This document shows, one piece after another, positions 1 through 64,000 of a DNA stretch of 64,000 bases. The notes under the pieces were generated by a model. The model did not search any database and had not been told where the DNA came from. It worked only from the letters and a program-made list of their open reading frames with translations. Each line of letters begins with the position of its first letter. Within the stretch, counting starts at the first letter, position 1. The stretch spans positions 1 to 64,000 of the forward strand of contig NZ_KE952966.1 in assembly GCF_000466405.1 (NCBI RefSeq). The letters run 5' to 3'. A program made the translations under genes and the position numbers. The DNA comes from Atopobium sp. oral taxon 810 str. F0209 (lineage in GTDB: Bacteria > Actinomycetota > Coriobacteriia > Coriobacteriales > Atopobiaceae).

Positions 1-34
1 GCAAATTTACACACCATTTTGGACTTGACCACGA

Positions 35-139
35 AGTGTGGCTTTTGGTACCCAGCATGAAATAGAGTGTGGCTTTTGGCACTTGGTATGAAACAGGGTG
101 TGGCGTTTGACACTTGATATGAAGGAGAGTGGGCTTTTG
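35..139. repeat. 31-bp tandem repeat, about 3.4 copies
   Basis: Units beginning at 35, 66, 97 and 128 share the pattern AGTGTGGCTTTTGGCACTTG followed by a TATGAAA-like end, with a period of exactly 31 bp. The copies are imperfect. The last is truncated after about 12 bases. No gene is visible in 1-459; this array and the palindromic element at 215-318 are its only recognisable content. The function is unknown. Confidence 0.8.
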
Positions 140-214
140 TTGGTTACGATGCGCTGCTACAAGACGAGTTGATAGTGTGGACACGTGCTTTTCGCGCACG
201 TCCTGCTCCAAGAT

Positions 215-318
215 GTTGCAACCTGAGGTTGCAACGGCAGGCTTTCTACCGGTACGTTTTACATAGATACACAGCTAGAAGGCTTACCAAATTAGCCGTA
301 TCAACCTGAGGTTGGGAT
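215..318. repeat. Degenerate copy 1 of a 102-bp palindrome-rich repeat
   Basis: A perfect palindrome, TTGCAACCTGAGGTTGCAA plus one base each side, occupies 215-235. A decayed partner containing TCAACCTGAGGTTG lies about 62 bp downstream. The spacer holds a possible inner stem (TTTCTA near 243, TAGAAG near 276) at the place where other copies pair CTGC with GCAG. The better copies are at 12953, 14440 and 37014. The first palindrome is certain; assigning the remainder to the same element is inference. Confidence 0.6.
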
Positions 319-459
319 AGTTTGGGGCATAGATAGGACATATACCCAGACATTTTTTCTTACGTGCACGAATATGGGGATGGGGCGATGGTGGATCTGA
401 GAAGGAAGTGAGTTTAAGCGTAGGCGGATTTGCTTGGCTGAAGAGCTCGACATGCCCAA

Positions 460-1347
460 CTAGCTTGGATTTGAGCGAAGTGTGGGGATGCCATAGCGAG
501 AAAGCTTGGCCAAGATTTCAGGATCCGAAGCGTTTGTGATAATTGCTGAAAAGTCAGTGATGGAAGCAAAACGGAACACGCCAGGACGATGGAACTTCTC
601 TTCCTCTACCAGCAGAAAGCGATAGGAGGCGTTATGAATCACACGCTCTTTCATCTCGCCAGTGTCGATGGAGTTGGAAGTTACGGCTCCTTGTTTGAGA
701 TTGACGCCGCTTGCTCCGATAAACGCCTTCGCCATCAGTAGAGGTTCCAGCAAACTTTGGGTAGCAGAACTCATTGAACCTGTGACTTGTACGTTGAGAT
801 AGCCGCCTGTACCTAACACCGTAACATGAGATAGAGAAGACAGGCGCTGCTGCACTTCAATCATATTGGTGGTAACAATGACGCGCTTGTCGCCTTCGGC
901 AATTAAATCTGCCAGCAACAGGTTTGTTCGCGACACATCCAAGAAAATGGAGTCACCATTATTGATTTCAAGATATGCGCGCCGGGCAACTGCTTCGCGA
1001 GCTTGGTGTGCTGTGGTATCAGCTTCTTGTTCGACAGAAATGGGACCCAAGGTGGGCTCGGAGATGTTCCAAGGCCAAGGATGAGTTTGAGCAGTAGGTC
1101 GGGAAGCAGTTCCGGAACCTCGAGCAAAGTTCTGACCACTACGACGGACAGCAGTAGGGGTGGGATTACTAATCCTGCGGGCTCCACCGTAATAACGCTC
1201 AATACGGCCTTCGCGAGAAAGACTTTGTAAATCCTTGCGGATACTATCGACGCTCACGCCAAAGCGACGTGCAAGGTTCTCGACGCTAGCCGAACCCTCA
1301 ATTTCAAGAATGGCAACGATTTGCTCCCAGCGCTCCCGACGAAACAA
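460..1347 (-). CDS. DeoR-family transcriptional regulator
   Basis: Residues 1-60 form the DeoR winged helix-turn-helix (RRERWEQIVAILEIEG, then FGVSVDSIRKDLQSL and the ERYYGGARR wing). The rest resembles the DeoR sensor domain, a sugar-phosphate-isomerase-like fold, including the ARRAYLEINNGDSIFLD and VIVTTN segments. At 295 residues it is somewhat long for the family, with a low-complexity linker around residues 65-95. It diverges from the ascorbate-type PTS and transketolase operon, so it most likely senses a phosphorylated intermediate of that pathway. Direct repeats at 1456-1526 are candidate operators. UlaR-like regulation is inferred from context; family membership is clear. Confidence 0.85.
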   Translation of the reverse strand: MFRRERWEQIVAILEIEGSASVENLARRFGVSVDSIRKDLQSLSREGRIERYYGGARRISNPTPTAVRRSGQNFARGSGTASRPTAQTHPWPWNISEPTLGPISVEQEADTTAHQAREAVARRAYLEINNGDSIFLDVSRTNLLLADLIAEGDKRVIVTTNMIEVQQRLSSLSHVTVLGTGGYLNVQVTGSMSSATQSLLEPLLMAKAFIGASGVNLKQGAVTSNSIDTGEMKERVIHNASYRFLLVEEEKFHRPGVFRFASITDFSAIITNASDPEILAKLSRYGIPTLRSNPS

Positions 1348-1455
1348 GCCCGCACCCCCTCTCTAGGCCGATGAGCTTGTGAAAAAATTTATCTCACGAT
1401 ACCTCCAAACTGTTGAACCTTTTTTAAATTTACCATAAATATGTAGGAATTATGT

Positions 1456-1526
1456 ACAAAACAAGAAGAAACGCGAATGTGTACTTTTTTCGAACAAAAC
1501 AGGAAAAAACATGAATAGAATGTGCA
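1456..1526. promoter_or_regulatory. Direct repeats, candidate DeoR-type operators
   Basis: Two direct repeats start at 1456 and 1494. Each begins ACAAAACAxGAAxAAACxxGAAT and ends in an ATGTGTA or ATGTGCA motif. They lie in the AT-rich gap between the divergent DeoR gene and the EIIA gene. DeoR-family regulators often bind spaced direct repeats, so operator function is a reasonable inference. Confidence 0.45.
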
Positions 1527-1630
1527 CGTAATGAGAAGCATCTATGAACTTTCCAAAAGCTTAAGCGCTAACAGAAAGATCTTAAGGTGATTTTAGTGTT
1601 TAGAGCCGATTTTTGAGGGGAGGTAACACT

Positions 1631-2083
1631 ATGGGTGCTATGTCTGAAATGCTCAAAAGAGAAAACGTGCAGATTGTTCCTTCTTGTGCAGACTGGCAAG
1701 ATGCTATTCATGTTGCTGTCCAACCGCTGGTAGATGGCGGCTTTGTTACACCTGCCTATATTGACGGCATCATCGAAAACACAAACAAGTTTGGTCCGTA
1801 CTTTGTGCTTGCTCCGGATTTGGCTCTTTTGCATGCTCGTCCCGAGCAGGGCGTTATCAAGCAGCAGCTCGCGGTAACCATTGCGCGTCAGGGTGTCGAA
1901 TTCAAGCCTGGCGAGCCTGTTCGCGTCATCGTTACATTGGCTGCAACAGATCCCGATTCGCACATTGATGTTATGCGCATCTTGGCAACGATGTTTGCCG
2001 ACCCTGCAAATATCGAAAAAGTGGCAACCGCTGCTGATGTCGATGAGGTTTACAGGATTTTTGTTGAGGCGCCTGCCGCCTAA
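1631..2083 (+). CDS. PTS EIIA component, ascorbate/fructose-mannitol type
   Basis: This cytoplasmic phosphocarrier accepts phosphate from HPr and passes it to EIIB. The phospho-acceptor histidine is H68 in the motif LALLHARPEQGV, characteristic of the EIIA-2 fold. The start at 1631 (MGAMSEM) is preferred because AGGGGAGGT lies 8 bases upstream; a TTG at 1613 would overlap that ribosome binding site. The product is 150 residues, normal for UlaC-like EIIA. It is the first gene of a PTS operon with EIIC and EIIB downstream. The substrate is probably ascorbate or another sugar acid or pentitol; sequence alone does not settle this. Confidence 0.85.
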   Translation: MGAMSEMLKRENVQIVPSCADWQDAIHVAVQPLVDGGFVTPAYIDGIIENTNKFGPYFVLAPDLALLHARPEQGVIKQQLAVTIARQGVEFKPGEPVRVIVTLAATDPDSHIDVMRILATMFADPANIEKVATAADVDEVYRIFVEAPAA

Positions 2084-2168
2084 TGCGTGGCTTTGCGGCT
2101 TAGCCGTCTGAGCACGTTTGTAATACAAGCGGAACCATGTAAGGCACATTGCAACTGGAGGAGGAAAA

Positions 2169-3632
2169 ATGGCAGTACTAGACTTTATTGTCAACATTCT
2201 GTCGACGCCGGCTATTCTAGTCGGTCTGCTTGCACTTGTGGGTCTTTGCCTACAGCACAAGCCTATCGAAGACGTTGTCAAGGGCACCATTAAAACCATT
2301 GTTGGCTTCTTGGTGTTGTCCGCAGGTGCATCTTTCCTGCAGACTGGCTCTCTGCTCGCCTTTGGTGAGCTTTTTAACTACGCCTTTAACATGCAGGGCG
2401 TTGTTCCCAACAACGAGGCAGTCGTCGCTGATGCTCTTCAGAACTTTGGCACCAGCTCCGCTATCATCATGGCTTTGGGCATGGCGCTCAATATTGTTCT
2501 GGCTCGCTTCTCCCGTATGCCTTATATCTTCCTGACTGGTCACCACACTCTGTACATGGCATGCATGATTGCTGTCATTCTTGGTGGCGCTGGTCACCTT
2601 GAGGGTGTCTCCCTGTACATTGCTGGTGGTTGCCTGCTTGGTCTCATCATGGTTCTGTCTCCCGCTTATTGCCAGGTCACCTTCCGCAAGGTTACTGGTA
2701 CCGACGGTGTTGCCTTGGGCCACTTTGGCGGTATCGGTTATTGGTTTGCAGGCGTTATTGGTAAGCTTTTTGCTAATGACCCCAAGCGCAAGAGCACCGA
2801 GGAGATTAACTTCCCCAAGCGTCTTGTCTTCCTGCGTGATACTACCGTTTCTATTTCCATCACGATGATGGTTTTCTTCCTGATTGTTGTTGGCGTTGCT
2901 GTTGCCAAGGGTCTGCTGAACATCGTTCCTGCTGGTACCGATGCAGCTGCAGCTGCTGAGCTACTTGCTCCTTATGGTCTTACTGTTGGCAACCTTGGTG
3001 CTCTGCTTAACATTGGCACCGAGACCAAGACCAACTGGATTGTCTGGGCTCTTACCTCTGGCATGAGCTTTGCTGGTGGCGTCTACATCATCCTGTCCGG
3101 CGTCCGTCTGATCATTGGCGAGATCGTTCCTGCTTTCAAGGGTATTGCTGACAAGCTCGTTCCTGGCGCAAAGCCTGCTTTGGACTGCCCCGTTGCCTTC
3201 ACCTATGCTCCTAACGCTGTCATCATCGGCTTCTTGAGCTCCTTCATCGGCGGTATCGTTGGTCTGCTTATTCTTAACGGCATCAACACAGCCATTCCGG
3301 TTGCTCTTATCCTCCCCGGTGTCGTGCCACACTTCTTCTGTGGTGCAACCGCTGGTGTCTTTGGTAATGCTGAGGGCGGTCTCAAAGGCTGCATCGCTGG
3401 CTCCTTTGCACATGGTCTGCTCATTACCTTCCTACCTATGATTTGCATGCCTGTCTTTAGCGCTCTGGGCTATGTTGGCACTACGTTCTCTGATGCTGAC
3501 TTCTCTTGGATGGGTATCGTCTTTGGTAACACTGTGAACTTTGCACAGGGTGGTCTGCTTGTTGCCATTTGTGTCATCGTTTACTTGCTGCCGATTATCT
3601 ACAACTTCGTCGCTCCCAAGAAGCAGGCCTAA
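2169..3632 (+). CDS. ulaA: PTS EIIC permease, ascorbate (UlaA/SgaT) family
   Basis: The protein has 487 residues and many hydrophobic segments, matching the length and pattern of the UlaA/SgaT permease family. Recognisable pieces include an N-terminal DFIVNILSTPAILVGLLALVG helix region, VVKGTIKTIVGF, GHHTLYMACM, and a HFFCGATAGVFGNAEGG loop near residue 390. It would transport and phosphorylate the sugar together with the adjacent EIIA and EIIB. A strong GGAGGAGG precedes the ATG. Pairing with transketolase halves instead of the ula lactonase and decarboxylase genes suggests that the substrate enters pentose-phosphate metabolism directly. Confidence 0.9.
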   Translation: MAVLDFIVNILSTPAILVGLLALVGLCLQHKPIEDVVKGTIKTIVGFLVLSAGASFLQTGSLLAFGELFNYAFNMQGVVPNNEAVVADALQNFGTSSAIIMALGMALNIVLARFSRMPYIFLTGHHTLYMACMIAVILGGAGHLEGVSLYIAGGCLLGLIMVLSPAYCQVTFRKVTGTDGVALGHFGGIGYWFAGVIGKLFANDPKRKSTEEINFPKRLVFLRDTTVSISITMMVFFLIVVGVAVAKGLLNIVPAGTDAAAAAELLAPYGLTVGNLGALLNIGTETKTNWIVWALTSGMSFAGGVYIILSGVRLIIGEIVPAFKGIADKLVPGAKPALDCPVAFTYAPNAVIIGFLSSFIGGIVGLLILNGINTAIPVALILPGVVPHFFCGATAGVFGNAEGGLKGCIAGSFAHGLLITFLPMICMPVFSALGYVGTTFSDADFSWMGIVFGNTVNFAQGGLLVAICVIVYLLPIIYNFVAPKKQA

Positions 3633-3671
3633 TGCCTCAGTTCTTGTCCGAATGACGAGATAGCCAAACAT

Positions 3672-3700
3672 GGAGCCGGAGCCCGAGTGTCTTCGGCTCC
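3672..3700 (+). other. Intergenic stem-loop between EIIC and EIIB genes
   Basis: GGAGCCG at 3672-3678 pairs with CGGCTCC at 3694-3700. No U-run follows, so it looks more like an mRNA-processing or stability hairpin than a full terminator. It sits in the 193-bp gap between EIIC and EIIB. Confidence 0.45.
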
Positions 3701-3825
3701 TTCGCTAGAAGCACCGTTTATCGGCGTGGTAATTTGTTTTGTATTACTGCTAGAAAAAGTGGATAGACTAGGTACGAACACGCCGCTAAAACGATTATTG
3801 GCGGCCCAACCAAAAGGAGATCACT

Positions 3826-4107
3826 ATGGCTATTCGTAAGATTATGTGCGCCTGTGGTTCTGGTCTCGGCTCCAGTCTCATTGTTCACATGAACACCGAG
3901 GAAGTTGTCAAGAAGCTTGGTCACAGCGAGATCGAGGTTGATCACACCACCATTTCTGATATCAACCCCACGGCTGCCGACCTCTTTGTGGTTGGTGCCG
4001 ACCTCGGTGACTTCATTGCCAACATCCCCGAGGATCGCAAAGTTGTTCTGAGCAACATCCTCGACAAGGCCGAGCTTGAAGAAAAGCTCAAGGCAAAGCT
4101 GGGCTAG
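3826..4107 (+). CDS. ulaB: PTS EIIB component, ascorbate/lactose type
   Basis: The 93-residue protein begins MAIRKIMCACGSGLGSS. C10, in the CGSGLGSS P-loop-like motif, is the phosphorylated cysteine of the UlaB/EIIB-Lac superfamily. It relays phosphate from EIIA to the sugar bound by EIIC. An AAGGAG ribosome binding site lies 8 bases upstream. The gene follows EIIC by 193 bp, with a stem-loop in the gap, and is followed by a terminator-like hairpin before the transketolase genes. Confidence 0.9.
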   Translation: MAIRKIMCACGSGLGSSLIVHMNTEEVVKKLGHSEIEVDHTTISDINPTAADLFVVGADLGDFIANIPEDRKVVLSNILDKAELEEKLKAKLG

Positions 4108-4121
4108 ATTTTTGAATAAAC

Positions 4122-4157
4122 GCCCTGTGTAGCTTCGGCTCGCAGGGCTCTTTTTTG
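4122..4157 (+). terminator. Intrinsic terminator or attenuator after EIIB
   Basis: GCCCTG (4122-4127) pairs with CAGGGC (4143-4148). An inner AGC/GCT stem closes a TTCG tetraloop, and six Ts follow at 4151-4156. It probably reduces read-through into the transketolase genes. Confidence 0.8.
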
Positions 4158-4189
4158 TTCTAAAGGTTTCACAACTCATTGGAGGCACG

Positions 4190-5044
4190 GTGAAAGAAGA
4201 AGAGCTCAAGGAGGCAACGCTACTTGCGGCAAAGGTGCGCCGCGATGTGCTTGCTATGTTGCAGCACCGCGGATATGGTCATATTGGTGGCTCCTTGTCC
4301 TTGGTTGAGTTGATGGCCGATTTGTATACTAAGCAGCTCAAACACGACCCTGCAAACCCTAAGTGGGAAGAGCGCGACCGTATTGTCTTGTCCAAGGGTC
4401 ATGCAGGTCCTGTTATGTATTCTGTGCTGGCAGAGCGAGGCTTTTTCCCCAAAGAGTGGTTAATGACGCTTAATGATGGCGGAACCAATCTACCATCTCA
4501 CACTGACCGCCTGAAAACTCCGGGCGTTGATGCAACGACAGGTTCGCTAGGTCAGGGCACTTCTGAGGCGGCGGGCATTGCTCAGGCACTTGCGCTTAAA
4601 GGATCTGATGCGTACACCTATCTCATCGTAGGCGACGGTGAGCTCAATGAGGGTCAGTGTTGGGAGGCGTTCCAGTTTATTGCGGCAAAGAAGCTTTCCA
4701 ACTGCATCGTCTTTATCGATAGCAACAAAAAGCAGCTTGACGGTACTACGGACGAAGTTCTCTACGGCTTTGATTACGTGGAGAAAATGAAAGCTTTCGG
4801 CTTTGAGACTCAAAAGGTCAACGGTCAAGATATTGCCGCGATTGATGCTGCTATTGAGGCTGCAAAGCAGAACAAATCCTCTGCCAATGCAATCGTTCTG
4901 GATACTGTTAAGGGTGCCGGCGTCAAGTACTTTGAGACTGCTGTTTCTAACCACTCTATGAAGTGGAATAACGACGAAATCAACCAAACAACTGATGAAG
5001 CCATTGCTGCTCTTGATGCAGAAATTGAAGGGAGTGAGGCATAA
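4190..5044 (+). CDS. Transketolase, N-terminal (thiamine-diphosphate-binding) subunit
   Basis: This subunit of 284 residues carries the thiamine-diphosphate pyrophosphate domain. Visible motifs are RGYGHIGGSLS, DRIVLSKGHAGP, TGSLGQG, and the cofactor and Mg-binding GDGELNEGQ with a downstream SN pair. With the adjacent C-terminal subunit it would form a split transketolase moving two-carbon units between ketose and aldose phosphates. The start is a GTG at 4190 with GGAGG upstream. The stop at 5044 directly abuts the next ATG. The pairing with a PTS suggests use of the imported pentose-level sugar. Confidence 0.92.
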   Translation: MKEEELKEATLLAAKVRRDVLAMLQHRGYGHIGGSLSLVELMADLYTKQLKHDPANPKWEERDRIVLSKGHAGPVMYSVLAERGFFPKEWLMTLNDGGTNLPSHTDRLKTPGVDATTGSLGQGTSEAAGIAQALALKGSDAYTYLIVGDGELNEGQCWEAFQFIAAKKLSNCIVFIDSNKKQLDGTTDEVLYGFDYVEKMKAFGFETQKVNGQDIAAIDAAIEAAKQNKSSANAIVLDTVKGAGVKYFETAVSNHSMKWNNDEINQTTDEAIAALDAEIEGSEA

Positions 5045-6004
5045 ATGTTCACACTTTCCGAAACGCTCGGCGGCAAGGGTGCTTCATATCGCGATACCAT
5101 TTGTGATGCCATCATCGACTTCATGAATACTAACGACAAGATCATTATGCTTGAGGCTGATCTTGGTGGCGCTTCTGGTACGAGTAAGATTTTGGAAGCA
5201 CATCCCAAGCAATATGTACAAGTGGGTATTGCTGAGGCCGACATGATGGGCATTGCTGCTGGTATGAGTTCTGAGGGATTTATTCCCTTTACCCATACCT
5301 TTGGTCCGTTTGCAACGCGTCGCGCTTTTGATCAGATTTTCTTGTCTGGTGGCTACGCGGGCAATACGATCAATATCTGGGGTTCTGATCCCGGCTTTAC
5401 TGTGGGCGCAAACGGTGGCACGCATACAACCTGGGAAGATGTTGCAATTATGCGTACATTGCCAGGTTCTGTTGTCTGTGATGCAGCTGATGCGGTGCAG
5501 GCTGACTGGATTGTGCGCGAGTTTGCCAAGATGGATGGTATTCATTACCTGCGCACAGGGCGCAAGGATGCTCCTTCTATTTATGCTGATGGCTCAACTT
5601 TTGAGATGGGCAAGGGCAACGTAGTTCGCGAGGGCTCTGATGTGCTGATTATTAGCGCTGGTCAGTTAGTTGCTGATGCGCTTAAGGCAGCAGATCTGCT
5701 TGCTGATGAGGGTATTTCTGCAGAGGTTATCGATATGTTCTGCATCAAGCCTCTTGACGTCGAGCTTGTTTTGGCTGAGGCGGTCGGTAAGCGCGCGGTG
5801 GTGACTTTCGAAAATCACAGCATCGTTGGCGGTTTGGGTGAGGCTGTTGCCGCTACCCTGATGGAGGGTGGTGTTGCAGTGCCGTTTAAGCGCCATGGTG
5901 TCAATGAGCGTTTTGGCCAGGTGGGTACACCCGACTTCTTGCAGGCGGAGTTCAAGCTTACTGCCGCCGATCTTGTGGAGACGGTTGAGGGTCTGCTTGC
6001 GTAA
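5045..6004 (+). CDS. Transketolase, C-terminal subunit
   Basis: The 319-residue protein contains the pyrimidine-binding domain (GIAEADMMGIAAGMS; FTHTFGPFATRRAFDQI) and the C-terminal transketolase domain (VITFENHSIVGGLGEAVA-like region). Its ATG follows the stop of the N-terminal half with no gap, so the two are translationally coupled and should assemble in equal amounts. Split transketolases are common in Gram-positive bacteria. A strong terminator follows at 6101. Confidence 0.92.
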   Translation: MFTLSETLGGKGASYRDTICDAIIDFMNTNDKIIMLEADLGGASGTSKILEAHPKQYVQVGIAEADMMGIAAGMSSEGFIPFTHTFGPFATRRAFDQIFLSGGYAGNTINIWGSDPGFTVGANGGTHTTWEDVAIMRTLPGSVVCDAADAVQADWIVREFAKMDGIHYLRTGRKDAPSIYADGSTFEMGKGNVVREGSDVLIISAGQLVADALKAADLLADEGISAEVIDMFCIKPLDVELVLAEAVGKRAVVTFENHSIVGGLGEAVAATLMEGGVAVPFKRHGVNERFGQVGTPDFLQAEFKLTAADLVETVEGLLA

Positions 6005-6100
6005 GCGAGTCCGCAAGTTGCAATTGTTTTGCTTGTCTCGTTTGTTTGATTTATTTTGCTTGCTAACGATATCTTGAGTCGAGAGTCGCGTGTAATGACA

Positions 6101-6143
6101 GGACCGGTGGTTGTCGCTGTGGCACCACTGGTCCTTCTTTTGT
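6101..6143 (+). terminator. Intrinsic terminator ending the PTS-transketolase operon
   Basis: GGACCGGTGG (6101-6110) pairs with CCACTGGTCC (6125-6134) with one G-T wobble, followed by TTCTTTTGTTG. Confidence 0.85.
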
Positions 6144-6189
6144 TGCAATATCCAAGCGTGTAATTGTGCTGAACATGCAATTTATTAAA

Positions 6190-6425
6190 GGACACTTTGT
6201 GAACCCGTTGCATCCTTCTTTATGCAGACGGTTCAAAACCGTACCTTACATGCCACAAAAGCCCTGATAAAAATTGTTGCGAGGGCGCTTATTGAACCCG
6301 TTGTAGGCACTTTTCCACAGGCGGTTCAAAAGCGTACCAAACCGCCGAAGAATGCCCAGGTAAAAAATGGCGTAAGGGCGCATATTGAACCCGATGTGGG
6401 TTGAAGGGCGCTTTTTGAACCCATC
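6190..6425. repeat. 93-bp tandem repeat with internal hairpins upstream of glmS
   Basis: The sequence GCGCTTATTGAACCCGTTG recurs with a period of exactly 93 bp, with GAACCCG at 6201, 6294 and 6387 and a further partial copy at 6417. In the first two units TTGAACCCG pairs with a CGGTTCAA about 22 bases later (GGTTCAA near 6230 and 6323), so each unit can form a hairpin. The third has collapsed to a short palindrome. Because 93 is divisible by 3, a repetitive 60-codon open frame runs through it; I regard that frame as an artefact. No gene is supported in 6005-6561. Confidence 0.8.
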
Positions 6426-6561
6426 TACAGTGGGAGCGGGTGCTTCCGAAGTCCGTAGGGGAGCTATATAAGCAATTTAATTATGCGTACTTTCTATATA
6501 TCGTCCTTTGTTGATGCTGGTAGAATTATGCAGAATATGGCTCTTTTGGAAGAAGGCATAC

Positions 6562-8409
6562 ATGTGCGGCATCGTTGGCTTTACCGGCAGAAAGCAAGCA
6601 CAGCAATTTTTGCTTGATGGCCTACAGGCCCTAGAATATCGCGGCTACGACTCCGCGGGTCTATCTATCTTGTCTCCTGATGGCGAACTGCATGCGGTGA
6701 AGTGTTCCGGTCGTGTAGCAACTCTTGCCGAGCGCTGCCAAACGGCAAATTTGGTGGGTACCCAAGGCATTGCTCACACACGTTGGGCGACGCATGGTGC
6801 GCCGACCGATCGCAATGCACATCCTCATACTGATTGCACAGGACGCATTGCTATTGTGCACAATGGCATCATCGAAAACTATCTCAGCTTGCGCAGCTAT
6901 CTTATGCAGCATGGCCATGAAATCAAGAGTGAGACAGACTCCGAAGTAGTGGCGCATTTAGTGGAAGATGCGTGGAATGGTCCCGCGCGCGGCAATTTGC
7001 TGGCAGCGGTTCGCAATGCGGTATCGCGCCTTGAAGGCTCATGGGCGCTGGCGGTTGAGTGTGCCGATGCGCCAGGAGAGCTTGTCGTGGCACGCAAGGG
7101 CTCTCCGCTGGTAGTTGCTTCAACCCCTGAAGGTGCCTATGCTGCTTCCGACGTTATGCCACTTGCGGGCGTTGCTTCTGAAGTTATCAATCTTGAAGAC
7201 GGTCAGTTTGCGCGCCTTTGCGCTAATGGCAAAGTCGAGGTATTTGAGGCAGACGGCACACCCTGCGAATATCCTCAGACCTTACAGGTGGATTGGGATG
7301 CTTCTGCGGCAACACTGGGAGGCTATCCTGACTTTATGGCAAAAGAAATTGCCGAGCAGCCCGAGGCGCTGGAGCGTTTGCTGGCAGGCCGTTTGGGCAA
7401 GCATGGCATTGAGCTTGATGAGCTTTCAATGACAAAAGAAGAGCTAGCGGCAATTGATCGTGTGTATTTGGTTGCGTGTGGCACTTCGTACCATGTATGT
7501 CTCATTGCTCGTGAGTTGATTGAGCGCTGGGCACATATTCCTACGATTTGTGAGTATGCTTCCGAGCTTAACTATAAAGATCCATTGGTTACCGGCCATA
7601 CGCTTTGCGTTATCGTGACCCAGTCGGGCGAGACAGCAGACACGCTGACAGCAGCTCGTCGTATGAAGGCTTTGGGTTGTAAGGTCTTTGCGATTACCAA
7701 TGTCCTTGGCTCAACTGCTGCGCGAGAGTCCGACGGCACAATGTATGTGCAAGCAGGACCTGAGGTTTGTGTTGCTTCGACCAAAGCTTATACGGCGCAG
7801 GTGGTTGCTGCATGTCTCTTGACCCTACGACTTGCCTTTGCCAAGGGTGCCATGACCACGGAAGAAATCTCTCGACGTTATCATGACCTTGAGGCGCTGC
7901 CCGATCTCATCCGCGAGGTTTTAAAGCGTAGCTGGCAAGACAAGCGTGTGGCACAGGTTTTTCGCAAGGCACATTCAGCGCTGTTTTTGGGTCGTGGCGT
8001 CAATGCAACTACGGCATTTGAAGGTGCGCTCAAGCTCAAAGAAATCAGCTATTTGCACGCTGAGGCCTATCCTGCAGGAGAGATGAAGCACGGCCCGATT
8101 GCTCTGCTTGAGCCAGGTTTTCCTGTGGTTGCAATTGTGCCGGCAGACCATGTGCATGACAAGACGGTCTCGAACATCCAGGAAGTTCATGCTCGTGGTG
8201 CACACTGCATCGCAGTAGCCACTGATGGTGATGTTGATGTAGCGCGTCAATGCGAGAATACCCTTTGGATTCCGCCTGTTCCCGAAGAAGAGTTAGTGCC
8301 TATTGTGGCTATTGTGCATTTGCAGATGCTTGCTCGTTTTGTCGCGATGGAGCGCGGTTGCGACGTGGATAAGCCTCGTAACCTCGCAAAGTCCGTGACG
8401 GTGGAGTAG
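6562..8409 (+). CDS. glmS: Glutamine-fructose-6-phosphate aminotransferase (isomerizing)
   Basis: GlmS makes glucosamine-6-phosphate from fructose-6-phosphate and glutamine, the first step towards UDP-GlcNAc. The start at 6562 gives MCGIVGF, so the catalytic N-terminal cysteine is exposed after Met removal, and GAAGAAGG lies upstream. The Ntn glutaminase domain covers about residues 1-230 (RWATHGAP, HNGIIEN). Two SIS domains follow (VACGTSYH, TQSGETADT, GRGVNATTAFEGALKLKE), and the C-terminus ends in the usual NLAKSVTVE. At 615 residues it is full length. Only 4 bp separate it from the acpS-like gene. Confidence 0.97.
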   Translation: MCGIVGFTGRKQAQQFLLDGLQALEYRGYDSAGLSILSPDGELHAVKCSGRVATLAERCQTANLVGTQGIAHTRWATHGAPTDRNAHPHTDCTGRIAIVHNGIIENYLSLRSYLMQHGHEIKSETDSEVVAHLVEDAWNGPARGNLLAAVRNAVSRLEGSWALAVECADAPGELVVARKGSPLVVASTPEGAYAASDVMPLAGVASEVINLEDGQFARLCANGKVEVFEADGTPCEYPQTLQVDWDASAATLGGYPDFMAKEIAEQPEALERLLAGRLGKHGIELDELSMTKEELAAIDRVYLVACGTSYHVCLIARELIERWAHIPTICEYASELNYKDPLVTGHTLCVIVTQSGETADTLTAARRMKALGCKVFAITNVLGSTAARESDGTMYVQAGPEVCVASTKAYTAQVVAACLLTLRLAFAKGAMTTEEISRRYHDLEALPDLIREVLKRSWQDKRVAQVFRKAHSALFLGRGVNATTAFEGALKLKEISYLHAEAYPAGEMKHGPIALLEPGFPVVAIVPADHVHDKTVSNIQEVHARGAHCIAVATDGDVDVARQCENTLWIPPVPEEELVPIVAIVHLQMLARFVAMERGCDVDKPRNLAKSVTVE

Positions 8410-8413
8410 GGTT

Positions 8414-8914
8414 ATGGCAACAGCTGGCATCGGCGTTAACATCATGGATATAGAGCGCGTTGAGCGCACTTTGGCTCGCCGACCATCAATGGCCCGTCGG
8501 GTATTTACTGATGATGAGCGTCGTTACTGCGAATCTCGTCCTCGCCCTGCAGCTCACTATGCAGTGCGTTTTGCTGCTCGCGGGGCCGTTGCGACCGCCT
8601 TGGGGGCGGGTCCCGAGGATGGTATCTGGATGAGAAATGTGACCGTTGAGCGCGATGAAGATGGCAAGAATCATGCTGTTCTTGCTGGTCGTGCACTTGA
8701 ATTGGCACAAAAAGCGGGTGTTACCGAAATTGCCCTCTCGCTGTCTTTGACACACGAAGTGGCAGTTGCCAATGCGGTTGCTGTGACCGAAGATGCGCGC
8801 CCGCGCCTTGAAGAAAAACGTGATCCTGCCGAGGAGCTGCGAGCCACTTTTCGCCGTGCTCGGACGGTAATTGATGAATTAGAGCGTATCCAGACGAACC
8901 CCACAAAGGAGTGA
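8414..8914 (+). CDS. acpS: AcpS-like protein (holo-ACP synthase family) lacking catalytic residues
   Basis: The fold signature of holo-[acyl-carrier-protein] synthase is recognisable: GIGVNIMDIERV at the N-terminus, RFAARGAVATALG, and SLSLTHEVAVANAVAV near residue 120. However, the metal-binding Asp of the GxGxDI motif is N9 here. The conserved KE of RFAxKEAxxKAxG is R56-G57, and the later Lys is T61. The 166-residue length includes an extra charged helical tail of about 35 residues. Activity as a phosphopantetheinyl transferase is therefore doubtful. Gene order (glmS, acpS, nnr, alr, tsaE) matches common actinobacterial clusters, which supports the family assignment. Confidence 0.75.
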   Translation: MATAGIGVNIMDIERVERTLARRPSMARRVFTDDERRYCESRPRPAAHYAVRFAARGAVATALGAGPEDGIWMRNVTVERDEDGKNHAVLAGRALELAQKAGVTEIALSLSLTHEVAVANAVAVTEDARPRLEEKRDPAEELRATFRRARTVIDELERIQTNPTKE

Positions 8915-8918
8915 TGAC

Positions 8919-10535
8919 ATGCAGCCAGTGCTTAATGTCGAAGATGTCAAAAGGGTTGAGGAGGCGCTCACCAAGGCAGGTGTGAGTGTGTCAGAGCTTA
9001 TGCACCGCGCAGGTGCTGCGCTGGCCCATGAAGTACTGCGCATGGAAGGCATTCATGAGGTTGCCATCCTTGCAGGCTTGGGTAACAACGGCGGTGATGG
9101 CTGGGTAGCAGCAGATGAACTCAAGCGCCGTGGACTCAGCGTAACTGTGGTTTCACCTGCAGAGATCGAAGATATTCATAGTGATCTTGCACGTGTGTGT
9201 GCTCAAGCAGCCCATAAAGCAGGCGTTGGTGTGATGGTTGCTCCTCCGCGCGATCAGCTGGATGCTCTGCTTGCTAGTGCCGATGTCGTGGTTGATGCCA
9301 TGTTGGGTACGGGTTTTCAGGGCAGCGCTCGTCCACCTTTCAATGTATGGATTGACGCAGTGAATGCGTCGGGTGCGCGTGTGGTTTCTGCTGATGTGCC
9401 AAGTGGACTTTCTGCCCAGCGCGGCGTGGCATCTGGCCCTTGCGTAGCTGCCGACATAACCGTAACAATGCTCGTGCTTAAACCTGGTTTGTTGGCTGAT
9501 GATGGCCGCGATGCCTGCGGGTCCATCGTTGTAGCTCCTTTGGCCGAGCAGACCGAGCGACTTGTTCGTGAAGCAGATCCTGTAGCATGGCGCCCCGACC
9601 TTGACGACTACTTAGATGTAATGGCACCGCAGTCTTCGGCGGTGGACAAGTTTAGCCGCGGTTCAGTGTTGGTGGTTGGTGGCTCTACTCGCTATCCCGG
9701 CGCTCCAATGATGGCCGCGCGTGCCGCTGCTCGCGCGGGCGCTGGTTATGTAACGCTTGCGGTACCTGCGGCTATTGCAGGTCTTGTGCAAACACATATG
9801 ATGGAAATTCCCGTAATTGCCCTACCTGCTGATGCTGATGGTTGTTTTTCAACACGTGCTCACGATCTTATTGAGTCTCTGGCAAAAAAGTGTGATGTAA
9901 CACTCGTGGGGCCCGGCATGCGTGTGAGCGGTTCGACAGTTTCTATTGTCTCGTCTTTGCTTACCGTTGATAAGCCGCTGGTTATTGATGCTGACGGCCT
10001 TAACTGTCTTGCTCGTCTTACCTCAAACCAACTGGATGAGTTCCCTGAATTGATTCGTCGTAAGGCGCCGTTGGTGCTGACGCCGCACCGCCTGGAGCTT
10101 GGTAGGTTGGTAGGGCTGTCTGACACACCTCCTGATTCACTTACCTCGGTCCTTGAGGCTGCTCGCCGTATTGCATGGGCCGATGGCGGCTCTGAGCTTT
10201 GTGTAGTGGCAAAAGGCAGTGCGACTGCTTGCGTGAGTCCAGAATCTGCTCTGCTTCCCAAACCTGGACCTGCAGCGTTGGCGACTGCTGGTTCGGGTGA
10301 TGTATTGGGCGGTATCATTGCAGCGCAGTTGGCAACTACCAAGATCGGTACAGAGGGACTGCCCTTGCTTACTGCCTTGGCCTGCGAGATTCATGGCCAG
10401 GCAGGAGCCATTGCGGCTGGACGTTTTGGCTCGCGTGGCGTAATGGCAACAGACATTATTGATGCAATTGGACTTGCGGCAGATGCAATCGAGGAGCAGG
10501 TGGCGCTTCTAGATTTGCCTGGCGCAGCGGAGTAG
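8919..10535 (+). CDS. nnr: Bifunctional NAD(P)H-hydrate epimerase/dehydratase
   Basis: This 538-residue enzyme repairs hydrated NAD(P)H. Residues 1-215 are the YjeF_N epimerase domain (GNNGGDGWVAADELKRRG, VDAMLGTGFQG, SADVPSGLSA). Residues 230-530 are the ribokinase-like dehydratase domain (KFSRGSVLVVGGSTRYPGAP, VIDADGLNCL, LTPHRLELGRL, and the catalytic-site GSGDVLGGIIAAQL). It starts 4 bp after the AcpS-like gene, preceded by AAAGGAG. Both halves are full length with the key motifs present. Confidence 0.95.
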   Translation: MQPVLNVEDVKRVEEALTKAGVSVSELMHRAGAALAHEVLRMEGIHEVAILAGLGNNGGDGWVAADELKRRGLSVTVVSPAEIEDIHSDLARVCAQAAHKAGVGVMVAPPRDQLDALLASADVVVDAMLGTGFQGSARPPFNVWIDAVNASGARVVSADVPSGLSAQRGVASGPCVAADITVTMLVLKPGLLADDGRDACGSIVVAPLAEQTERLVREADPVAWRPDLDDYLDVMAPQSSAVDKFSRGSVLVVGGSTRYPGAPMMAARAAARAGAGYVTLAVPAAIAGLVQTHMMEIPVIALPADADGCFSTRAHDLIESLAKKCDVTLVGPGMRVSGSTVSIVSSLLTVDKPLVIDADGLNCLARLTSNQLDEFPELIRRKAPLVLTPHRLELGRLVGLSDTPPDSLTSVLEAARRIAWADGGSELCVVAKGSATACVSPESALLPKPGPAALATAGSGDVLGGIIAAQLATTKIGTEGLPLLTALACEIHGQAGAIAAGRFGSRGVMATDIIDAIGLAADAIEEQVALLDLPGAAE

Positions 10536-10545
10536 GGGGTGCAAT

Positions 10546-11706
10546 ATGGCGCAGGTACAGTATCCCTCTGATCGCTGGGCGTGGGTTGAGATTGATCTTG
10601 GCGCAGTCAAGAGAAATACACGCGCATTTCGCTCGATGATTGAGCCAGGTACCAAACTGATGTGTGTGGTTAAGGCAGATGGCTATGGTCACGGTGCGGT
10701 CGCTTGTGCCAAAGCTATGCGTTCTGGCGGAGCAGATCAGTTTGCTGTAGCAACCGTTGCGGAAGGTGTAGAGCTGCGTAAAGCTGGGGCAACTCGCCCT
10801 ATTTTGATACTTAATCAACCGCCAATCGACGCAGTACAGACGCTTGTGGAATACGACATTATGCCGTCGGTATATGGGACAGAGTTTGCTTTGGCATATG
10901 GTGAGTGTGCTGCTGCTGCCAACAAAGTGGGTAAGTATCATCTGGCAGTTGATACGGGTATGACACGTATTGGGGTGATGCCTGACGAGGTGCGCGAGTT
11001 CCGCCATGCAGTGGATTTCCACCGCGGCCTTGAATGCGCGGGTACCTTTACGCATTTTGCAACAGCTGAGGTGCCGGGGGACTGGGATTTTGAGTTGCAA
11101 GCTAACCGCTTCTCTGAGACTATTGCTGATTTGCGCGCGTCGGGTGTTAATCCTGGTCTGGTACATTGTGACAATACACCGGGTACCGTACTGCATCCGC
11201 GCCAGCATTTTGACATGTGCCGCGTGGGTATAGGTTTGTATGGTCTGCAGGCCTCTGATACAACTGCAGCACGTATGGATTTGGAGCCAGCAATGAGCGT
11301 GCGCGCTCGCGTGACGCGTGCGGTCAATCCGCCCGTGGGAGCAGGTGTTGGCTATGGGATGACTTGGCGCGTTCCTCGCGGAAACGTGCAGGTTGCAACA
11401 GTGCCCTTGGGCTATGCAGACGGACTTGCTCGCACACTATCCAACCGTATTGACGTGCTCTGTAACGGACATCGCTTCCAGCAGGTGGGCAATATCTGTA
11501 TGGATCAGTTTATGTTTGCGGTGGAGGTTAATACCGCTCGTAGCTATCAACCCATCGAGCCAGTACAAGAAGGCGATGTGGTAACCATTGTTGGTCGTGA
11601 TGGCAATGATGAAATCACGCTCGATGATATGGCTGCAGTGCGTGGAACTATCAATTATGAAGTCGCTTGTGACTTTGGGCTAAGGCTTGAGAAGGTTTAT
11701 GTCTAG
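10546..11706 (+). CDS. alr: Alanine racemase
   Basis: This PLP enzyme makes D-alanine for peptidoglycan. The cofactor lysine lies in MCVVKADGYGHG near residue 43, the TIM-barrel domain contains VDTGMTRIG and MCRVGIGLYGL, and the C-terminal domain has the second catalytic tyrosine in GVGYGMTW. The length of 386 residues is typical. It follows nnr by 10 bp, in a cluster making cell-wall precursors (glmS, alr) and modifying tRNA (tsaE). Confidence 0.96.
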   Translation: MAQVQYPSDRWAWVEIDLGAVKRNTRAFRSMIEPGTKLMCVVKADGYGHGAVACAKAMRSGGADQFAVATVAEGVELRKAGATRPILILNQPPIDAVQTLVEYDIMPSVYGTEFALAYGECAAAANKVGKYHLAVDTGMTRIGVMPDEVREFRHAVDFHRGLECAGTFTHFATAEVPGDWDFELQANRFSETIADLRASGVNPGLVHCDNTPGTVLHPRQHFDMCRVGIGLYGLQASDTTAARMDLEPAMSVRARVTRAVNPPVGAGVGYGMTWRVPRGNVQVATVPLGYADGLARTLSNRIDVLCNGHRFQQVGNICMDQFMFAVEVNTARSYQPIEPVQEGDVVTIVGRDGNDEITLDDMAAVRGTINYEVACDFGLRLEKVYV

Positions 11707-12364
11707 GGCGCGCAAAATTCGTCCGAGTCTGTTTTCGGAAGAGGGCAACATGGGGGTTATGCATATTCCTGGTCATCAAAATCAAAAGCCAGGTGAGGTT
11801 TCTCTTGCAGAAATTCGCTCGGTGCTGGGTGACTGCCATTTATGTCCATTAGGAGAGACTCGTAATCAACTAGTTTTTGGTGTGGGCAATCCTCATGCGC
11901 GAGTGATGTTTGTGGGTGAAGCGCCGGGCAAAAACGAAGATCTCAAAGGAGAGCCTTTTGTTGGTGCAGCCGGCCACAACCTTGATGCACTGCTGAGTCT
12001 TGCGGGGCTTCGACGTGAAGACATCTATATTGCCAACGTACTCAAATGTCGTCCGCCTGGAAACCGCAATCCTCAACCTTCAGAGATCGAGCGTTGCTCA
12101 CCCTTTTTGCGCGAGCAGATTCGTAGCGTATGGCCCGATGTTATCGTGTGTCTGGGCAACTTTGCGGCGCACTTTGTGCTGCATACCGATGCAGGCATTA
12201 TGAGCCTGCGCGGGAAGTTTTATCAGACGGGGCATTTTGCAGTACTGCCTGTCTTCCATCCCGCAGCCGCTTTATATCACCGTGAATGGCAGCAATTTTT
12301 GGATGATGACTTCCGTATGTTGGGGGCCTGGCTGGCAGAGCATCCGGCAGGAGGTGCGAGGTGA
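11699..12364 (+). CDS. Uracil-DNA glycosylase, family 4 ([4Fe-4S])
   Basis: The enzyme excises uracil from DNA. Cluster cysteines are seen in CHLCPLGETRN and later in LKCRPPGNRNPQPSEIERC. Active-site motif A is GEAPGKNED and motif B is the FHPAAALYH region. The start at 11699 overlaps the alr stop by 8 bases. A second ATG at 11750 has a good GAAGAGGG and would still include all motifs, so the true start is uncertain. The gene overlaps tsaE by 4 bases at its 3' end. Confidence 0.9.
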   Translation: MSRARKIRPSLFSEEGNMGVMHIPGHQNQKPGEVSLAEIRSVLGDCHLCPLGETRNQLVFGVGNPHARVMFVGEAPGKNEDLKGEPFVGAAGHNLDALLSLAGLRREDIYIANVLKCRPPGNRNPQPSEIERCSPFLREQIRSVWPDVIVCLGNFAAHFVLHTDAGIMSLRGKFYQTGHFAVLPVFHPAAALYHREWQQFLDDDFRMLGAWLAEHPAGGAR

Positions 12365-12861
12365 GTGAGCAGCTGATGGGCGGGGGGTTGTGTATAAAAA
12401 CGCAGTCCACAGAAGAAACTATCGAGTTTGGTCGCAAACTTGGCGTGCAGCTAGTACCTGGTGATGTGCTGATTTTGACCGGGGATCTTGGTGCAGGTAA
12501 GACTCAGCTTACCAAGGGTATTGCGGATGCCTTGGGTGTTGAGGATGATGTGACAAGTCCCACTTTTACTATCGAGATGGTCTATGAGGGCAAGGATATG
12601 CCTTTATACCACTTTGACTTGTATCGTCTGGATGATCCTGACCAGCTAGAAGATACTGGTTTGTTTGATGTGCTCGGTGGCGACGGTGTTTGTGTCATAG
12701 AGTGGGGCGAGCAGTTTGCAGATGAGATTGGTGATGAGCGTCTAGATATTTATCTTAGTCGTCTAGACGATGAGGTAGAAGCAGGTCAAGAACCTCCTCG
12801 CAAGCTCTGCCTTGTTCCTCGTTGCCCGCGCGCTGCTTCTCTTCTCTCCCGTCTAGCCTAG
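12361..12861 (+). CDS. tsaE: tRNA threonylcarbamoyladenosine biosynthesis ATPase TsaE
   Basis: TsaE is the P-loop ATPase that works with TsaB and TsaD in t6A37 tRNA modification. Visible motifs are the Walker A GDLGAGKTQLTKG, SPTFTIEMVYEG, the YHFDLYRLDDPDQLED block and the VIEWGEQF motif. The GTG start overlaps the glycosylase stop (GTGA), with AGGAGG upstream. The rest of the t6A machinery is encoded 1.9 kb downstream, separated by a gene on the opposite strand and two repeat elements. Confidence 0.95.
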   Translation: MSEQLMGGGLCIKTQSTEETIEFGRKLGVQLVPGDVLILTGDLGAGKTQLTKGIADALGVEDDVTSPTFTIEMVYEGKDMPLYHFDLYRLDDPDQLEDTGLFDVLGGDGVCVIEWGEQFADEIGDERLDIYLSRLDDEVEAGQEPPRKLCLVPRCPRAASLLSRLA

Positions 12862-12952
12862 TTTCCAAATCCTTTGCATATTTCCTAGCTCTGCTTCTTC
12901 ATATTGGATGCTACGAATGCCTTGTATATGGGATTTAGTTTTGTTTAACTCC

Positions 12953-13054
12953 GTTGCAACCTGAGGTTGCAACGGAGAGCAGCTACCTGCATATTTACAG
13001 GTTTGTGCAGGTAGATAGTGGTATAAGAAAAGTGTTGCAACCTCAGGTTGCAAC
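12953..13054. repeat. 102-bp triple-hairpin repeat, copy 2
   Basis: Two 21-bp near-perfect palindromes (core TTGCAACCTGAGGTTGCAA at 12953-12973; CCTCAGG-centred version at 13034-13054) flank exactly 60 bp. Within the spacer, ACCTGCA near 12985 can pair with TGCAGGT near 13006. The GCAGGTAGATA and downstream GTATAAGAAAA stretch is shared with the other copies. This copy lies between tsaE and the convergent DUF559-like gene. Confidence 0.85.
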
Positions 13055-13104
13055 GAATCATTCCAAAAAGCCAAAAGGTACATAGCTGTACTGAGAGGTA
13101 ATTA

Positions 13105-14181
13105 TCAGAACATGCGACGTTTCATTTGGTATAAAAAGTTATGAAGTAAGTATTGTTTTTGGATAGTTATATTGTCTAGAGAAGGATGCGGTAGCCCCAG
13201 TTCTGCTTCCCAAGTAAAAATTGAGTCATTGAAAGCTTGATTGTTTAACAATTGACCAAAAGTAACTGAAATAACCTTATGACCCTGCGCTCGTAGTATT
13301 CCTGCACGAGTTTGTGTGTGGTCGAATTGCTGTCTATTCATGTGCTCTTCGTAACTGTCATATTCGAAGATGGCATCTAAATCCGGAAAATAGATATCAG
13401 CGCGAAGATAGTTACAACCGAGAGTACGTTGCCATCGATAGTTATGCAAAGGGAATTCCTGAGCTGCTTGATGTGGTGGAAATCCGCGCCCTCCCAGTCT
13501 AAGCGGAAGTGCCAGCTCGATTGAGAGGTTAACCTCTTGAGGTGATTCACAATTCTCATGCACGTACAGCAGCGCCTCTCGCGCTTTTGCAACACCATAT
13601 ACACCGGTAAGTTGATTGAGGTAATTTGAAATACGCTCAATCGAAGTGAGGGGATTACGTTTTCCTATAAGTCCATAACCCTCTGGAGATATATAAAATT
13701 TGCTGCAGAGATAGTAGCCGATCTCTATAGCATGAACGATATTAGATGTCCCCGAAGCAATTTCAAAGAATGTTGCTTCGGGGGAAGTAATCAAATCTTG
13801 TTCATTGAGCATGAGAATCGACCCTTCTGGCAAATGATGCTGAGATGTGGTCTGAGCAGTTCCTCTGATGGCGTGTGCTTGGAAATTTTGGGCTCTCCTA
13901 ATGTCAGCTCGTGATTGCACCAACGTATGAATAAGGTGGTCGGTTTTGCATGACTCATAGGCACTATGGGAATTGCAATGAGCAGTGTCTCGGTGATGAG
14001 CGGTGCCTCGATCTGGTAAAGCGCCACAATCTATCAGAAAGGCACGCACTCTATCCACATCGGCTGTGCTGGTAGTGAGCGACTGAATCAATGAGTGGTT
14101 TGCGACGCATAATTGTCCTGGCGATTGGCTGCGGGTGAGCCAATAAGCGAGTGCTGTTGAATGTGCAATGCAAGTTCCCAT
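13105..14181 (-). CDS. DUF559/Vsr-like PD-(D/E)XK protein of coriobacterial type
   Basis: I recognise the C-terminal half as a restriction-endonuclease-like fold of the DUF559/Vsr type. LRADIYFPDLDAIFEYDSYEEH supplies the candidate Asp and Glu-x-Asp residues, followed by a helix (TRAGILRAQ) and GHKVISVTFGQL. The N-terminal half contains SPEATFFEIAS and GYYLCSKF, a layout I associate with multi-copy proteins in Coriobacteriia. Length is 358 residues; no clear ribosome binding site precedes the ATG. It lies opposite to the surrounding tsa genes, between two copies of the 102-bp repeat. Nuclease activity and biological role are unproven. Confidence 0.6.
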   Translation of the reverse strand: MGTCIAHSTALAYWLTRSQSPGQLCVANHSLIQSLTTSTADVDRVRAFLIDCGALPDRGTAHHRDTAHCNSHSAYESCKTDHLIHTLVQSRADIRRAQNFQAHAIRGTAQTTSQHHLPEGSILMLNEQDLITSPEATFFEIASGTSNIVHAIEIGYYLCSKFYISPEGYGLIGKRNPLTSIERISNYLNQLTGVYGVAKAREALLYVHENCESPQEVNLSIELALPLRLGGRGFPPHQAAQEFPLHNYRWQRTLGCNYLRADIYFPDLDAIFEYDSYEEHMNRQQFDHTQTRAGILRAQGHKVISVTFGQLLNNQAFNDSIFTWEAELGLPHPSLDNITIQKQYLLHNFLYQMKRRMF

Positions 14182-14439
14182 TCTTAGAAATTAAGGTATG
14201 TAGCTTGGATTTAGCTTGGACGATTGCTTGCCATAAGCTGACTTTAACTGGAGCTCAGCTGTGTGCATGCATAAACCTAGAGCTAGAGAGGGGTAATTCC
14301 AAACGATTTTTAAGAAAAGGGGATGTCTGGAAAGAGCAATTATTTTCTTTACGGAATAAAAACCACATTCTCATCATTTTTTCTATCCAAAGAAGTGTAC
14401 GGATAAAAAAGAAATTTGCTTCTGTCCGAAGGGCCAATC

Positions 14440-14541
14440 GTTGCAACCTCAGGTTGCAACGGGATTCATCTATCTGCAGATTTGTATATTTTCGCAGGTA
14501 TATGGGGGTGTGAAAAAAACGTTGCAAGCTCAGGTTGCAAT
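14440..14541. repeat. 102-bp triple-hairpin repeat, copy 3
   Basis: Palindromes at 14440-14460 (centre CCTCAGG) and 14521-14541 (GTTGCAAGCTCAGGTTGCAAT, slightly decayed) are separated by exactly 60 bp. The spacer has CTGCAGA near 14474 and CGCAGGTATAT near 14493, then TGTGAAAAAAA. It lies in the 569-bp gap 14182-14750 between the divergent DUF559-like gene and the tsaB fusion. I see no gene in the rest of that gap. Confidence 0.85.
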
Positions 14542-14750
14542 GTTTGTCGATGCGAGGATGAGCAGGGAAAAGTTGAGGGACGTGTTAGGCGGGAAAGGCA
14601 GGAGTGAGGAGACTGAAAGCAGAGGTATGGAATGAGGGTGAAGAGGGATGGTGGGCAGTGAGGAGGTTTAAACTAGAGAATTTGGGATTGGCAGCTGAGC
14701 AGCCCCATCCAGTGGGTTTTCAGCGTAAATTTTGATGAGATGAGTAGCGG

Positions 14751-17240
14751 ATGGATGACGCTAAAGATATGAACACAAAACAGAACGAGCGGAACGTCCA
14801 GCCAGAGAAGCTGGTGCTTGCTCTTGATACCTCCACGGATATGCTGGCATGTGCGGTGGGTCGCATACAGGGCTCACAGGTTGAGCTGCTCGCCTCATCT
14901 GATCACCTATGCCGTCGCAAAGCCAATGTTGAGCTCGTGACAAGCTGCGAAGAAACTCTTGCACAAGCAGGACTCTCCATGGAAGACTTGGATGCAGTGC
15001 TTGTTGGTCGCGGCCCCGGCTCTTTTACCGGTGTCCGCATTGGTATTGCTACAGGTAAAGGTATTGCTTGTGGAGCAAACTTACCTCTGTATGGCGCCTC
15101 TGCCTTGGATTCCGTTGCTTGGTCGATGTGGAAGCAGGGCGCGCGCGGCAAAATAGCTGTGGCGGCTGATGCCATGCGTGGTGAAGTGTACCCAGGCATT
15201 TATATGCTTGATGAGGCTGGTGCACATCGCACTTTTGAAACCGAAACTGTGATGAAGGCAGCTGCCTGTGCAGAGGCTTGGGGCGCTCGTGAAGACCGTG
15301 ATGAGTTGCTGGTTGTTGGCGGTGGCCTTATTAAACACCGTGCTGCCTTCGAATCTGCTGGTATGACGCGTTTTGCCGCGGAGGAAAATTGGCTCCCCAC
15401 AGGCGAAGGCTTGCTTATGGCTGCAGTGTCTGCTGATGGACGCAGCCGAGCAGGCAACGGTGATCCTGCACTCGTGCTCCCCGTTTATACCCGCTTATCT
15501 GATGCTGAGGAAAGCGAGCGCCAGCGCTTGGGCCTTACCCTTCCTGCCTCGGTAAAGGTTACGGGAGTCGATGATGCACTTGCATCCATTCATCTACAGC
15601 TTCGTCCTATGTCGGTTAACGATCTTGATGCGGTGGTTCGGCTTGAACAAGACGCTTTCCAAGGTGCAGCCCATACGCCCTGGACACGTGCAATGTTTTT
15701 TGAAGAGCTCTCTCAACCCGGTCGTAGTTGGTGGGTAGCTCACGATCGTGGCCAGGTGATTGGTTTTGCAGGCGGCATGCTTGCGGGGGATGATCTTGAG
15801 CTCCTGGATGTTGCAGTAGAGCAGAGCCGCCGTGGGCAAGGTATTGCAACACGTTTGATTTCTCGCGTGGCCTACGATGGCCAAATGCTTGGTGCTCACT
15901 ATCTATCCCTTGAGGTCGATTCCAAGAACACTGAAGGTCAGGCAACCTATGCAGCACTCGGTATGATTGAGGAAGGCAGGCGTCCTGCTTACTATGGCAA
16001 GGGTCACGATGCGTTGATTTTGCGTGCTGCTTTGCCGCTGGCTCTAGATGAAAAGCTTGTTGGTACTCGTCCCGAGCACAAGCCGTCCTTACGTGAATGG
16101 CCAACTCATGTTGCTCCACGCAGCACAGAGGCTCAAGCGCGCATCAAAGCGGCAGCTCCGCTTATCTTGTCTATTGAGTCTTCCTGCGATGAAACTGCTA
16201 TGGCAATCATCAACGGTAAAGGCGAAATTCTCGCCAATGTTGTGGCAACTCAAATTGACTTCCATGCTCGTTTTGGCGGTGTTGTCCCCGAGATTGCCAG
16301 TCGCAAACATACCGAGGCAATTGTAGGCGTCTACGAAGAAACGCTCGCACAAGCAGGTGCATCGTTGGGTGTTGGCACACTGCAGCCATCAGATCTTACA
16401 GCTGTCGGCGTTACTGCGGGTCCTGGACTTGTTGGTGCGCTCGTGGTGGGCGTTGCTTTTGCAAAGGGTCTTTGCATTGGTGCTCATTTGCCCTTACTGG
16501 CAGTGCACCACCTCGAAGGCCATCTTTTTGCCAATCTCTTTGAGACGCCTGATCTTCAACCACCTTTTGTGGCAAGTTTGGTCTCTGGTGGCAATACCAT
16601 GTTGGTACATGTCCGCGACTGGGGAGATTATGAGATCCTAGGTACAACCATTGATGATGCAGTGGGCGAAGCCTTTGATAAGGTGGCAAAAGCACTCGGT
16701 CTTGGCTATCCCGGTGGCCCCGTGATTTCGCGCCTGTCTGCCCAAGGCAATCCCAAGACGATTCACTTCCCCCGTGCGATGATGCATAGCCATGATTTCC
16801 GCTTCTCCCTTTCGGGTCTCAAAACCTCTGTTATTACCTATATCGAAGGCGAAAATAAGGCTGGACGTCCTGTCAACTTACCAGATCTGGCTGCAAGTTT
16901 CGAAGCAGCGGTTATTGATGTGCAAGTTGCAAAAGCAACAGAAGCAGTGCGCCAGACGGATGTCAAAGAGTTCTGTGTTGGCGGCGGTGTTGCTGCAAAT
17001 CCTGGGTTACGCGCGGCTTACAAAAAGGCCTTTGACAAGATGGGCGTTCGTGTTACCGTGCCACCAATGGTAGTTTGTGGCGATAACGGCGCTATGATTG
17101 CGGCTGTTGCGTTGCGTAATTGGCGCGCAGGCATGATGGCTCCTCTTACCTTGGATGCAGATCCAAATGCAAAGATTGATGCGTGGACTAGCTCAGAGCC
17201 ACCAGTTATTGCAAGTACTTGGCCTCCGCGCAACAAATAA
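14751..17240 (+). CDS. TsaB-RimI-TsaD triple fusion protein
   Basis: Three enzymes are joined in 829 residues. About residues 19-260 are TsaB (LVLALDTSTDMLACAVG, GRGPGSFTGVRIGIATGKG). About 283-430 are a GNAT acetyltransferase resembling RimI, which acetylates ribosomal protein S18 (LRPMSVNDLDAVVRLEQDAF, VEQSRRGQGIATRLI). About 468-829 are TsaD (ILSIESSCDETAMAI, EIASRKHTEAI, the metal-binding HHLEGH, GGGVAANPGLR). The fusion fixes TsaB and TsaD in equal amounts with RimI. The ATG at 14751 has only a weak ribosome binding site; 14769 is an alternative. All three domains look complete. Confidence 0.93.
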   Translation: MDDAKDMNTKQNERNVQPEKLVLALDTSTDMLACAVGRIQGSQVELLASSDHLCRRKANVELVTSCEETLAQAGLSMEDLDAVLVGRGPGSFTGVRIGIATGKGIACGANLPLYGASALDSVAWSMWKQGARGKIAVAADAMRGEVYPGIYMLDEAGAHRTFETETVMKAAACAEAWGAREDRDELLVVGGGLIKHRAAFESAGMTRFAAEENWLPTGEGLLMAAVSADGRSRAGNGDPALVLPVYTRLSDAEESERQRLGLTLPASVKVTGVDDALASIHLQLRPMSVNDLDAVVRLEQDAFQGAAHTPWTRAMFFEELSQPGRSWWVAHDRGQVIGFAGGMLAGDDLELLDVAVEQSRRGQGIATRLISRVAYDGQMLGAHYLSLEVDSKNTEGQATYAALGMIEEGRRPAYYGKGHDALILRAALPLALDEKLVGTRPEHKPSLREWPTHVAPRSTEAQARIKAAAPLILSIESSCDETAMAIINGKGEILANVVATQIDFHARFGGVVPEIASRKHTEAIVGVYEETLAQAGASLGVGTLQPSDLTAVGVTAGPGLVGALVVGVAFAKGLCIGAHLPLLAVHHLEGHLFANLFETPDLQPPFVASLVSGGNTMLVHVRDWGDYEILGTTIDDAVGEAFDKVAKALGLGYPGGPVISRLSAQGNPKTIHFPRAMMHSHDFRFSLSGLKTSVITYIEGENKAGRPVNLPDLAASFEAAVIDVQVAKATEAVRQTDVKEFCVGGGVAANPGLRAAYKKAFDKMGVRVTVPPMVVCGDNGAMIAAVALRNWRAGMMAPLTLDADPNAKIDAWTSSEPPVIASTWPPRNK

Positions 17241-17394
17241 GAGGAATGGTTGCAATAAATAGTCGCAGCAATAAATAAATAGTCGCAATAAATAGGAAGG
17301 GCGGGACGCAGCAAATTTTATCGCGAAAGTTTCGTATGCGTGTTAGATGACGACTGCGCAAATGCTAGCCATCTGGTAGAATCAGCCGAGTCAC

Positions 17395-17468
17395 TGGGGT
17401 ATCGTCCAATGGCAGGACAACGGTTTTTGGTGCCGTGAATGGGGGTTCGAATCCCTCTGCCCCAGCCA
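17395..17468 (+). tRNA. tRNA-Gln (anticodon TTG)
   Basis: The cloverleaf folds: acceptor TGGGGTA with TGCCCCA, D-stem GTCC/GGAC, anticodon stem ACGGT/GCCGT with loop TTTTGGT (anticodon TTG), and T-arm GGGGG-TTCGAAT-CCCTC with one G-T pair. The discriminator is G and the 3' CCA is encoded. A T-rich stretch follows. Confidence 0.96.
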
Positions 17469-17662
17469 CTTTTTATTGCGCTTTTGTATGCGCGGCAAAG
17501 CCTTGTATCAAAATGTAATTCTTTTAATCCTGTGGTTGCATTTTGCAGGAACGTTTTCACCGCCCATATGGCAGTCTCTACGCTATAGTAATTTGAAAAG
17601 AGAAGTTACCTTGTGCAGCTTCGCTTTTAGGATCTGCAAACCCCATACTGGAGGGTCTTGGC

Positions 17663-18658
17663 ATGTCAACAACCGCGATTGTACTCGCTGCTGGCGAGGG
17701 AACGCGAATGAAGTCTGCCCATTCCAAAGTTACCCACAAGCTCCTCGACAGGCCGCTGGTCTGGTGGTCTGTGCGTGCGGCGCATCAAGCTGGCGCTGAC
17801 CGCATTGTGGTCGTTGTGGGAAGTCACAGCCAAGAAGTACGTGATTGCCTTGCTGGTGAAGACGTGATGTTTGTCGAGCAAGTAGAACGTCTTGGCACTG
17901 GTCATGCCGTTCGCTGTGTGCGCGATGCGCTTGGTAGCTTTGATGGGCCAGTCGTAGTTTTATCTGGTGATTCTCCGCTGCTGCGCGCTGAAACCATTGT
18001 TTCTCTTATTGAGCGCACAAAAACAGAGCATAACACTTGCACTGTACTTACGATGACGCCTCCCGACCCTACGGGATATGGACGCATTGCCTTTGACGAG
18101 GCGGGCAAAGTCCAGGCAATTATTGAGCATAAAGATTGCACTCCTGAGCAGCGTCAGAGTTTGACTGAATGCAACTCAAGCATTTACTGCTTCTGCGGAG
18201 GCAGACTTACGGTCAATATTGACAAAATTGGCAACCACAATGTCCAACATGAGTATTACCTCACAGATATGGTGGGCATTTATGTGGACATGGGCGAGCC
18301 TGTTTCCTCTGTGCATGTTGATGATTATGCTGAGTTGCTGGGCGTGAACAGCCGTGCACAGCTAGCGGAGGCAAATAAAGCCATGCAGCTGCGTATCAAC
18401 AATGCGTTGATGGCTGAAGGCGTCTCGATGCTTGATCCTGCGCTTGTCTGGGTAGGCCCCGAAGTGAGCATCGGACGCGATACTACGTTGATGCCTCTGA
18501 CGATGCTCTGGGGTAATACGCAGATTGGCAAAGATTGTCTCATTGGTCCCAATACACGCCTTACAGACGTGCAGGTAGGTGATGGCTATATCCTTGAAGA
18601 TTTTGTTGCCAAGGAAATCAACATTGAGGATGAACTTGATGCTGCACAGCCTTCCTAA
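17663..18658 (+). CDS. glmU: GlmU-type UDP-GlcNAc pyrophosphorylase, acetyltransferase domain truncated
   Basis: The N-terminal uridylyltransferase domain is intact: VLAAGEGTRMKS nucleotide-binding loop, GTGHAV, VLSGDSPLL, and a CNSSIYCF region. Full GlmU has about 450 residues and a left-handed beta-helix acetyltransferase domain. This protein stops at 331, after only about two beta-helix coils (VWVGPEVSIG, GNTQIGKDCLIGPNTRL). The region carrying the catalytic His and CoA site is absent. No continuing frame is seen downstream, so it is not an obvious frameshift. GlcN-1-P acetylation must come from another gene or from residual activity. TTGGAGGGTC-type ribosome binding site precedes the ATG. 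Confidence 0.88.
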   Translation: MSTTAIVLAAGEGTRMKSAHSKVTHKLLDRPLVWWSVRAAHQAGADRIVVVVGSHSQEVRDCLAGEDVMFVEQVERLGTGHAVRCVRDALGSFDGPVVVLSGDSPLLRAETIVSLIERTKTEHNTCTVLTMTPPDPTGYGRIAFDEAGKVQAIIEHKDCTPEQRQSLTECNSSIYCFCGGRLTVNIDKIGNHNVQHEYYLTDMVGIYVDMGEPVSSVHVDDYAELLGVNSRAQLAEANKAMQLRINNALMAEGVSMLDPALVWVGPEVSIGRDTTLMPLTMLWGNTQIGKDCLIGPNTRLTDVQVGDGYILEDFVAKEINIEDELDAAQPS

Positions 18659-18683
18659 GCACTTCTTTTATGTTTAGCAATTC

Positions 18684-18699
18684 AGGTGTCCCGACACCT
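18684..18699. other. Small stem-loop between glmU and prs
   Basis: AGGTGTC (18684-18690) pairs with GACACCT (18693-18699) with a two-base loop. No U-run follows. It may be a weak terminator or chance. Confidence 0.3.
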
Positions 18700-18785
18700 T
18701 AATAAGCAGTTCGTTCGTTGTATCGTCCAAATATTACAAACAGTCATAGCGCCAGCCACACAGCCCCATCAAGGAGGACAAGTAC

Positions 18786-19793
18786 ATGTACGAAGATCTA
18801 AGCGCCCCTATGTTTGCCACCAAGGAAATCAAACTTTTTACCTGTAGCGGCAACAAGGAGCTCTCGCAGGAGATTGCCGACATCTTGCACCTTGAGGTTT
18901 CTGGTCTCAAGCTTGAGAAGTTTGCTAATGGCGAGATTTATGCTCGTTTTGACGAGTCTGTTCGTGGTGACGAGGTCTTCCTTATCCAGTCTATTGCAGG
19001 TAAAAACGTCAATGACCTGTTGATGGAGCTTCTCATTGCTACTGATGCAGCTCATCGCGCATCTGCTGCAAGTGTGACGGCTGTTATTCCTCACTATGCC
19101 TATGCTCGTCAAGATCGCAAGGCTGCTTCCCGCGAGCCAATTACTGCTCGCCTTGTTGCCAATCTGCTTGAAACTGCAGGTGTTAATCGTGTTATCACTC
19201 TTGATTTGCATCAAGGTCAGATCCAGGGATTCTTTGACATTCCTGTAACTCACCTCACCGCTCTTGATCTCTTTGGTAAGTATTATGCCGAGATGGGTGA
19301 GGAAAAGGGCTGGGATTGGGAAAACGTTGTCGTTGTTTCTCCCGATGTGGGCCGCGCTAAGGCTGCTAAAAAGCTCTCCGATATGCTGGGTTGCTCGCTT
19401 GCTATCGCCCACAAGGGTCGTCCTCGCCACAATGTTTCCGAGGTCATGGCTATCATTGGCGATATTCAAGGCAAGACCTGCATCATTAACGACGACATGA
19501 TTGATACCGCAGGAACGCTTTGCGGCTCGGTGAGGGAGCTCAAGAAGAAGGGCGCTGGCGACATTTATGTCTGCGCCACACATGGTGTTTTTTCCGGCCC
19601 CGCTATTGAGCGTCTTGAAGATGCACCTATTGAAGAGTGCTGCGTTACCAATGCAATTCCTTGCGAGTATGCAAATAAGGAAGGCTCCAAGATCAAGACG
19701 GTCTCTGTGGCACCCGAGCTTGCCGAAGCAATCTACAAGGTATATACCAACCAGCCGACCTCTACGATTTTTGGTGGTGGCAGCGAGTTATAG
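18786..19793 (+). CDS. prs: Ribose-phosphate pyrophosphokinase
   Basis: PRPP synthase converts ribose-5-phosphate and ATP to PRPP for nucleotide, His and Trp synthesis. Motifs seen are FANGEIYARFDESVRG, PHYAYARQDRKAASREPITARLVANLL, LDLHQGQIQGFFDIPV, VVSPDVGRAKAAKKLSD, and the PRPP-binding IINDDMIDTAGTL. The length is 335 residues. The ATG has AAGGAGGAC upstream. pth follows after 9 bp. Confidence 0.97.
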   Translation: MYEDLSAPMFATKEIKLFTCSGNKELSQEIADILHLEVSGLKLEKFANGEIYARFDESVRGDEVFLIQSIAGKNVNDLLMELLIATDAAHRASAASVTAVIPHYAYARQDRKAASREPITARLVANLLETAGVNRVITLDLHQGQIQGFFDIPVTHLTALDLFGKYYAEMGEEKGWDWENVVVVSPDVGRAKAAKKLSDMLGCSLAIAHKGRPRHNVSEVMAIIGDIQGKTCIINDDMIDTAGTLCGSVRELKKKGAGDIYVCATHGVFSGPAIERLEDAPIEECCVTNAIPCEYANKEGSKIKTVSVAPELAEAIYKVYTNQPTSTIFGGGSEL

Positions 19794-19802
19794 GACGCTT
19801 TT

Positions 19803-20387
19803 ATGCCCTCTGTTCCAAAAACAATTCGCATAGTCTGTGGTCTGGGTAATCCTAGCGCAGACTATGCGTTTACTCGTCATAGTATTGGCTTTGCCGTAGT
19901 TGACCGTCTGGCGGATGACTATGGTGTTCGCTATTGGAAAAGCGAAGCTGGATGTATGGTCGCGCGAATCAAGGTGACGGATGTTTTTGGCGAAACGCGC
20001 GAAGTGCTGCTTGCCAAGCCGCAGGATTTTATGAATACCAGCGGTGGACCCCTTTCCAAACTTGCACGCTTAAATCATGTGAGTCCCGCGGAGTTGTTGG
20101 TAGTGCACGATGAGGTTGATTTAGCGGCGGGCAAGGTTGCTGCCAAGTGGGGCGGAGGTCTTAACGCGCATAATGGCCTGCGTTCAATTGCTGACAAGCT
20201 GAGTACACGCGATTTTGGTCGCCTGCGCTGCGGTATTGGTCGTCCTCCTGGAAAAATGGATGTGGCAACTTATGTGTTGCGTCAGCTCAAAGGTACCCAG
20301 CTGGAGGAGTTTGAGATGCTTGCCGCCGATGGTGCGGCTTGCGTTGAGCGCTGTTTGAAAGAAGGACTCGCTAAGGTAGCAAAATAA
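19803..20387 (+). CDS. pth: Peptidyl-tRNA hydrolase
   Basis: Pth releases tRNA from stalled peptidyl-tRNA. The start of the domain (VCGLGNPSADYAFTRHSIGF) carries the conserved Asn and catalytic His. FMNTSGGP, HDEVDLAAGKV and the LNAHNGLRSI substrate loop follow. The length of 194 residues is standard. It is translated from the same transcript as prs. Confidence 0.95.
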   Translation: MPSVPKTIRIVCGLGNPSADYAFTRHSIGFAVVDRLADDYGVRYWKSEAGCMVARIKVTDVFGETREVLLAKPQDFMNTSGGPLSKLARLNHVSPAELLVVHDEVDLAAGKVAAKWGGGLNAHNGLRSIADKLSTRDFGRLRCGIGRPPGKMDVATYVLRQLKGTQLEEFEMLAADGAACVERCLKEGLAKVAK

Positions 20388-20600
20388 GCTACCAATCTCG
20401 AGGTGCCGCGCGTCGCGCTGAATTGAGTCACGCCGTTGGCATCTACATCCCATGGCATCTACGAAAGCGATGCTCATGCCCCGATCCCATAAATGTATCA
20501 AAGCGTGACATATATACAACTCTATTGGGAGTTTGTGGGAACAAGTACGCATCTGTTTGTAGTATCAAAGAAACATAGGTTTTGGTTCTAAGGGGATGTG

Positions 20601-21092
20601 ATGTCGCTTTTTACCAGGGATGCTACAGCCAAGCTTGCAGCTGTAGATTTTCACAGCACAAAGACAATCTTTGAGGCTCCGCGATTTTCTTTTTTGCCTT
20701 CCTTTTACCAAGATGAGAAGAATAAAAAATGGGCAGTTGTTCTTAAAGGAATGCCTGCAGCAATTCATAGCTACGCAGATATCGTGGATTGTCAAGTTAT
20801 TGAAAATGAGGCCTTTGATAGTAAAGGGGCCGATCAAAAGGCACTTTTCAAAAAGATTCTTATGAATCCCGCGCTCGTTTCAAAGGCAAATGCAAGTAAA
20901 AATGGAAAGTACTGCACGTCCATGCATGTGGTATTGCAGGTACTAGCAGCAAATGGTGAAGTTTCGACCCTTGGAGTTCCCCTCGTGCAAAAAGAAGTGC
21001 GACGTGATTCTTCTACCTATGAGATGATTAAGCAGGTTGCCAAGAAAATGAGAGACGATTTTCTTGCAATGAAAGAAGCAGGTCAAGCTTAA
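20601..21092 (+). CDS. Hypothetical protein, 163 residues
   Basis: I do not recognise the family. The protein is soluble with no signal peptide. It has a beta-rich N-terminal half (FHSTKTIFEAPRFSFLPSF, then KKWAVVLKGM), the phrase IHSYADIVDCQVIENEAF, and an amphipathic C-terminal helix (EMIKQVAKKMRDDF). The central part recalls bacterial proteins with a small PH-like or SHOCT-adjacent beta domain, but this is only an impression. AAGGGG lies 5 bases before the ATG at 20601; a GTG at 20598 is possible. The gene stands between pth and two GntR regulators. Confidence 0.7.
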   Translation: MSLFTRDATAKLAAVDFHSTKTIFEAPRFSFLPSFYQDEKNKKWAVVLKGMPAAIHSYADIVDCQVIENEAFDSKGADQKALFKKILMNPALVSKANASKNGKYCTSMHVVLQVLAANGEVSTLGVPLVQKEVRRDSSTYEMIKQVAKKMRDDFLAMKEAGQA

Positions 21093-21148
21093 ATTCTGAA
21101 CTTTGATTTTGGAAAACTACAGCTGTGATGTAGTTCTCGCGAGGCGCT

Positions 21149-21919
21149 ATGAGTGATGGAAAGATTCCAGCGTTTGACTACGCTTTGGAAAACATAAAAA
21201 ACTACATTGAGAAGTTTGAACTCAAAGCTGGAGATCGCCTACCTTCTGAGCGCGATATGTGCCTTGAATGGGGTGTCTCGAGGACTGCATTGCGCAGTGC
21301 TATTCAGTTTTTGGTAGAAGCACATACCCTAGAAAGCAGAGGTGGATCCGGTACATATGTGGCGCCTGTTCGTCCTGTGTCGTATACAGGTCGAGCTGGT
21401 TTAGTTGGCTTTAGTGACAACGTGCGCGCGGTGGGTAAATCGCCAGCATCCGTTCTTCTTCATGCAGAAATACTGCCTGCGAGTCCTCATGTAGCAAAAA
21501 AATTGCGCATTAACCCTAGCGATTTAGTTTTCTATTTACATAGGTTGCGCCTTGTTGATGGTTTGCCTTGTATGGTCGAAAAAACCCAAGTGAACTATGC
21601 AATGTGCCCTGGAATAGAGAAGCATGATTTTGCATCGGAGTCGCTCTTTGATGTGCTCAAGACAAACTACGGAATTTATGTTGCACATGGTGAGGACCGT
21701 ATTTCAATTACTCGAGCAGATACGCAGGAAGCAGAGCTGCTTGATATAGCTGTTGATGAACCGGTCTTTTTTGAGACGGGAACAGCTTGGATGGATGATG
21801 AAAGGCGTTTTGAGTACTACAAGTCAGTCATTCGTCCCGATCGTTATAGCTTTGTATCTGAAGCCGAAGACAGCCGTTATGTGATGGCAAAAACGTCGAG
21901 GACGGTACGCAATGACTGA
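21149..21919 (+). CDS. GntR-family regulator with UTRA effector domain (first of a pair)
   Basis: Residues 1-75 are the GntR winged helix (FELKAGDRLPSERDMCLEWGVSRTALRSAIQFL, ESRGGSGTYV). Residues 90-245 match a UTRA/HutC effector-binding domain. The 256-residue protein overlaps the next GntR gene by 8 bases. Both precede a SIS-domain deglycase and a mannose-family PTS, so they probably respond to its phosphorylated substrate. Two different effectors or a heteromeric repressor are both possible. Confidence 0.9.
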   Translation: MSDGKIPAFDYALENIKNYIEKFELKAGDRLPSERDMCLEWGVSRTALRSAIQFLVEAHTLESRGGSGTYVAPVRPVSYTGRAGLVGFSDNVRAVGKSPASVLLHAEILPASPHVAKKLRINPSDLVFYLHRLRLVDGLPCMVEKTQVNYAMCPGIEKHDFASESLFDVLKTNYGIYVAHGEDRISITRADTQEAELLDIAVDEPVFFETGTAWMDDERRFEYYKSVIRPDRYSFVSEAEDSRYVMAKTSRTVRND

Positions 21920-22634
21920 GACATTCAAGCCACATCAGCCTATGTACCTGCAGCTTCGGGAATTGATCCGTACAAAGATTGAAGAGGGTGAATACCAACC
22001 CTACGACAGCATCCCTTCAGAAAATGAGCTTGCAGCCGAGTTTAATACCACGCGTCCTACTGTTCGTAATGCTGTAGATGCGCTAGTAGAAGAAGGACTC
22101 TTGCGCCGCGTGCAAGGCAAGGGCGTCTATGTGGTTGATCGCTCTCAAGAATTGGTGGAGTCACAGAAGGTTCGTGGCTTTCGTGAAGGCATAAGTGCGC
22201 AAAACGCTGTGCCAACGGTAAAAATTCTTTCGAAGAATCGTCGTCCTGCAGGAGAGTATTATGCGCGACTTTTCTCAATTCAGGCAGACGATATGGTGCT
22301 TGTGGCTCGACGGCTGAACTATGTGAACAACGTTCCCATTTCCATTGAACGTACGGTAATCCCTCTACCCATATTCCCTGAAATCGAAAAAATTGATATA
22401 GCGCTTTTCTCACTCTATGATGCGTACGCCCTTTTTGGACATCCTATTGCGCAGGCAGTTGAACGACTTGATATGGTGAGACTTACGGCACGCGATGCAC
22501 GATTTCTCGAGATGAAAGAAAACCAACCCGTTATGGTTTATGACTGCATCAGTTATGACGAAACGGGAGCCGCAATGGAGCACTCGCGTATGTTGCGTCG
22601 GGGCGATAGGGCTTCTTATGCCGTTGTTTACTAA
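21912..22634 (+). CDS. GntR-family regulator with UTRA domain (second of a pair)
   Basis: The 240-residue protein has a GntR winged helix (YLQLRELIRTKIEEGEYQ, LAAEFNTTRPTVRNAVDALVEEGLLRRVQGKGVYV) and a UTRA domain (ARRLNYVNNVPISIERTVIPL). The start overlaps the preceding regulator by 8 bases. Four ACCACT/AGTGGT half-sites lie just downstream in front of the SIS gene and are candidate targets. Confidence 0.92.
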   Translation: MTETFKPHQPMYLQLRELIRTKIEEGEYQPYDSIPSENELAAEFNTTRPTVRNAVDALVEEGLLRRVQGKGVYVVDRSQELVESQKVRGFREGISAQNAVPTVKILSKNRRPAGEYYARLFSIQADDMVLVARRLNYVNNVPISIERTVIPLPIFPEIEKIDIALFSLYDAYALFGHPIAQAVERLDMVRLTARDARFLEMKENQPVMVYDCISYDETGAAMEHSRMLRRGDRASYAVVY

Positions 22635-22645
22635 TAATTCCATAT

Positions 22646-22760
22646 ACCACTTATCGTAAATTTAATACCACTAACCCAATCGCTCTGCTTTTTGTCAAAA
22701 GTGGTCTTATAAAACATTATCTTGTAAAAAAGTGGTTCTTAGAAACATGCAACATGTTTC
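22646..22760 (+). promoter_or_regulatory. Promoter region with ACCACT half-sites and an ACATG palindrome
   Basis: ACCACT occurs at 22646 and 22667 and its complement AGTGGT at 22700 and 22731, in AT-rich flanks. A possible promoter is TTGTCA (22693-22698), a 16-bp spacer and CATTAT (22715-22720), so the 22700 site falls between the two hexamers. A perfect inverted repeat, GAAACATG-CAA-CATGTTTC (22742-22760), follows. GntR/UTRA control of the deglycase-PTS operon is inferred. Confidence 0.45.
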
Positions 22761-22803
22761 TATAGCCTTATGTTCACGCCACACATATAAAGGGAGATTC
22801 ACC

Positions 22804-23865
22804 ATGAGGGAAAGTGCAACGGTGGAAATCATGAACTTTGATCAAGAAGGCTATCTGAGCGATGGCAAGCAGCTATACGAAATCGGAAAGAAGATGAAAG
22901 CGCTTGCCGATAAGGTTTGTGATGAAGGTTTTGATCACTTATTTCTGCTGGGTGTTGGGGGTACTTGGGATGAATTTTTGCGTCTCCAATATCTCATGAA
23001 CAAGTATGCGGACACTGAGCATCAAGTACATCTTCTTCACGCAGCTGAGTGGAATGTTGTTGGTGACAAGTTTATGACCGACAAGTCAGTAGTTTTTACT
23101 TCTTCTGAGTCGGGTACCACTCCCGAAGTACTCCAAGCAGTAAAGAAAATGAAAAAGCAGAGCGTGCGTATTTATGCCATGACAAATCCCGAAGGACCCA
23201 TTGGACAGGCGGTTGGTGCTGAAAACTGCATCATGATGGAAAACGACCACGCTACTGGTGGTTGCGAAAAAGGTTATTACCTTGCCGATTGCTTTGGCTT
23301 GCGTATCCTTAACCGCCAGGGCTTCTTCCCAAAGTACGATCAATTTATTGAGCAGACCAAAGGTATTTGGCAGGTACTGCTTGATATTCGCAAGGCCTTT
23401 GAACCCAAAGCTGAAGCCTTTGCAAAAAAATATGCCTTGGCTCCTTACACTATGTTTATCGGTTCGGGTGCTTTGTGGGGAGAAACGATTCTTTTTGCCA
23501 TGTGTATTCTTGAAGAGATGCAGTGGAAGCGTACACGCTATATCAGTTCCGCAGACTTCTTCCATGGGACTCTTGAATTGGTAGAGCCTGGTGTGCCCGT
23601 AGTTTTGTTCAAGGGCGAAGATGAATGCCGCGCCCTTGATGAGCGCGTAGAAGCCTTTCTCAAGAGTGGCCGTACGGGTGATACGGATATTACCGTTATT
23701 GATACGGCTGAGTATGGCGTACCTGGACTTGATGATGACTTCCGCACGATTATTTCGACATATATTATTTCCGTGCTGTCTACCGATCGTTTGGCGCGCT
23801 ACTACGAGACAGTAACAAAACACAATCTCAAATATCGTCGTTACTATCATCAGTTTGTTTACTAA
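22804..23865 (+). CDS. SIS-domain sugar isomerase/deglycase, FrlB/GfrF-like
   Basis: Two SIS domains are visible: FLLGVGGTWDEFLRLQ and SSESGTTPEVLQAV in the first, MFIGSGALWGETILFAM and ADFFHGTLELVEPGVPVVLF in the second. FHGTLELVEPGVP is close to the block of fructoselysine-6-phosphate deglycases, as is the C-terminal RRYYHQFVY. Such enzymes split an Amadori sugar-phosphate into glucose-6-phosphate and an amine. The start at 22804 has AAGGGAG seven bases upstream; an earlier in-frame ATG region lies in the operator. It heads a mannose-family PTS operon resembling gfr/frl loci. An amino-sugar isomerase role is the alternative. Confidence 0.75.
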   Translation: MRESATVEIMNFDQEGYLSDGKQLYEIGKKMKALADKVCDEGFDHLFLLGVGGTWDEFLRLQYLMNKYADTEHQVHLLHAAEWNVVGDKFMTDKSVVFTSSESGTTPEVLQAVKKMKKQSVRIYAMTNPEGPIGQAVGAENCIMMENDHATGGCEKGYYLADCFGLRILNRQGFFPKYDQFIEQTKGIWQVLLDIRKAFEPKAEAFAKKYALAPYTMFIGSGALWGETILFAMCILEEMQWKRTRYISSADFFHGTLELVEPGVPVVLFKGEDECRALDERVEAFLKSGRTGDTDITVIDTAEYGVPGLDDDFRTIISTYIISVLSTDRLARYYETVTKHNLKYRRYYHQFVY

Positions 23866-23904
23866 GACAATGCTGGTGTCAACTCACTTTGGAGATTTAC
23901 AGGC

Positions 23905-24330
23905 ATGAGTAGAAAGTACGTAATTGCATCACATGCGCATTTTGCTGCGGGCATCTATGAGAGTCTCTGCCTTTTGGCGGGAGAACGAGATGACGTCTAT
24001 ATCCTCAATGCTTTTGTCGATGGAAACGATGATATTGCTTTAGCAGCAGTGGAGTTAGTTGATTCATTGCCATGCACCGATGATGTGGTTGTGTGTACTG
24101 ATCTCTTTGGAGGTAGTGTCAACAATGAGTTCACCAAATTGATGCTCTCTCGCCTCAATGTCTATTTGATGTCAAATATGAATCTTCCTCTACTACTGAC
24201 CTTGTTTTTTGCGGATGCAGAGGAAGACACGGATGCATTGTTGCGTAAGCTCGCTCATGATGATTCGCTGCATCCTGTGTACTGCAACGATGCAGTTTCA
24301 GGCGTGGATACCGAGGATGAAGACTTCTAA
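23905..24330 (+). CDS. PTS EIIA component, mannose/fructose/sorbose family
   Basis: The 141-residue protein has the EIIA-Man fold start KYVIASHAHFAAGIYESL, with the phospho-acceptor His in SHAHFAAG, and the VVCTDLFGGSVNNEF block typical of the family. It takes phosphate from HPr and passes it to the neighbouring EIIB. It follows the deglycase gene by 39 bp. Confidence 0.93.
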   Translation: MSRKYVIASHAHFAAGIYESLCLLAGERDDVYILNAFVDGNDDIALAAVELVDSLPCTDDVVVCTDLFGGSVNNEFTKLMLSRLNVYLMSNMNLPLLLTLFFADAEEDTDALLRKLAHDDSLHPVYCNDAVSGVDTEDEDF

Positions 24331-24369
24331 CGTCAGGGCAAGAGGTGCGAGCAAGAGGGAGGGAATTCA

Positions 24370-24840
24370 ATGATTTTATTGACACGAGTTGACCATAGGT
24401 TGCTACATGGCCAGATTGCCGTTTCTTGGGTACAGGGTATGCATGCGAACTGCATCTTTTGCGTTGGTGACCATGTGGCAAACGATCCTATCTGGAGGAC
24501 CACTCTCAAGCTTGGCAAGCCTGCAGGTTGCAAACTGGTAATCAAGGATATGGCGCATGCAATTGAGGCAATCAATTCTGGCGTTACAGATAAGTATCGT
24601 ATGTTGATCTGCTTGCAGACTATTGCAGAAGCAAAGCAACTTATCGATGGCTGTCCTCAAATCAAAAGTTTGAACTTAGGTAATACAAAGGCTACGGCGA
24701 CCACACGCGAAGTGGCGCGTCAAGTCTTTTTGGAACCCGAAGAAGAAGAGATTTTGCGTCAGCTGGTAGACCAAGGAGTGGAGGTGGAAATACGTCCGCT
24801 TGCAGATGACCCAAAAATCGAGATTCAAAGTGTTCTGTAA
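24370..24840 (+). CDS. PTS EIIB component, mannose/fructose/sorbose family
   Basis: The 156-residue protein begins MILLTRVDHRLLHGQIAVSW, which contains the active-site His of the RxDxRLxHGQ motif. The remainder (CIFCVGDHVANDPIWR, SLNLGNTKATATTREV) matches EIIB-Man/Sor. It works with EIIA upstream and the EIIC/EIID permease downstream. A GAGGGAGG ribosome binding site is present. Confidence 0.93.
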   Translation: MILLTRVDHRLLHGQIAVSWVQGMHANCIFCVGDHVANDPIWRTTLKLGKPAGCKLVIKDMAHAIEAINSGVTDKYRMLICLQTIAEAKQLIDGCPQIKSLNLGNTKATATTREVARQVFLEPEEEEILRQLVDQGVEVEIRPLADDPKIEIQSVL

Positions 24841-24888
24841 CTAGTTAAAAGTTTGAAAATCTAGCAACGGAAAGGATTGGAGGAGAAG

Positions 24889-25659
24889 ATGCTTTTGCAA
24901 GCCATTTTGGTCGGCTTAGTTGCTGCCCTTGCAAATATGGACTATCAGTTTGGCACGCTTTACGCATTTAGGCCACTGATTACTTGTCCTCTTGTTGGTC
25001 TCGTTTTAGGAGATTTGCCCACAGGATTGGCGATTGGTGCAAGCCTTGAGCTGCTCTTTATGGGAAACATCTCTATTGGCGCTTATGTTCCCCCTGATGA
25101 AAAAGTTGGCAGTGTTCTTGCGTGCGCTTTTGCTATCACGCTTGGCAAGGGTACCGAAGCAGCAATCGCTCTCGCAATGCCTATCGCAGTGTTGTCATTG
25201 TCTATCAACAACATCATCAATGCCTTTATGCCTGTTTTGGTTGATCGTGCAGAGGTATATGCAAAGCAAGGCAATTTAAATGGTATCTATGCGATGCACT
25301 GGATTATTGGTCTTGCGGGCGTTGCGAAGAACTTCTTGCTTGTTTCTCTTGCCTTCTATCTTGGTGCGGATGCCATTCAGGGTGTACTTAACTGGATTCC
25401 CGAGTTCATTCTTACTGGTTTTGGCGTTGCAGCAAACATTCTTCCGGCAATGGGTTTTGCAATGCTTGGTCGTTTGGTACTTAAGAAGGAAAATCTACCT
25501 TTCTACTTCTTGGGCTTCTTGCTGGCATCGTATATGGGCGTTCCTGCTTTGGGCGTTGCCCTTATTGCCATCATTATTGGTATCGAAAAATTTAACCTGC
25601 TTGGCGTTGCCACTGACAATCAGCTAGCCGTAGAAGGAGATGACGACGATGACTTCTGA
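24889..25659 (+). CDS. PTS EIIC permease, mannose/fructose/sorbose family
   Basis: This 256-residue membrane protein has the features of EIIC-Man: an N-terminal hydrophobic helix (LLQAILVGLVAALANMD), GLVLGDLPTGLAIGASLELLFMG, and later helices. The ATG at 24889 is chosen because GGAGGAG lies directly upstream; a TTG at 24877 would overlap that site. The acidic C-terminal tail overlaps the EIID start region. Confidence 0.92.
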   Translation: MLLQAILVGLVAALANMDYQFGTLYAFRPLITCPLVGLVLGDLPTGLAIGASLELLFMGNISIGAYVPPDEKVGSVLACAFAITLGKGTEAAIALAMPIAVLSLSINNIINAFMPVLVDRAEVYAKQGNLNGIYAMHWIIGLAGVAKNFLLVSLAFYLGADAIQGVLNWIPEFILTGFGVAANILPAMGFAMLGRLVLKKENLPFYFLGFLLASYMGVPALGVALIAIIIGIEKFNLLGVATDNQLAVEGDDDDDF

Positions 25660-26512
25660 TGCAGTAAATAACAATCTGCAGACTGCAGATGATCAGTACA
25701 AGATCACTAAAGATGACCTCATTAAGTCATCCCTTAATCTAGGCTCCTTGGGTATGGAGTTCTCTTGGACCTACTACAAGCAGATGAATCTTGCGTTTTG
25801 CTTGATGGTTGCGGGTATGCTCAAGAAGATTTATCACGATCGTCCTGAGGATTATGCAAAGGCACTCACTCGCCATGCGGCATTCTTTAACATCACTGTG
25901 CAGTTTGCTCCTTTTGTTGGCGGCATTGCTATGGCAATGGAAGAGCGTATTGCTCGTGGCGAAATTGAGCCTGAGGCGGTTAACGATGTTAAAGCTGCTC
26001 TCATGGGCCCGCTGTCGGGCATTGGTGATTCTATCTTCCTGACAACTATTCGTGTCATTGCTGCCGCAGTTGGTATTTCGCTTTGCCAAGCGGGCAATGC
26101 TTTTGGTCCCCTTGTTTTCCTGTTGATTTACAATATCCCTGCGTTTTGGCTGCGTGTGTGGGGTGTCCAGAAGGGTTATACCGTAGGTGTTAGCTTTTTG
26201 GAAAAAGCATCCGAAAGCGGTTTGATGCAAAAGGTTATCATGGCTGTGAGTATTGTCGGTGTCATGGTAATTGGTGCAATGACAAAAGACATGTTCTGGG
26301 CGACTATTCCTGTCCAAATTGGTACCGCTGCAGAAGGCGCAGATCCCACTACGATTCAGACTGTGCTTGATGGCATTATGCCGGGTGCTGTTGGTTTGAT
26401 TGCTTTCTGGCTGTACTATTGGCTGCTTTCTAAAAAGATTAATCCCATGTGGTTGATCTTGGGCACTATGGTCTTAGGTGTTGTTGGTGCCTACTTTGGA
26501 TTCCTTGCCTAA
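25649..26512 (+). CDS. PTS EIID permease, mannose/fructose/sorbose family
   Basis: EIID is found only in mannose-class PTS. Diagnostic parts are SLNLGSLGMEFSWTYYKQMNLAF near the N-terminus, FFNITVQFAPFVGGIAMAMEE, and MGPLSGIGDSIFLTTIRV. C-terminal helices include GLIAFWLYYWLLSKK. The start at 25649 is favoured by AAGGAG nine bases upstream; an ATG at 25640 overlaps it. It overlaps the EIIC gene by 11 bases, and a terminator follows. Confidence 0.94.
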   Translation: MTSDAVNNNLQTADDQYKITKDDLIKSSLNLGSLGMEFSWTYYKQMNLAFCLMVAGMLKKIYHDRPEDYAKALTRHAAFFNITVQFAPFVGGIAMAMEERIARGEIEPEAVNDVKAALMGPLSGIGDSIFLTTIRVIAAAVGISLCQAGNAFGPLVFLLIYNIPAFWLRVWGVQKGYTVGVSFLEKASESGLMQKVIMAVSIVGVMVIGAMTKDMFWATIPVQIGTAAEGADPTTIQTVLDGIMPGAVGLIAFWLYYWLLSKKINPMWLILGTMVLGVVGAYFGFLA

Positions 26513-26547
26513 GGGCTGGAAAGTTGAGCTACTTTTGGTTTTGCGTA

Positions 26548-26578
26548 GGCGGTGGCTCTTTTGGGCCATCGCCTTTTT
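26548..26578 (+). terminator. Intrinsic terminator of the deglycase-PTS operon
   Basis: GGCGGTGGC (26548-26556) pairs with GCCATCGCC (26565-26573) with one wobble, followed by five Ts. Confidence 0.85.
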
Positions 26579-26611
26579 CATAGACTCACATAAACCCAAA
26601 ACTCAGATGGT

Positions 26612-26803
26612 TCATCCTTCGAGTTTTTGAAAAATATGAGCTGCAGTTTTGTGCTTACTTGCCCCGAAACTTGAACCATCTATGGGTATATTCCTAAAAA
26701 TGGCAATCATGCGATTCGCTTTGGACATCAATGCGGCATTTTCAGACCACTCTTCGCTCTGAGGGCCGATATGCGCCATTGCCTCTTTTTTATATCGCAG
26801 CAT
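26612..26803 (-). pseudogene. Short ORF fragment of unknown family
   Basis: The 63-residue frame contains MAHIGPQSEEWSENAALMSK and NRMIAIFRNIPIDGSSFG, then stops. It looks like the start of a longer protein that has lost its end. The first 41 bases after its internal ATG (26779) recur in inverted orientation at 26942. I do not recognise the family. The 829-bp gap 26513-27341 otherwise holds a terminator and a hairpin but no intact gene. Confidence 0.35.
26739..26779 (-). repeat. 41-bp inverted duplication, left arm
   Basis: Read on the minus strand from 26779, ATGGCGCATATCGGC and the next 26 bases match the plus strand at 26942-26982 with 2 mismatches in 41. Each arm begins with ATG and encodes MAHIG-x-QSEE-x-SEN. 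Confidence 0.85.
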
Positions 26804-26941
26804 TTCTGCTGGTAGAAAGCCTGTTTTGAAAGACGGCTATTTTCCCGTGTTCTGCCGCATCTTTTGGTTTTAGCAAACTGGCTGCTAGACGACGTATGTC
26901 TATACTTCCAATATAAATATATTATTCAATATCAGCTCTAA

Positions 26942-26982
26942 ATGGCGCATATCGGCTCTCAGAGCGAAGAGGGGTCTGAAAA
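26942..26982 (+). repeat. 41-bp inverted duplication, right arm
   Basis: This is the partner of 26739-26779. The plus-strand reading continues only about 20 codons after the repeat (TLHSDRETKNLP...) before a stop, so it is a fragment. Confidence 0.85.
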
Positions 26983-27117
26983 CACGCTTCATAGCGATAG
27001 AGAGACGAAAAATTTGCCAGTACAGGCAGCTGGGTACCTGATGTGGTGAGTGAAATCGCCTAGGGTGTATACCTTAGTTGAACTCGATTTTTTAAATGAT
27101 CTGGGGTAAAGCGCTCA

Positions 27118-27160
27118 GAGGAGGCGTTTTTGGTAGGATTCCGATCGAAAACGCCTCCTC
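27118..27160. other. Strong 13-bp inverted repeat
   Basis: GAGGAGGCGTTTT (27118-27130) is perfectly complementary to AAAACGCCTCCTC (27148-27160) around a 17-base loop. It may act as a bidirectional terminator for the LacI gene ending at 27342, although it lies about 180 bp beyond the stop. It could also be an end of a decayed element. Confidence 0.6.
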
Positions 27161-27341
27161 GGGGCTAAAATTTTTAACTAACCAGATGTGCTCAAGTAAA
27201 TCAAGGAAAAAACATGGCGGGCACCTTCTTTGGCGTACCTTTATAGCGCACCTTCGCCTATGTGTGGCAGCTCTTAGCAACATACAGAAAAACTGAGCAT
27301 GAACATGAAAGTGCTGAGGCTGCTGTATGGTGCTTAAAAGT

Positions 27342-28355
27342 TTACCTGCGCATGTGGGTCGTGGACTCGCGGGAGATAAGTTCGGTTTGTAAGAGCATGG
27401 ACGATACGTCCGACGATGTACCACGAAGTCTTTCCAACATTAAAGTGCAGGCTGAATATCCCATTTGATAGCGTGGTTGAGCAATGGTGGTGATAGACGG
27501 TGTGAGCATCATCGAAGACTCAATATTGTCAAAACCAACTACAGCGAGTTCTTCAGGGATTTTGATGCCCATTTTGAGTGAGGCACGAATAACAGCAGCT
27601 GCATATACATCAGAGCAGGTAAAGATGCCATCGGGAATTTCATCCAAACCAAAGAGGTGGCTTGCTGCCGAATATGCAAGTGCATAACTATTGTCAGGAA
27701 GCTGCATGGTGTACTCGGGGCGGAGCTGTAGTCCATGCTCATCGAGCGCCTCAACAAAACCTCGGTAGCGCTCGCGTGTGTATTTGTACGTCTCGGGGCC
27801 CCTCATGATCGCTAGCCGCTCGCACCCACAGCTCACAAGACAATCAACCGCTTTTTTTGCGGCCATTCGGTCATCGATACTGATGAATGGCAAATCTGCT
27901 GCAGGAGTGTATTCGGCACACTGTACTACAGGAAATTGCTTGTCGAGTTCAACGAGAAATTCTGCATCAGTAGGACAGAGCATGATGACCCCTGATGCGT
28001 TGCAAGCTTCCAGCGCTGCTATGAAGCGCTCAAAGCTGCCACTAGCAGGGGCTTCATAGCGGACAAGAATCTCGCTACCTGCCATACGCGCGGCATCTTG
28101 GGCACCATGAATAATCTCACTATAAAAAGGGTTATCAAACCAAGGTATACACATAACAATGGGCCCGCGCGGTGTACGAGTAACTCCGCGTGCTGGAACT
28201 TCGTAGCTGTAGCCAAGACGCGCCATGGCCGCATGAACGTTACGTGCGGTTGCAGGGTCGACAATATCAGGGTGGTGCATAACACGAGAGACGGTCGCTG
28301 GGGATACTTGGGCCTCTTTTGCCAGCTGTGAGACCGTTACTTTTTTTGCTGCCAT
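27342..28355 (-). CDS. LacI-family transcriptional regulator
   Basis: Residues 1-60 form the LacI helix-turn-helix and hinge (VTVSQLAKEAQVSPATVSRVMHHP, AMARLGYSYE). The remainder is a periplasmic-binding-like sensor (VMCIPWFDNPFYSEIIHGAQ, DGIFTCSDVYAAAVIRA, VVGFDNIESSMMLTPSITTI). Length is 337 residues. It diverges from a dehydrogenase, isomerase and monosaccharide ABC operon and probably represses it. Palindromes in the shared intergenic region are candidate operators. Confidence 0.94.
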   Translation of the reverse strand: MAAKKVTVSQLAKEAQVSPATVSRVMHHPDIVDPATARNVHAAMARLGYSYEVPARGVTRTPRGPIVMCIPWFDNPFYSEIIHGAQDAARMAGSEILVRYEAPASGSFERFIAALEACNASGVIMLCPTDAEFLVELDKQFPVVQCAEYTPAADLPFISIDDRMAAKKAVDCLVSCGCERLAIMRGPETYKYTRERYRGFVEALDEHGLQLRPEYTMQLPDNSYALAYSAASHLFGLDEIPDGIFTCSDVYAAAVIRASLKMGIKIPEELAVVGFDNIESSMMLTPSITTIAQPRYQMGYSACTLMLERLRGTSSDVSSMLLQTELISRESTTHMRR

Positions 28356-28440
28356 GACGGATTCCTTCGTCTGAACAGATGAGATGAGAAAATTTCAGCT
28401 TCTATCTTTACATAAGAAGAAGCTCAAATTGCCCAGAATC

Positions 28441-28571
28441 TTTCATTTAGATGAAAATTATGAAAATAAACCATTAACAGTAAAAAATAAGCCGTTTAGC
28501 GATGAAAACGTGAAAAGTAATGAAAAGATATTCAAGATAAATGAAACAAAAGAGTCAATGTTTCATGAAAC
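28441..28571. promoter_or_regulatory. Candidate LacI-type operators
   Basis: Two palindromes lie between the divergent genes: TTTCATTTAGATGAAA (28441-28456) and GTTTCATGAAAC (28560-28571). Several isolated ATGAAAA half-sites are also present. The second site is 25 bases before the dehydrogenase start, a natural repressor position. Confidence 0.5.
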
Positions 28572-28595
28572 GTGTTCATGAGGATGGGAGAGTTT

Positions 28596-29627
28596 ATGCT
28601 GAAGGTAGGAGTTATCGGATGCGGACGTATTGCTCAAACTCGCCATCTACCTGAATATGCCGCCCGTAAAGATGTCGAGGTAGTGGGTGTATTTGATCAA
28701 AATTCCACCCGTGCAGAAGAGGTGGCTAAGCAATTTGGCGCTCAGGCATACTCCAGTGCAGAAGAGTTCATTGCGGACAAGCAGATCGATGCTGTAAGTA
28801 TTTGCACTGCCAATGAAACGCATGCAGAACTTGCAATTGCATCCCTTCGTGCGGGCAAGCATGTTCTTTGCGAAAAACCCATGGGTACCACCCTAGAAGA
28901 GTGCGAAGCTATGGCAGCAGCTGCACGTGAAACTGGCAATCAGCTGATGGTTGATCAAAACCAACGCATCGCTGCAGCTCATAGCCGTGCTCGCCAGTTG
29001 ATTGCTGAAGGTCACATTGGAAAGCCGTTGAGCTTTTCTACTACTTTTGCCCATGGTGGCCCCGAAACTTGGAGTGTCACTCCCGGTACTACGAGCTGGT
29101 TTTTTGATAAGAAGCGCGCGTCTCTTGGCGCGATGGCGGACCTCGGCGTGCATAAGACCGATTTGATTCAGTATTTGCTTGGCAGTACGGTAGTCGAGGT
29201 CAGCGCAAAGATTGCCACACTCGACAAGCGTACTCCCGATGGCGAGCTTGTGAGTGTAGACGACAATGCCCTGTGCATCTATCGCATGAGCGATGGTGTA
29301 ATTGGCACGATGCGTGCGAGCTGGACCAACTATGGTCCCGAAGACAACTCGACAATTATCTATGGTGATGCAGGTGTCATGCATCTGTATGACGACCCCG
29401 TGCATTCAATCGTGATTGATTTACGCGATGGCACACGCGAGCTCTACGACCTTGATGTTATCCAAACCAATGACAATCAAACTTCCTCGGGCATTATTGA
29501 TGCTTTTGTCGAAGGCATCACAGATGGCATAGGTCCTCTTATTTCTGCAGAAAGCGTATTGCCCGCGATGAGGGCGGTGTTTGCTGCAGTTGAATCTGAC
29601 CACCTTGGTAAGGCCATTCAGCTTTAA
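28596..29627 (+). CDS. Gfo/Idh/MocA-family sugar dehydrogenase
   Basis: The NAD(P)-binding Rossmann start is KVGVIGCGRIAQTRHLPEY. The family motif CEKPMGTTLEECEAM contains the conserved Lys, and GALGDLGVHKxDL-like text appears as LGAMADLGVHKTDLIQYL. The start at 28596 (MLKVGVIG) is preferred over an upstream GTG at 28572, because GGGAG precedes it. With 343 residues it is normal in size. It is the first gene of a sugar operon and would oxidise a sugar, polyol or inositol-like substrate; the substrate is not evident. Confidence 0.9.
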   Translation: MLKVGVIGCGRIAQTRHLPEYAARKDVEVVGVFDQNSTRAEEVAKQFGAQAYSSAEEFIADKQIDAVSICTANETHAELAIASLRAGKHVLCEKPMGTTLEECEAMAAAARETGNQLMVDQNQRIAAAHSRARQLIAEGHIGKPLSFSTTFAHGGPETWSVTPGTTSWFFDKKRASLGAMADLGVHKTDLIQYLLGSTVVEVSAKIATLDKRTPDGELVSVDDNALCIYRMSDGVIGTMRASWTNYGPEDNSTIIYGDAGVMHLYDDPVHSIVIDLRDGTRELYDLDVIQTNDNQTSSGIIDAFVEGITDGIGPLISAESVLPAMRAVFAAVESDHLGKAIQL

Positions 29628-29665
29628 CGCAATGTACCAATAGTACGAGAAGGGAGCAAAGCTTT

Positions 29666-30586
29666 ATGAAGTTAGGAATGCTTACCGCGATCCTTGATGA
29701 TTACAGCTATGAAGAAGCAATTGATGCTGCAGCTGCATTGGGCTATGAATGTGTAGAGGTTGCATGTTGGTCCCAGGGCAAAGCAGAGCGACGTTACGCA
29801 GGTACGTCTCATATTGATGCGGAGCGCATACTTGTTGACGACGCTTACCGCGATCATGTAAAAAGCTATGCAGCCGAGAAAGGGATTGAGCTTTCGGCTT
29901 TGGGTTATTACCCCAATGTGCTTGACCCCGATCCATATCGTCGCGAGGTGTTTGTTGCTCATTTGATGGCGCTTATCCATGCTGCGTCGCGTTTGGATGT
30001 ACCTGTTGTGACCACCTTTATTGGGCGAGATCAAAAGCTCAATGTTGAGGAAAACCTTGAGCTCGTAAAGCAGGTCTGGCCAGTGATTATCAAAGCAGCC
30101 GAGGATGAGGGTATCAAGATTGCTATTGAAAATTGCCCCATGCTTTTTGGTCCTGACCAGTGGCCAGGAGGTCAGAATCTCTTTACTTCCCCTGAGATGT
30201 GGAAGCGTATTTTTGAGATCCTTCCATTCAAAAATCTTGGTATTAACTTTGATCCCTCGCACTTTGTGTGGCAGCAGCTTGACTACGTCCGTGCTGTTAG
30301 GGAATTTGGCGACAAGATCTTCCACGTGCACTTTAAAGACATCAAGCTCCTTCCTGATGAGCTGGCGCGCGTAGGCGTACTTGCCTATCCGCTGGAGTAC
30401 ATGGTCCCCAAGCTTCCTGGTCTTGGCGATGTTGACTGGGACAGTTTTGTCTCTGCCTTAACTGAGGTGGGCTATGACGGTCCTGCTTGTGTAGAGATGG
30501 AAGACCGCGCCTTTGAGAGTAGCCGCCAAAAAGTAATCGATAGTCTCACACTGGCACGTCGTTACATGTTGCAGTTTGTCATTTAG
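29666..30586 (+). CDS. Sugar phosphate isomerase/epimerase (xylose-isomerase-like TIM barrel)
   Basis: The 306-residue protein has the AP-endonuclease-2/IolE-like barrel: MLTAILDDYSYEEAIDAAAALGYECVEV at the N-terminus, IAIENCPM, LGINFDPSHFVWQQLDY, HVHFKDIKLLP, and GDVDWDSFVSALTEVGYDGPACVEME. The Glu, Asp and His positions expected to bind a divalent metal are present. It probably interconverts the product of the upstream dehydrogenase. A GGGAG ribosome binding site precedes the ATG. Confidence 0.88.
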   Translation: MKLGMLTAILDDYSYEEAIDAAAALGYECVEVACWSQGKAERRYAGTSHIDAERILVDDAYRDHVKSYAAEKGIELSALGYYPNVLDPDPYRREVFVAHLMALIHAASRLDVPVVTTFIGRDQKLNVEENLELVKQVWPVIIKAAEDEGIKIAIENCPMLFGPDQWPGGQNLFTSPEMWKRIFEILPFKNLGINFDPSHFVWQQLDYVRAVREFGDKIFHVHFKDIKLLPDELARVGVLAYPLEYMVPKLPGLGDVDWDSFVSALTEVGYDGPACVEMEDRAFESSRQKVIDSLTLARRYMLQFVI

Positions 30587-30593
30587 GAATCAT

Positions 30594-30614
30594 GCCTCCA
30601 TCGAGGATGGAGGC
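30594..30614 (+). other. Perfect stem-loop before the sugar-binding lipoprotein gene
   Basis: GCCTCCATC (30594-30602) pairs perfectly with GATGGAGGC (30606-30614) around a GAG loop. With no T-run, it is more likely an mRNA-stabilising or processing hairpin that helps express the binding protein at a higher level. Confidence 0.55.
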
Positions 30615-30676
30615 TTAAAGGGGCAGGGATTGGCCCTGCGATGATTGGCAGCAATGCTGACGAAAAGGAGAGAGAA

Positions 30677-31786
30677 ATGATCCAACTTAACCGTCGTACA
30701 TTCTTGGCAGGCGCAATGGGCACAACTTTTGCTACGGCACTTGCAGCTTGCGGATCATCCAATACCGCAAGCAACGGTTCTGCTGCGGGTAGCTCGGTTG
30801 CTGGCTCGGGCAAGCATATTTATGTTTTGACCCCTTCCGAGGACCATGGCTGGACTGGTTCTGTCGCTACTTTTGCAAAGGCAAAGATCGAGGAGGTCAA
30901 TAAGGCTGGTGCATACGAGGCTGAGCTTATTACTTCCGACAATGCCGCCGACCAGATTAAGCGCGTCGAGGATATCCTTGCGGGCGACACCAGCAAAATT
31001 GCGGGCATCGTTATTCAGCCTATGGATGACACACTGCAGGCAACCATTCAGTCCATCGCTGACGCCAAGATTCCTTACGTTGCATTTGACCGCATTATTG
31101 ATGCTGTTGCCTCTACAGCAGTCTCCAATGTCAAGGGTGATAACCAAGGTATCGGCGCTGGCTCTGCTGCTTGGTTTGTTGAGAATGGCCTTAAGCCCGG
31201 TGACGACGTTTACGTCTTTGAGGGCGATACCTCCTCTGTTACTACCCTGCGTAACGAAGGCTTCACCAAGTATCTGACGGGCGACCTTGATTTTGATGGC
31301 ACCTCTATCGATGGTGCTGCAAAGTGGAGTGAGGACGATCTTAAGCACATCACCAAGTCTGGCGCTACCAACTGGAGCCGTTCTGATACCAAGGCAGATT
31401 TTGAATCTTTGCTGGGTGATGAGGCAAACGCAAAGATTAAGTGGTGGTATTGCGAGGATGACGAGTTGGCTATGGGTATCCTCGAGGCTCTCAACGGCGG
31501 TGGCATTTCCGATTCTGCCAAGAAGACCTTCTTTGAGCAGAAGCCCTTCATCACTGGTTGCGGTGGCCTTGACGAGCTTTACGAAGTCCTGCGTGGCAAC
31601 TCCTACCAGGACATCGTTGCCAAGATTGGTGGTCTCATGTCTGTCACCTATTCACCTTCCATGATTCAAACCGCCATCCAGGACCTTATCGACAGTCTTG
31701 ATGGCAAGGATGTTGAGCAGGATCACGTTATTGAGTGCCACAACGTTACCGCTGAAAACGTTGCTGACTTTAAGTCCTTCAAGTAA
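30677..31786 (+). CDS. Monosaccharide ABC transporter substrate-binding lipoprotein
   Basis: The start at 30677 has AAAAGGAGAGAG upstream. The signal peptide has a twin-arginine motif (LNRRTFLAGA) and a lipobox LAAC, suggesting Tat export and lipid anchoring. The mature part is a periplasmic-binding fold of the ribose/galactose/xylose class (IYVLTPSEDHGWTGSVATFAKAKI, IKRVEDILAGDTSKIAGIVIQPMD, YVAFDRIID, WWYCEDDELAMGILEAL). Length is 369 residues. It delivers a sugar to the permease and ATPase encoded next. Confidence 0.92.
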   Translation: MIQLNRRTFLAGAMGTTFATALAACGSSNTASNGSAAGSSVAGSGKHIYVLTPSEDHGWTGSVATFAKAKIEEVNKAGAYEAELITSDNAADQIKRVEDILAGDTSKIAGIVIQPMDDTLQATIQSIADAKIPYVAFDRIIDAVASTAVSNVKGDNQGIGAGSAAWFVENGLKPGDDVYVFEGDTSSVTTLRNEGFTKYLTGDLDFDGTSIDGAAKWSEDDLKHITKSGATNWSRSDTKADFESLLGDEANAKIKWWYCEDDELAMGILEALNGGGISDSAKKTFFEQKPFITGCGGLDELYEVLRGNSYQDIVAKIGGLMSVTYSPSMIQTAIQDLIDSLDGKDVEQDHVIECHNVTAENVADFKSFK

Positions 31787-31802
31787 GCAGTACGACGCAC
31801 GA

Positions 31803-31842
31803 CACGGGTGGGGTCCCTCTGCTCCACCCGTGTACTTTTTTT
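31803..31842 (+). terminator. Terminator/attenuator between binding protein and ATPase genes
   Basis: ACACGGGTGG (31803-31812) pairs with CCACCCGTGT (31824-31833), followed by a run of seven Ts. It lies inside the operon, so it probably lowers ATPase and permease expression relative to the binding protein. Confidence 0.85.
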
Positions 31843-31855
31843 GGGAGGAGAGTGC

Positions 31856-33385
31856 ATGAGCCTACTTGAAATGCGCGGCATCAAAAAAGCATTTAATGGA
31901 ATCAGCGTGCTTAATAGCGTAGACCTCACGGTGGAACGCGGAGAGGTCCATGCTCTGCTTGGTGAAAATGGAGCAGGTAAATCCACGCTGATGAATATCC
32001 TGACGGGAGTATATTCTTCCGATGCAGGTACGGTGAACTTTGATGGCCAAGACCTTACGGGTCTATCAATTCGTGACACCGAAGCTGCAGGTATTGCCTT
32101 TGTGCATCAGGAACTCAGTCTATTTAATGACCTCAAGGCCTATGAGAATATCTATCTTGGCAAGGAGTTGGTCAACCGTTTTGGTACATTGCAGCGTCGC
32201 CAAATGGCGGATACCGCAGCTGAGCTCTTTGCACGACTGGGTGTAGATATTGATCCCTACGCAGAAGTTTCCGAGCTCAAGACCAGTCAAAAGCAATTGC
32301 TTGAGATTGCAAAAGCACTCTTTTTTGATGCGAAACTCCTCATTCTTGATGAGCCGACAACTGCACTCAACAATGAGGAAGTGGAGCATCTCTTCCAGAT
32401 TGTGCGCAAGCTCAAGGAAAAAGATACAGCATTTGTTTTTATCTCCCATAAAATGCCAGAGATTTTTGAACTCTGCGACAGTTATACCGTCCTGCGCAAC
32501 GGAAGCTTTGTGACATCAGGCAAGATTGCAGATACAACACCCGCTCACGTGACGGGGCATATGGTGGGCAGCGAACTGCGCCAAGGAGATGTGTATGTGG
32601 CTCGTGAGGTGGGCGATATCGTGCTGTCGCTCAAGGATTTTTCGGGCCCAGGATTTGCTCACATCAATCTTGAATTACATCGAGGCGAAGTTGTGGGCTT
32701 TACAGGACTGCAGGGGTGTGGGAGCAGCGAACTTATGCAGTGCATGTTTGGTGCAACTTCGCCCACCTCAGGCACAATTGAGGTGAATGGAAAGCGATTG
32801 TCTGGTGGGTCTATTCATGAGGCAATGCGCTCTGGTATTGCTATGCTTGCCTCAAATCGCAAGGAAAACTCTCTGCTTCCAGACTTGTCGTTGCTTGAGA
32901 ATATGTATGTCTCCGAGCATGTACTTTCTGCTTGCCACTTCAATATCAAGCATGCAGAAGAAGAGCAAAAGTTTGCCAATTACCGGGAGTCTCTGGGTAT
33001 CAAATGCAATAGCAGCGAGGATTTGATTACCTCGCTTTCTGGTGGTAATCAGCAAAAAGTTTTTGTGGCACGTTGGCTCGATACGGATGCGCAGGTTTTG
33101 CTTTTTGATAACCCCACGCAGGGCATTGATGTGGGTGCCAAGGCAGAAATATACCGGCTCATTCTTGCGCTTGCTGAGCAAGGCAAGACTATCGTCATCA
33201 ATACGCTTGAGATTCCCGAAATCCGTCAGGTAGCAGATGCCTGCTACGTCTTCTATGAAGGCTCGATTATCAAGACACTTCCTCATCAGGAAATTGAAGA
33301 GCATACCGTGATGTTGTATTCCACCAATTCCCTTGCCGCAGAGGTGACGGGTAGCAATAAGATCAAGTGGCAGGAGGAACACTAA
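31856..33385 (+). CDS. Sugar ABC transporter ATP-binding protein (two nucleotide-binding domains)
   Basis: This 509-residue protein has duplicated ABC domains as in RbsA/MglA/XylG. Domain 1 has Walker A LGENGAGKSTLMNILTG, a KTSQKQLLEIAKAL signature-like helix and Walker B LLILDEPTTAL. Domain 2 has a degenerate Walker A (TGLQGCGSSELMQCM), the signature LSGGNQQKVFVARWL, and LLFDNPTQGIDVG. This asymmetry is normal for the family. The ATG at 31856 follows GGGAGGAG and overlaps the permease start at its 3' end by one base (TAATG). Confidence 0.94.
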   Translation: MSLLEMRGIKKAFNGISVLNSVDLTVERGEVHALLGENGAGKSTLMNILTGVYSSDAGTVNFDGQDLTGLSIRDTEAAGIAFVHQELSLFNDLKAYENIYLGKELVNRFGTLQRRQMADTAAELFARLGVDIDPYAEVSELKTSQKQLLEIAKALFFDAKLLILDEPTTALNNEEVEHLFQIVRKLKEKDTAFVFISHKMPEIFELCDSYTVLRNGSFVTSGKIADTTPAHVTGHMVGSELRQGDVYVAREVGDIVLSLKDFSGPGFAHINLELHRGEVVGFTGLQGCGSSELMQCMFGATSPTSGTIEVNGKRLSGGSIHEAMRSGIAMLASNRKENSLLPDLSLLENMYVSEHVLSACHFNIKHAEEEQKFANYRESLGIKCNSSEDLITSLSGGNQQKVFVARWLDTDAQVLLFDNPTQGIDVGAKAEIYRLILALAEQGKTIVINTLEIPEIRQVADACYVFYEGSIIKTLPHQEIEEHTVMLYSTNSLAAEVTGSNKIKWQEEH

Positions 33386-34413
33386 TGGCAAAAAATACTA
33401 AGGGAGGAGCTTTGCTTGGCTCCCTCAAGAAGTACGGCTATATTCTGGTTTTCTTGGTCATCTATCTGGTGTATGCCAGCGCAAGCGGTGGTTTGAGCGT
33501 TGCCTCTTCAATGAATATCTTGCGTCATAGTGCAGTTATTGGCAGTGTAGCAATTGGCATGGGATTGATTTGCTTGACAGGTGATATTGACCTGAGCGTG
33601 GGTTCTATGCTGGCACTTGTTGCGGGTTTTGCGGTAGTAGTGTTCAATGCTACGGGCTCCATTATTTTGACCCTGCTCTTTGCGCTTGTCTTTGGTGCGT
33701 TGCTTGGCTTTATTAATGGTGTGTTGGTGGGCGTGGTAAAGATGCCTGCTTTTATTGCGACTCTTGCGACGATGCTTATTTATCGTTCTCTATCTCAGTA
33801 TTTTTGCCAGCACCTGCCGGCAGAACTTATTGGCAACGGTAGTTCGGTTTATCGTATGTCTGCAAGCATTCCTTCTTATCAGGGACTCTATGGTTTTGGC
33901 AATGGCAAGCTTGGTGTTATCCCCATCGTGGGCATTGTGTTGATTGTGCTGGCTGTTGCCTTTGTATATGTGAGTGGTTTTACTAAATTTGGCAAGAAGA
34001 TCTATGCCGTGGGATCTAACGCTAAAGCAGCTCAACTTGCGGGTATTAACGTCGCTCTTATGCGCACACTTGTCTTTACCCTTTCGGGTGTCTTGGTAGG
34101 TTTAGGCGCTTTTCTCTGGATTGCAATGAATGCATCTGCTGATCCTGCAACTACAGGTAGTGGCTACGAGATGTATGCTATCGCCTCTGTTGTTCTTGGC
34201 GGTGTAAGCATGGCTGGAGGTCGTGGCACCTTCCTTGGCGTGTTTTTTGGTACGCTTTCCTACGATGTTATCGACAAGATTATCATCGCCCTCAAGATGG
34301 ATTCTCTTATCAACAATTCAATTAAGGGCGTCATTTTAATTTTGGTTATTCTGATTCAAATTTCAGCCCCCGAAATCCGTGCTTGGTTTGCATCGCGTCG
34401 CAAGTCCGCCTAA
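33385..34413 (+). CDS. Sugar ABC transporter permease (RbsC/XylH family)
   Basis: The 342-residue integral membrane protein has family landmarks GMGLICLTGDIDLSVGSMLALVAG, LGFINGVLVGVVKMPAFIATLATMLIYR, SNAKAAQLAGINV and the C-terminal LGGVSMAGGRGTFLGVFFGTL. GGAGG precedes the ATG, which shares a base with the ATPase stop. The import system forms a complete unit with one permease gene. A very strong terminator follows. Confidence 0.94.
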   Translation: MAKNTKGGALLGSLKKYGYILVFLVIYLVYASASGGLSVASSMNILRHSAVIGSVAIGMGLICLTGDIDLSVGSMLALVAGFAVVVFNATGSIILTLLFALVFGALLGFINGVLVGVVKMPAFIATLATMLIYRSLSQYFCQHLPAELIGNGSSVYRMSASIPSYQGLYGFGNGKLGVIPIVGIVLIVLAVAFVYVSGFTKFGKKIYAVGSNAKAAQLAGINVALMRTLVFTLSGVLVGLGAFLWIAMNASADPATTGSGYEMYAIASVVLGGVSMAGGRGTFLGVFFGTLSYDVIDKIIIALKMDSLINNSIKGVILILVILIQISAPEIRAWFASRRKSA

Positions 34414-34449
34414 GGTGAAATACCGCTTCTTAGCTAGGCTTTTTGTTTT

Positions 34450-34501
34450 CCCACCTCCTCCCTTAGTTTTAGTCATTTTAGGGAGGAGGTGGGGTGTTTT
34501 T
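34450..34501 (+). terminator. Strong intrinsic terminator
   Basis: CCCACCTCCTCCC (34450-34462) pairs perfectly with GGGAGGAGGTGGG (34481-34493), followed by GTGTTTTT. Confidence 0.92.
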
Positions 34502-34622
34502 GGACGTATTGCCTTAGGGGGAGAGGCGTGATTGCGTTACAATCTTTATGTTTTGTGGTTCGACCGGCGCGGGGGACGTGCGGGTCGAATTGAGATGCTG
34601 CGAAGGAGAGGAGCCCTGCGCT

Positions 34623-35465
34623 ATGTACAAAATCCTCGATAAGACGCAGTTCTCGGAGAAGGTATTCAAGTTCCGCATTGAGGCACCCAAGATGGCCAAG
34701 CATTGCAAGGCTGGTCAATTCCTGATGGTGCGTGCAAACGAGACGGGCGAGCGCGTGCCTTTCACTTTTGCGGATTGGGATGCCGACGAGGGCTGGGTTG
34801 AGTTCATCTTCATGGTAATTGGCAAGACTACCATGATGCTTTCGACGTATCAGGTTGGTGACTTTATTCAGGATGTCACTGGTCCTTTGGGTCGACCCAG
34901 CGAGTTTGAGGATGGTGTTTGGACGGTTATTGGTGGTGGCGTTGGCTTGGCTATCGCATTCCCGATTACCCGTCAGCTAGTCAAGACTGGTCATGAGGTT
35001 CATGCCATCATGGGCGCTCGCACCAAGGATTTGCTGTTGCTCGAGCCTCAGTTCCGTGAGATTCTTGACGACGAGCACATCCATATCACCACTGATGACG
35101 GCTCCTATGGTGAGCAGGGCGTTGTCACTGCACCGCTTGAGCATCTCCTGCAGGCTGGCCAGACCGACCATGTCTTCTGCGTAGGCCCCGTGCCGATGAT
35201 GAAATTCTCTGCTATGACTGCCGAGAAGTACAACACGCCGATTATCGCTTCTTTGAATCCCATTATGGTTGATGGCACTGGTATGTGCGGTTGCTGTCGT
35301 GTTGAGGTTGGTGGCGAGACCAAGTTTGCTTGTGTCGATGGCCCTGACTTTGATGCAACCAAAGTCGACTGGAATGACCTGCGTGCACGTCAGGCTGCAT
35401 ACCGCACCGAGGAGGGTCAGGCCATGAAGGCTTATGAGGAGGCGAACTGCGCATGCCAGAAGTAA
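34623..35465 (+). CDS. nfnA: NfnA-type FAD/NAD-binding ferredoxin reductase subunit
   Basis: The 280-residue protein resembles the small subunit of NADH-dependent reduced ferredoxin:NADP oxidoreductase and the related sulfide/dihydroorotate dehydrogenase electron-transfer subunits. FAD-binding pieces are AGQFLMVRANETGERVPFT; the NAD domain has VIGGGVGLAIAFPITRQL. Near the C-terminus a MCGCCRVEVGG cysteine cluster would hold a [2Fe-2S] centre. The start at 34623 (MYKILDKTQF) is the family start and has AAGGAGAGG upstream. It overlaps nfnB by 13 bases. Confidence 0.88.
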   Translation: MYKILDKTQFSEKVFKFRIEAPKMAKHCKAGQFLMVRANETGERVPFTFADWDADEGWVEFIFMVIGKTTMMLSTYQVGDFIQDVTGPLGRPSEFEDGVWTVIGGGVGLAIAFPITRQLVKTGHEVHAIMGARTKDLLLLEPQFREILDDEHIHITTDDGSYGEQGVVTAPLEHLLQAGQTDHVFCVGPVPMMKFSAMTAEKYNTPIIASLNPIMVDGTGMCGCCRVEVGGETKFACVDGPDFDATKVDWNDLRARQAAYRTEEGQAMKAYEEANCACQK

Positions 35466-36856
35466 AGGGTCGTTATATCCCTGATATGAAGACGCCGCGT
35501 GTTCCTGCTAATGAGGAACCAGCGCTTGAGCGCGCGCGCGACTTCCGTCCCGTTGACAAGGGTTATACCGAGGAGATGGCCGTTACCGAGGCTAATCGCT
35601 GCCTCGATTGCAAGCGTCCATTCTGTGTTGAGGGCTGCCCCGTCAACATCAATATCCCTAAATTCATCGAAGCCATTCGTGAGCGCGACTTTGGTCGTGG
35701 TCTGGATGTCATTCGCGAAGACTCTATGCTGCCTGCTATCTGCGGTCGTGTCTGTCCGCAAGAGAGTCAGTGCGAGGGCAAGTGCATTCGTGGCAAGAAG
35801 GGCGAGCCTGTAGCAATTGGTCAGCTCGAGCGCTTCTTGGGTGATCGTCCTGAGCTTGCTTCTGCCCCTGTCAAGAAGCCTGCAAATGGCAAGAAGGTTG
35901 CCATTATTGGTTGTGGTCCTTCTGGTATTACCTGCGCTGGCGAGCTTGCTCGTGAGGGCTTTGATGTCACCGTGTTTGAGGCCTTCTTTACCGGCGGTGG
36001 CGTTTTGGTTTACGGCATTCCTGAGTTCCGTCTTCCCAAGGCAGTTGTCAAGCGCGAGATTGATGGTCTCGAGGAGCTTGGTGTCAAGTTCGAGTACAAC
36101 TCGGTTGTCGGTCGTATCACCGATGCTCAGGAACTCTTCGACCAGGGCTTTGACGCTCTTTACATTGCACTTGGTGCAGGTCTGCCCAAGTTCCTGAATG
36201 TTCCTGGCGAGAACCTGCCTAATGTCTTCTTTGCAAACGAGTACCTCACCCGTGTCAACCTCATGAAGGCAAGTCAGTTCCCCGAGTACGACACTCCTAC
36301 CAAGCACGGTAAGCATGTCGTGGTCTTTGGTGGCGGCAATGTTGCTATGGACTCTGTCCGTACTGCTTTGCGTCTGGGTGCTGATGAGGTTACCCTGTGT
36401 TATCGTCGTACCGAGGCTGAGATGCCCGCGCGTCGTGCTGAGGTGCTCCATGCCAAGGCTGAGGGTGTCAAGATTCATGAGCTGGTCTCGCCGCTGGAGT
36501 TTATCGCTGGTGAGGACGGCGCTGTTTGTGGTGTCAAGGTGCAAAACATGCAGCTTGGCGAGCCCGATGAGTCTGGCCGTCGTCGTCCCGAGCCTATCGA
36601 GGGCGACACCGAGGTTATCCCCTGCGATGTTGCAGTGTCCGCAATTGGCACTAACGCTAACCCCTTTGCCGAGATGATTGGTGATTACGACCTCAACAAG
36701 TGGGGTTATATTGCCGCTGACGAGGATGGTCGTACTTCCGATCCTCGTATCTGGGCTGGTGGCGACGTTGTAACTGGTGCTGCTACGGTTATTTTGGCAA
36801 TGGGTGCTGGCAAGAAGGCCGCCGCAAGTATGACCAAGGCTCTGCTTGGCGAGTAA
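35453..36856 (+). CDS. nfnB: NfnB / glutamate-synthase-small-subunit-like NADPH oxidoreductase
   Basis: The 467-residue flavoprotein has two N-terminal cysteine motifs for [4Fe-4S] clusters (NRCLDCKRPFCVEGCPVNI, CGRVCPQESQCEGKCI), an FAD Rossmann fold (KVAIIGCGPSGITCAGELAREG) and an NADPH fold (HVVVFGGGNVAMDSVRTALRLG). The C-terminus has WAGGDVVTGAATVI. Annotated homologues are often called GltA (NADPH-dependent glutamate synthase), but pairing with the NfnA-like gene and absence of a large GltB-type gene nearby favour an electron-bifurcating Nfn complex balancing NADH, NADPH and ferredoxin. Confidence 0.88.
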   Translation: MPEVKGRYIPDMKTPRVPANEEPALERARDFRPVDKGYTEEMAVTEANRCLDCKRPFCVEGCPVNINIPKFIEAIRERDFGRGLDVIREDSMLPAICGRVCPQESQCEGKCIRGKKGEPVAIGQLERFLGDRPELASAPVKKPANGKKVAIIGCGPSGITCAGELAREGFDVTVFEAFFTGGGVLVYGIPEFRLPKAVVKREIDGLEELGVKFEYNSVVGRITDAQELFDQGFDALYIALGAGLPKFLNVPGENLPNVFFANEYLTRVNLMKASQFPEYDTPTKHGKHVVVFGGGNVAMDSVRTALRLGADEVTLCYRRTEAEMPARRAEVLHAKAEGVKIHELVSPLEFIAGEDGAVCGVKVQNMQLGEPDESGRRRPEPIEGDTEVIPCDVAVSAIGTNANPFAEMIGDYDLNKWGYIAADEDGRTSDPRIWAGGDVVTGAATVILAMGAGKKAAASMTKALLGE

Positions 36857-36888
36857 AGTTTTAAGTTATTTATCTAAGCAGGTCAGAT

Positions 36889-36917
36889 GGGGCTCGCAGA
36901 TGCGGGTCCCGTTTTTT
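36889..36917 (+). terminator. Intrinsic terminator of the nfn operon
   Basis: GGGGCTCGCA and TGCGGGTCCC pair (with G-T wobbles) around a two-base loop, followed by GTTTTTT. Confidence 0.85.
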
Positions 36918-37013
36918 ATAGCTGACCAACTTGGTTCCCTGCATTTTTTGCAGAAAAACTGCTGAGGTAAAACCAATCTAGTCCTGCTTATCCTTTGACC
37001 AGCCCTCGTAATT

Positions 37014-37115
37014 GTTGCAACCTCAGGTTGCAACGCTTCCTTTTTACCTGCACTTTTTCATAAATAAGCAGGTAGATAGGTATGAAAAATATTCGTTGCA
37101 AGCTGAGGTTGCAAC
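37014..37115. repeat. 102-bp triple-hairpin repeat, copy 4
   Basis: Palindromes at 37014-37034 (centre CCTCAGG) and 37095-37115 (GCTGAGG version) are separated by exactly 60 bp. ACCTGCA near 37047 can pair with TGCAGGT-like GCAGGT near 37068; GATAGGTATGAAAAA follows. It lies between the convergent nfnB and peptidoglycan-binding genes, each of which has its own terminator. Confidence 0.85.
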
Positions 37116-37138
37116 GAATACAAAGAGGGATTTGCAAT

Positions 37139-37166
37139 AAAAAAAGCTCCAGCCTGAGACTGGAGC
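37139..37166 (-). terminator. Intrinsic terminator of the minus-strand galE operon
   Basis: On the minus strand GCTCCAG pairs with CTGGAGC around a seven-base loop, and a run of seven Ts follows. Confidence 0.88.
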
Positions 37167-37196
37167 AGAGTAGAGGTAGAGATTAGAGAAGCAGAG

Positions 37197-38126
37197 CTAG
37201 TTTGCCTCAGGCAAAGCAAAAGCAGCGCAAATTGCATCTAGCAGCATGACAGCAAAGGTCTGAGAGTCACCTGCAGTAAAACTGCCGTCATATCCTAAAT
37301 TGAGCGGCAACTCAATGCGCAGCACCTGTGGCTCATTGTGTTTATGTGTGACATCCAAAGCAACGCGGATACGCATGGGCAGCGCCTCTACATCATCCAT
37401 CGTTACGTTTTGGATGGGCGAGTCAGTTGGTAGTGGTGTTGTGGCCACAATAAAGAGCACATCAATGTCTGAGCGTGCGTCCTCGGGAGTATTGATGAGC
37501 TCAAGACCACTCTCTTCGGTTGTAGCAGAAGCGAGGTTCCATACACGCCCTGCAATACTACGAGAAATGGGATCTTCGCCAGTAATCTGCAGACTCATTG
37601 ATTCCAGTACATCTGCTGCGCGAGCAAAGCCCATGCCGCCCATGGGGTGTGGGCCAGAAGCAGGCTTGCCACCCCATACATGATGCAGACGGTCAATAGC
37701 ATCAAAGGTATCTTGGAAGCACATGCCATCGGCAAGGGCCCCCTGGCTTTCTTGGAATTGCTTTACCGCAGACTCGGTGTAGGCACCATAGTATCCATCG
37801 GCCTCTCCGCAAGAAAAACCCAAGATATTAAGGCGTGTTTGCAGTGTACGTACATCGGAGCCATGAAACTTGGGCAACCTTAGATAGAGCGTGCGGTCAC
37901 CGAGCTGATAGCCTTCATCCACCAAAGCAGACCATGTTTCGGTATCGACACAGCTATCTAGTGTTAGTCCCTGTGCCAGACGAAAACGACCCACGGCTGT
38001 TGCGGTAGAAGGACCAAACCGACGAGCCTCAAGTTCGGCTGCATCAATCTGTTGACCGGTAGCAACTAGACGCTCTTGGATGTCCTCCACGGCGGCGCCA
38101 GTTGCGCCCTCGCGAATGGGTTCCAT
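37197..38126 (-). CDS. Peptidoglycan-binding-domain protein
   Basis: The 309-residue protein has two PG_binding_1 modules: GATGAAVEDIQERLVATG... with FGPSTATAVGRFRLAQGL (residues 7-70), and GSDVRTLQTRLNILGFSCG...YGAYTESAVKQFQESQG (about 88-135). The C-terminal 160 residues (MGGMGFARAADVLESM, then DVLFIVATTPLP) resemble an N-acetylmuramoyl-L-alanine amidase-like scaffold of the CwlM type, but I cannot identify the zinc ligands. There is no signal peptide. It is the last gene after galE and the polyprenyl synthase, a cell-envelope operon. Its start abuts the stop of the preceding gene. Confidence 0.75.
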   Translation of the reverse strand: MEPIREGATGAAVEDIQERLVATGQQIDAAELEARRFGPSTATAVGRFRLAQGLTLDSCVDTETWSALVDEGYQLGDRTLYLRLPKFHGSDVRTLQTRLNILGFSCGEADGYYGAYTESAVKQFQESQGALADGMCFQDTFDAIDRLHHVWGGKPASGPHPMGGMGFARAADVLESMSLQITGEDPISRSIAGRVWNLASATTEESGLELINTPEDARSDIDVLFIVATTPLPTDSPIQNVTMDDVEALPMRIRVALDVTHKHNEPQVLRIELPLNLGYDGSFTAGDSQTFAVMLLDAICAAFALPEAN

Positions 38127-39185
38127 TTATGCACTCCGTTCGATAAAGAAATCTGCCATAGAAAGCAGGGTGGCACGCGCTTCTTTAGCAAACATAGCGC
38201 CATCCAGCTTGAGTTTTGCTGTAGCAATCAGGCGAGCAGCCTCCTGCTGTACGTAGCCAATCGATCCCGCTTCTTGCATGAGTTCGACTGCATATTTGAG
38301 TTTAGCAGCATCGGTCGTATGGGTCTTAAGAATCTGTAGTAGTTCCGCATGCTTTTCTTCAGGAAGATGTGTAAGCGCATGAACCACTGCAAGCGTGCGC
38401 TTTCCCTCGGTGATGTCGCTGCGGAAGTCCTTGCCTTGTGCTGTGGCATCTCCTATAAGGTTAAGCAGATCATCGGCCAGCTGGAATGCAAGACCTGCTG
38501 CCATACCAAATTCTCTCAGCGCTTTTACTTGATCGGGGCTTCCTCCGCCGCAGATAGCGCCTACTGCCAAAGGTACTGCTCCTGAGTAATACGCAGTCTT
38601 ATGTTGCGCCATGTATAGATAATCTTCGGGCGTAACATCCCAGCGCTCATCACGTACCCAACCCAGGTCAAGCGCCTGCCCCTCGACGGTCATGCGCTCC
38701 ATACGTACAATTTCGCTGATAGCACGCAAAGTTACCGTGTCGGGCAGACTGCTGTGAGCAAGCATATCGCTTATAACTTCTACTAATGCGAGGTCTCCCA
38801 CGTTTATTGCAATTCCGACGCCTTCACTTACATGCACGCAGGGTTCACCCCGCCGGGTTTCTCCCTGATCGGCAATATCATCGTGAATCAGCGCAGCACT
38901 CTGAAAATTTTCAATTGCGCAGGCAAAGGGCATTGCCCGCGTGGCATCTCCCCATACTGCCTCACAGCCAAGCAGGCAGAGCGTGGGACGTGTTCTCTTG
39001 CCTCCACGTGCGGTAAATTCTGCGAGCGGCCCATAGAGATAACGCTCTAAGTCATCATGCTGGCTACCAGCAGCTGCATGTGGCGCATGCGTCGCAAGGT
39101 AGTCTTCGATGACAGGCAGGCTCCGACGTAAATATGCAACAAAACGACCAGGTTCAGGCTGTACACCCGCTGCATGAGAAGTCAC
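38127..39185 (-). CDS. Polyprenyl diphosphate synthase (class I trans-prenyltransferase)
   Basis: The enzyme extends allylic diphosphates with isopentenyl units, possibly for undecaprenyl or quinone precursors. The first aspartate-rich motif is LIHDDIADQ. The GGKRTRP IPP-binding loop and the second motif LADDLLN (last Asp replaced by Asn, as in several GGPP synthases) are present, with KTAYYSGA and KRTLAVVHAL. I favour the GTG at 39185, closest to the conserved domain. Alternatives in the same frame are ATG 39251 and GTG 39284; none has a strong ribosome binding site. It lies between galE and the peptidoglycan-binding gene. Confidence 0.88.
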   Translation of the reverse strand: MTSHAAGVQPEPGRFVAYLRRSLPVIEDYLATHAPHAAAGSQHDDLERYLYGPLAEFTARGGKRTRPTLCLLGCEAVWGDATRAMPFACAIENFQSAALIHDDIADQGETRRGEPCVHVSEGVGIAINVGDLALVEVISDMLAHSSLPDTVTLRAISEIVRMERMTVEGQALDLGWVRDERWDVTPEDYLYMAQHKTAYYSGAVPLAVGAICGGGSPDQVKALREFGMAAGLAFQLADDLLNLIGDATAQGKDFRSDITEGKRTLAVVHALTHLPEEKHAELLQILKTHTTDAAKLKYAVELMQEAGSIGYVQQEAARLIATAKLKLDGAMFAKEARATLLSMADFFIERSA

Positions 39186-39310
39186 GTTTTGCCTGCTTTC
39201 TTGTTGTCGTAAATACTGCGTTTTGAGTCTGGAACTCAATTTTAGCGTATGCATGCTGTGCGCTGCGAGAGCTGACGGCCACACCGTTTGCGGCTGTCAT
39301 AGGGGAGTGA

Positions 39311-40378
39311 TTACTCCTCACCTTCAGACTCGTAGCCATTGGGGTTGTTGCTCTGCCAATTCCAGCTATCGCGACACATATCATCGAGGTTGTATTTTGC
39401 CTTCCAGCCCATCTCTCGCTCTGCTTTACTGCAATCTGCATAGTTGGCAACAACATCGCCTGCGCGACGGGGACCAATCTTGTAAGGCAGCTCCTTTCCA
39501 CAAGCGCGCGAGAAGGCATGCACTACATCCAACACAGAAGAACCCTTACCAGTGCCGAGGTTAAAAATCTCAACACCTGTGCGACCATTCATCCAAGCAA
39601 GGGCCGCCACATGACCTGAAGCAAGGTCCATCACATGGATATAGTCGCGGACGCCAGTGCCGTCAGGCGTGGGATAGTCATCGCCCCACACGCGGACATA
39701 TTCGCGTTTGCCCACGGCAACTTGTGCGACATACGGTACAAGGTTGTTGGGAATGCCTTTGGGATCTTCGCCCATAAATCCTGAGGAATGCGCGCCGATG
39801 GGATTGAAGTAGCGAAGCAAAACGACATCCCACTCGGGATCTGCCACATGCAAATCGGTTAGGATTTGTTCGATCATCCACTTGGTCCAGCCATAGGGAT
39901 TGGTGGCAGGTTTCTTGGGACTGTTTTCGGTTAGCGGCAGTGTGTCGGGTTCACCATAGACGGTAGCTGAGCTGGAAAAAATTATGGACTTGCAGCCGTG
40001 ATCACGCATGACCTCAACGAGGTTAAGTGTATTACCTAGATTATTCTTGTAGTATTCGATGGGTTTTTCGACGGACTCACCTACGGCTTTGTAGCCCGCA
40101 AAGTGAATAACACGGTCAATTTGATTGTCTGTAAAGATGGTATCCATGGCCTTGCGGCTATTCACATCGGCCTCGTAGAAGGTCAGGCGGCTGGCTGCTT
40201 CGTCGCCCACAATCTCATCAATGCGGTCGATAACAATATCAGAGGCATTGGAAAGATCATCGACAACAATAACCTCATAGCCTTGCTGTAATAATTCGAC
40301 TACGGTGTGGCTGCCAATGAAGCCTGCGCCGCCTGTAACGAGTACGCACGTATCCTTGGGATCCTTCTTCTGGCCCAT
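39311..40378 (-). CDS. galE: UDP-glucose 4-epimerase
   Basis: GalE interconverts UDP-glucose and UDP-galactose. The NAD-binding start is VLVTGGAGFIGSHTVVELLQQGY. The catalytic Ser lies in SSSATVYG and the Tyr-x3-Lys pair in NPYGWTKWM. LRYFNPIGAH and GTGVRDYIHVMDLA follow. Length is 355 residues with an N-terminal MGQKKDPKD extension. It is the first gene of a minus-strand envelope operon; TAAGGAG lies upstream of the ATG. Confidence 0.96.
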   Translation of the reverse strand: MGQKKDPKDTCVLVTGGAGFIGSHTVVELLQQGYEVIVVDDLSNASDIVIDRIDEIVGDEAASRLTFYEADVNSRKAMDTIFTDNQIDRVIHFAGYKAVGESVEKPIEYYKNNLGNTLNLVEVMRDHGCKSIIFSSSATVYGEPDTLPLTENSPKKPATNPYGWTKWMIEQILTDLHVADPEWDVVLLRYFNPIGAHSSGFMGEDPKGIPNNLVPYVAQVAVGKREYVRVWGDDYPTPDGTGVRDYIHVMDLASGHVAALAWMNGRTGVEIFNLGTGKGSSVLDVVHAFSRACGKELPYKIGPRRAGDVVANYADCSKAEREMGWKAKYNLDDMCRDSWNWQSNNPNGYESEGEE

Positions 40379-40570
40379 GTCTGCTCCTTAATTAGATAAG
40401 AGTGAAACCAAGCTAGAAAGAGTATACATGCGCTTGATGTTGGTAACGTGGGGAGCTGTGATGGACGTTTTACCGATAAGTAGAACAACCAAAGTTTACT
40501 TATTAGGTATTTATACCTGCTGACCTGCTACCATAGCGAAGTATCAAAGCTTAAATGATGGAGGAGTGAC

Positions 40571-43234
40571 GTGAATCAGCGTATGGAACCAGATTACTCT
40601 CGCGGTAATAGCTCTCGAAGCTCAAATAACCGCAGAGCTCATACGCCGCGCCGCAGTGTCCGTGAAGCTGAAGAACTCCGTCGTGCTCGTCGCAATGTTC
40701 GTCAACAAGAGCATCGAGGTCTGTTTGGGCACACTGGTGCGGGGCGCTCTGAGCATGCAGCACAAGCAAAACAAGCGGCTCGCGACTTGCACAGAGAAGA
40801 AAGGCTGAGTGCTCGTCAAACGAGAGGTGCCGCCACACCTGCCATGTCCAATAGTGCTACTCCATACAGCGGAGGGCGTAATGCTGCTTCACGCAATAAA
40901 GGGCGGCGTATTGATGCGCTCGATGGCCTGCGTGCGATTTGCGCACTAGCTGTTATTGCATATCACATGGGTATTAAGTGGATGTCGGGTGGCTTGCTGG
41001 GTGTTACGATTCTCTTTGTGCTTTCGGGTTATTTGGCAACCGACAGCGTGATGAGTGAATTTGCTCGTAACAAGGGACGTTTTGATATCAAAGCTTATTT
41101 CCTGCGTCGTGTTCGCAGGTTGATGCCGCAAGCAATACTTTGCATAGTAGTGACGGCGGCGCTTTGTACGCTGTTTAACCACATTTTGCTGACCAAAATG
41201 CGACCCGATGTTATTCCGTCTTTGCTGATGGTGCTTAATTGGTCAAAAATTTTGACTAAGGTTTCTTATTTTGCAGCTGCGGGCGCTCCTTCGCCATTGA
41301 CGCATTATTGGTCGTTGGCCATTGAGTGGCAGTTCTTCTTGGTGTGGCCACCGCTTTTGTATCTTTTGATGCGTTGCCATGTGCCCAAACGCCATATTCG
41401 TATTGGCTTGCTTGTATTGGCAGCTATTTCTACTGCGCTGATGGCCTTTCTCTATACGCCTGGAGCAGATCCTTCACGTGCGTACTATGGTACCGATACG
41501 CGCGCAATGAGCCTGCTTTTGGGTTGCTGGCTTGCTTTCAAGTTGCCACTCCGGCAGACCGCAGCAGTGGTTGCTGAGGGTAAAAATCGCCAGATTGCCG
41601 AGGCGGCAGGAGCTCTGTCTATCGCGGCACTGCTTGTCATGTTGGTGTTTACTGAAGGATATACGTCGTTTTCTTATTATGGCGGCGTTGCGCTTGCATC
41701 TGTGGTGAGTGTTATTGCCATTGCCGCCCTGCTTCCTTCGGGAACTATCATCTCCAAATTGCTATCTCTGCCACCTTTTGTGTGGCTGGGTCAGCGCTCT
41801 TATGCTCTTTACCTCTGGCATTACCCCATAGTTCTACTCTTCTCAAATTTCAATTCGACCTCAGGTACGCCCTGGTGGTCATATGTGTTGCAGCTGGCGC
41901 TTACGTTACTGGCGGCTGATTTGACCTACCGTTTTGTCGAGCAGCCTTTGAGCAAAAAAGGTACGCTTACTACAACGATTGCAAACTTTTTTGACGAATT
42001 GCGTGAGCGCGGAGCTGCGTTGGCGTTCAAGCAGCGCGTGCTGATAATTGTGCCAGCGACGTTGACGTTGTTGATTGCAGTGTTTGGTTTGGCGTTGGTG
42101 CCTGCTGCTGATGCGGCAGGTGGCAAGCCTGGAGAAGATCACGTAGCGGCTGCTTCTCTGCGTACTCCCACTGCTGATGGCGTTTACGATGTTGTGCTTG
42201 TAGGCGATTCTGTGCCATTGGATGCCTATGACAAGCTTGCAGAAGTTTTCCCCAAAGGGCTGATTGATTGCAAGATTTCTCGCCAGATGGACGCGGGTAT
42301 CAAGGTGCTTAAAGGCTATATCGACCAAGGTGTTGTGGGCGATACCGTGGTGAGCTGTCTTGGTTCTAACGGCGCACTTAAGGAAGCAGAGCTTGATCAG
42401 CTGCTTGAACTTGTTGGTGATAGGCGTACGCTCTGGTTGGTCAACAATCGCATGAAAGATAATTGGCAGGACGCTAACAATCAGCTGATTAGCAAGTTTG
42501 CTGAAGCTCATGACAATGTGAATGTTATTGACTGGTATGACCACAGCAAGGGCCATGACAATTGGGTTTGGCAAGATGGTGAGCATGTTACACCCGAGGG
42601 TGCAGCAGCGTACGCGCAGCTCATTAAGAAGTCGATGAATTATGAGACGCCTACCAAGGAAAATACAACCTATTCGACTCTGGTGGTTGGCGACACCGTA
42701 GCCTTGGATGCCACTGATGAGCTAGCGGCTGCTTTCCCACAGGGTGCAATTGACTGTGCCGAGGGTCGCAGCTCCAAGTCTACGCATGAGACAATTGCAA
42801 GCTATCTCAAGAAAAAGGTTGTGGGACCCAATGTTGTAATTGCTATTGGCGCTGAGTCTGTCTTGGTGAAAAGTGACCTTGAGAACACGATTGATGAGTT
42901 GGGTTCTGATTGCAAGATTTGGTTGGTGAGTGTTCGTTCGACAGGCCCTTGGCAGGATGGTAACAACAAGCTGTTAAAGGAGTTGGCTGACTCTCACAAC
43001 AACGTGAAACTTATTGACTGGTACAAGGCGAGTGCAGGCCACGATGAGTACTTTGCAGGTGACGGTGCTAATCTCAGTAAAAAGGGTGCTAAGGCATACG
43101 CAAAGCTCGTGAGTGATGCGGTTGGTGATACGGTAGAGGCTGATAAAAACGATGTGTCGAGCGGTGATGCTGCCCATACAGACCTAGATGATTCAACAGC
43201 AGGTGATGTGGTAGCAGGGACGCAGAAGTCTTAG
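40571..43234 (+). CDS. Membrane acyltransferase 3 (OafA/YrhL-like) with two tandem SGNH domains
   Basis: Residues 1-110 are a basic, Arg-rich cytoplasmic tail. Residues about 113-480 form the acyltransferase-3 domain (RIDALDGLRAICALAVIAYHMG with catalytic His, LFVLSGYL, YFLRRVRRLMP, SLAIEWQFFLVWP). After the last helix two homologous SGNH-like extracellular domains follow, at about 535-690 and 700-850. The first keeps GDS (S547) and D669-x2-H672. The second has GDT (T709) and N834 instead of His. The protein probably O-acetylates cell-wall or surface polysaccharide. GTG at 40571 is chosen because GGAGG lies 5 bases upstream. It converges on the next gene with a 4-base overlap. Confidence 0.88.
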   Translation: MNQRMEPDYSRGNSSRSSNNRRAHTPRRSVREAEELRRARRNVRQQEHRGLFGHTGAGRSEHAAQAKQAARDLHREERLSARQTRGAATPAMSNSATPYSGGRNAASRNKGRRIDALDGLRAICALAVIAYHMGIKWMSGGLLGVTILFVLSGYLATDSVMSEFARNKGRFDIKAYFLRRVRRLMPQAILCIVVTAALCTLFNHILLTKMRPDVIPSLLMVLNWSKILTKVSYFAAAGAPSPLTHYWSLAIEWQFFLVWPPLLYLLMRCHVPKRHIRIGLLVLAAISTALMAFLYTPGADPSRAYYGTDTRAMSLLLGCWLAFKLPLRQTAAVVAEGKNRQIAEAAGALSIAALLVMLVFTEGYTSFSYYGGVALASVVSVIAIAALLPSGTIISKLLSLPPFVWLGQRSYALYLWHYPIVLLFSNFNSTSGTPWWSYVLQLALTLLAADLTYRFVEQPLSKKGTLTTTIANFFDELRERGAALAFKQRVLIIVPATLTLLIAVFGLALVPAADAAGGKPGEDHVAAASLRTPTADGVYDVVLVGDSVPLDAYDKLAEVFPKGLIDCKISRQMDAGIKVLKGYIDQGVVGDTVVSCLGSNGALKEAELDQLLELVGDRRTLWLVNNRMKDNWQDANNQLISKFAEAHDNVNVIDWYDHSKGHDNWVWQDGEHVTPEGAAAYAQLIKKSMNYETPTKENTTYSTLVVGDTVALDATDELAAAFPQGAIDCAEGRSSKSTHETIASYLKKKVVGPNVVIAIGAESVLVKSDLENTIDELGSDCKIWLVSVRSTGPWQDGNNKLLKELADSHNNVKLIDWYKASAGHDEYFAGDGANLSKKGAKAYAKLVSDAVGDTVEADKNDVSSGDAAHTDLDDSTAGDVVAGTQKS

Positions 43235-43836
43235 GATTCTCTAAGCTTCCAGCCTGTTTCCGTGGAAAGCTCATCAAGAAAACCAATCATAAGCTGGTGT
43301 CGCGTTGTAGCAATGCGGTGTGCTGCTTCCGTGTTGAGCTCATCTTTGAGCAGGAGTAATTTGTCGTAAAAATGGTCAACAGAAGCCTGCAGACTGCGAT
43401 TATGCTTGCCCCCATATGCAAAGGTTCTTGCGATACCGATAGCGCCAAGCGCATCTAATCGGTCTGCATCTTGTACGATTTTACCCTCGAGAGTTGCAGG
43501 CTTCTTGCCACGGTTTTGACTGAAAGAAACCGATTTAATGGTGCAGCAGACTTGCTGGATCAGTGTGGGGCCTAGCCGCTGTGTAGCGAGGAATGCGCGC
43601 GCATTATCGCAATCGCTGCTTTGAAAAAGCTTGTGATCATCACAGTCATGGAGCAAAGCAGCGAGTGCTACGACAAAAAGTTTACACTCGGCTTCTTCGG
43701 CTGCAATCTGCAGTGCATTGTTATATACGCGTAGGCTATGAGCGCTATCATGCCCGTCCACATTGTTAGAAAAGAGTTGGTCAATATAAAATTTTGTATT
43801 TTCAACTACAAGTTCTTCTTGTGGAGAGAGTGTCAT
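43231..43836 (-). CDS. HD-domain phosphohydrolase
   Basis: The 201-residue protein has HD-superfamily metal ligands: H in GHDSAHSLRVYNNALQIA, the HD pair in ALLHDCDDHK, and D in VQDADRLDALGAIGIARTFAYGG. The layout matches YedJ/YpgQ-type HD hydrolases acting on nucleotides. The start at 43836 (MTLSPQEE) is preferred because AAAGGAAA precedes it; an upstream in-frame start at 43869 is possible. The stop overlaps the convergent acyltransferase stop by 4 bases. Confidence 0.85.
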   Translation of the reverse strand: MTLSPQEELVVENTKFYIDQLFSNNVDGHDSAHSLRVYNNALQIAAEEAECKLFVVALAALLHDCDDHKLFQSSDCDNARAFLATQRLGPTLIQQVCCTIKSVSFSQNRGKKPATLEGKIVQDADRLDALGAIGIARTFAYGGKHNRSLQASVDHFYDKLLLLKDELNTEAAHRIATTRHQLMIGFLDELSTETGWKLRES

Positions 43837-44141
43837 GTGATTTCCTTTGGGGTTTAGAACATGATGCAATATTCATTGCGCTTTATTGTAGAAGCTGACA
43901 GATCAAAAAGACTGGTCAAAATGTGCTCACATAAAAGAGGACTGGAATATTGATAACTATAAATATGGAGTCAGGTCTACTATCTTTTTATTAACCGTTT
44001 ACCGAAATAAACAGTACGCATGCGGATATTACGCCATATACGGGTTACCATGTTGATACGCATGGAAAGAAACATTTTTTACGCGTAACCATTCTTTCCC
44101 AATTGTTTGCGGGCATGATTACAGAGTAGTGAAGGCTTAAT
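43837..44141. other. Intergenic gap without a recognisable gene
   Basis: This AT-rich interval of about 305 bp separates the HD hydrolase gene from the small membrane-anchored protein gene. I see no ORF, RNA gene or clear hairpin. GGGTTACCATG near 44041 and GCGTAACC near 44084 form only a weak inverted repeat. Confidence 0.4.
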
Positions 44142-44597
44142 ATGTTCAAGAACATAACAAAGCAAAACGCCTTGCTCCTATGTATCACTGCTGTGGCTTC
44201 AATAGTTATTACTTTTCTTGTAATAATGTTTATAGGGAAAGGTGTGGTGCTTAACTACATCGCCACGGGTGCACTCGAGGGGTATTCCTTGAAGGGGACA
44301 TATGCTGTTGGAACAGAAATAGATAACTCTATTTATTTTGAAACTAAAGAAGACAGTCGCATCGTCACATGGGGTGCACGGACTCCTGACACCGACTATG
44401 TGACGGGGACTGCGGAGCAAACTGATGACCCAAATATTTATGTATTGCTTGATGAAAAAGGCAGCTTTTATGCTTTAGCTCACCTAGCTTATGAAAGGAA
44501 TAACACTGGCAAGTTATATGTCAGCTACGATGGCAAAAACTTCGAGCCTTATGAAAAAATTTCTAATATACGCGTGACATATACAGCAGAACCCTAA
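44142..44597 (+). CDS. Small membrane-anchored extracellular protein of unknown function
   Basis: The 151-residue protein has a short basic start (MFKNITKQN) and one hydrophobic segment (ALLLCITAVASIVITFLVIMFIG region, residues 10-32). A beta-rich exterior part follows with GTYAVGTEIDNSIYFETKEDSRIVTW, NIYVLLDEKGSFYALAHLAYE and KLYVSYDGKNFEPYEKISNI. There is no lipobox or cysteine pattern. The family is not recognised. Composition is more AT-rich than its neighbours, which may indicate acquisition. Confidence 0.65.
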   Translation: MFKNITKQNALLLCITAVASIVITFLVIMFIGKGVVLNYIATGALEGYSLKGTYAVGTEIDNSIYFETKEDSRIVTWGARTPDTDYVTGTAEQTDDPNIYVLLDEKGSFYALAHLAYERNNTGKLYVSYDGKNFEPYEKISNIRVTYTAEP

Positions 44598-44681
44598 TGG
44601 CCCGTAATCTTTACCTCGCTTAGTTTTTCGATTGTGGCGAGGTATGCGTCAAAATCAGGCATGCTTTATGTTCTACGAATC

Positions 44682-44719
44682 AAAAAAGCAGGGACGAAAC
44701 ACTCTTCGCCCCTGCTTTT
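44682..44719. terminator. Bidirectional terminator between the small membrane protein gene and purL
   Basis: AAAAAAGCAGGG (44682-44693) pairs with CCCTGCTTTT (44710-44719), so both strands end in a T-run. It can serve purL on the minus strand and the small gene on the plus strand. Confidence 0.85.
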
Positions 44720-44741
44720 GTCTGCTATAACAACACTTTGT

Positions 44742-47700
44742 TTAACTGAAGTACTCGACACCACCTTCAAAAATAGGTTGGAAGTGATTGCCAGGGACGT
44801 TTTGGAAATTGCCCGCAGTCCAGCGTTCAGTATGTCCCATTTTGCCAAAGATGCGGCCGTCAGGGCTGGTAATGCCTTCGATTGCCATAACAGAGCCATT
44901 GGGATTCACGTTTAGACTCATGCTTGGTGTGCCCTGCTCGTCTACGTACTGAGTTGCAATCTGGCCGGATGCTATCATCTGAGTAAGCAGTTCATCGTTT
45001 GCCACAAAACGGCCTTCACCATGACTAATAGCAATGGTATGTATATCGCCAACCCCGCAGCGTGAAAGCCAAGGCGAAAGATTAGAAGCAACGCGTGTGC
45101 GTACGAGCCTACTTTGATGACGGCCGATGTTGTTGAAGGTCAACGTGGGGCAACTCTCGTCCATTGGACGGATATCGCCGTAGGGCACAAGGCCCAGCTT
45201 AACCAGTGCCTGGAAGCCATTGCAAATACCTAGCATCAAGCCATCACGTGCCTGCAGCAAGTCGCGTACTGCCTCGGTAACCTCAGGCGCACGGAAAAAT
45301 GCAGTGATAAATTTTGCAGAACCGTCTGGCTCATCGCCGCCACTAAAGCCACCGGGGATCATGATAATTTGGCTTGCCTTGATTTGGCGTACCAACTCGG
45401 CGGTACTTTCGGAAACGGCCTGAGGTGTGAGGTTGTTGATAATAAGCGTACTCACCTCAGCACCTGCACGTTCAAAGGCATAAGCAGAGTCATATTCACA
45501 GTTGTTGCCAGGGAAAACAGGGATGATGACGCGAGGTTTAGCGAGCTTAAGCTTGGGAGTTGGACGGCTGATATTCTTGTTGGCAATGTCAAAGCTTATG
45601 GTCTCGACCTGCTCACCTGCACCGCGATAGGGGAAGACGGGCTCCATATGGGACTCCCAAGCTTCCTGTAAGCCAGAAAGATCAATCTGCTCATCTTCGC
45701 AGCTCAAGAGATAGTCGGCGGAGCTAACACCTAGGCGAATGGCGTTGACGTTCTCAGGCAGTTCGGGCAAGCATGCACCCTCTGCCAGTTCAAGTACAAA
45801 GCTGCCATAAGCAAGCTCAAAGAGGCTGTCTGAGCTGATGGTCTCGTCGAGAGTCAGACCAATTTGATTGCCCACGCACATCTTGAAAAGAGCCTCAGCC
45901 AAACACCCATAGCCAGGAGTCGCTGCGGCACTCACGGCTTTATCGCCGATGAGTTTCTGAATATAATCAAGCGTTGCAAGCAGTGACTTGGCTTCGGGCA
46001 TAATGCCATCAGATAAATAATTTGGTTTGATAAGCCATAGTTCGGATCCAGCATGTTTGAGTTCAGGGCTGGTAATGCGGTCAATCGAGCCTACTGCTGT
46101 TGCAAACGAGACGAGTGTGGGCGGTACATCAAGATTCTCAAAGGAGCCAGACATGGAATCCTTGCCGCCGATAGCGCCCACTTCAAGTTCAACTTGCGCC
46201 TTGAGCGCGCCCAGCAGAGCAGCTAGAGGCTTGCCCCAGCGCTCGGGTACATCGCGCAGCCGTTCAAAATACTCTTGGAAAGTCAGGTATGTGTCCTGGC
46301 GATTGAGGCCGGCAGCAACAAGACGTGACAATGACTCAACTACAGAAATATATGCACCAGCAAATTGATTGACTTCCATCAGATATGGATTAAATCCCCA
46401 GGCCATACCACTAACTGTAGTGGTTTCACCATCAACAGGTAGCTTTGCCACCATAGCCATTGGAGGTGTGAGCTGGGTTTTGCCACCAAAAGGCATGAGT
46501 ACAGTTGCAGCACCGATGGTGGAGTCAAAGCGCTCGGAAAGTCCCTTGTTGGAAGCAATATTCTCGTCGGTAACCAAAGAGACGAGACGCTCGCTCAGGC
46601 TATCCCCCTGCCAAGACGGATGATAGCTGCTCTGCTTTTCTACGTGGACATCCTGATGTTTTGGCGCACCATTAGAGCCTAGGAACTCACGACTCACATC
46701 AACGATGGTCTTTCCTTGCCACATCATGCGTAGGCGCGGCTCTGCAGTGACTTTAGCTACGACCGTTGCTTCGAGATTTTCCTCGCGCGCATAGCCCATA
46801 AACTCATCAACATCAGCAGGATCCAATGCAACTGCCATACGCTCCTGAGATTCACTGATAGCAAGCTCGGTGCCATCAAGACCTTCGTACTTCTTGGGAA
46901 CAGCATCTAGATTGACTGCCAATCCATCGGCCAGCTCGCCAATTGCAACAGAAACGCCACCTGCACCAAAGTCATTGCAACGCTTGATAAGTTTGCAGGC
47001 GTCTTCGCGGCGGAAAAGTCGTTGGAGCTTACGTTCGATAGGAGCATTGCCTTTTTGAACTTCAGCGCCGTCCTTCTCTAGTGACTCGACATTGTGAGCC
47101 TTGGAAGAGCCGGTAGCTCCGCCAATACCATCGCGGCCTGTACGGCCACCAAGCAAAACAATTTGATCCCCTGGAGCAGGGACTTCGCGACGAACATGGC
47201 TTGCAGGGGTGGCTGCTACAACAGCACCAATTTCCATGCGTTTTGCCACATATCCGGGGTGATAAAGTTCGCTGACCTGACCTGTCGCAAGACCAATTTG
47301 GTTGCCATAAGAAGAATATCCTGCGGCTGCAGTCGTCACAAGCTTGCGTTGAGGAAGTTTGCCTTCCAGTGTATCCGCAACGGGTACCAAGGGGTCACCA
47401 GCACCGGTAACGCGCATGGCTTGATAAACGTAGCTACGGCCAGAAAGAGGATCGCGGATTGCACCGCCGATGCAGGTGGCGGCACCGCCAAATGGTTCTA
47501 TTTCGGTGGGATGGTTGTGCGTTTCGTTTTTAAAGAGATAGAGCCAGTCCTCATCGTGACCATTAACATCAACCTTGCATTTGACCGTGCAGGCATTGAT
47601 TTCCTCAGATTTGTCCAAACGTGTCAAAATACCTCGGTGCACAAGGGCCATGGCACCAATCGTGCCAATATCCATCAGGCACAAGGGTTTTTCCTCGCGA

Positions 47701-48473
47701 CCAAGCTCACGGCGTAGTTCTAGGTAGTGCTCATACTCAGCGCGAACATCCTCATCATCAATGCTTATATTTTCGAGCTTGGTGCCAAAGGTGGTGTGGC
47801 GGCAGTGATCCGACCAGTAGGTGTCAATAACACGCACCTCTGTAATGGTGGGATTGCGCTGCTCACTGCGGAAGTAGTTTTGCAAAAACTCAATATCAGC
47901 TTGATCCATTGCTAGGCCATGGCTGGTGCGAAATTCCGCCAGCTCATCGCTGCCCAGAGCGTTGAAACCATCTAAAATCTCAACCGCGTCAGGTGTCACA
48001 ATATGCTGTTTGAGTGTCTTGCGAGGTTCAAGAGAAGCTTCGCGTGCTTCGACTGGATTGATGACATAGTGCTTGATGGCATCCACGTCTGCGTCAGTTA
48101 AATCACCAGTGAGTACGTAAACCTTGGCCGAACGTACCTCAGGACGTTCACCCTGACTAATGAGCTGTATACACTCGCTTGCACTTGTTGCGCGCATGTC
48201 AAATTGACCCGGCAAAAACTCGGTTGCAAAAACGTACGCATCTTTAGGTAAAGTGGGTAATTCAGATGTGACATTGTCACTTTGAGGTTCGGAAAATACC
48301 GTAGGTATGCACTGCTTGAATAGAGCCGTATCAATATCTTCGACGTCGTAACGGTTAAAAAGGCGCAAATTGTCGAGATGTGCGATGCCCAGAATTTCTT
48401 GAAGTTCGTGAGCGAGCTGACGAGCTTCGATATCAAAACCGGGCTTCTTCTCCACGAAAACGCGCGAGACCAT
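44742..48473 (-). CDS. purL: Phosphoribosylformylglycinamidine synthase (single-chain, with glutaminase domain)
   Basis: The enzyme makes FGAM in de novo purine synthesis. At 1243 residues it fuses the PurS-like N-terminus, two AIRS-type synthetase halves and a class-I glutaminase. Visible parts are YWSDHCRHTTFGT, the FKNETHNHPTEIEPFGGAATCIGGAIRD active-site stretch, GGRTGRDGIGGATGSS, IGGKDSMSG, and the glutaminase from about residue 980 (FPGNNCEYDSAYAFERAGA, IMIPGGFSGGDEP, nucleophile in MLGICNGFQAL). All are intact. The ATG at 48473 has CAGG a few bases upstream. Confidence 0.97.
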   Translation of the reverse strand: MVSRVFVEKKPGFDIEARQLAHELQEILGIAHLDNLRLFNRYDVEDIDTALFKQCIPTVFSEPQSDNVTSELPTLPKDAYVFATEFLPGQFDMRATSASECIQLISQGERPEVRSAKVYVLTGDLTDADVDAIKHYVINPVEAREASLEPRKTLKQHIVTPDAVEILDGFNALGSDELAEFRTSHGLAMDQADIEFLQNYFRSEQRNPTITEVRVIDTYWSDHCRHTTFGTKLENISIDDEDVRAEYEHYLELRRELGREEKPLCLMDIGTIGAMALVHRGILTRLDKSEEINACTVKCKVDVNGHDEDWLYLFKNETHNHPTEIEPFGGAATCIGGAIRDPLSGRSYVYQAMRVTGAGDPLVPVADTLEGKLPQRKLVTTAAAGYSSYGNQIGLATGQVSELYHPGYVAKRMEIGAVVAATPASHVRREVPAPGDQIVLLGGRTGRDGIGGATGSSKAHNVESLEKDGAEVQKGNAPIERKLQRLFRREDACKLIKRCNDFGAGGVSVAIGELADGLAVNLDAVPKKYEGLDGTELAISESQERMAVALDPADVDEFMGYAREENLEATVVAKVTAEPRLRMMWQGKTIVDVSREFLGSNGAPKHQDVHVEKQSSYHPSWQGDSLSERLVSLVTDENIASNKGLSERFDSTIGAATVLMPFGGKTQLTPPMAMVAKLPVDGETTTVSGMAWGFNPYLMEVNQFAGAYISVVESLSRLVAAGLNRQDTYLTFQEYFERLRDVPERWGKPLAALLGALKAQVELEVGAIGGKDSMSGSFENLDVPPTLVSFATAVGSIDRITSPELKHAGSELWLIKPNYLSDGIMPEAKSLLATLDYIQKLIGDKAVSAAATPGYGCLAEALFKMCVGNQIGLTLDETISSDSLFELAYGSFVLELAEGACLPELPENVNAIRLGVSSADYLLSCEDEQIDLSGLQEAWESHMEPVFPYRGAGEQVETISFDIANKNISRPTPKLKLAKPRVIIPVFPGNNCEYDSAYAFERAGAEVSTLIINNLTPQAVSESTAELVRQIKASQIIMIPGGFSGGDEPDGSAKFITAFFRAPEVTEAVRDLLQARDGLMLGICNGFQALVKLGLVPYGDIRPMDESCPTLTFNNIGRHQSRLVRTRVASNLSPWLSRCGVGDIHTIAISHGEGRFVANDELLTQMIASGQIATQYVDEQGTPSMSLNVNPNGSVMAIEGITSPDGRIFGKMGHTERWTAGNFQNVPGNHFQPIFEGGVEYFS

Positions 48474-48542
48474 AGGGACCTGCCTTCCAAAATGGGGATG
48501 CTTAGGTTGGGTTTCGTGCCAGGCTCTATGATAGCGCGACCG

Positions 48543-49139
48543 TTAGATTTTGAGGTCTGTCTCGTTGTGACTCATGACATCAAATCGGTTAATGCGCGAG
48601 AGGATTTGTTCGAGGTCAAGAGTGCCCCAGAGAAAGGCATGGGTAGATTGTCCATAAATAAGCAAGCTGCGGTAGCCACTGCCCAAATAACTGCGCAACC
48701 AACGCATTCGCTGGATCTCGTCATAGCGGATTTTCTTTGTGCTACCAAAAAATGGAGTTACATTGAGTGAGTCTGCAAAGGTTGTCACACGATAGCGACG
48801 GATGCCGAGCCACATAATAAAAGCCACCACTAAAAAAGAAGCAAAAAAAGTGTAGACCGAAATAGCATCTGCAGTAAAAACGCCTACCGAGCAGAGCCAG
48901 CCGGCAACGAGGCCCAATACACCGACAAATGTCATCATCAACATGAGCGTAGAGGAAATTGAGCGAGGCACGAGATAGGTATCGTGATGGCTGTGGTGGC
49001 GCTCGGAGATGCCAGAATCGCCAATCCACTCAATCAAAACTGACAGTAGAGGCACCAAGCCGATAACTATGACTAGTGCAAACGTGCCCATCGCCAATCC
49101 TCCAAAGGCGAATGCCATCACCGCGATGAGGTGAGGCAT
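48543..49139 (-). CDS. Membrane protein with PH-like C-terminal domain, function unknown
   Basis: Two N-terminal hydrophobic segments (LIAVMAFAFGGLAMGTFALVIVIG; LVPLLSVLIEWIG), then a His-rich loop, then two more segments (LMLMMTFVGVLGLVAGWL; TFFASFLVVAFIMWLGI). The soluble end (RRYRVTTFADSLNVTPFFG, KIRYDEIQRMRWL, SLLIYGQSTHAFLWG) resembles bacterial PH-like domains. I start it at 49139 (MPHLIAVM), 198 residues; an upstream in-frame start at 49157 is possible. A specific role cannot be assigned. Confidence 0.65.
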   Translation of the reverse strand: MPHLIAVMAFAFGGLAMGTFALVIVIGLVPLLSVLIEWIGDSGISERHHSHHDTYLVPRSISSTLMLMMTFVGVLGLVAGWLCSVGVFTADAISVYTFFASFLVVAFIMWLGIRRYRVTTFADSLNVTPFFGSTKKIRYDEIQRMRWLRSYLGSGYRSLLIYGQSTHAFLWGTLDLEQILSRINRFDVMSHNETDLKI

Positions 49140-49325
49140 ATGCAATAGGGGGCGCAAAATGCCAGTTCATCGGCGGCGTGCTGCTTATCCACTAAAGAAG
49201 GGGAAAGCAACAAAACTTTTATCGTCAGAAAGTAGGTTATCAATTTAGCGACAAAATTTTTGTTGACGCACAAGGTGTGCGGTATCAGTTTCACGGTACG
49301 CGGTGCAGCGGTAGCTATTCTTCTG

Positions 49326-49949
49326 TTAGCGGTGCAAAATACCACGTATTTTGGTTGAAATACCTGCGCGGGGCGTTGATCCGCTGGGGATTCCTCGTAG
49401 GGTGCTGCCATGTGCGATAGCCATCAATGCCAGCAGGGCTACCGCAATGAGGAGAAATTCTGTTGGCATGTGGGCAATGGCTACAAGAGCAAGCCAGCAG
49501 GTACAAATTGCGATGGCGCCCACACAGAGATAGCCCGACAGGATTACGACAAGTAGACCAAAGAGGCAGGAGTCAATGCCCAGCAGAGGAGAGGCAAGAA
49601 TGATGGCAGAGCAGGTGGTGGTGACACCTTTGCCTCCGCGAAAGTGATGCCAGATAGGGTAGTTGTGACCGAGCGTAGTGCCAAGACCCGCCCACATTCC
49701 TGCAAGCAGAGCAACATTAGGAAAGAGTGCACGAGCGATGAGCCATGCTGCGATAGTTTTTGCGATATCACCCGCGAGGACAAGTAGTGCGGCACCTTTA
49801 CCAAGCTCATGTCCTATGTTTGCCATGCCGGGGTTGCCTACTCCCAGCTCAAAGGCACTTTTGTGAGCAAAAGCGTAAGAGACGATGTCTGCGGTGAGAA
49901 AGCAGCCAAGGAAATAACCAATGAGCAGACTAGTGATGCGCATTTCCAT
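49326..49949 (-). CDS. plsY: Acyl-phosphate glycerol-3-phosphate acyltransferase PlsY
   Basis: PlsY transfers an acyl group from acyl phosphate to glycerol-3-phosphate at the membrane. The 207-residue protein has the expected helices and motifs: GVGNPGMANIG (consensus GSGNPGATN, so partly diverged) and GHNYPIWHHFRGGKGVTT (consensus GHxFP...GGKGVAT). An N-terminal SLLIGYFLGCFLTADIV matches the family. GGGGAG precedes the ATG. The diverged first motif is notable but the fit is otherwise good. Confidence 0.88.
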   Translation of the reverse strand: MEMRITSLLIGYFLGCFLTADIVSYAFAHKSAFELGVGNPGMANIGHELGKGAALLVLAGDIAKTIAAWLIARALFPNVALLAGMWAGLGTTLGHNYPIWHHFRGGKGVTTTCSAIILASPLLGIDSCLFGLLVVILSGYLCVGAIAICTCWLALVAIAHMPTEFLLIAVALLALMAIAHGSTLRGIPSGSTPRAGISTKIRGILHR

Positions 49950-50133
49950 GGGGCTCCCCTCGAGATTATTGTTCTTCGAAATGGTTGTAGCTTTCAGAAT
50001 AGCTTTTTTCTAGGACAGTATTGGTGACGCGTGCAAGGAGATGTGAATAAAATTTCACGATTTTGGATTGCCGTTTGACAGAGGCGGAGCTAATGCGTAT
50101 CTTTATATATCGCGCTAAGGCGCATCCAGATAT

Positions 50134-50210
50134 TGCGGGGTGGAGCAGTCTGGTAGCTCGCCGGGCTCATAACCCGGAGGTCGTTGGTTCAAATCCGGCC
50201 CCCGCGACCA
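50134..50210 (+). tRNA. Initiator tRNA-Met (anticodon CAT)
   Basis: The 77-nt tRNA folds with acceptor TGCGGGG/CCCCGCG, whose first pair is T-G and not Watson-Crick. The anticodon stem has the initiator GGG/CCC pairs around CTCATAA, and the T-arm is TTGG-TTCAAAT-CCGG. The 3' CCA is encoded. These are the classic initiator features. Confidence 0.96.
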
Positions 50211-50219
50211 AAATCAAGG

Positions 50220-50254
50220 CCCTGACCTGTGAAGACAGGTCAGGGTTTTCTTTT
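50220..50254 (+). terminator. Intrinsic terminator after tRNA-fMet
   Basis: CCCTGACCTGT (50220-50230) pairs perfectly with ACAGGTCAGGG (50235-50245) around a GAAG loop, followed by TTTTCTTTT. Confidence 0.92.
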
Positions 50255-50256
50255 GA

Positions 50257-50298
50257 CCGACATCTGACCGCCAACCCGACCGACATTTTACCGCCAAA
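50257..50298. repeat. 19-bp direct repeat downstream of tRNA-fMet
   Basis: ACCGACATCTGACCGCCAA (50257-50275) and ACCGACATTTTACCGCCAA (50280-50298) match at 17 of 19 positions. The position just past a tRNA gene is typical of old integration sites, but no integrase is adjacent. Confidence 0.55.
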
Positions 50299-50375
50299 AA
50301 TTTTTCGCGGGTGGCCAAAAACGCCGCGAAAACGGGCCTCTGGTTGCGGTGTGGCGCAAGCGGTAGTTATTAACA

Positions 50376-50466
50376 TGCGCCCTGGCGCAAATATGGTTGC
50401 GGCAGAAAGAAACCTCTTTTGCGCCCTGGTGCAAGCAACGAGGGTCGAATTTGCGCTCTGGCGCAA
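50376..50466. repeat. Three TTGCGCCCTGGCGCAA palindromes
   Basis: Near-identical 16-bp palindromes occur at 50376-50391, 50419-50434 (one arm GGTGCAA) and 50451-50466 (centre CTCTGG); a half-site GGCGCAAG is at 50353. Spacing is 43 then 32 bp. They lie in the gene-free stretch before the dehydrogenase remnant. They may be operator sites or small hairpin repeats. Confidence 0.7.
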
Positions 50467-50487
50467 CCGTTCTGAACTTATCTTTGA

Positions 50488-50778
50488 ATTTTTATAAAAA
50501 CCAACTGGCCCTATATCGCGGCCGACCACCTGGAGGCATCTTCTCGCAGTGGCGTATATGAACATCGGGCCATCGAAACTGCTCGCAGCATTCGGGGAAT
50601 TTATAACGGGCCGATTGCGAGCAGACCGAGTGTGGTGGTAAAGGCCATCCTTAAAGCGGTAAACGTGCGCAGACCGAAAACTCGCTATCTTACGGGAGCA
50701 GGAGCGCACGCTGGTGTTTTCTGGCACTCGGTGCTTCCCACGCGGGTATTTGATTTCATTATCAAGCGTATGATGTAG
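50488..50778 (+). pseudogene. 3' remnant of a short-chain dehydrogenase/reductase gene
   Basis: An open frame of 96 codons without a credible start ends at TAG 50776-50778. It encodes WPYIAADHLEASSR, SRPSVVVKAILKAVNVRRPK, TRYLTGAGAHAGVFWHSVLP and TRVFDFIIKRMM. This matches the C-terminal substrate-lobe end of classical SDR proteins, where a xxPxxVAxxIxxAxxxxxPxxRYxxG pattern precedes a terminal hydrophobic helix. The Rossmann fold and catalytic Tyr-Lys part are missing; a TGA lies in frame at 50485. It is a truncated relic. Confidence 0.7.
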
Positions 50779-50872
50779 CACATAAAAGCAGTACCTGCGA
50801 TAGCACCCTACCTACACGGTATCGTGATATTTACAGGAACTTCGACTTTTGGTTGGGGCTCCTTTATGGACA

Positions 50873-50945
50873 GTGATGGTGGCTCGTGATGGTGGCTCGT
50901 GATGAGAGTTTATGATGGTGGCTCGTGACGGGAGTTTGTGATGGC
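50873..50945. repeat. Short tandem repeats running into the CobW-type start codon
   Basis: GTGATGGTGGCTC occurs at 50873 and 50886. A larger unit then repeats: GTGATGAGAGTTTAT-GATGGTGGCTC (50899-50924) and GTGACGGGAGTTTGT-GATGGCC (from 50925). The final GATGG supplies the gene's ATG, and the unit's GGGAG supplies its ribosome binding site. Slippage here could alter translation initiation. Confidence 0.7.
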
Positions 50946-52077
50946 CGATCCCAAAGAAGTCAAAATTGCCCTGCTTACCGGATATCTCGGTGCAGGAAAG
51001 ACAACCATTTTGAATCATATCCTTTCCAATACCCAATCCATCCGCGCCGCCGTTATTGTGAATGACATTGGTGAGATTAATGTGGATGCCGCTTTGATCC
51101 AAGATGGTGGGTATGCAAAAAAGAGCGATGTTGTCCCGCTGATAAATGGCTGTATTTGCTGCACACTTTCAAATGACCTTGCCTTGCAGCTTGGTGATTT
51201 GGCCGGTACCGAGGAGTTTGATTACATCATTATCGAGGCATCCGGTATTTGCGAGCCTATCCCCATTGCGTATAACATCTCGGCATTCTGCAACCAGAGC
51301 CAACATACCTCCAAGCCCTCCCACGTGAGTCTTGACAATATCGTTGCCGTGGTCGATTGTGCGCGCATGTACGATGAGTTCAGCGGTGGAAAGGCTCTTC
51401 TCGCCAGCGATATAGAAGACGACGACATTGAGAGCCTTTTGATTCAGCAGATTGAGTTTTGCTCGACGTTGATTTTGAACAAAACCGATCTGGTGACTGA
51501 AAAACAGCTGACGGAGCTTAAGGCTCTGGTACGCGGCTTGCAAAGAGATGCGGTCATTGTTGAGGCCCAAAATGGAAATATTCCTCTCATCGAGCTTATC
51601 AACACCGACCGTTTTGACTTTGATAAGGCTTATGCGTCAGCTGCGTGGATGGATGCAATGGAGCATCCGGAAGAGCATGAAGATCCCGAGGTGCTTGAAT
51701 ACGGAATTACAACCTTTGTGTACAAGCGCCGCAAGCCCTTTGACCTCAAGAAACTGAATGAGTTTGTGTCCGGATGGCCCAAGAGCATCATTCGTGTGAA
51801 GGGGTCGCTTTGGGTGGCGCAAGATCCCGATATGAACTATGTGTTTGAACAGGCCGGTAAACAGGTGCAATTTTACGAGAATGGTCTCTTTTATGATTCC
51901 ATGCCGCCTGAGGCTCTTAAAACATTGCTTGACGAGAAGCCCGAGTTGCGCGAAGACTGGGATTTTAGGCTAGGGGACCGCCAAACAAAGCTCTGCTTCA
52001 TCGGCCGGCACATGGACCATGAAGGGCTTAAAGCCGGCTTGGATGCGTGTCTCACCGAGTATGTTCCCGAGGCCTAG
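50941..52077 (+). CDS. CobW/COG0523-family GTP-dependent metallochaperone
   Basis: The GTPase domain has Walker A LLTGYLGAGKTTILNHIL, the metal-binding GCICCTLSNDLALQL (CxCC), Walker B-like YIIIEASGICEPIP and the guanine-specificity LILNKTDLV. The C-terminal CobW_C domain holds a FVYKRRKPFDLKKLNEFV block. Length is 378 residues. Family members insert or deliver zinc or other metals. The ATG at 50941 has GGGAG six bases upstream. It is encoded near a metal ABC transporter but is separated from it by the osmoprotectant genes on the opposite strand. Confidence 0.92.
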   Translation: MADPKEVKIALLTGYLGAGKTTILNHILSNTQSIRAAVIVNDIGEINVDAALIQDGGYAKKSDVVPLINGCICCTLSNDLALQLGDLAGTEEFDYIIIEASGICEPIPIAYNISAFCNQSQHTSKPSHVSLDNIVAVVDCARMYDEFSGGKALLASDIEDDDIESLLIQQIEFCSTLILNKTDLVTEKQLTELKALVRGLQRDAVIVEAQNGNIPLIELINTDRFDFDKAYASAAWMDAMEHPEEHEDPEVLEYGITTFVYKRRKPFDLKKLNEFVSGWPKSIIRVKGSLWVAQDPDMNYVFEQAGKQVQFYENGLFYDSMPPEALKTLLDEKPELREDWDFRLGDRQTKLCFIGRHMDHEGLKAGLDACLTEYVPEA

Positions 52078-52103
52078 GAGATACGTATGCGTGGTTGGAT
52101 ACA

Positions 52104-52862
52104 TCAATCGTTTTCGGTAGATAGATCCTGATAGATACCGCGGTTTACCAATTGCCTAACAAAATCCGTTGCGGGTTTATGGAAGATCTCGTGAGGCGTT
52201 CCATATTGCTGGATCTCTCCTGCATTCATGACCAGCACTTTTGTACCTAACTTGAGTGCTTCGGAAATATCATGAGTGACAAAGAGGACGGTAATGTTCG
52301 TTTCGTTGTGGATACGCTTGATTTCTTCTTGGAGCTGATTGCGGGTAATCTCGTCAACCGCGCCAAAAGGTTCATCCATAAGCAGAATGTCTGGCGATGC
52401 CGCAAGAGAACGGGCAATACCTACGCGTTGTGCTTGGCCTCCGGAGAGTTCGGCAGGATAGTGATCTTTAAACTCTTCGTCAAGACCTACGATTTGCATC
52501 CATTTGGCAACGGCATCTTTGGTTCGCTTGGTATCCTTTTTATTAAGGAGATTGGGTACATAAGCAATATTTTGCTCAACGGTCATATGTGGGAACAAAA
52601 CACTGCCTTGGATGGCGTAGCCGATGTTTCTCCTAAGCTCAATGAGGTTCTTCTCGCGAATGTCTTCTCCATTAACAAGAACGTTTCCACTGGTGGGCGT
52701 AGTAAGACCATTGACCATTTTGAGAAGCGTTGTTTTACCGCAACCCGAAGACCCAATGAACGTGACAAATTCACCTTGCTCAATCGTAAGAGACAAATCG
52801 CTGATGATGATTTTCTCACCATAGGCTTTGTGAATGTGTTTGAATTCGATTGCAGCTGCCAT
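52104..52862 (-). CDS. Osmoprotectant (glycine betaine/choline) ABC transporter ATP-binding protein
   Basis: The 252-residue ABC ATPase has Walker A IGSSGCGKTTLLKMVNG, the signature ELSGGQAQRVGIARSL, Walker B ILLMDEPFGAVDEITR and the H-loop VTHDISEAL. The EFKHIHKAYGEKIIISDLSL start and early part fit the OpuCA/ProV group, without C-terminal CBS domains. It is 12 bp downstream of a fused permease-binding protein, so the two genes make a complete importer. Confidence 0.93.
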   Translation of the reverse strand: MAAAIEFKHIHKAYGEKIIISDLSLTIEQGEFVTFIGSSGCGKTTLLKMVNGLTTPTSGNVLVNGEDIREKNLIELRRNIGYAIQGSVLFPHMTVEQNIAYVPNLLNKKDTKRTKDAVAKWMQIVGLDEEFKDHYPAELSGGQAQRVGIARSLAASPDILLMDEPFGAVDEITRNQLQEEIKRIHNETNITVLFVTHDISEALKLGTKVLVMNAGEIQQYGTPHEIFHKPATDFVRQLVNRGIYQDLSTEND

Positions 52863-52874
52863 GGGTATTACCTC

Positions 52875-54416
52875 CTACACGAGACCCTTGGACACAAGGT
52901 ATTCATGGGCTACGTCTTTGGGCTCCCTACCGTTGGTTTCAACTTCGTAATTCATACGGGCCATGTCCTCGTTGGTGATGGTGTTGGTAAGGCTGTCGAG
53001 AAGACCCTTGAGCTCAGGATGTTTTTGCAAGACTTCGCTTCGTACCACATTACCTGCCTGATATGAGGCAAAGAAGTGGCGATCATCTTTTAGAATGACG
53101 ACATTGGCAGTATTGAGTTTACCGTCAGTAGTAAAGACTATCATGGCGTCGATTTTTCCCTGGCTCATGGCCTCATATTTAAGACCGATGTCTAAATCAA
53201 CGGTATTTTTGAAGGTCATTCCATATGCTGTGCAAAGGGCGGCATAACCGTCTTCACGTTCAAAAAAGTCATATTCTCCACCAAAGCTGAGTTGGTCTGA
53301 GACGCGCGCAAGATCGGAATAGGTCTGCAGGTTATATTTTTGGGCAATGTCTTTCCTGACGGCAAGGCCAAAGGTGTTCTCAAATCCGTACATACCTAGC
53401 CAATCCATATTGTATTTTTGCTGGTATTCGCTCTGAAGTTGTGAGAACTTGTCGTTGGAATAGAAATCGGTATTTTTTAGGACTAGGTTCCATCCAGTGC
53501 CCGTATATTCCGGATAGATGTCGAACGAGCCCTTCTCCATTCCGGGCTGAATGTTTGAAGTGCCGCCACCGACTCCCTGCGTAAGATTTACTTTGAGGTT
53601 CGTTTTGTGTTCGATGAGTTCTTTGAGTGCCTCGCCAAGTATGTATTGTTCAGTCATTGGTTTGGTTGCAATACTGATAATTTCTTTCTGACCAAAAGGT
53701 AAAAAGAGCGTAACAGCAGCGATGACAGCAAGGACAATACCTATAATACCTGCAATTTTATTATGCTCGTGAGCCTTGGCGTTTCTGAGCTTCATGCGCT
53801 TTTCGATACATCCAAGCAAGAAATCTACGGTTAAGGCGAGAAAGGCAATAAGGAGGCTGCCGTCCATGGTCATGGCTGAGTTATTGGTGGTAATGCCGCG
53901 ATAAATGGCAACGCCCAAGCCTCCCGCGCCGATGAAGGATGCAATGCCGCCAAGAGCAATGGTCATGACGGTCATACTGCGAATGCCTGACATAATAACG
54001 GGAAGTGCCAGAGGAATTTTGATTTTGACAAGCGTTTGCAGGGTGGTACTGCCCATACCTTCAGCAGCTTCAACGAGCAGCGGATCAATATTGGTAAGTC
54101 CGGTATGCGTATTGATAACCATGGGGAGCAGTCCATAAACCGTTAGGGCAATGACGGCGGTGACGTTGCCGATTCCTGAGAACGGGATCAAAAAACCAAG
54201 CATGGAGATGGACGGGATGGTGTAGAGAAAGTTAATGACGGCAAGCGTGAGCTTTGCAGTTCTTTGAAAGTGGCTTATGAGAATGCCGGTTATACCACCT
54301 ACGATGATGGCAATAACAACTGCCGCAAAAGAAATCTTGATATGTTCAAGAAGCAGTCCACCAAAGAAATCCCAGCGAGAGATGAGGAGTGTCCACATGT
54401 TTTGCAACATACTCAT
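52875..54416 (-). CDS. Fused permease and substrate-binding protein of an osmoprotectant ABC transporter
   Basis: Residues about 1-215 are an OpuCB-type permease (KISFAAVVIAIIVGGITGILIS, IPSISMLGFLIPFSGIG, VEAAEGMGSTTLQTLVKIKIPLALPVIMSG). A further helix leads to an OpuCC-type binding domain (TKPMTEQYILGEALKELIE, GGGTSNIQPGMEKGSFDIYPEYTGTGW, FGGEYDFFEREDGY, VVILKDDRHFFASYQAGNVVR). The binding domain is tethered outside the cell, as in other fused Opu systems. The ATG at 54416 (MSMLQNM) has GGAG upstream. Earlier ATGs at 54446 and 54428 lie in or near a hairpin. Confidence 0.9.
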   Translation of the reverse strand: MSMLQNMWTLLISRWDFFGGLLLEHIKISFAAVVIAIIVGGITGILISHFQRTAKLTLAVINFLYTIPSISMLGFLIPFSGIGNVTAVIALTVYGLLPMVINTHTGLTNIDPLLVEAAEGMGSTTLQTLVKIKIPLALPVIMSGIRSMTVMTIALGGIASFIGAGGLGVAIYRGITTNNSAMTMDGSLLIAFLALTVDFLLGCIEKRMKLRNAKAHEHNKIAGIIGIVLAVIAAVTLFLPFGQKEIISIATKPMTEQYILGEALKELIEHKTNLKVNLTQGVGGGTSNIQPGMEKGSFDIYPEYTGTGWNLVLKNTDFYSNDKFSQLQSEYQQKYNMDWLGMYGFENTFGLAVRKDIAQKYNLQTYSDLARVSDQLSFGGEYDFFEREDGYAALCTAYGMTFKNTVDLDIGLKYEAMSQGKIDAMIVFTTDGKLNTANVVILKDDRHFFASYQAGNVVRSEVLQKHPELKGLLDSLTNTITNEDMARMNYEVETNGREPKDVAHEYLVSKGLV

Positions 54417-54434
54417 GCTAGTCTCCATGCCGAA

Positions 54435-54476
54435 GACCTGGTTCATCGGATGATGTAAACCAGGTCGAGGTTTTTT
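54435..54476. other. Leader hairpin or terminator at the opu 5' end
   Basis: GACCTGGTT (54435-54443) pairs with AACCAGGTC (54458-54466), and six Ts follow on the plus strand (54471-54476). On the minus strand it forms a hairpin directly before the opu fusion gene. It could be a plus-strand terminator or a 5' leader structure controlling opu; the sequence does not decide. Confidence 0.6.
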
Positions 54477-54509
54477 ATCGTGATATGTCCTTATCCGGAT
54501 GGGAGCTTT

Positions 54510-55337
54510 CTAAACGCGCGCTACAGAACCTACAGAAGGCAGGCTCCTGATAACAAAAATAATGCAAAAGATGACTCCAAGGGTAAGGCCGATCATACCG
54601 CCGGACGAAGCATCGAAATAGTAGCTGCCGGTAATGCCCACAAGTACACTCATGATGGCAATAAGCGGGGAGATCCAAAGCATGTGGCGCATGCGGTTTG
54701 TAAGGAGCCGAGCACAGGCTCCCGGGACGATTAAAAGCGAAACGGAAAGAATGACACCCACCGCCTGCAGTGATATGACGATGGCCAAGGCAAGGGCAAT
54801 CAGCAAAAGCGAAGTCAGCCACCGCACAGAAAGGCCGATTGCCTGCGCATGGGTAGGATCGAACGCCAAGAGTGTGAGGTCTCTGTTTTTAAGCACAAGG
54901 ACAAGTGCGATGGGAAGGCCAATGAGGAGTACCTGCAGCATGTCGGGAACGGTGACGCCCAACAAGTTGCCAAAGAGGATGTGCGAAAGGTTGATTTGAC
55001 TGGGTACCTTTGATATCAGGACGGTGCCGAGAGCAAAAAACGTTGTGAATACGATGCCTATGGCCGTATCGGGTTTGACAATCTGACTCTTTTTTACCTG
55101 CCCGACCAGTATGACCGTAATAAGTGCAAAAACCAGAGCACCTATCAGGTACGGCAGCCCTACAAGATGAGAAATGACTACGCCGGGAAGGATGGAGTGC
55201 GAGATGGCGTCTCCCATCAGCGACCATCCCATATGCGTGATCCAGCAGCTCAAAAGGCCGCATACGAGTGCGGTGGCAAGACCCGTTATCAAGGCGCGCT
55301 GCATGAACGCGTATTTGAGGATTTCAATCTCAGGCAT
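54510..55337 (-). CDS. Metal (Mn/Fe/Zn) ABC transporter permease
   Basis: The 275-residue integral membrane protein matches the MntB/SitC/ZnuB family: ALVCGLLSCWITHMGWSLMGDAISHSILPGVV at the N-terminus, IGIVFTTFFALGTVLIS, FDPTHAQAIGLSVRWL and LQAVGVILSVSLLIVPGACARLL. It starts by overlapping the ATPase stop by 8 bases. Substrate preference follows from the binding protein, which looks manganese-type. Confidence 0.93.
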   Translation of the reverse strand: MPEIEILKYAFMQRALITGLATALVCGLLSCWITHMGWSLMGDAISHSILPGVVISHLVGLPYLIGALVFALITVILVGQVKKSQIVKPDTAIGIVFTTFFALGTVLISKVPSQINLSHILFGNLLGVTVPDMLQVLLIGLPIALVLVLKNRDLTLLAFDPTHAQAIGLSVRWLTSLLLIALALAIVISLQAVGVILSVSLLIVPGACARLLTNRMRHMLWISPLIAIMSVLVGITGSYYFDASSGGMIGLTLGVIFCIIFVIRSLPSVGSVARV

Positions 55338-56082
55338 GAGGTACCTCCTCGATATGTCCGTGTTCGCTCAGTCCCAGGCTGGCGAGAAGCTCCGTGCTTC
55401 TCAAAACATCGGACGCAAGACCCTGGGCGGTTATCGTCTTGTTGATAACCAGGCAATCTTGGAAATTCTCCCGGGCCGAATGGATGTCGTGAATGGAAAC
55501 CAGCAGCGTGCGCCCCTCTTCTGCAAGAAGGCGGAGCTGCTGGGTGATAATTGCTTCGGATTTTGCGTCGACTCCAGCAAACGGCTCGTCCAGCAGCAAA
55601 AGCTCGGCTTTCTGGGCAATGCCGCGTGCTACAAAAACGCGCTTCCGTTGTCCGCCGGAAAGCTGTGAGAGCGGTCGGTCTATCAGCTCCAAAAGTCCTA
55701 CTCGCCCCAGAGCCTGAGCTACGAGTGTGCGGTCTTCTTGCGAAGGAACGCGGAACCAGCCCTGATGGCAGTAGCGCCCCTGCATAACCACGTCCTCCAC
55801 CAGCAGCGGAAACGAGGCGTCGATGGCTTCTGTTTGCGGTACGTATCCAATGAGTCCCTGGCGACGCGCTTCGCGGAAAGGCCGTCCGTTCCACGTGATG
55901 GATCCGCTGAAAGGAATGAGTTCCATCAGAGCCTTGAACAGCGTTGATTTGCCGGCACCGTTGACGCCCACAAGGGCACAGAGCCTGCCGCTTTTGAGCG
56001 TGAAGGTGATGTCGTGGATGACGGGTGTTTTGTCTTGGTTTCCCTCATACCAGGCGGATACCTCTGAAACGTTAAGTGACAT
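55330..56082 (-). CDS. Metal ABC transporter ATP-binding protein
   Basis: The 250-residue ATPase has Walker A LVGVNGAGKSTLFKALM, the signature QLSGGQRKRVFVARGIA, Walker B LLLLDEPFAGVD and the switch SIHDIHSAREN. The start MSLNVSEVSAWYEG at 56082 sits two bases after the stop of the binding-protein gene. A much longer open frame extends upstream through that gene but is out of frame with it and not credible. Confidence 0.93.
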   Translation of the reverse strand: MSLNVSEVSAWYEGNQDKTPVIHDITFTLKSGRLCALVGVNGAGKSTLFKALMELIPFSGSITWNGRPFREARRQGLIGYVPQTEAIDASFPLLVEDVVMQGRYCHQGWFRVPSQEDRTLVAQALGRVGLLELIDRPLSQLSGGQRKRVFVARGIAQKAELLLLDEPFAGVDAKSEAIITQQLRLLAEEGRTLLVSIHDIHSARENFQDCLVINKTITAQGLASDVLRSTELLASLGLSEHGHIEEVPHA

Positions 56083-56083
56083 G

Positions 56084-57049
56084 TTAGTTCGCACTCTTTC
56101 CCGTGAGCCCTTCGACGATGACATCCGCATCGTGTTTAAGAAGGTCGAGATATGTAGGCACCGGTCCTGCTGCTTCGGAAAGCGAATCCACATAGAGCAT
56201 GTGAGCTTCGTCCGTCTTGAGGATTGCTCCTGTTTCGTCGGCAACTTGCTGCATAGCTTTGGGGCTGACGGTTGATTCGCAGAAGACGGAACGTACCTGC
56301 TGTTTCTTGACCTCTTCAACCACCTTTGCAATCTGTTGAGGAGTACCTTCCTCAGACGCATTGACCGGCCAAAGGTAGATCTCATTCAAACCGGTATCGC
56401 GGCAAAGATACGAGAAAGCTCCTTCGCACGTTACCAGCGTGCGTTGGTTTTGAGGCAGGGAAGAGAGCTCTTCCGTGAGATCCGAGGAGATCTTTTGAAG
56501 TTTTTCCTTGTACTTCTCGCCGTTTTTTGCAAAGTCATCCGCATGGTTGGGGACCAAAGCACTCAGACCCTTTACGATATTGTCAACGTAGATTTGGCCA
56601 TTTGCGGGAGACATCCATGCGTGCGGATTGGCTTCTCCCGCATACTCTCCTTCAGAGATGTTCATGGGAGTGACCCCTTGGCTCAAATCTACGCGCTCAG
56701 CTGCCGAGTCGGCGACAAAACGTTCAAACCAGCGCTCAAGCCCAAGGCCGTTGTTGAGGATCAGGTTGGCTTTCTGGGCAAGCTTAAGGTCTTCGGGCGT
56801 TGGTTCATAATCGTGAATTTCCGCTCCCGCCTTTGTGATGGATTGAACGTCGCAAAAGTCGCCCGCAATATTTGCGGCCATGTCTTGGATGACCGTAAAC
56901 GTGGTAAGTACGAGCGGCTTTTTCGCTTCTTTTGACTCGGGAGTGGGAGAGGTATTGTTTTCACAGCCTGCAAGAGATGCAGTGGCTAAGGTGCCGAAAA
57001 GAGCTATGGCTTGTCGGCGTGTAAAAGACGATGCTGAGAAACGGTACAT
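56084..57049 (-). CDS. Metal-binding lipoprotein, PsaA/MtsA/MntC-like (Mn or Fe)
   Basis: This cluster A-I binding protein captures a divalent metal. The signal has a twin-arginine start (SFTRRQAIALFG) and a lipobox SLAGC. Metal ligands expected in the family are seen: His in IHDYEPTPEDLKLA, His in NPHAWMSPANGQIYVDNI, Glu in TCEGAFSYLC, and Asp in YVDSLSEAAGP. The TPQQIAKVVEEVKKQQVRSVFCES block resembles the Mn/Fe group more than ZnuA, as no His-rich loop is present. Length is 321 residues. It heads the metal ABC operon. Confidence 0.92.
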   Translation of the reverse strand: MYRFSASSFTRRQAIALFGTLATASLAGCENNTSPTPESKEAKKPLVLTTFTVIQDMAANIAGDFCDVQSITKAGAEIHDYEPTPEDLKLAQKANLILNNGLGLERWFERFVADSAAERVDLSQGVTPMNISEGEYAGEANPHAWMSPANGQIYVDNIVKGLSALVPNHADDFAKNGEKYKEKLQKISSDLTEELSSLPQNQRTLVTCEGAFSYLCRDTGLNEIYLWPVNASEEGTPQQIAKVVEEVKKQQVRSVFCESTVSPKAMQQVADETGAILKTDEAHMLYVDSLSEAAGPVPTYLDLLKHDADVIVEGLTGKSAN

Positions 57050-57099
57050 GTAAGCCTCTTTTCCAATTTGTTGTGTGTCATTGCCATTCTAATTCATAG

Positions 57100-57117
57100 A
57101 GTTAGCCTTGTCTAACT
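57100..57117. promoter_or_regulatory. DtxR/MntR-like operator upstream of the metal transporter
   Basis: AGTTAG (57100-57105) and CTAACT (57112-57117) form an inverted repeat with a 6-base spacer. This gives TTAG-N6-CTAA, close to the TTAGGxTAGxCTAAxCTAA type of DtxR-family boxes. It lies about 50 bases before the binding-protein start, the right place for metal-dependent repression. Confidence 0.55.
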
Positions 57118-57294
57118 ATTTTTGTTTCAATTAAGCTGCCTGAACGAAAACAAGACGCAAAATTGGATACAAATTAAGGTTGCCTGAGTCGAAGAGGGAA
57201 ACCTCTGGCTGAAATGAGAAACCCATCGGGGAAAGGGAAACCTCTGATAAGTAACCGGAAATCCTTTGAATGGCAGCGGTTGTGGAGAATAAGA

Positions 57295-57630
57295 ATGTCT
57301 ATCACAGTGAATTTGAGATACGCAGGCAAAGACGGCAGTGCTCTTGCGTTTACCCATGAAATGTCTGAGAACGGTACAGTGGCTAAAATTCGCGCCGAGG
57401 AAGGTAACTTGCGTTACGAATACTACCAGTCGCTCGATGACTCGGAAACGGTTCTGCTCATAGACAGTTGGAGAGACCAGCAATCCATTGATAAGCACCA
57501 CGCTTCGCCGATGATGCAGACCATCGCGGCTCTTCGGGAGAAATATGATTTGCGCATGACGGTGAGTCGTTCAGGATCCAGACCGCGCGGTTACGGTACA
57601 CGCTTCTCAGGGAGTGGAACACGTCTATGA
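57295..57630 (+). CDS. Antibiotic biosynthesis monooxygenase (ABM)-domain protein
   Basis: The 111-residue protein has an ABM/dimeric ferredoxin-like fold: SITVNLRYAGKDGSALAFTHEM, IRAEEGNLRYEYYQSLDDSETVLLIDSW, and DKHHASPMMQTIAAL. Such proteins act on quinols or small aromatics, or degrade reactive metabolites. The start at 57295 is the domain start and has GGAGAA upstream. The last about 20 residues are Arg/Gly/Ser-rich and lie exactly where GC content jumps, so the original C-terminus may have been replaced. Small AGAGG-GAAA-CCTCT hairpins lie upstream at 57193. Confidence 0.8.
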   Translation: MSITVNLRYAGKDGSALAFTHEMSENGTVAKIRAEEGNLRYEYYQSLDDSETVLLIDSWRDQQSIDKHHASPMMQTIAALREKYDLRMTVSRSGSRPRGYGTRFSGSGTRL

Positions 57631-57635
57631 TCCCG

Positions 57636-58366
57636 TCAAAGGTGACTCCCGTCTTCGCGACCTCCGGTTCGGGGATGCGGAAACACTCCGTCCCCCACGC
57701 GCAGGAGCGCGAACTCGCCGTCCACCGTCACCATGGACGACTCTACCACCGCGTCGTCGTGGCGGCTGCCGGTGCGGCCGCACGAGGGCCCCACGTCGTT
57801 TCCCCCCGGCCCACGGCGCCAGCAGCCCCGAGGCGTGCTGGCTGTTGCGGTCGCTGTGGAAGATGGCCCCCTCGGCCACGTAGCCGCGCCTGCGGGCCGG
57901 CCCGAGGGCCGAGACGACTGTGTCGGCGGCCATGCGCCCGGGCACACGCCCACCCGACCACCATGCGGGTGTTGAGGCCGGTCACGGTGGCCAGGGACAG
58001 CCAGCCCTGCCCCGTGCGCAGGTAGGTGATGTCGCCTGCGGGCCTGTAGGCGGGCACGGGGCCGGTGAGGTCGCGCGCCACCAGGTCCGGCTTCGGGGGC
58101 GCGCGCCCATCGGGTATCGCGGGGCGCCTCTCGGCATTGGGCGTCACGCCGCGTACGCCCGGCTCGCGCATGCACTTGCGCACGCGGTGGAGCGCCACGG
58201 GCCCGGGCTCGGGCGGCAGGGACGCGTGCACCATGCGCGCCCCGGAGCGGCGGCCGCCCCCAAGCCACACGCGCTCCACGGCGTCGCGCATGTGTAGGTG
58301 CCTGTCGTATCTCTCCATGAGTCCCCCTAAGCGCCGAGAGGCGGCGCATTCTGCCTGGACAGTCAT
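57636..58366 (-). pseudogene. IS3-family transposase (OrfB), frameshifted remnant
   Basis: Transposase text is spread over three frames. RVRKCMREPGVRGV, PDLVARDLTGPVPAYRPAGDITYLRTGQGWLSLATV and RMVVGWA are in one. VVSALGPARRRGYVAEGAIFHSDRNSQHAS is in a second. DDAVVESSMVTVDGEFALLRV is in a third. The DDE residues (Asp in DITYL, Asp in HSDRNSQ, Glu in VVES) are recognisable, but at least two frameshifts and a lost 3' end make it non-functional. OrfA is not seen. GC is far higher than in the chromosome to the left. I see no gene in 58367-58659. Confidence 0.8.
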
Positions 58367-58659
58367 CCGGGCTTCCTAGGGGCGCGGGGCATCCCTCGCA
58401 AGGGAGCGTATTGCGTGCGCGCGCGTGTGCTCCTGTCGCTTGGCATCCGGGTGGGGAGGCACGTCATCGAAGCGTCAGCGCGATGGGTGCGACCCCCGGT
58501 GCCTACAAACGCTATCTCGTGCGTTGTGTGCACAAGATAGGCTGCTTGATTCGCAGTCTGAAAGAAAAACGACATGGGCTATACCCAATCCGATCCGATA
58601 CAGAGCCAGGTGCCGGCCCAGTCGATAGAGGTCAGGAGGGGCAGCCACAGATTGCAGGG

Positions 58660-59268
58660 CTATTCCCTATCCTCGGTCGTTTTCGCGCTGTAGCGGAAGT
58701 CGCACCTGTCGTCCCCTCCACCGATGGTTTTAGTGCGAGTGAGGCGCAGGCCCATCATCTCGGCCATGGGGTAGTCCAGGCGGCAGAGGTAGGGTGTGAG
58801 CTCGGGGTGGCCCTCGTCTGCGCACAAGCGGCAGATGCCGCATGCCGTGTAGTCGAGCCCGAAGTCGAAGATGCCGTCCGGCTCCACGATGTCGAACACC
58901 CAGTTGTTCTCGCCTTGAAGCCGATGCGACTCGGCTGCGTTCTTCAGGCGTCCTTTGGTCTTCGAAGGGCTCAGGTAGGAGCCTCCCACGCTCCACGTAG
59001 CCCGGCGGATGAGCCAGCTCGCCTCGAAGCCGTGCTCGATGGCCAGGTAGTTCTCCTCCGCTGTGAGGCCGGTGTGACGGTTCATGGCGATGAAGTACGC
59101 GCCCATCGCGTACGACGCAACCAGGCTGTCTTGGCTCATGGGCTTTGCCCTCCGCAGGATGGCGGCGTACTCTCTCGCGACGCGCCTGCGTACGGGTGCG
59201 GCGACGTTCCGTCTCGTCAGCCTTCCGAAGAACCAGCCTATCGCCCTGAGCCTAATCCCGTAGTCCAT
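58660..59268 (-). CDS. L-2-amino-thiazoline-4-carboxylic acid hydrolase (ATC hydrolase) family protein
   Basis: The C-terminal half (DFGLDYTACGICRLC, TPYLCRLDYPMAEMMGLRL, GGGDDRCDFRY) matches the ATC-hydrolase family, including its Cys-x2-Cys-type and final Cys-Asp-Phe pattern. The N-terminus is helical and basic (MDYGIRLRAIGWFFGRLTRR). Length is 202 residues. Family members outside the founding Pseudomonas enzyme have unknown substrates, so the activity is not inferable. The gene starts inside the end of the hydrolase gene (31-base overlap) with GGAGGGAG upstream and is the last of three coupled genes. Confidence 0.8.
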   Translation of the reverse strand: MDYGIRLRAIGWFFGRLTRRNVAAPVRRRVAREYAAILRRAKPMSQDSLVASYAMGAYFIAMNRHTGLTAEENYLAIEHGFEASWLIRRATWSVGGSYLSPSKTKGRLKNAAESHRLQGENNWVFDIVEPDGIFDFGLDYTACGICRLCADEGHPELTPYLCRLDYPMAEMMGLRLTRTKTIGGGDDRCDFRYSAKTTEDRE

Positions 59269-60041
59269 GCCGCTCTCCCTCCAGTCGCCAACCCTTCGAT
59301 CCGTGCCGCGAACTCCTGCGGTCTGCCCGGCGCCATTCCGCCGTGGCCCACGTCCTCAAGCATGACGAGCTCCGCTTCCGGGAACATCCTCTCCATGTAC
59401 CCCAGATCCCACTTGCGGTCTTTCCTCTCCGCCTCCGCACACCAGTACTGCACCCGCGCTTCGGATTCTTGTGGTTCCGCGGGCATCCGGTAGTTGTTAC
59501 AGGACTCGAATGTCCGCCAAATCGTCCTATAGCTCATGAAGCGGAGGGTCTCGGAGACGTATTGCAGATCCTCCTCGGAGTATTCCCCGGTCGAAAACGC
59601 CTTCTCCAAAAGTCCCGCGCCACCCCATCTGCCGATGCACACCAGCAGGAAATCCCGCACGGCGATGAGCCTTGTCACAATCCAAGGCAGCCGGTAGGGC
59701 ATTATCCCGCCGTCGACCACGGCGTTTTGAATGTCGACCTTCTCGTCGGCCAGCATCCTTAGGACGACCGACCCTCCCATAGAGCAGCCGTACAGGCACG
59801 CGACCTGGCGACAGCCGTTCGCGTCCAGCCATCCGGCAAGCTCCGTGGCGATTTGCTCCACGCTCGTGTAGTCCTCATCGGGCGCTGTCTCGTCGTAGCC
59901 GGGCAGTGCCGGGAGGATCAGGTGGAATCTGTCCCGCAGGAGCGGAATGACGTGCTCGAAGTAGTCCCACATCACTGCGGAGGGATGAATCAGGACGACG
60001 ACATCCCCATTCTCTTTTCCGAATTCGTGGACGGTCATCAT
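59238..60041 (-). CDS. Alpha/beta hydrolase
   Basis: The fold is shown by VVLIHPSAVMWDYFEHVIPLLRDRFHLILPALPGY, the nucleophile elbow LYGCSMGGSVVLRML with Ser in GCSMGG, and late acid and His residues (VMLEDVGHGGMAPGRPQEFA). The ATG at 60041 overlaps the methyltransferase TGA (ATGATGA), so translation is coupled. Length is 267 residues. Clustering with a methyltransferase and an ATC-hydrolase-family protein suggests a short pathway on one small molecule or ester; the substrate is unknown. Confidence 0.85.
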   Translation of the reverse strand: MMTVHEFGKENGDVVVLIHPSAVMWDYFEHVIPLLRDRFHLILPALPGYDETAPDEDYTSVEQIATELAGWLDANGCRQVACLYGCSMGGSVVLRMLADEKVDIQNAVVDGGIMPYRLPWIVTRLIAVRDFLLVCIGRWGGAGLLEKAFSTGEYSEEDLQYVSETLRFMSYRTIWRTFESCNNYRMPAEPQESEARVQYWCAEAERKDRKWDLGYMERMFPEAELVMLEDVGHGGMAPGRPQEFAARIEGLATGGRAAWTTGLGSGR

Positions 60042-60850
60042 TTCGCCACCAGGCGCATGCGCACCACCAGCGTGCGGCCCCACTTGTCTGAGAAGTACAT
60101 GAAGATACGGGTTCTCAGGGCGAGCCTGCGCCCGAGCTTCCTCGCGTCATCGTAGAAGCCGCTGCGCTCGAGCAACTCGCAGCCGGCCCTCTTCGCGAAA
60201 CCCTCGGGATCGTCGAGGCCGAAGTGCATCATCGCGTCGACGTTGCCGGTCTTTTGCACATAGCGGTTCGTGAACCTGAGCCCGCCGGAGTTGGTCGCGT
60301 CGAAGACGAGCTCGCCTTCTGGGAAAGCAGCCTTCATGTCGGCTATCATGGCGAGAATCTGCTCCTCGTGGAAGTACTCCCAGACTCCCGAGACCACAAG
60401 CAGCGTGGGAAGCCCTGCGTCGATGCGGGCAGCCCATTCCATCTCGAACATGTCGCCTGCGACGAACTCCTCGTCAGGTCCATCCCCGAGCACGCGGCGA
60501 CGGATGTCGATCACGCTAGGCAGGTCTACTTGGTAGCAATGTGCCGTATCCACCCCGGCGCGGTTCCAGGTGGTTTCCAGCCCAGCGCCGAGAAAGATGA
60601 CGTTGCCGTTCGGGTGCCTTCCCAGGAATGCTGCCACCATCCCGTCGATCACATGACTGCGTGCGGCGGAAGCGATGCACTCGTACTCGCTGGAGTTCGC
60701 CCGTATCGCCTCGGTTGGGATCGCAGGCTCGAGGGAGAGCGCCTTCTCGTCGTGGAAGTACTCGGGGAACCGCCTGCTCACGTAGATGCGTGCCACGAGC
60801 GGTATGTAGGTCGTGTCGGGAATGCCCTGAAGGATATTCTCTGCTGCCAT
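60038..60850 (-). CDS. Class I SAM-dependent methyltransferase, PPM/TcmP (leucine carboxyl methyltransferase-like) family
   Basis: The 270-residue enzyme has the PPM-family SAM-binding block VIFLGAGLETTWNRAG, the acidic VDLPSVIDIRRRVLG and DMFEMEWAARI, and VVSGVWEYFHEEQI. Relatives methylate carboxyl or hydroxyl groups of natural products (TcmP) or protein C-termini (LCMT). The ATG at 60850 has GAGGTGGAG upstream. The 30-bp sequence spanning this site recurs inverted at 61379. It is the first certain gene of a coupled three-gene set. Confidence 0.85.
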   Translation of the reverse strand: MAAENILQGIPDTTYIPLVARIYVSRRFPEYFHDEKALSLEPAIPTEAIRANSSEYECIASAARSHVIDGMVAAFLGRHPNGNVIFLGAGLETTWNRAGVDTAHCYQVDLPSVIDIRRRVLGDGPDEEFVAGDMFEMEWAARIDAGLPTLLVVSGVWEYFHEEQILAMIADMKAAFPEGELVFDATNSGGLRFTNRYVQKTGNVDAMMHFGLDDPEGFAKRAGCELLERSGFYDDARKLGRRLALRTRIFMYFSDKWGRTLVVRMRLVAK

Positions 60851-60873
60851 CGCCTCCACCTCTCATTCCGCAG
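60844..60873 (-). repeat. 30-bp inverted repeat, left arm (spans the methyltransferase start)
   Basis: On the minus strand CTGCGGAATGAGAGGTGGAG is followed by GCGATGGCAG. It matches 61379-61408 on the plus strand at 29 of 30 positions. The arm contains a stop codon, the ribosome binding site and the ATG of the methyltransferase gene. Confidence 0.9.
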
Positions 60874-60967
60874 GGCCGATGTGCACGGGCCTCGTTGCGC
60901 CGAGCCCCTTCTCCAGGCCGGAGGCGTCGGGCGGGATCTTGATCCTGTCTGGCATGGTCGGCCCCAT
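60863..60967 (-). CDS. Possible small peptide ORF before the methyltransferase
   Basis: A frame of 34 codons (ATG 60967; second ATG 60955 giving 30 residues starting MPDRIKIPPDASG) ends at TGA 12 bases before the methyltransferase ATG, so it would be coupled to it. Its end reads RPVHIGPAE. No clear ribosome binding site precedes it. It could be a precursor or leader peptide, or merely the remnant of an interrupted gene. Confidence 0.3.
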   Translation of the reverse strand: MGPTMPDRIKIPPDASGLEKGLGATRPVHIGPAE

Positions 60968-61106
60968 CGATGCAGTAAGACAAAGCTAATTTCTTTGAGT
61001 AAGTATAGTCTAAAATCCCCCTGCAGTGTGCACCTCCTAGGGTGGGAAAAAATCACGCCCCAGCGTATAATCACGGCACAACCGAATCACCTGGCCGCAC
61101 AGAAAA

Positions 61107-61187
61107 GGCTCGGAGGGACGGTGCCATTTTCTGGCGGATATGGTAGTCCTATCACGGCACTGTCCTTCCGAGCCGGACAGGACTACC
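61107..61187. repeat. Interleaved inverted repeats, candidate IS ends
   Basis: GGCTCGGAGGGACGGTGCC (61107-61125) is complementary to GGCACTGTCCTTCCGAGCC (61156-61174) at 17 of 19 positions. GGTAGTCCT (61142-61150) is complementary to AGGACTACC (61179-61187). The arrangement looks like terminal repeats of one or two insertion elements placed head to head. Confidence 0.6.
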
Positions 61188-61427
61188 ACCTTGAGCGGCA
61201 ACAAACGACACGGGCGAGCGCCCTCGGCCACTCCATGGGACGACGTATCCGAGCGGGACCTCGACCCCACCCAGATCGCCGTGATGCGCTCCAGCAGGAG
61301 CATCTACGGCTTCCGTCACCACGAATTCGACGGTGACGCCGACTTCTACAACGGCTACCCGCGCAACAGCTGCCCGCACTGCGGAATGAGAGGTGGAGAC
61401 GATGGCAGATTCTGGCGTTGTTTTTGA
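61140..61427 (+). pseudogene. Truncated zinc-ribbon ORF, probably transposase N-terminus
   Basis: The frame includes PTQIAVMRSSRSIYGFRHHEF, DFYNGYPRNSCPHCGMRGG and GRFWRCF, then stops. CPHCG followed by a WRC resembles the N-terminal zinc ribbon of several transposases. Nothing downstream continues it in any frame that I can recognise. It starts inside the interleaved inverted repeats, consistent with a decayed element. Confidence 0.4.
61379..61408 (+). repeat. 30-bp inverted repeat, right arm
   Basis: This arm matches 60844-60873 in inverse orientation with one mismatch. Like the left arm it places GAGGTGGAG before an ATG, here at 61402. The two arms enclose 505 bp. Confidence 0.9.
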
Positions 61428-61560
61428 CGTGACGACCTCAGAGATGAGAACGCAGATTATTGGCTCTCTGGAAGACAGAATCAGCGGCATTGAAGATGAT
61501 CTGCATTTCGTGACCCGCCAGTGTGCGTGCTCGGAGGCAGAGGCCAGGCGGGTTTACTAG
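61402..61560 (+). CDS. Small protein ORF, 52 residues, unknown
   Basis: ATG at 61402 follows GAGGTGGAG at a suitable distance. The product has MADSGVVFDVTTSEMRTQI, SLEDRISGIEDDLHFVTRQ and CACSEAEARRVY, an acidic helical pattern with a paired Cys. Its initiation region is shared with the methyltransferase through the 30-bp repeat. No family is recognised. Confidence 0.4.
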   Translation: MADSGVVFDVTTSEMRTQIIGSLEDRISGIEDDLHFVTRQCACSEAEARRVY

Positions 61561-61601
61561 TTACAGTCTATTACATTCCAACAAGTGTGGGGTGGGCCAC
61601 G

Positions 61602-62531
61602 CTACCTTTGCATCTTCTTGAGATTCTCGACCTTCCAGAGCGCCTCGGGATTTACGGCTGCGGCCTTTGCCATCGACTCGTCCGGGAAGACGAGCTCCGG
61701 CCGGTAGTCACCTCCTGCGAGGCACTCGAGGTATTCGTGCTCTCCGTCTGTCCGGGGCAGGACCCATTCTGCTATGAACCGCTCGGCATCCTTCATGAGC
61801 CCCTCAAGGGTCGGGCGCTCGGTCGAGGAGCGCAGCATCGGGTAGAGCTGGTCCGCGAGCTCGGAAAGCCTGTCCGTGAAGCGCCGTTCCCTGCCCTCGA
61901 ACGGTTTCGGGAAGCATGCGGAGAGCGAGGCGTAGTAGAGGGCGAGCCGATGCGCTGTTTCTTGCCCATCGGGCTCGAGCGACCCGTAGACGCCGAGCAG
62001 ATTCGAGACGTCGTAGAGGTCGCGGACCTTCACGCGATCGAAGAACGCCTTCACCTTGCCGGCAGCGAGCTCGGCGTCCGCGAACGTGCGGACCTTGGCG
62101 CCCGGCCTCACGGGCGTCTCGCGCACGACGGGCACCATGATGGGCGAGCGGTTCATGTAGATGCAGTCGACCTTCACATGGTCGACTCCCCAGTCTCCAC
62201 GATAGCGAAGGAGGAAGGTGCGTCCGGCGTGCCCGCCGGGATGCGCCTCCACCGCGTAGCCCAGCGCTCGTGCTACGGCCTCAATGCCCTCTTCAATGTG
62301 TGGTTTGTCGGCGAGCATGCCCTCATGGGAAATGCTCCCGATGTAGGAGACGTCGATGTCTACCGAGAGCCTCGGCACGTCGAGCATGAAGAGGTTGATG
62401 GCCGTGCCGCCGTGGAGCGCCAGCTTGCCCCTGAGGGCGGGGTGCCGCTCCATCTCGTCCAGAAGGTCGAGCAGTCGCTCGACCTTGTCCACGGTCCTTG
62501 GCTCGAACTCGTCGGCGCTCATGGTGCCCAT
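61602..62531 (-). CDS. abiEii: AbiEii/AbiGii-family nucleotidyltransferase toxin (type IV toxin-antitoxin)
   Basis: The 309-residue protein has the nucleotidyltransferase core KLALHGGTAINLFMLDVPRLSVDIDVSY with the GG and Asp-x-Asp residues, then VDCIYMNRSP, and KVKAFFDRVKVRDLYDVSNLLG, a conserved AbiEii block carrying Lys and Asp. AbiEii toxins modify tRNA or nucleotides and arrest growth unless countered by AbiEi. The start at 62531 has AGGAG eight bases upstream; ATG 62522 would give the 4-base ATGA overlap with the antitoxin stop and is also plausible. Confidence 0.9.
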   Translation of the reverse strand: MGTMSADEFEPRTVDKVERLLDLLDEMERHPALRGKLALHGGTAINLFMLDVPRLSVDIDVSYIGSISHEGMLADKPHIEEGIEAVARALGYAVEAHPGGHAGRTFLLRYRGDWGVDHVKVDCIYMNRSPIMVPVVRETPVRPGAKVRTFADAELAAGKVKAFFDRVKVRDLYDVSNLLGVYGSLEPDGQETAHRLALYYASLSACFPKPFEGRERRFTDRLSELADQLYPMLRSSTERPTLEGLMKDAERFIAEWVLPRTDGEHEYLECLAGGDYRPELVFPDESMAKAAAVNPEALWKVENLKKMQR

Positions 62532-63274
62532 GAGAGGATCTCCTCTTCTGTCTCGGGAAGGTACAGCTTCCAGCGAGGGCTCCAGTCCTCGTTCTCCCTT
62601 GACCTCGGGTCGAGCTTGGACGGGCCGCTCCCGAGCCTCGCTTCGAGCGACAGGAGCTTCTCGCTCGCCACGCCCCAGTCAGCTTGCTTTGCTTCGAGGA
62701 GCCAGCCCGTGCGGGCGACGACGGCTGCAGGAGCGCTACCGAGGATCTCGAGCAGGGCATCAACGTCGAGGTAGGGAAACGCCGAGCAGGACCGCACAGC
62801 CTCCTCAACGCCGCCAACCCTCCCGGGGTATGTGAGGCAGTCGACGAGAGTCTGCTCGCGCGTGGTCACGCCAACCGTCCCATACGACTTTGAGCGCATG
62901 GTCTGCGCCTGCGGGTTATCGTCGAGGTTGTACGGGACGTAGCGGACGCCCCCGTACTCGAACGGCGAACGTACCTTCGCGGACCTGAACGAGCACTCGA
63001 AGCCGACGTTGTGGGCGACGCCGTGGGCGACGAGGGCGGAGTGGTACGAGATCACGGCCTCGGGGTCGACCGTCCTGGCCACAAGGAACGGGTCGGGCGC
63101 CTCGCCGGTAAACCTGCCGGTCTTGGACACATAGATGCCACGGCGCACGCGCTCCACCTCGCCGGACTTGACGGCGCGCTGCAGCTGCGTGTGCGCGGCC
63201 TCCCTCGACGTTATGGCATAGATGTCCTCTGTCGTGAACGCCTGGTGTGATGCTATGTAGTCTTTGAACTTCAT
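62519..63274 (-). CDS. abiEi: AbiEi-family antitoxin / transcriptional repressor
   Basis: The 251-residue protein has an N-terminal winged-helix of the AbiEi_4 type (FTTEDIYAITSREAAHTQLQRAVKSGEVERVRRGIYV) and a C-terminal domain with YHSALVAHGVAHNVGF and the TLVDCLTYPGRVGGVEEAVR block typical of the family. It should repress its own promoter and counter the toxin. The ATG lies only 8 bases after a perfect -10 hexamer, with no ribosome binding site, indicating a leaderless message. It overlaps the toxin gene. Confidence 0.9.
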   Translation of the reverse strand: MKFKDYIASHQAFTTEDIYAITSREAAHTQLQRAVKSGEVERVRRGIYVSKTGRFTGEAPDPFLVARTVDPEAVISYHSALVAHGVAHNVGFECSFRSAKVRSPFEYGGVRYVPYNLDDNPQAQTMRSKSYGTVGVTTREQTLVDCLTYPGRVGGVEEAVRSCSAFPYLDVDALLEILGSAPAAVVARTGWLLEAKQADWGVASEKLLSLEARLGSGPSKLDPRSRENEDWSPRWKLYLPETEEEILSWAP

Positions 63275-63282
63275 ACAGACGA

Positions 63283-63313
63283 ATTATAGTGGAAACGGGT
63301 ACAAATTGTAACC
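63283..63313 (-). promoter_or_regulatory. abiE promoter with overlapping palindromic operator
   Basis: On the minus strand TTACAA (63311-63306) is followed by a 17-bp spacer and TATAAT (63288-63283). The imperfect palindrome GGTTACAATTTGTACC (63298-63313) covers the -35 hexamer. The expected transcription start falls at or within 2 bases of the abiEi ATG (63274). Confidence 0.7.
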
Positions 63314-63356
63314 GTATCCATGCATTATTAGCTGTAAATCAGCGTTATTCATCTGT

Positions 63357-63425
63357 TCACATCCAGCGCGATACGGCGCGGAAGAACCAGCGCACGAAGC
63401 GCCAGACGAGCCTAAAGACGCCCAT
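63357..63425 (-). CDS. 22-residue Arg/Trp/Phe-rich amphipathic peptide
   Basis: The ATG at 63425 lies inside the last codons of the integrase gene, six bases after a consensus AAGGAGG. The 22 residues begin MGVFRLVW and end SRWM. The five Arg at positions 5, 9, 12, 16 and 20 have i+4/i+3/i+4/i+4 spacing, which puts them on one face of a helix. Val, Phe, Trp and Leu fill the other face. It resembles membrane-active or small hydrophobic peptides; no known family is recognised. Confidence 0.5.
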   Translation of the reverse strand: MGVFRLVWRFVRWFFRAVSRWM

Positions 63426-64000
63426 GGCCTGCCTCCTTCTCCTCTGCTGCGGCGAGCATTGCCTTGAGCTGGTCCACCGAGAAGCTGAGCGCGGGCTCGC
63501 GGCGCTTGGGCGCACCGAGGACGTTGTCCATGATGGCGTCGCCGTAGCCGCTCATCTCGGCGTTGAAGCTCTCCTCGACCTTGCTCACGGCGGCGCGCTT
63601 GGCCTCCGGATCCACGTCGGCGTAGATGTCCAGCGTCATCGACACGCTCGCGTGCCCCAGGTAGCTCGCCACGGTTCGCACGTCGCAGCCTCCGGCGATC
63701 ATCATGGTGGCGAAGGTGTGCCTGAGGTCGTGGAAGGTGCACTTGAAGCCGTTCATCTTGCAGAAGGCGGCGAAGTCCTTGCCGAGCTGCGTGGGGTTGT
63801 AGGGCCTGCTCTTCTCCTCCTGCGTTCCCAGTATGTAGGGGTCTCCGAAGGGAAGCCCGAACTCGTTGGCGATGCGCACGGCGTCCGCCCTCACCAGGCG
63901 CAGCATGTCGAAGGTGCGCCGGGTGAGGGGGATTGTCCTCAGGGAGCTCGAGGTCTTGGGCTCCTTCACGTAGAAGCCGCCGTCGCCGTTTCCCAGGGCG
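63412..64000 (-). CDS. Tyrosine recombinase/integrase, C-terminal part (runs off the window)
   Basis: The visible 196 codons carry catalytic-domain motifs: TSSSLRTIPLTRRTFDMLR, the His-x2-Arg of TFHDLRHTFATMMIAGG, and LGHASVSMTLDIYADV with the later His and nucleophile Tyr. The first catalytic Arg and the arm-binding N-terminus lie beyond 64000; the frame stays open to the window edge (LGNGDGGFYVKEPK). A 60-residue tail follows the Tyr. It is the probable integrase of the high-GC island. Confidence 0.92.
   Translation of the reverse strand, partial: ALGNGDGGFYVKEPKTSSSLRTIPLTRRTFDMLRLVRADAVRIANEFGLPFGDPYILGTQEEKSRPYNPTQLGKDFAAFCKMNGFKCTFHDLRHTFATMMIAGGCDVRTVASYLGHASVSMTLDIYADVDPEAKRAAVSKVEESFNAEMSGYGDAIMDNVLGAPKRREPALSFSVDQLKAMLAAAEEKEAGHGRL

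Follow-up and report, generated by a model that had tools for sequence, protein, structure and literature searches.

Loss of catalytic residues in an AcpS homologue of Atopobium sp. oral taxon 810 and its relatives in the Atopobiaceae

According to PMC11436758, the phosphopantetheinyl transferase AcpS is highly conserved, bacteria cannot survive without it, and antibiotics are sought against it. In Atopobium sp. oral taxon 810 str. F0209 the acpS gene is present as an open reading frame, and its product has lost the metal-binding acids and the catalytic lysine of the family. The locus raises the questions whether this protein can still act as a holo-ACP synthase, which enzyme would otherwise modify the carrier proteins, and why the gene is kept. 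An earlier note, made from the sequence alone, had proposed either a pseudoenzyme with a new role or a loss of the need for phosphopantetheinylation. The window referred to below is the whole stretch of DNA analysed, positions 1 to 64,000 of contig NZ_KE952966.1.

The acpS locus and its active site

The gene and its neighbours are as follows.

6508..8409, plus strand: glmS, upstream neighbour (Pfam SIS and GATase)
8414..8914, plus strand: acpS, predicted pseudoenzyme gene, 166 aa, ATG start (Pfam, NCBIfam and PDB matches, AF2 model, AcpS fold match)
8919..10535, plus strand: nnr, NAD(P)HX epimerase/dehydratase, downstream neighbour (Pfam YjeF_N and Carb_kinase)
10546..11706, plus strand: alr, alanine racemase (Pfam)

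The 8414-8914 product belongs to the AcpS family by homology and by fold. It scored 41.6 bits with the Pfam ACPS profile (cut-off 25), 63 bits with TIGR00556 (cut-off 45.35) and 58.6 with TIGR00516, just under the cut-off of 59.8, and its best PDB match was V. cholerae AcpS (1.5e-17). The AlphaFold (AF2) single-chain model had a pLDDT of 87.3, and its core matched V. cholerae AcpS (3qmn_X) with a TM score of 0.88 over 122 columns (Foldseek 4.1e-12). Both the reading frame and the operon position are intact, as the earlier note had stated: the gene order glmS-acpS-nnr-alr is followed by a uracil-DNA glycosylase gene and tsaE. The true start of glmS is likely an internal Met ahead of CGIVG.

Two further observations concern the window. 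A 358-aa ORF at 13105-14181 on the minus strand has no Pfam match at 0.001; its C-terminal part presumably resembles a DUF559/Vsr-like nuclease fold. At 35-139 lies a degenerate 31-bp tandem repeat of about 2.5 copies.

The active site positions of the window AcpS, all on the plus strand, are listed below.

8438..8440, plus strand: Asn9, replacing the metal-binding Asp (Asp8 in V. cholerae and B. anthracis AcpS, Asp9 in E. coli; sequence, alignment and PMC3447402)
8567..8569, plus strand: Arg52, probable CoA 3'-phosphate contact (our own mapping to Arg53 of B. anthracis by alignment; role from PMC3447402)
8582..8584, plus strand: Gly57, replacing the metal-binding Glu (sequence and family alignment; role from PMC3447402)
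8594..8596, plus strand: Thr61, replacing the conserved catalytic Lys (sequence and family alignment; role from PMC3447402)
8609..8614, plus strand: Gly66-Pro67, where 82/82 intact rows have Gly-Phe and just 1/16 degenerate rows has the Phe

In the account of PMC3447402 the acids of AcpS bind the metal and the conserved Lys protonates the leaving phosphate. Asp9, Glu57 and Lys61 were each found in 82/82 intact rows of the family alignment, a total of 82 of 83 because the row of genome G099, scored intact, comes from a fragment and is blank at these positions. The window AcpS has Asn, Gly and Thr instead, as the earlier note had read, and is thus without both metal acids and the catalytic Lys of an active holo-ACP synthase. 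The CoA-contact positions Arg44 and Arg52 are retained (Arg52 is lost in 5/16 degenerate relatives), and columns 66-67 likely belong to the CoA pocket. The note had also pointed to the Arg next to Gly57. This Arg56 is indeed present, but it is uninformative and was rejected as a sign of inactivity, as Arg is the family norm at this position (93/102 AcpS rows).

A sequencing or assembly error is unlikely and was rejected, since the nearest named relative, the vaginal bacterium Olegusella massiliensis KHD7, has the same Asn9, Gly57 and Thr61 in an AcpS that is 94% identical over 166 residues (the genome of O. massiliensis R25 is the subject of PMC13064086). In the alignment of the genus no substitute acid was seen close to residue 9 or residue 57, which bears on the possibility, allowed for in the note, that equivalent residues are supplied elsewhere. 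From the residue losses we infer that the window AcpS is catalytically dead and should transfer no phosphopantetheine.

Compared with bacterial (group I) AcpS of known structure (V. cholerae 3qmn, E. coli 5vbx and 5vcb), the window AcpS shares the fold and the docking arginines, but is without Asp9, Glu57 and Lys61 and has an extra helix at residues 138-161. The closest laboratory counterpart is E. coli AcpS D9A with CoA (PDB 5xuh), which by its entry title is still folded and CoA-bound. While that protein carries one engineered change, the window AcpS has also lost Glu57 and Lys61, naturally, and such losses have occurred repeatedly.

Recurrence of the losses and selection on the degenerate copies

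Alignment of the orthologues, as the earlier note had advised, showed that a degenerate AcpS is fixed in the genus (5/5 genomes): positions 9 and 57 are Asn and Gly in two, Tyr and Gly in two, and Asp9 with Arg57 in one. In the family (Atopobiaceae), 100/101 genomes had an ACPS match, the exception being G009, which is 57% complete and was dropped. Glu57 was missing from 16/99 scored genomes, and ten of these sixteen were also without Asp9; the degenerate copies fall in genera g1 (5), g2 (1), g9 (6), g26 (1), g30 (1) and g32 (2). Residue counts exclude rows without letters at 9 and 57, which leaves 102 rows from 100 genomes. As Glu57 is gone in all sixteen, it seems to have been the first residue to be lost, and its place is taken by Gly, Arg, Gln or Lys depending on the genome.

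Among named genomes 5/74 loci were degenerate, including that of 'Coriobacteriaceae bacterium COR2' with Gly at both acid positions; L148, a 40-residue match, was dropped from this alignment. In other families of the order, one of the 40 AcpS read was degenerate (G173, Ser at both acid positions); these 40 came from 109 matched genomes outside the family and were picked largely for low scores, so that 1/40 is no rate.

With the catalytic columns removed, the AcpS tree requires six changes of the loss trait, at least three of them forced by well-supported branches; the protein is short, there are long branches and the bootstrap is unsettled. The family and G173, an independent case, together hold at least three separate losses, and probably six to seven. 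Long degenerate branches were those of G001 (1.42), G068 (1.2), G025 (1.11) and G054 (0.98). In a further genome, G052, acpS (L182) is split over two reading frames; this single-contig genome encodes FabF and an Sfp-type transferase as well. The split may be a real frameshift, with the gene dispensable, or an assembly error, and G052 was excluded from the tree and from the Fisher tables.

Coding constraint was assessed by dN/dS. Between the window genome and O. massiliensis (G028) the values were 0.075 for acpS, 0.017 for part of glmS, 0.032 for part of nnr and 0.211 for the Sfp-type transferase gene described below, which thus evolves faster than the dead acpS in this Olegusella pair. Other degenerate acpS pairs gave 0.05, 0.14, 0.19, 0.23 and, for G054/G068, 0.42, and eleven intact pairs gave 0.03-0.22; in a seventh degenerate pair (G000/G050) the synonymous sites were saturated. 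The dead copies are thus under purifying selection, with dN/dS of 0.05-0.23 in five of six pairs and 0.42 in the sixth. Of the six degenerate pairs that could be measured, five had a lower dN in residues 101-160 than in residues 1-70; in the window genome/O. massiliensis pair dN of the tail half was not below that of the front half.

Of the columns in which at least 90% of intact rows agree, those most often lost when the protein is degenerate are 57, 67, 9, 66 and 77, followed by 8, 38, 61, 94, 52 and 53. These lie largely in the metal and CoA site; the fold columns, Arg15 and the tail columns listed below are kept. In the window AcpS the catalytic motif is lost and the fold and coding constraint are kept, as expected of a pseudoenzyme. 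Pseudoenzymes described for other families (PMC10211241, PMC5106787) likewise keep the fold and lose catalytic residues; the window AcpS is in addition under purifying selection. The proposal of a pseudoenzyme is supported by fixation in the genus, by recurrence, by the lack of a replacement acid nearby and by selection.

Carrier proteins, other transferases and fatty acid synthesis

If AcpS is inactive, the carrier proteins would need another enzyme. In the window genome AcpP is retained within a plsX-acpP-rnc cluster and has the Asp-Ser attachment motif, as does a DltC-like carrier after a DltA-like gene; plsX, rnc, DltA and DltC were named by us from the sequences. A search for a further transferase, which the earlier note had recommended, yielded two types in the family.

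G000:C5:118622-119305 (contig 5): Sfp-like protein of 229 residues, a separate gene from acpS, present in 5/5 genus members
L230-L239, L241-L244, L320, L322 and L323, for example L230:409-1119 (-): loci of a transferase of about 240 aa

The contig 5 candidate is of the Sfp type (group II), and its motifs GVD, W-x-R-x-E-A-x-L-K and GTG-F are invariant in the genus, with the Asp, Glu and Lys in 5/5. In its own sequence these are D114, T116, E166 and K170, so that the Asp-x-Glu triad and the Lys are in place; the Thr at the second triad position is tolerated in group II, where PMC4103896 describes the middle residue as variable and non-essential and the first and third as essential. On the other hand, the protein fell below the Pfam ACPS gathering score (16.1 of 25 bits), one His of its motifs has been lost in the two nearest Olegusella genomes (FNLSH has become FNLSD), and the gene evolves faster than acpS. 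Its activity is therefore less sure than the motifs suggest. Family relatives at L049, L050 and L061 lie above the Pfam cut-off, at 33-44 bits. A PDB search with the single sequence found nothing relevant, and with the profile of the candidate the matches to human PPTase (0.029) and Sfp (0.11) were only weak.

The second type was found with strong E-values in 17/101 Atopobiaceae genomes. It carries G-x-G-x-D-L and F-x-AKEAxFK, Pfam ACPS matches only its central part, and the Asp, Lys-Glu and Lys are kept in 12/12 aligned copies. The degenerate g9 genomes and G001 have this type instead of, or beside, the Sfp type, and in G173 there is a second AcpS, intact and tail-less. Another transferase was thus present in 17/17 degenerate genomes (16 of the family plus G173). 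With relatedness ignored, one of the two types was found in 16/16 degenerate and 29/83 intact genomes (Fisher 5.7e-7), and another transferase, judged by the number of Pfam matches, in 16/16 and 42/83 (1.3e-4, relatedness likewise ignored); an Sfp-profile hit in G010 that overlaps its own AcpS was dropped. The association is not phylogenetically independent: paired on the tree, it comprises only three supported independent pairs, six in all, a number too small to decide the matter. Most likely the Sfp-type enzyme now does the chemistry for the two carrier proteins found, AcpP and the DltC-like carrier.

As to fatty acid synthesis, no ketoacyl-synthase match (PF00109) was found in the window genome, whereas the same search was positive in 14/14 controls. 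The earlier suggestion that phosphopantetheinylation is no longer needed holds as far as the FabF-type ketosynthase is absent, but AcpP, the DltC-like carrier with its attachment Ser and the Sfp-type candidate are kept. The need is reduced rather than gone, and is probably met by another enzyme.

Across the family PF00109 matched in 37/101 genomes, 30 of them strongly, so that most Atopobiaceae seem to lack FabF-type fatty acid synthesis, although AcpS is near-universal. Full-length matches occurred in 2/16 degenerate (G066, G068) versus 27/83 intact genomes (Fisher 0.14), and degenerate G025 had a partial one. In a seven-member g9 subclade the single genome with intact AcpS (G092) is also the single FabF carrier. 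Loss of FASII as the sole cause was rejected on the Fisher value and on the 34 FabF-less genomes that, having neither an Sfp-type nor an approximately 240-aa transferase, have intact AcpS. By gene content, FabF absence is common and accompanies many degenerate cases, and is insufficient alone.

Retained surfaces and the role of AcpS

Two further parts of the protein bear on its retention.

8456..8500, plus strand: Arg15, Arg18, Arg22 and Arg29, probable carrier-protein-docking face, retained (alignment; PMC3447402)
8825..8896, plus strand: C-terminal tail helix, residues 138-161 (AF2 secondary structure; family and order alignments)

In degenerate rows Arg15 and Arg18 are each kept in 15/16, Arg22 in 16/16 and Arg29 in 13/16 (Lys in the other three). 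Arg14 of B. subtilis AcpS contacts Asp35 and Asp38 of ACP (PMC3447402), and Arg15 is its probable counterpart by our own mapping. Docking of DltC to AcpS has been described in L. plantarum (PMC9338922).

The charged helix, which the earlier note had taken for an addition, does exist, but it is an order-wide AcpS trait rather than something gained by the pseudoenzyme, a possibility that was rejected. It is found in intact Atopobiaceae AcpS and in the 40 proteins read from the order's other families (shortened in G126), and nearly every full AcpS match of the order-wide search reached profile positions 150-162 of 162. The 38 PDB matches to the same profile stop at position 127 at the latest, so the tail is absent from solved AcpS. 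Tail columns F146, A149, E155 and L156 are kept in 16/16 degenerate rows, and the tail is equally conserved in genomes whose sole transferase is AcpS. Since the tail was already conserved before catalysis was lost, an older, surviving second role is likelier than a new one, and the note's wording of a new role goes too far. Separately, second AcpS-like genes of about 128-172 aa, with matches ending before the tail, were seen in five Coriobacteriales contigs (G091:C3, G095:C1, G099:C40, G173:C22 and G217:C10), and L321, read from among them, is tail-less.

The main rival of a second role is plain redundancy decay: a second transferase, together with FASII loss, made AcpS useless, and the gene is now drifting, its frame intact by recency or by translational coupling with nnr. 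Several degenerate rows have long branches and have lost CoA-site residues, which speaks for it, together with the frameshift in G052, the lack of a FabF-type gene in the window genome and the lack of a full one in all but two of the sixteen degenerate ones. Drift is nevertheless difficult to reconcile with a dN/dS of 0.05-0.23 in all but one of the six degenerate pairs (0.075 over the full gene in the Olegusella pair), with four tail columns unchanged in every degenerate row and with a gene retained in 100 of 101 family genomes, and translational coupling would not preserve amino acids. We therefore consider decay unlikely, but a rival to be taken seriously.

The two other alternatives are much less probable. 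The protein could still be an enzyme of weak or changed transferase activity, with a further acid, water or an adjacent subunit assisting Asn9, in line with the retained fold, Arg44 and Arg52. Such activity is, however, made very doubtful by the lack of a new acid near residues 9 or 57 and by the variety of residues at 57, among which there is no single functional substitute; moreover, PMC4103896 describes the first and third metal residues as essential in the related group II enzymes. A dead AcpS might also regulate or inhibit the replacement transferase, through mixed complexes or by competing for the carrier, as the presence of another transferase in each of the 17 degenerate genomes and the retained docking arginines would allow. 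Against this, the replacements are of three unlike types (Sfp-type, approximately 240-aa, tail-less AcpS), which makes one shared direct partnership unlikely, and the tail is just as conserved where AcpS is the only transferase, so that we hold regulation to be improbable.

The explanation that we prefer, and regard as fairly probable, is that the window AcpS is a pseudoenzyme that has been kept for a second, non-catalytic role, its chemistry having been taken over by the Sfp-type enzyme. With both metal acids and the catalytic Lys lost, AcpS would transfer no phosphopantetheine, and modification of AcpP and the DltC-like carrier would have been handed to the Sfp-type transferase elsewhere in the genome. 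The second role of Coriobacteriales AcpS would then need the folded core, presumably trimeric, the docking face and the C-terminal helix, but neither CoA nor Mg. Selective loss of the active site in several lineages, with the rest kept and a substitute always present, fits a second role without catalysis. The long degenerate branches, on the other hand, fit relaxed constraint, and the dN/dS of 0.42 in G054/G068 and the G052 frameshift also count against this explanation.

A scaffold for carrier proteins is suggested by the docking face and tail that have been kept. Tentatively, the second role might be that of a trimer that docks a carrier without modifying it and offers three tail helices to a partner. 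For the order as a whole we lean, with some reserve, towards an AcpS with two jobs, whose active site decays where another transferase covers the chemistry, so that an AcpS with the second job only would have arisen several times.

Among the open-access papers listed on AcpS pseudoenzymes, Sfp-type replacement, Coriobacteria and Olegusella, no title or opening of an abstract gave a description of a naturally inactive AcpS. If the preferred explanation is true, AcpS would have an unrecognised second role, and the degenerate copies would form a natural separation-of-function series for finding it. The label 'holo-ACP synthase' is probably wrong in 16/99 scored genomes of the family, vaginal bacteria included, and AcpS inhibitors may fail against species with a dead AcpS.

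Follow-up and report, generated by a model that had tools for sequence, protein, structure and literature searches.

Among described systems, the equibactin (eqb) locus of Streptococcus equi, which is carried on the mobile element ICESe2 (PMC3672683), offers the closest regulatory parallel to the locus analysed here. The equibactin cluster is repressed by the DtxR-like protein EqbA, which needs Fe, Zn or Mn to bind the eqbB promoter, and the operator palindrome proposed for it contains GTTAGATGTATCTAAC (PMC3672683). No ATC-family gene is among the eqb genes described (PMC3672683). The ATC_hydrolase family itself (PF14196) includes the bacterial L-ATC hydrolase of Pseudomonas sp. ON-4a (Tashima et al. 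2006, cited in PMC5847659), and a similarity of the family to the V4R/H-NOX/TRAPP superfamily has already been reported (PMC5847659).

Here we describe three genes from a window of 64,000 nucleotides, positions 1 to 64,000 of contig NZ_KE952966.1 from Atopobium sp. oral taxon 810 str. F0209. Like the eqb locus, the trio lies on an apparently mobile island, and the core of the proposed eqb operator, GTTAG-N6-CTAAC, is identical to a box found in front of many of the trio's relatives (PMC3672683). It differs from eqb in that its host genome (G000) gave no match to the NRPS Condensation domain (PF00668), in that its products are enzymes of a processing type, and in that its own boxes are degenerate.

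Three overlapping genes on a probable integrative island

The trio spans 60850–58660 of the minus strand, in the order methyltransferase, alpha/beta hydrolase and ATC_hydrolase-family protein, and all three genes are intact. The original prediction had described them as overlapping or nearly overlapping, and the junctions agree: the methyltransferase stop overlaps the hydrolase start at AAATGATGACC, and the hydrolase ends 31 nt within the ATC gene. The three families proposed at that time were likewise recovered by Pfam scores against curated cut-offs, on which family assignments here are based, while several neighbouring genes were named by eye without a scan.

The methyltransferase (60038–60850, minus strand; ATG at 60850, with a same-frame GTG at 60859) is assigned to the LCM/PPM-fold SAM methyltransferases. 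It matches LCM (PF04072) with 32.7 bits against a cut-off of 22.3, and its structure model (pLDDT 91.2) finds its best solved fold matches in Rv0731c, LCMT1 and ML2640c, and a match also in PPM1. LCMT1 and PPM1 are carboxyl methyltransferases. The window protein resembles the PPM/LCM enzymes in fold and in its LCM domain, but differs from them in sequence, since no solved structure was matched by sequence at E 0.01 and the score against the TIGR00027 subfamily (32.5 bits) falls below its cut-off of 93.55. The alpha/beta hydrolase (59238–60038, minus strand) matches Abhydrolase_6 (PF12697) with 69.4 bits against a cut-off of 26.3. Its GCSMGG nucleophile motif is kept in an alignment with relatives (as YGCSMGG), together with a candidate catalytic His.

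The ATC-family protein (58660–59268, minus strand; 202 residues) scores 84.4 bits against PF14196 (cut-off 28.1), and C143, C162, R178 and C189 are invariant in a 40-sequence alignment. Its gene is present in a single copy in the host genome by protein search, and the family model agrees. What it shares with L-ATC hydrolase is the Pfam family; the gene context differs, since the gene here stands with a methyltransferase and a hydrolase under a probably different control. The structure model (pLDDT 92.7) weakly resembles H-NOX, TRAPP/Bet3 and phenol-sensor V4R domains, in agreement with the similarity reported for the family (PMC5847659), and the fold search returned no match below E 0.001. Unlike members of that superfamily, the protein carries no fused signalling or DNA-binding domain.

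Comparing each gene with one relative (Nei-Gojobori) gave dN/dS values of about 0.25 for the methyltransferase, 0.21 for the ATC gene and 0.19 for the hydrolase, and all three therefore appear to be kept by purifying selection. A defence function was considered and rejected, as the trio had no match in PADLOC.

At about 57.5 kb the GC content climbs from about 0.50 to 0.60–0.74, and near 66 kb it drops again to about 0.5, so that the trio stands on an island of 60–74% GC in a host genome of about 50%. The same island holds an AbiEii/AbiEi type IV toxin-antitoxin pair (61602–63274, minus strand) and, adjoining it, a tyrosine integrase (63412–64000, minus strand) whose ORF extends past the window and ends at about 64.8 kb on the contig; this longer ORF scores 91.1 bits against Phage_integrase (PF00589). 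An integrase and a foreign composition, both marks of an integrative element, are present, in agreement with the original placement of the trio on a mobile element. A degenerate ORF on the island with a sub-threshold HTH_21 match is read as a transposase remnant, and the ZnuA-like gene at the left flank has relatives of only about 30% within the genus. A plasmid or phage home for the trio was rejected, since ATC relatives on plasmids reach only about 35% over half of the protein, phage records gave no ATC relatives, and methyltransferase matches on plasmids are all below 60%.

A search of 57000–64000 for repeats also turned up a 33-nt inverted repeat (94%) between 60844–60876 and 61376–61408. 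Both arms carry the same ribosome-binding site and start (ATGGCAG), one before the methyltransferase and the other before a 52-codon plus-strand frame, and it looks as if a leader had been copied.

Recurrence of the genes and of a palindromic box

PF14196 was found in 92 of 397 genomes of the order, and a relative of the methyltransferase in 122 of the 397. With the best 70 methyltransferase matches used, 15 of 140 ATC matches have a methyltransferase relative no more than 3 kb away, compared with an expectation of about 0.3. In G266, G114 and G338, ATC genes stand paired with the methyltransferases nearest to that of the window (about 71%), and the closest ATC-methyltransferase relative (L032) has no hydrolase. 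Hydrolase relatives lie beside or near ATC genes in five genomes (G251, G068, G082, G424 and G303), and in G292 one adjoins a truncated methyltransferase frame. Equivalent but non-orthologous parts make up the operons at L041 and L042, each of which groups an ATC gene with a class I methyltransferase and with an alpha/beta hydrolase other than that of the window. At L117, one run joins an ATC gene to methyltransferases, a pair of hydrolases and a protein of the metallo-beta-lactamase fold; two further proteins of this run, named by eye as a small membrane protein and as START-like, matched no Pfam family. Among the loci examined, the exact gene order with the window's own orthologues occurs only in the window. 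The original prediction of a functional unit acting on a small molecule is therefore strengthened by the recurrent pairs, the hydrolase neighbours and the equivalent-enzyme operons, while the expected recurrence of the trio itself is seen as pairs and as trios of equivalent enzymes, its exact order remaining confined to the window.

Some relatives stand in other surroundings. A scan of genome contigs found one, in Parvimonas, in which the methyltransferase is split across two frames and no ATC gene was recognised. Another, in Fusobacterium vincentii (L124:4992-5801), lies without a box amid genes read by eye as purine biosynthesis genes. The operons of L041 (7358-10246) and L042 (7008-9897), which come from genomes of two different families, are 98% identical over 2.9 kb, which points to recent transfer.

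Directly before the ribosome-binding site of the relatives' methyltransferases lies the palindrome GTTAG-N6-CTAAC, sometimes in two copies. Loci totalling 826 kb, most of them retrieved through protein similarity, contain 30 unique sites of it, compared with a mean of 0.34 for 29 permuted half-site palindromes, and the same half-sites at spacings of 4, 5, 7 and 8 have 0 sites. An exact box lies within 3 kb upstream of 14 of 33 ATC genes, and none was found there for the other 19. Genome-wide counts against control matches were 17 vs 0 in G266, 9 vs 0 in G114 and 38 vs 0 in G396, with few boxes in many genomes. In G266, boxes mark the promoters of an NRPS gene with Condensation and PP-binding domains, an aryl-AMP ligase gene and an ABC half-transporter gene, which is a further likeness to eqb, and also those of genes for Trep_Strep membrane proteins, DUF3793 proteins and ferrochelatase. 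One further G266 box lies upstream of a gene for a DtxR-type repressor (Fe_dep_repress).

By sequence comparison, the box is the same as GTTAGATGTATCTAAC, the core of the operator palindrome proposed for EqbA (PMC3672683). Because of this identity, we take the box of the relatives as a putative site for a metal-responsive repressor of the DtxR/EqbA type, and a metal-responsive regulon in these relatives is predicted with fairly strong support. A literature search for the box sequence together with DtxR found no record. What is new here is this regulatory link, that is, the box before methyltransferase and ATC genes. A sharply defined box which matches the proposed operator of a metal-dependent repressor turns a vague guess about small molecules into a testable one.

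The promoter of the window trio has no exact copy of the box. It has two tandem operator-like sites on the minus strand, ATTAGCTTTGTCTTAC at 60975–60990 and TTTAGACTATACTTAC at 60999–61014, which lie 24 bp apart and each have 2 mismatches to GTTAGN6CTAAC; TTTAGACTATACTTAC contains TATACT, a -10-like hexamer read by eye (61002–61007). The shared variant TTAGN6CTTAC occurs in the 64 kb, on both strands, only at these two sites, a count that is descriptive because the variant was defined after the sites were seen. If up to 2 mismatches to GTTAGN6CTAAC are allowed, sites are rare as well, with 13 in the 64 kb and with only 4 of 1276 overlapping 200-bp windows holding two. From these sequences, the trio is predicted to be likely under the control of the degenerate tandem boxes.

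The window does hold one exact box (57101–57116, no strand assigned). It lies a short way beyond the island edge and separates the ZnuA-like gene, which is accompanied by an ABC-3 permease and an ATPase, from an ABM-domain gene. The other exact boxes of the host genome lie before a class I methyltransferase gene and before an ABC half-transporter gene, giving 3 in all against 3 control matches and thus no excess. The host also encodes a DtxR-like protein of 147 aa, on its contig C19. The core sequence of the 57101–57116 box also occurs in G175, G044 and G056.

What the operon might do

Taken together, these observations lead us to favour, tentatively and at a confidence that stops short of an even chance, a module induced by metal starvation for the processing of a small molecule that carries metal, with an imported siderophore as the likeliest case. 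An imported siderophore would be likelier than a home-made NRPS product because no Condensation domain was detected in the host. More broadly, the trio probably helps the cell, under metal scarcity, to deal with small molecules that carry iron or resemble heme. In the model that we infer, from the protein that binds the box and metal control of the window operon through to substrate, chemistry and step order, the trio would be one operon among shuffling small-molecule enzyme clusters of a DtxR/EqbA-type metal-responsive regulon, clusters assembled from LCM-type or class I methyltransferases, ATC/V4R-type proteins, hydrolases of the alpha/beta or metallo-beta-lactamase fold, and ABC half-transporters. 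During a shortage of iron or of a related metal, the repressor would leave the operator and the enzymes would be made; the methyltransferase might then modify the metal-carrying molecule, the hydrolase might cut an ester-like bond in it, and the ATC-family protein might bind it or open a ring, so that the metal would be released or the carrier disposed of. Several observations speak against the metal reading: the trio lacks an exact box, the host has no excess of boxes over controls, 19 of the 33 ATC genes have no exact box within 3 kb, and the Fusobacterium relative of the methyltransferase sits in a purine operon without one.

The main rival keeps iron limitation and changes the substrate. 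The operon would process a tetrapyrrole, such as heme, a porphyrin or a breakdown product, with the methyltransferase methylating side-chain carboxyls, the hydrolase removing the esters and the ATC protein serving as tetrapyrrole binder. The ferrochelatase gene behind a G266 box and the ATC fold fit tetrapyrroles as well, against the siderophore reading: the ATC model seems to share weak features with H-NOX, a heme domain, and with V4R domains, and the tolyporphin cluster contains tolI, a gene of PF14196 type (PMC8401325). The nearest curated model for the hydrolase is the BchO equivalog TIGR03056, but its 37.6 bits fall far under the cut-off of 172.55, and the lack of an ATC fold match below E 0.001 also counts against a tetrapyrrole, which we consider unlikely on balance. 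A biosynthesis or detoxification module for some other small molecule (an antibiotic, quinone or xenobiotic), unconnected with metal in this host because the link seen in the relatives was lost or is incidental, would account for the missing exact box and the lack of box enrichment in the host genome, and it would suit clusters that also hold metallo-beta-lactamase-fold and BAAT-type hydrolases and TetR-type genes (read by eye). Yet the trio promoter has two tandem near-boxes of a kind unique in the window, and the box link is strong in relatives; we see this explanation as a minority prospect, improbable but deserving notice.

Could the three genes be unrelated passengers brought together on the island? 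Their exact order is confined to the window, and L032 lacks the hydrolase, but the frames overlap, purifying selection appears to act on all three, the pairing is recurrent and equivalent-enzyme trios occur elsewhere, which makes mere assembly quite improbable. The original prediction had also raised a modified-peptide pathway, for which a 34-codon frame before the methyltransferase (60863–60967, minus strand; 30 codons from the second ATG) could serve as a RiPP-like precursor, as it has a plausible ribosome-binding site and directly precedes the trio. When its conservation was checked, however, the frame was not seen in the upstream regions of seven close relatives, in which the box sits directly before the ribosome-binding site of the methyltransferase, and its end is part of the inverted repeat with 61376–61408, as a local rearrangement would give. 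A functional peptide product is therefore unlikely, and, with no peptide-modifying enzyme recognised nearby, this variant of the prediction is highly improbable.

Returning to the metal-starvation reading, we note that the order is rich in PF14196 proteins and LCM-type methyltransferases, and that the literature searches made here found no role assigned to them in it. It is conceivable, though we hold this wider claim with less confidence than the reading of the trio itself, that they belong to an undescribed and widely shuffled metal-regulated system for processing small molecules in the order, with EqbA-type operators for its control and with islands and a phage cargo cassette as the means of its spread. 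In such a system a carboxyl methyltransferase and a hydrolase would work alongside the ATC/V4R protein, which would handle thiazoline siderophores or tetrapyrroles. If this is true, metal-scavenging enzymes, besides transporters, would travel on islands and phages.

Two side observations concern the distribution of the box. The 38 copies in G396 are the largest count among 354 genomes. On a phage contig with Phage_capsid and PhageMin_Tail genes, a cargo of two methyltransferases, one LCM and one class I (L123:5964-7480), separates the tape-measure gene from a small ORF of the tail region, and an exact GTTAGN6CTAAC box lies upstream of this cargo.
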